Of a DNA stretch of 9,258 bases, positions 1 through 9,258 are shown one piece after another. The translations under genes and the position numbers were made by a program. This DNA comes from Hadesarchaea archaeon. GTDB taxonomy: Archaea > Hadarchaeota > Hadarchaeia > Hadarchaeales > WYZ-LMO6. The notes below the pieces were generated by a model, which was given only the letters and a program-made list of their open reading frames with translations, made no database searches and had not been told where the DNA came from. Each line of letters opens with the position of its first letter. Position 1 is the stretch's first letter. The DNA lies in NCBI GenBank assembly GCA_004347925.1, contig QNVD01000218.1, forward strand, positions 1-9,258. The letters are read 5' to 3'.

Positions 1-2
1 TC

Positions 3-92
3 CTCTCCGAAATCCCGAAACAAGTTGAGGATTTGGTACGAGACCTTGGTCTGAAACCCTCAGATCTATTCCCTAACTTTTTGCGGAGTTAA
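3..92 (+). CDS. C-terminal end of an unidentified protein (5' truncated)
   Basis: Frame 3 is open from the window edge to a TAA at 90-92 and reads as a plausible soluble C-terminus. It starts LSEIPKQVEDLVRDLGLKPS and continues DLFPNFLRS. The residues alternate charged and hydrophobic as in an amphipathic helix. The codons are less GC-rich than in the downstream gene. No family can be named from 29 residues. Support is only the open frame, the sensible composition, and the fact that a TATA-like element for the next gene begins three bases after the stop. It could instead be non-coding sequence that happens to be open. Confidence 0.4.
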   Translation, partial: LSEIPKQVEDLVRDLGLKPSDLFPNFLRS

Positions 93-94
93 GG

Positions 95-102
95 TTTATA
101 AA
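95..102 (+). promoter_or_regulatory. TATA box for the acyl-CoA synthetase gene
   Basis: TTTATAAA stands out in an otherwise GC-rich window. It lies just after the upstream stop codon, and its centre is about 26-27 bp before the ATG at 125. That is the usual archaeal distance from TATA box to transcription start, so the transcript may be leaderless or nearly so, starting at that ATG. The same geometry argues against the in-frame ATG at 110, which lies only 8 bp after the box. Confidence 0.55.
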
Positions 103-124
103 GACCCGCATGAACCGTGAAAGG

Positions 125-1615
125 ATGGATTCGGGGAGGAAACTGTCCGGGAAAGCTCTGGAGAAGATGCGCTACCTCCTGGACCCCCGATCGGTGGCCG
201 TGATAGGGGCCTCCCGCTCCCCCATCAAGTGGGGAAGCATCATCCTGAAGCACGTGGTGGAAGGGGGCTTCAGGGGGGAGGTGTACCCGGTGAACCCCAG
301 GGAGGAGACCATCATGGGGCTCAGGGCCTACCCCAAGGTTCCGGAGGAAACCGATCTGGCCCTCATCGTCACCCCCGCCCAGACGGTTCCGCCCCTGCTG
401 AGGGAGTGCGCCGAGAGGGGAGTGAAGGCTGCGGTGGTCATCTCGGCCGGCTTCAGGGAAACGGGGGAGAAGGGGGAGGAGCTGGAGAGGGAGCTGGTGA
501 GGATCGCGGAGGAGGAGGACCTCCCCTTCGTGGGTCCCAACTGCATGGGGGTCTTCAGCTCCACCTCCAGCCTCTGCGCCCTCATGGCCTCCGTCAAGCC
601 CCTCAAGGGGAACGTTTCCTTCCTCTCCCAGAGCGGTAACCTGGGGACCCAGCTGCTGGACCGGGGAACCTACTACCAGATAGGCTTCGACGTGTTCGTG
701 AGCACGGGAAACGAGGCCTTCCTGAGGTGCGAGGACTTCATAGAGCTGCTCAAGAAAAGGGAGTCCACGAGGGTGATCCTGGCCTACATAGAGGGGGTGA
801 AGAACGGGAGGAAGTTCTTCGAGGTGGCCAGGGAGACCAGCCTCCAAAAGCCCATCGTGGCCCTCAAGGTGGGGAAGACCAGCGCGGGGAGCAGGGCGGC
901 CAAATCCCACACGGGCTCCCTCTCGGGCTCCCTGCAGGTCTACCGGGGGGTCTTCAGGCAGGCGGGGGTGGTGGAGGCGGAGGACACGGAGGAGCTGCTG
1001 AAGGTGGCCATGGCCCTGGAGCAGCCCCTGCCCAAGAACAACCAGGTGATCATCCTCACCAGGGGAGGGGGATGGGGGGTGGCCGCCACCGACGCCTGCA
1101 GGGAGGGACTGGTGGAGGTGCCCCAGCCTCCCCCCGAGATCCTGGAGGAGCTGAACTCCTACATGCCGCCCTACTGGAGCAGGGGCAACCCCATAGACAC
1201 GGTGGCCGAGCTGGACCCCAGCCTGGAGTTCAAGATCCTGAAGACCCTGGAGAAGTGGGAGGCCGGGGGTCTGATCGTCCTGGGTGGGCTGGACGCCTAC
1301 GCCACCAGGTTCCTGGACCCGGAGCTGAGGAAGGTCTACGTGAGGGAGGTCCAGCTTCCCCTCATCAAGAGGCTCATAGCCCTCAACCGGAAGGGAAAGG
1401 TGGTCTTCGCCGTGGCCCTCAAGCCCCTGGACAAGTCCAGACCCGTCAAGCTCCTCCGGAAGCACCACATCCCGGTGTACTTCTCCCCGGAGGACGCCGG
1501 AAGGGCCTACTCCAAGCTGATGGAGTACAAGAGGATGAGGGAGAGGCTGGAGGGCCAAGCCCGCTCAGGGGTGTCCCCTGGGCCAGCACCTGGGCCTGGG
1601 AATCTCAAACCCTAG
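125..1615 (+). CDS. ADP-forming acyl-CoA (acetyl-CoA) synthetase, alpha subunit
   Basis: This is a cytoplasmic enzyme subunit of the ADP-forming acyl-CoA synthetase family, which interconverts acyl-CoA + ADP + Pi and acid + CoA + ATP. Numbered from ATG 125 it has 496 residues. A CoA-binding Rossmann domain comes first (SVAVIGAS near 23-30, GPNCMG near 137-142). A succinyl-CoA-ligase-like domain follows (SQSGNLGT near 168, STGNEA near 193) with the phosphorylated histidine in KSHTGSLSGS (His262). A third ligase domain then runs to about 475. The length fits a stand-alone alpha subunit (about 460 in the family). The ATP-grasp beta part is absent, so it needs a partner encoded elsewhere. ATG 125 is preferred over ATG 110 because of the TATA spacing and the GTGAAAGG before it. 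The last 16 residues are Gly/Pro-rich and lie antisense to the SCP2-like gene. The substrate could be acetyl-CoA or a longer or branched acyl-CoA; the sequence does not decide. Confidence 0.88.
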   Translation: MDSGRKLSGKALEKMRYLLDPRSVAVIGASRSPIKWGSIILKHVVEGGFRGEVYPVNPREETIMGLRAYPKVPEETDLALIVTPAQTVPPLLRECAERGVKAAVVISAGFRETGEKGEELERELVRIAEEEDLPFVGPNCMGVFSSTSSLCALMASVKPLKGNVSFLSQSGNLGTQLLDRGTYYQIGFDVFVSTGNEAFLRCEDFIELLKKRESTRVILAYIEGVKNGRKFFEVARETSLQKPIVALKVGKTSAGSRAAKSHTGSLSGSLQVYRGVFRQAGVVEAEDTEELLKVAMALEQPLPKNNQVIILTRGGGWGVAATDACREGLVEVPQPPPEILEELNSYMPPYWSRGNPIDTVAELDPSLEFKILKTLEKWEAGGLIVLGGLDAYATRFLDPELRKVYVREVQLPLIKRLIALNRKGKVVFAVALKPLDKSRPVKLLRKHHIPVYFSPEDAGRAYSKLMEYKRMRERLEGQARSGVSPGPAPGPGNLKP

Positions 1616-2149
1616 GATGGCCGTCATCACGTCGTACTGATCCAGCCCGGCCGTGGTGTTTCCCAGGATGGTGGCCCTTCCCTCGTAGACCGCGTTGAAG
1701 ACGCTTATCTCCCCCCCCAGCACGGGGACGAAGTCGTAGTAGTTCATTTTGATCCAGAGGTCCGGCTCCTCCTCCGGGGGACCCTCTATCACCTGCGTGG
1801 GGTTCAGGAACATCCTGACGAACTCCGTGCCCCTCTGGGGGTGCTCGATCTCGTACACTATCAGGCGGGAGGGGGCGGAGCTCGCCAGCTCCATGGCCTT
1901 GGGGCTACTTATGGCCCTCCCGATGATGAAGTCCAGGAGAAGCTCGTAGGCGGTGGGCTCCCTCCCCCTGTCCTGAATCCACTTGGAGTAGGGCGGCTGC
2001 CTCCACCAACCGTCCGGCCGGGGAAGGCAGAAGCTGGGGGGAGGAGGAGCCTCAGGCGTGACCCTCTCCAAGACGGAGGGGGGCTTCGTCTTCTCGAATT
2101 CCTCCGCGAACTTGGGATACATCTCCTTCAGGGAGGGAAGCTTGCCCAT
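1565..2149 (-). CDS. SCP2-like (sterol carrier protein 2 fold) protein, copy a, after mcrA1
   Basis: This protein has 194 residues. The C-terminal part resembles the SCP2 lipid or acyl-binding fold: SRLIVYEIEHP near 94-104, FLNPTQVIEG near 114-123, then EEEPDLWIKMNYYDFVPVLGG near 127-146 and the FNAVYEGRATILGN segment near 151-164. These match the SCP2 pattern of an acidic-Pro-Asp strand, a helix ending L-x-G, and Y-x-G-R/K-x-x-I-x-G. The N-terminal 90 residues are an unfamiliar extension rich in Pro and Trp (PRPDGWWR, DRGREPTAYEL). There is no signal peptide or membrane segment. About 61% of the first 170 residues match the paralogue at 7774-8385, and both end IPRPxxWPxGHP. The ATG at 2149 is chosen over the GTG at 2158 because it aligns with the paralogue's start and has GAGGTG six bases upstream. 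The gene follows mcrA1 by 10 bp. A role in carrying a hydrophobic substrate is inferred. The fold call rests on pattern recognition alone. Confidence 0.65.
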   Translation of the reverse strand: MGKLPSLKEMYPKFAEEFEKTKPPSVLERVTPEAPPPPSFCLPRPDGWWRQPPYSKWIQDRGREPTAYELLLDFIIGRAISSPKAMELASSAPSRLIVYEIEHPQRGTEFVRMFLNPTQVIEGPPEEEPDLWIKMNYYDFVPVLGGEISVFNAVYEGRATILGNTTAGLDQYDVMTAILGFEIPRPRCWPRGHP

Positions 2150-2150
2150 C

Positions 2151-3020
2151 CCCCCCACCTCAGTGCGGCGGGAGCACCGGGTCCCTCTCCCCGGCCGGCA
2201 TGAACTGCCTTATCCCCGCCTTGGCTATGCAGAGCTTGGGGTGCTTGAAGTCGAAGATCAGGTGGGGATCGGCGAAGGCCACCTTGACCACCGGGCTCAG
2301 GCACCATGAGCTCCCCCTCCCTATCATGGCGGCGTAAACGGCCGCTCCCCTTATGGCCCCGTGGGCGGCGCTGAAGGACTGCATGGGGTAGTTGAGCCCC
2401 CTCAGCTCCACCAGGTTGCCCTCCTCGGGTCTCATGCTGCACAGGTAGGGCAGGCCCAGGTGATCCTGGATCTCCTGACCCGCCCAGCCCGTCCTCAGCC
2501 ATCCCTCCTTCATGGCGAAGGCGATGGCGTAGTGGGCGGCCATCAGCCCCATGGTGGAGCTTCCGGTGAGCATGGCTGCAGAGGAGGCCGCTATGGAGCC
2601 TATCACGGAGACCCTGTGGGCCCCTCCCCAGTGGAACTCCGCCAGGGTGGGGAACTTCTCGTAGCTCTCCATGGTGTACTGGATGATGGAGTTGACCATC
2701 GTCCTGACGGTCTCCCAGCGGAGGGGAACCTTCCTCACCCCCTGCATGTAGCGGTGGGAGAGCTCTATCAGCTCCATCGAGATCTCGTTCATCACCTCGG
2801 AGTAGGCGGCCGAGGCCACCGTGTTGGAGAAGCCTATCCCCCCGCTCATGTAGAAGCCCAGCCAGAGCACGTTGTCTATGACCGCCGCTATTCCCCCTAT
2901 CCCCTCATGCATGGCGCGGGAGTACTTCAGCGCCTCCTCCTCGTCCTCCTGGGCCACCTCCAGGAACCTCCTGGCGGGGAGGTCCCTCTCGGCCTGCATG
3001 AAGTCGCAGATGTAGCCGTC
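2151..3020. repeat. Direct repeat, copy 1 (mcrA1 3' half)
   Basis: This 870-bp stretch matches 8386-9258 in the same orientation. Segment 2151-2432 has 5 mismatches in 282 bp against 8386-8667. Segment 2932-3020 is identical over 89 bp to 9170-9258. The offset changes from 6235 to 6238 because copy 2 has one extra codon in between. Differences cluster in a few blocks, mainly within about 2690-2935 and 2520-2600. It reflects duplication of mcrA. Confidence 0.92.
2156..2161 (-). promoter_or_regulatory. Shine-Dalgarno site inside the mcrA1 stop
   Basis: On the - strand the mcrA1 stop TGA runs into GAGGTG, then six G residues, then ATG 2149. This decides the start of SCP2 copy a and implies translational coupling to mcrA1. 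The same arrangement recurs at 8391-8396 before SCP2 copy b. Confidence 0.6.
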
Positions 3021-3971
3021 CGGGAAGCCGCCCGGCTCGTTGGTCCCCCTCATCCTCTGGTACCACATCTTGTTTCCCATCCTCACCACCCTGGCGTGCT
3101 TGAAGGAGTAGGCCAGGTCGGAGATGATGTGCTCACCGGAGAGGCCGTAGGAGGCTATGAAGGCCATGGTGTTCTGCATGGCCGCCCACCTGGCGGCCTC
3201 GTCCCCGTCCGCCATGCGCACCGCCAGGGTGGGGATGCGGAGGACGATCCAGATGGCGTCCCCTATGGCCTCCTTGAGCTTCTCCGCCCTGGTGGGGTGG
3301 AAGAGCTGGTCTATGTCTATGAGGAAGCGGCGGTCAAGGGCGTCCTTGACCTCGTCCGAGCCCGTGATGACCTTGGCGTAGGCGTCCTTGACCAGGAGGG
3401 GGTTGATCTCGGACATGTGCTCCTGGGCCACCGCCCCGCCGCACATGGTGTGCTGGAGGGTCTCCAGGTAGAGGTTGATGGTCTCGGGGGTGACCTCCTT
3501 CCCCGCCCTCACGGTGAGCATGCGGTGGGCTATGTCCAGGTTCACTATCACCGTCCTCTTTATGTCGTCCAGCATCTGCTGGATGGCCACGTTGTTCAGG
3601 TGGTGGGTGTCGTCCTGCTCCACCATGATGTTGGTCCCGGAGATGAGGAAGGGCTCCAGCTGCCTCTGCCCGATGGGGAGGCCCACCGCCCGGTTGTAGG
3701 CGGGAAGCCCCCTCTCCACCGCCACCTGCCTTCCCAGCCTGGCGAACTCCTGCTTCCTCTTGGACTGCCTGTACCCTCCCCTCTTGTACATCTGGGAGTC
3801 CTGCAGGGCGAAGGGATCGGCCCCGAAGGTCTTCTGCATGATGGAGTAGAGGGGCCTCTCCTTCTCCACCTCCAAATACTTCTTGGAGAGGGCGTAGAGT
3901 TCTCTTACGTACTCCCTTTCCCGGGCTTCCAGCTGCCCGGCCCTCTCATCGAGGACCTTTCTCTTCTCCAC
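2160..3971 (-). CDS. mcrA: Divergent methyl/alkyl-coenzyme M reductase alpha subunit (complete copy, mcrA1)
   Basis: This is the 603-residue catalytic alpha subunit of an F430 nickel enzyme acting on CoM-S-alkyl and CoB-SH. Alignment by eye to M. marburgensis McrA (about 550 residues) is collinear from RQSKRKQEF (68) to FMPAGERDPVLPP. Retained are Gln183 (axial nickel ligand, Gln147), Arg261 (Arg225), Lys291-His292 (Lys256 and methyl-His257), Arg306 (methyl-Arg271), Gly498 (thioglycine 445) and Asp503 (didehydro-Asp450). Changed are Tyr333 to Thr384, Gln400 to His452, Phe443 to Trp496, Tyr444 to Ala497, Cys452 to Leu505 and Arg270 to Gln305. These pocket changes suggest an alkyl-CoM reductase rather than a methane enzyme. 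The first ~45 residues are a charged helical extension longer than usual. The start is a GTG with no Shine-Dalgarno site but a TATA-like element 28 bp upstream; the next in-frame Met is residue 45. Maturation genes for thioglycine or Arg methylation are not in view. Confidence 0.93.
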   Translation of the reverse strand: MEKRKVLDERAGQLEAREREYVRELYALSKKYLEVEKERPLYSIMQKTFGADPFALQDSQMYKRGGYRQSKRKQEFARLGRQVAVERGLPAYNRAVGLPIGQRQLEPFLISGTNIMVEQDDTHHLNNVAIQQMLDDIKRTVIVNLDIAHRMLTVRAGKEVTPETINLYLETLQHTMCGGAVAQEHMSEINPLLVKDAYAKVITGSDEVKDALDRRFLIDIDQLFHPTRAEKLKEAIGDAIWIVLRIPTLAVRMADGDEAARWAAMQNTMAFIASYGLSGEHIISDLAYSFKHARVVRMGNKMWYQRMRGTNEPGGFPDGYICDFMQAERDLPARRFLEVAQEDEEEALKYSRAMHEGIGGIAAVIDNVLWLGFYMSGGIGFSNTVASAAYSEVMNEISMELIELSHRYMQGVRKVPLRWETVRTMVNSIIQYTMESYEKFPTLAEFHWGGAHRVSVIGSIAASSAAMLTGSSTMGLMAAHYAIAFAMKEGWLRTGWAGQEIQDHLGLPYLCSMRPEEGNLVELRGLNYPMQSFSAAHGAIRGAAVYAAMIGRGSSWCLSPVVKVAFADPHLIFDFKHPKLCIAKAGIRQFMPAGERDPVLPPH

Positions 3972-4008
3972 GTTTAAGAAAATAGGAGGAAAGGGATAAA
4001 AGGCTTTC
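3972..4008 (-). promoter_or_regulatory. Short AT-rich spacer: possible mcrA1 promoter and upstream terminator
   Basis: This is the only sizeable gap inside the - strand cluster. On the - strand it reads as a pyrimidine-rich tract with a TTTTAT element (3996-4001) centred about 28 bp before the GTG of mcrA1. No Shine-Dalgarno site precedes that GTG. This matches a leaderless archaeal transcript, the same geometry as the synthetase gene at 125. The T-rich runs (CCTTTTATCCCTTT, ATTTTCTT) could equally end transcription of the gene ending at 4009, since archaeal terminators are often T-tracts. Both readings would separate mcrA1-SCP2a from the upstream genes as a transcription unit. Confidence 0.4.
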
Positions 4009-5583
4009 CTACTCCACGGGCAGCTTGTAGGGGGTGGTGCCCAAAAGGACCAGCTTGCCCTCCTGCCCCATCTTCCTGTCCGCCAGGCAGGAGTAGTGCA
4101 GGATGTTCTCCCCCGAGCCGTCGTAACCCTCCTCCACCATGATCTGCAGCTTCTCCCTGGTCATGTCGACGGGCCAGACCTGCCCCTCCTTCCAGTCTAT
4201 GGGCGGGAAGTCGCTGGGCTTCAGCCACTCTATGGTGGGGTCGAAGAGCCACTTGATCCTGGGAACCTCGTTGTAGGGCGGGATCCTTCCCGTCTTGCGG
4301 TCCACCCCTCCCTCCGACTCCAGCAGCTCCCAGTACTCCTTCGGGAGCTTGTCCGGGTTGGCGAAGATATCCCCGATGTTTACCTCCCTGTAGACGGGGG
4401 CGGGCAAGGCGGTGAAGAAGGCCTTGGGCGGTGGGATGCCCTCGTCGTAGGGCATGGCCAGACCCTTGAACGCCTTGCCCTTGAGGTAGAGCTCCCTCAT
4501 CTGATGGAGCATGGGGGTCTTCTTCTCCGGGGTGATCACCTTGTTTATGGCATCACACACCAGGCCCTTGGGTCCCGTGGTGAAGAGCTCCTCCAGTCTC
4601 CTCACCCAGAGCTCCGCGGGAAGGGCCAGCAGGGTGTTGAGGATGGGGGGAAGGGGCTCGTAGGTGTAGAACATGATGGGGATCCCTATCAGCCTGGTGG
4701 CGTTCATGGCCATCCAGACCAGGGCCCAGAACTGGGCGGTCCAGAAGGTGTGCTGGGAGGCTATGCCCATGTTCCCGGGGGAGGTGGAGATGTAGAGGGT
4801 GGCGTGGGTCCACCTAGGGAAGATCTCCTCCCTCAGGTCCTTTATGATGTCCCTGGCCATCCTGAGCCACTCCACCAGATCGTAGGGGGACCTCTTGGGT
4901 ATCTCACGCAGCTTTATGCCCGTGCGCAGGTGCCTTCTATCCAGGGGGGCCGTGACGTCGGGGGGAACCGCCATGAAGTCGCTGGGCGTGAGGAGCTTCT
5001 GCCTGTCCTCCTCGTCGAAGTGCTGCACGATCTCCTTGGTCATCCCTATGATCCAGTGCTGAACCGGCACCCCGTCCTCGTTGTGGTATCCCTGGAACCA
5101 CACGAACTCTCCCCTCCACCAGTCCACGTGGCACCACATGGTGGTGGCGTACTTCCCGTACAGCATCTGAGTGGTGGAGAAGCCGAGATCGGGCCTGACC
5201 ATGTAGGCCGGGGGATGGCTGAGGTGGCAGAGCCACTTGGCCTTGATCAGCTCCGAGACCGGGGGTTTCTCGGCCACCGCCCTTTTGCAGATCCCTATGG
5301 CGTGGATGACCCTGTAAGCCCACTCCACGAACTCCTCGTAAATCAGCTTGTCGTACTCCTCCATCGTTATACCGCCCCTCTCCCTCACCCAGTTGAGGTA
5401 CCAGGGCTCGGTGGCCATCCCGTCGGGGGCTATGTGCTCGTAGCCGGGGGGATAGGTGTCCCTGTAGTACTCGGCCTGCTTTTCCCTTATCTCGAGCGCC
5501 GTTCCGCTCAGTCTTCTCTTGAAATCCTCGAAGGCCTCGGGACTCAGGACCCTGCTAACCCCTTCCAAGTGCTTGCTGCTCAA
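4009..5583 (-). CDS. Unrecognised 524-residue Trp-rich protein in the ACR operon
   Basis: I do not recognise this family. The protein is soluble-looking with no signal peptide and no clear membrane helix, although 279-305 is hydrophobic. It contains about 20 Trp, unusually many. Possible metal or catalytic positions include WLCHLSHPP (Cys119, His120, His123) and MWCHVDWW (Cys151, His152, Asp154). Other Cys are 99, 343 and 499. A Pro-rich stretch IGIPIMFYTYEPLPP lies near 299-313, and PPYNEVPRIKWLFDP near 435-449. The gene starts at a TTG nine bases after the mcrG stop, supported by GGTGA four bases upstream, so it is almost certainly co-translated with mcrG. Its place between mcrG and mcrA1 implies a job with the reductase: assembly, substrate handling, or the unknown alkyl-CoM to acyl-CoA conversion. 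I considered and could not support soluble di-iron hydroxylase, HgdB/BcrC-like reductase, UroD-like methyltransferase and methylmalonyl-CoA mutase. The gene call is firm; the function is open. Confidence 0.85.
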   Translation of the reverse strand: MSSKHLEGVSRVLSPEAFEDFKRRLSGTALEIREKQAEYYRDTYPPGYEHIAPDGMATEPWYLNWVRERGGITMEEYDKLIYEEFVEWAYRVIHAIGICKRAVAEKPPVSELIKAKWLCHLSHPPAYMVRPDLGFSTTQMLYGKYATTMWCHVDWWRGEFVWFQGYHNEDGVPVQHWIIGMTKEIVQHFDEEDRQKLLTPSDFMAVPPDVTAPLDRRHLRTGIKLREIPKRSPYDLVEWLRMARDIIKDLREEIFPRWTHATLYISTSPGNMGIASQHTFWTAQFWALVWMAMNATRLIGIPIMFYTYEPLPPILNTLLALPAELWVRRLEELFTTGPKGLVCDAINKVITPEKKTPMLHQMRELYLKGKAFKGLAMPYDEGIPPPKAFFTALPAPVYREVNIGDIFANPDKLPKEYWELLESEGGVDRKTGRIPPYNEVPRIKWLFDPTIEWLKPSDFPPIDWKEGQVWPVDMTREKLQIMVEEGYDGSGENILHYSCLADRKMGQEGKLVLLGTTPYKLPVE

Positions 5584-5587
5584 GAGC

Positions 5588-5592
5588 TCACC
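5588..5592 (-). promoter_or_regulatory. Shine-Dalgarno site fixing the TTG start
   Basis: On the - strand the mcrG stop TAG is followed by GGTGA, then GCTC, then TTG 5583. The four-base spacing equals that of mcrB and mcrG in this operon, so it supports the rare TTG start of the 524-residue protein. No ATG with a comparable site lies near the N-terminus. Confidence 0.55.
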
Positions 5593-6384
5593 CTACATCT
5601 CTTCCGTAAGGAGCTCCGGGTTGAAGCCGGCCAGGACCCTGAGCTTGGCGGCCCTGGAGAGGATCTCCAGCACCTCCGTCCTGGACTTGAAGGGATGGGT
5701 GTCCCAGGTGTAGGCCAGGTCCAGCTTCCTGCACTCCTCCTCCGAGAGGGGTCTCCCCACGGGAACCGGGTTGTCCAGCACCCTCCCCATCTGGTCCTTG
5801 ATGTAGACCACCTCCCTCGTGGACTTGTCCAGGATGTACCTCCTCCTGGCGTCGAACATCAGACCGTCCTCATCCAGCCTCAGGGAGTGACCGTGGATGG
5901 TGATTCCCTTGAGGGCCGTTCTGGCCGGATTGAAGATCTCGGTCTCCAGCAGCATCTTCATGGCCGCCTCCAGATCCCTCTCCCTCATCTCCAGGATGCA
6001 CCTTCCACTGTAGGCCACCACGTCTATTCCCCTGAGCCTGTTGAAGTAGAGCCTCAGCCTCCCGTGGGGGGCTATGGGGGGGTGCCAGAAGCTGTCCGCG
6101 AACTGCACGAACCTTATCCTGTCCCCCGCCCGCGCGCCGGGGGTGGGAACCACGATGTTCTTAATGGGATCGTAGGCCTCGATGAGCTCCTCCAGGGGGG
6201 GGTGCACGCTTGGGTAGAGGGCCCCCACCGCCCTGTGCCCCAGGAGCCGGGTGATGTCGTCGTCCGAGATCTCCCTGTACTTGGCCAGCTTCCTCCTCTT
6301 GTCCCAGAGCTTCCTCCGCCTCTCCGAGGTCTCGTCCTTACCGGGGTAGATCTGCGGTTCGTACTTCACCTTTCCCTCCGCCAT
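5593..6384 (-). CDS. mcrG: Methyl/alkyl-coenzyme M reductase gamma subunit
   Basis: This is the 263-residue gamma subunit of the alpha2beta2gamma2 reductase, close to the usual 250-265. Family landmarks appear in order: YEPQIYPG at the N-terminus, REISDDDITRLLGHRAVG (38-54), YPSVHPPLEE (57-66), VPTPGARAGDRIRFVQFADS (79-98), SGRCILEMRERDL (126-138), HGHSLRLDEDGLMFD (about 163-177) and GRPLSEEE. Arg128 in SGR corresponds to gamma-Arg120 of M. marburgensis, which contacts the CoM sulfonate. The ATG lies four bases after the mcrB stop, with GGTGA overlapping that TGA, so the two are translationally coupled. Canonical methanogen operons read mcrBDCGA; here no mcrD or mcrC lies between mcrB and mcrG. 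Confidence 0.95.
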   Translation of the reverse strand: MAEGKVKYEPQIYPGKDETSERRRKLWDKRRKLAKYREISDDDITRLLGHRAVGALYPSVHPPLEELIEAYDPIKNIVVPTPGARAGDRIRFVQFADSFWHPPIAPHGRLRLYFNRLRGIDVVAYSGRCILEMRERDLEAAMKMLLETEIFNPARTALKGITIHGHSLRLDEDGLMFDARRRYILDKSTREVVYIKDQMGRVLDNPVPVGRPLSEEECRKLDLAYTWDTHPFKSRTEVLEILSRAAKLRVLAGFNPELLTEEM

Positions 6385-6388
6385 CCTT

Positions 6389-7765
6389 TCACCCCTTCAT
6401 CACCTCTGGCTTTATCCTCTCCGCCGCCTCCGCCACCTTCTTCAGGGGCTCGTGGAGGAGGGGCAGCCTCTCCCTTATCTTGAAGTAGCTGGCCGAGGTC
6501 ATCTCGGGCGAGAAGAGCTGGGTGCCCGAGTCCAAACACATGCCGGCCACGATGCACGGACCCACGAAGCCAGACCCGTGCCTGGGAATCACGTGATCGA
6601 GGGTGTAGGCCCCGGGGCCGGCCCCACCGTAGATGGAGTGGGTGTAGAAGGCGAATCCCTGCCCCGTCCCCTCCACCCTGCCGGCGTCGGGGTCGGGCAA
6701 GCCGCCCGTCTCCATGAGGAGGAGGTCACCGAAGTATCCTATCACGGTGGAGACGCTCTGCGCCGCCCTGCTCGCCCCCACGTTCACTATGACGGCTGCC
6801 AGAACGGCTGCGCAGGTGTAGGCGTTCCAGAGGGGGTAGTCGTTGGTGGAATAAATTTTGTATCCGGAGGGGAGGGTTCTTTTGACCTTGATCACCCCGT
6901 CCTCCAAGGCCCTCCTCACCACGCTGTAGGCCACATCCCCTATCGTCCCCTCCCTGTTCTCCTTCACCAGATCCAGCACCAGGTTGTTGGCGTTGAATCC
7001 CTGGTAGGCGGAACCCAGGAGCTGGTACCTCTCAAACCATCCCAGCGCGTTCCCCATCTCCCACTGGGCGGCCTGCTCGAGGATGGTGGTCAGGGCCACC
7101 GCGTCCAGGGTCCTCTTGTTGCAGAGGGCCACCAGATGGTTGACCATGATGGCCTTGAAGCCCGATCCCAGCCCGTCCACCGTGTTGCTCTGCTTAAGGA
7201 AGGTGGAGACCGGCCCGCCGGGGGGAAACTCGGGGGACTGCGGGTACCTCCCGAAAACCGCTCCCTTCAGCATGTTGCAGCCGTCGGGGTCCGTTTCCGG
7301 GGTCATGTTGAAGGTTTCGGCCACCGCCTGACAGAGGGCCACCGCCGTCCAGGTGAGGGTGGGATCCCTGCTGGCCGAGATCTCCATCATCCGGCGGGGG
7401 ATCTTGACTATGATGTACTTCCCCGCCCCCTCCACCAGCGGCTCCCCATCACCGTACTTCTCCACCTTCTCCTTGATCCTCTCCACGATCTCCTTGGCCC
7501 TGTCCACCAGCGGGAGATCCCTGCCGTACCAGGGCATCCTGTTCTCGTCCTGCCCCACCACGGTCTCCCAGCCGGCCATTCCCTTTTTCATCAGCACCTC
7601 CAGCTTGCCCAGATCTATGACTGCCAGCCTCTTGAAGAGATCCAGGACCTCCCTCATGTAGGGGTTGTAGAGGGGAGAGAGGGCCTGGAGAGGTATCTCC
7701 CTGCCCACGCAGTTCCCCAGGTCGTCGTACAGGTCCACCGTTTCCTTCGCCGTCTTCGCCTTCAT
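6389..7765 (-). CDS. mcrB: Methyl/alkyl-coenzyme M reductase beta subunit
   Basis: This beta subunit has 458 residues from ATG 7765 (usual length about 443). Landmarks: VDLYDDLGNCVGREIPLQAL at the N-terminus, GAVFGRYPQSPEF (about 168-180), ALTTILEQAAQWEMGNALG (about 224-242), YQGFNANNLVLDLV, RRALEDGVIKV, HSIYGGAGPG (about 376-385), PEMTSASYF and EPLKKVAEAAERIKPE. The active-site Tyr equivalent to beta-Tyr367 is present (Tyr379), and His391 matches the CoB-contacting beta-His379. A region near residues 63-85 (AGWETVVGQDENRMPWYGRD) looks longer than in methanogens. ATG 7765 is preferred over the GTG at 7795 because AGGTGA lies four bases upstream and VDLYDD then falls at the normal distance from the start. 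It begins eight bases after the SCP2 copy b stop. Confidence 0.95.
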   Translation of the reverse strand: MKAKTAKETVDLYDDLGNCVGREIPLQALSPLYNPYMREVLDLFKRLAVIDLGKLEVLMKKGMAGWETVVGQDENRMPWYGRDLPLVDRAKEIVERIKEKVEKYGDGEPLVEGAGKYIIVKIPRRMMEISASRDPTLTWTAVALCQAVAETFNMTPETDPDGCNMLKGAVFGRYPQSPEFPPGGPVSTFLKQSNTVDGLGSGFKAIMVNHLVALCNKRTLDAVALTTILEQAAQWEMGNALGWFERYQLLGSAYQGFNANNLVLDLVKENREGTIGDVAYSVVRRALEDGVIKVKRTLPSGYKIYSTNDYPLWNAYTCAAVLAAVIVNVGASRAAQSVSTVIGYFGDLLLMETGGLPDPDAGRVEGTGQGFAFYTHSIYGGAGPGAYTLDHVIPRHGSGFVGPCIVAGMCLDSGTQLFSPEMTSASYFKIRERLPLLHEPLKKVAEAAERIKPEVMKG

Positions 7766-7769
7766 CCTC

Positions 7770-7775
7770 TCACCT
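7770..7775 (-). promoter_or_regulatory. Shine-Dalgarno site deciding the mcrB start
   Basis: AGGTGA on the - strand overlaps the TAG stop of SCP2 copy b and sits four bases before ATG 7765. It places the mcrB start at 7765 rather than at the in-frame GTG 7795, and it couples mcrB translation to the SCP2-like gene. Confidence 0.6.
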
Positions 7776-8385
7776 AGGGATGGCCCAGAGGCCACATCAC
7801 CGGCCTCGGGATGGGAGTGGGACTCCCTGGCGGGGCCTCCCTGCCGTTAGTAGCTTCCAACACATCACATAAAAGGTCTATGGCTGCCACCGTGTTCCCT
7901 ATGATCTCCACCCTCCCCTCGTAGAGGGGATTGAAGGGGGGAAGCTCCCCGCACAGCACGGCCACCAGATCGTAGTACCCTATCCTCACCACCACATCCG
8001 GCTCCTCCTCCGCGTATCCCTCCATCACGTCCGTGGGGTTCAGGAAGATCCTGGCATATTCCACCCCCCTCGTGGGATGCTTCACCTCGAAGAGGATCAG
8101 CCTTGAGGGTGGGGTGCTTCCTATGGAGATGGCCAGGGGGCTGGTCATGGCCTTTCCCACGATGAAATCGTGGAGCAGCTCGTAGGCGGTGGGCTCCCTC
8201 CCCCTGTCCACTATCCAGAGGGAATGGGGGTACTCCCTCCACCAGCCCTCCGGACGGGGCTGCGAGGCCTTGGGGAGGGGAGGCTCCTCCGTGGTCACCC
8301 TCTCCATCACGGACGGGAGCTTGGTCTTTTCAAATTCCTCGCTGAAGTTGGGATACCACTCCTCCAACCTGGGAATCTTCCTCAT
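7774..8385 (-). CDS. SCP2-like protein, copy b, between mcrA2 and mcrB
   Basis: This 203-residue paralogue of the protein at 1565-2149 has the same order of parts. It has an N-terminal extension with PRPEGWWR and DRGREPTAYEL (61-70 identical in both), then SRLILFEVKHP (94-104), FLNPTDVMEG (114-123), EEEPDVVVRIGYYDLVAVLCG (127-147) and FNPLYEGRVEIIGN (151-164). The C-terminus ends IPRPVMWPLGHP, nine residues later than in copy a because of a Gly/Pro-rich linker near 180-190. I counted about 103 identities in the first 170 residues. The ATG is preceded by GAGGTG at five bases and starts nine bases after the mcrA2 stop. Conservation of both ends in two diverged copies argues that the N-terminal extension and the tail matter. 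Its place inside an mcrA-mcrB operon suggests a part in substrate or product carriage, or in the reductase complex. That is inferred from the fold and position only. Confidence 0.65.
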   Translation of the reverse strand: MRKIPRLEEWYPNFSEEFEKTKLPSVMERVTTEEPPLPKASQPRPEGWWREYPHSLWIVDRGREPTAYELLHDFIVGKAMTSPLAISIGSTPPSRLILFEVKHPTRGVEYARIFLNPTDVMEGYAEEEPDVVVRIGYYDLVAVLCGELPPFNPLYEGRVEIIGNTVAAIDLLCDVLEATNGREAPPGSPTPIPRPVMWPLGHP

Positions 8386-9258
8386 CCCCCCACCTCAGTG
8401 CGGCGGGAGCACCGGGTCCCTCTCCCCGGCCGGCATGAACTGCCTTATCCCCGCCTTGGCTATGCAGAGCCTGGGATGCTTGAAGTCGAAGACCAGGTGG
8501 GGATCGGCGAAGGCCACCTTGACCACCGGGCTCAGGCACCATGAGCTCCCCCTCCCTATCATGGCGGCGTAAACGGCCGCCGCCCTTATGGCCCCGTGGG
8601 CGGCGCTGAAGGACTGCATGGGGTAGTTGAGCCCCCTCAGCTCCACCAGGTTGCCCTCCTCGGGTCTGAAGCTGCACAGGTAGGGCAGGCCTATGTGGTC
8701 CTGGATCTCCTGACCCGCCCAGCCCGTCCTCAGCCATCCCTCCTTCATCACGTGGGCTATGGAGTAGTGGGCGGCCATCAGCCCCATGGTGGAGCTTCCG
8801 GTCAGGATTCCGGCCGTGGCGGCCGCTACGGAGCCTATCACGGAAACCCTGTGGGCCCCTCCCCAGTGGAACTCCGCCAGGGTGGGGAACTTCTCGTAGC
8901 TCTCCATGGTGTACTGGATGATGGTGTTCACCATGAACTTCACCGTTTCCCACTTGGGCGGTACCTTCCTGACCCCCATGGTGTAGCGGTGGATGAGCTC
9001 CACCAGCTCGTCCGAGAAGGATTCTATGATGTTGCCCGCCAAGGCGGCCGAGGCCACCGTGTTGGAGAAGCCTATTCCCCCGCTCATGTAGAAGCCCAGC
9101 CAGATGGAGTTGTCTATCACCGCCGCTATTCCTCCCGTCCCCTCGTTCATTGCCCTCAGGTACTTCTTGGCCTCCTCCTCGTCCTCCTGGGCCACCTCCA
9201 GGAACCTCCTGGCGGGGAGGTCCCTCTCGGCCTGCATGAAGTCGCAGATGTAGCCGTC
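8386..9258. repeat. Direct repeat, copy 2 (mcrA2 visible part)
   Basis: Partner of 2151-3020. The final 89 bp (9170-9258) are identical to 2932-3020, and the match runs to the last base of the window, so the repeat probably continues beyond it. Confidence 0.92.
8395..9258 (-). CDS. mcrA: Second methyl/alkyl-coenzyme M reductase alpha subunit (3' part only, mcrA2)
   Basis: The reading frame is open through the right edge, where codons for DGYICDF precede MQAERDLPARR. It therefore continues upstream of the window; Met 9237 is internal. The visible 287 residues are the C-terminal half of McrA. By eye it differs from mcrA1 at about 38 of 280 aligned positions (about 86% identity) with one extra residue. 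The altered active-site set is the same: FSNT in place of FTQY, GGAH in place of GGSQ, and TGWAGQEIQDHIG in place of the thioglycine segment, with the thioglycine Gly and following Asp kept. Divergence concentrates just after FSNTVASAA and in a few short blocks, while the ends are almost identical at DNA level. With SCP2 copy b it forms a second alpha-SCP2 pair, upstream of the only visible mcrB and mcrG. Confidence 0.92.
   Translation of the reverse strand, partial: DGYICDFMQAERDLPARRFLEVAQEDEEEAKKYLRAMNEGTGGIAAVIDNSIWLGFYMSGGIGFSNTVASAALAGNIIESFSDELVELIHRYTMGVRKVPPKWETVKFMVNTIIQYTMESYEKFPTLAEFHWGGAHRVSVIGSVAAATAGILTGSSTMGLMAAHYSIAHVMKEGWLRTGWAGQEIQDHIGLPYLCSFRPEEGNLVELRGLNYPMQSFSAAHGAIRAAAVYAAMIGRGSSWCLSPVVKVAFADPHLVFDFKHPRLCIAKAGIRQFMPAGERDPVLPPH

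Follow-up and report, generated by a model that had tools for sequence, protein, structure and literature searches.

An undescribed protein family, TrpFam, is linked to ACR operons in archaea

A 524-residue protein inside a divergent mcr operon

The window (the whole stretch of DNA that was analyzed, 9,258 nucleotides) carries on its minus strand a run of seven genes in the order mcrA copy 2, SCP2-like, mcrB, mcrG, the gene reported here, mcrA1, and a second SCP2-like gene. The reported gene encodes a 524-residue protein, which is the founding example of an undescribed family that we call TrpFam. The features of the operon and its surroundings are as follows.

110..1615, plus strand: acyl-CoA synthetase (NDP-forming), alpha-type subunit, convergent with the operon
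1565..2158, minus strand: second SCP2-like protein, 197 residues
2160..3971, minus strand: mcrA1, divergent MCR alpha subunit (510 bits versus the 768-bit cut-off of TIGR03256)
4009..5583, minus strand: TrpFam gene, TTG start at 5583, stop codon ending at 4009
5588..5593, minus strand: GGGTGA, Shine-Dalgarno-like
5593..6384, minus strand: mcrG, MCR gamma subunit (Pfam, NCBIfam)
6389..7795, minus strand: mcrB, MCR beta subunit (Pfam, NCBIfam)
7774..8385, minus strand: SCP2-like protein, 203 residues, below the Pfam cut-off (E 0.12)
8395..9258, minus strand: second mcrA copy, C-terminal part only (it runs off the window), 87% identical to mcrA1

The score of mcrA1 falls short of the canonical-model cut-off, which is expected of a divergent McrA. 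The two mcrA copies, each followed by an SCP2-like gene, form a tandem mcrA-SCP2 unit in one operon, and a passage of PMC6783470 has already reported a second mcrA copy within a Hadesarchaeota mcr operon. A 795-residue open frame on the plus strand (4096-6483), antisense to the TrpFam gene and mcrG, is typical of GC-rich coding DNA and is not a gene.

An earlier sequence-only reading of this DNA had claimed that the gene starts nine bases after mcrG with a coupled Shine-Dalgarno site, ends just before mcrA1, and encodes about 20 Trp residues. All three claims agree with our count: the gap is 9 bases, and by sequence reading GGGTGA overlaps the stop codon of mcrG (5593-5595) and ends 4 bases ahead of the TTG; 37 bases separate the gene from the GTG of mcrA1; and exactly 20 of the 524 residues are Trp. 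Its placement of the gene in an alkyl-coenzyme M reductase (ACR) operon also holds, since the mcr operon is a divergent one and the same site is occupied in three further Hadarchaeota genomes by orthologues that are 92, 94, and 81% identical. The dN/dS of the window gene is 0.020 and 0.071 versus two of these orthologues, the third pair being saturated at synonymous sites, and selection on the gene is purifying, like that on mcrB and mcrG. Because the orthologues hold the same operon place in three genomes and dN/dS is low, the gene is more than a chance frame, which bears out the claim that a conserved protein lies here.

The protein resembles no family that can be named, as had also been claimed. 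It matches 0 Pfam families and 0 NCBIfam families at E<=10, the McrC and McrD models included, and nothing among PDB sequences beyond one chance row at E 1.9. The TrpFam profile matched no PDB chain, and a scan of 32 TrpFam members against Pfam (E<=1) gave four one-member, chance-level rows, with no SCP2, aldehyde:ferredoxin oxidoreductase (AOR), or URO-D domain. An AlphaFold2 model of the window protein is confident, with a pLDDT of 93.8, and a PDB fold search with Foldseek found no significant match to it; the best rows were FtsA, PPX, PilM, and Hsc70, which are members of the actin/RNase-H-like superfamily (E at best 0.038 and 0.32). No redox-cofactor motif was found in the TrpFam protein.

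Extent, conserved residues, and distribution of TrpFam

A database search from the window protein found 34 proteins and a profile search the identical 34, the named ones being from Hadarchaeales and Bathyarchaeota BA2. When 84,980 species genomes were scanned with a sequence pattern, 12 loci emerged, in Hadesarchaea S4B3_HD70, uncultured archaeon METABAT_384, Bathyarchaeota BA2, and three Ca. Methanolliviera genomes. Relatives of 370 to 480 residues were present in 7 further genomes out of 392 sampled Halobacteriota; these initially matched at E 2e-8 to 3e-13 and reach E 5e-100 or better after entering the profile, the rows then being part of it. Profile-profile comparison of two alignments without a common sequence gave a probability of 99.7% (E 6e-27, 237 columns), and because such nonoverlapping alignments match at this level, we conclude that the Hadarchaeota-side and Halobacteriota-side proteins are one superfamily, with about 20% identity across its clades. 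Another 39 second-clade proteins came from a further database search, some of them named Alkanophagales, Syntropharchaeia, or Halobacteriota archaeon, and a third, shorter TrpFam type is present in 6 of the 7 Halobacteriota genomes holding second-clade relatives. By profile search, members of the superfamily occur in Hadarchaeota, in Bathyarchaeota BA2, in Methanoliparia, and in archaea of the Syntropharchaeia/Alkanophagales type.

Conservation was assessed in an alignment of 23 TrpFam rows (A3) and in a larger one of 49 rows that includes five type-3 paralogues (A5). Four parts of the window gene stand out.

5209..5214, minus strand: codons of Pro124-Pro125, invariant (23/23)
5083..5109, minus strand: codons of Glu159 (22/23) to His167 (23/23), a predicted beta strand
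4825..4839, minus strand: codons of Asp249 to Glu253 (each 22/23), in one predicted helix
4012..4326, minus strand: C-terminal extension, residues 420-524

Besides the two prolines and His167, the residues invariant in A3 are Gly171, Gly222, Pro256, and Gly300. Arg216 is kept in 21 of 23 rows and His218 in 20, and position 217 is Arg or Lys in all 23. The stretch from Glu159 to His167 is, on this pattern, the best candidate functional site. When the type-3 paralogues are included (A5), His167 falls below 90% kept, and the equivalents of Arg217-His218 stay. The sequence-only reading had instead singled out two Cys/His clusters. The residues themselves (Cys119, His120, His123, Cys151, His152, and Asp154) exist as written; the importance implied for the Cys and His residues did not survive the alignment, in which Cys119 is kept in 8 of 23 rows, His120 in 5, His123 in 10, Cys151 in 2, and His152 in 11. 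Only Asp154 is kept, the position being Asp in 17 rows and Asn in 6. We reject a metal site at Cys119/His120/His123 and Cys151/His152 because these residues are unconserved in A3.

The C-terminal extension is the best-conserved part of the protein in the Hadarchaeota/Bathyarchaeota/Methanoliparia clade and is absent from the Halobacteriota clade. The Halobacteriota copies are followed (in L061, preceded) by a gene for a small zinc-ribbon-like protein in which three Cys and one His are invariant, at these positions:

L057, 2915-3283
L061, 598-1050
L063, 2191-2733
L077, 3759-4097 and 5443-5787
L078, 4186-4578
L079, 1172-1528 and 4551-4913

None of four of these small proteins that were tested has a Pfam match. 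The C-terminal extension is not a fused form of this protein, profile similarity between the two being absent (probability 0.1%).

Co-occurrence with ACR-type McrA, a check that the sequence-only reading had named, was found: TrpFam homologues track McrA and adjoin ACR-type McrA. Among Hadarchaeota, TrpFam is in 4 of 28 genomes and McrA is in the identical 4, with 4 to 7 TrpFam matches per carrier when contig-end pieces are counted. The single Bathyarchaeia carrier among 256 genomes has McrA too. The Halobacteriota sample has TrpFam in 11 of 392 genomes and McrA in 231; all 11 carriers are McrA positive, and 220 McrA-positive genomes have no TrpFam match. McrA is therefore present in 16 of 16 carrier genomes, all from these Hadarchaeota, Bathyarchaeia, and Halobacteriota sets. 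In the genomes searched, TrpFam is restricted to archaea with MCR-type genes and is often inside an ACR operon. Within Methanoliparia, which are described in parts of PMC6703427 and PMC11376074, TrpFam is found in 4 of 5 genomes; the fifth (G034) has one McrA match with a canonical-MCR-like score, and the sole McrA match of the TrpFam carrier G031 also scores canonical-like. Four genomes (G313, G582, G640, and G408) have McrA scores in or near the divergent range of the carriers, a typing by score alone, and no TrpFam match; they therefore count against full exclusivity or universality of the tie between TrpFam and ACR.

A tree of McrAs, midpoint rooted for drawing only, separates the 12 McrAs from regions with type-1 or type-2 TrpFam copies, as a single clade (100/99), from 10 canonical McrAs. 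A thirteenth McrA, encoded in G503 at a distance of 5.4 kb from a type-3 paralogue, groups with the canonical ones, which indicates that the third TrpFam type lacks this kind of tie to ACR.

Genes beside the TrpFam copies

Genes of mcr type are present in 16 of 33 regions with type-1 or type-2 TrpFam copies and are absent from 13 of 19 Hadarchaeota regions and from all 4 Methanoliparia regions. The window order mcrB-mcrG-gene-mcrA-SCP2 recurs in the Halobacteriota genome G587 (L078), with the small Cys-rich gene in between, and this genome has two other mcrA regions with two and three TrpFam copies. At L075 (40-3056), a marker-7 protein (below cut-off) and two further, unassigned frames lie downstream of SCP2-mcrA-mcrG-mcrB, and an MCR-activation cluster seems to have been joined to the acr operon there.

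Counted with queries from the same loci and matches down to 21% identity, with no genome-wide background behind the counts, a CoA ligase gene is found in 14 of the 33 regions, an SCP2-like gene in 19, and an AOR gene in 7. All but one of the 33 hold an mcr, CoA ligase, SCP2-like, AOR, or beta-oxidation gene, and the exception is a contig-end fragment. A gene of the long-chain fatty-acyl-CoA-ligase type lies 0 to 4 bases (gap or overlap) from a TrpFam copy in 4 of 4 Hadarchaeota carriers (the start of the copy in G027 is taken from the tblastn match); that this co-location is not chance is argued from conservation only. In a tree of 32 TrpFam copies, three groups form clusters: the acr-operon copies of the four Hadarchaeota genomes (97/96), the ligase-linked copies (100/99), and the three mmp2-region copies (100/100). 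Because copies cluster by locus type, the paralogue groups evidently keep their own neighbors.

Some regions bring several of these genes together. One stretch of G026 has mcrA, SCP2-like genes, an NDP-forming ligase, a TrpFam gene, and AOR, so that, of the expected activities, only the cleavage of alkyl-CoM has no named gene in that stretch. G035, a Ca. Methanoliparum-type member of Methanoliparia, has a CoA ligase and an AOR beside its TrpFam copy; this AOR is 50 to 55% identical to the Hadarchaeota AORs, while for the AORs of G032 and G033 the figure is only 27 to 29%. The gene just upstream of the G035 copy is a two-domain fusion that matches two SCP2-like partner families (test set, n = 14). 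The first kind of SCP2-like partner is that of the window operon, and the 203-residue window protein is homologous to a BA2 member that is above the Pfam cut-off (PF02036, E 2.4e-8). Two members of a second kind are clearly above it (E 2.6e-9 and 1.2e-10), and the remaining, weaker kinds are below it.

Other copies adjoin MCR maturation and marker genes. The gene for mmp1, the YcaO protein of McrA-glycine thioamidation, lies between the TrpFam gene and mcrA in L081 and L082 (one match above cut-off, one below); mmp2 adjoins a TrpFam copy in L008, where its identity was tested, and in L016 and L040, where it was judged only by resemblance; and a type-3 paralogue at L098 (1498-2451) lies between mmp8 (above cut-off) and MCR component A2/AtwA (just below). 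A similar type-3 arrangement at L099 (464-1429) was seen by reading only.

Several further arrangements were observed. In BA2 (L015, 6636-9286), an FAD-linked oxidase and a CCG iron-sulfur protein are encoded just upstream of a TrpFam member, at the place that AOR has in other genomes, and are a possible redox partner. L081 (1428-4674) has genes like those for subunits and activase of 2-hydroxyacyl-CoA dehydratase/benzoyl-CoA reductase in a region shared with a TrpFam member and mcrA. The AOR beside the TrpFam member at L082 (9403-11347) is split over two overlapping frames, which is probably a frameshift or a sequencing error. By eye, runs of pilin-like or secreted-looking frames lie beside two TrpFam copies (L037, 3144-8484; L043, 2-8215).

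Possible role and relation to known systems

That TrpFam is real, conserved, linked to ACR, and of no known family is well supported. For its function, we tentatively favor the possibility that the TrpFam protein acts on the ACR product, binding alkyl-CoM and helping to cleave the C-S bond en route to acyl-CoA. A passage of PMC10811742 reports that hexadecyl-CoM is formed by a Hadarchaeon and calls the next step unknown, and part of PMC10322722 says the same of the conversion of alkyl-CoM to acyl-CoA in archaea; further related literature includes portions of PMC6478937 and PMC9012536. This step is favored because acyl-CoA ligases, AOR, and SCP2-like proteins adjoin TrpFam copies. Apart from C-S cleavage, the steps between alkane and acyl-CoA are covered by ACR, AOR, and the ligase; TrpFam and the SCP2-like proteins are the recurring uncharacterized neighbors, which is why we tentatively assign the C-S step to TrpFam.

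As we envision it, ACR would turn an alkane into alkyl-CoM, which the TrpFam protein would receive. The basic Arg216-Arg217-His218 motif perhaps grips the sulfonate (a guess), and Glu159, His167, Asp249, and Glu253 could form a reactive site. The C-S bond would be broken by the TrpFam protein or with its help, by hydrolytic or redox chemistry, with release of HS-CoM, and the chain, as alcohol or aldehyde, might be handed via SCP2-like carriers to AOR and CoA ligase, which would yield acyl-CoA for beta-oxidation. The larger proposal, which we hold to be somewhat doubtful, is that a dedicated family with no recognized fold, found only in alkane-activating archaea, does the missing C-S-breaking step, its paralogues being specialized for different chains or different partners (ACR, AOR, and CoA ligases). 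For methyl-CoM, hydrolyzing the thioether to an alcohol is an uphill reaction. The copies beside MCR maturation and marker genes, and the four Methanoliparia regions without nearby mcr, count against a cleavage role, as do the missing redox-cofactor motif and structural template, the drop of His167 below 90% in A5, and the four genomes (G313, G582, G640, and G408) with ACR-like McrA scores and no TrpFam match. A passage of PMC10322722 reports that the aor genes of Ca. Alkanophaga are only moderately expressed, and its authors thus doubt that Aor acts in the step from alkyl-CoM to acyl-CoA.

A similar pattern would be expected if TrpFam were a carrier or a factor for maturation. It is unlikely, in our estimate, that TrpFam is a factor for the maturation, assembly, or activation of ACR, one that folds subunits, loads or modifies the nickel cofactor, modifies McrA, or keeps the enzyme active, comparable to McrC/McrD and the marker proteins of canonical MCR. 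In Hadarchaeota and in G587 the gene lies between mcrG and mcrA, which fits such a factor, as do the copies or type-3 paralogues that adjoin mmp1, mmp2, or mmp8 and AtwA. However, the Hadarchaeota and Methanoliparia regions without mcr genes do not, the window protein matches neither McrC nor McrD models, and the coupling of one copy group to a ligase in every Hadarchaeota carrier speaks against a maturation role. We likewise think it improbable that TrpFam is a nonenzymatic carrier or scaffold that, with the SCP2-like proteins, holds a long alkyl chain for ACR, AOR, and CoA ligases. The charged residues Glu159, His167, Asp249, and Glu253 are conserved at about 20% identity, and because these polar residues are conserved, an active site is likelier than a plain hydrophobic carrier; TrpFam also shows no profile similarity to its SCP2-like neighbors (hhalign probability 0.2% against each of three alignments). 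An unrelated passenger gene traveling with the acr operon is very improbable, given the identical operon position in four Hadarchaeota genomes, purifying selection, relatives of about 20% identity in acr operons from another phylum, and McrA in every carrier.

TrpFam gives the question of how alkyl-CoM becomes acyl-CoA a concrete, conserved protein that can be expressed, together with named residues and partners and a readable gene order. Should its role prove to be ACR maturation or the carrying of chains, efforts to express ACRs would nonetheless require it. It is also a possible metagenome marker for oil-degrading archaea, alongside mcrA.

Among known systems, the SCP-2 family (PF02036) differs in that the window protein and the 32 scanned members have no Pfam SCP2 match. 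Others have proposed MtaA, a cobalamin/CoM methyltransferase of the URO-D kind, for Syntrophoarchaeum; a URO-D match is absent from the window protein (E<=10) and from the 32 members (E<=1). Like McrC/McrD and the methanogenesis-marker proteins, TrpFam is an accessory gene of an mcr operon, and some copies adjoin mmp1, mmp2, mmp8, and AtwA, but it matches no NCBIfam model and is found in only 11 of 231 McrA-positive Halobacteriota. AOR, the enzyme that others have proposed for the step, is encoded beside TrpFam copies in 7 of 33 regions and would serve the same pathway, but TrpFam is a different protein without an AOR domain. We found no description of TrpFam in the open-access literature, supplements and subscription papers being outside the scope of that search. 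The window gene lies inside an ACR operon (mcrABG), the McrAs of such regions forming a divergent clade, and TrpFam is distinct from McrA, McrB, and McrG, which Pfam and NCBIfam place in its neighbors only; the novelty is the protein family, and the surrounding operon is of a known kind.
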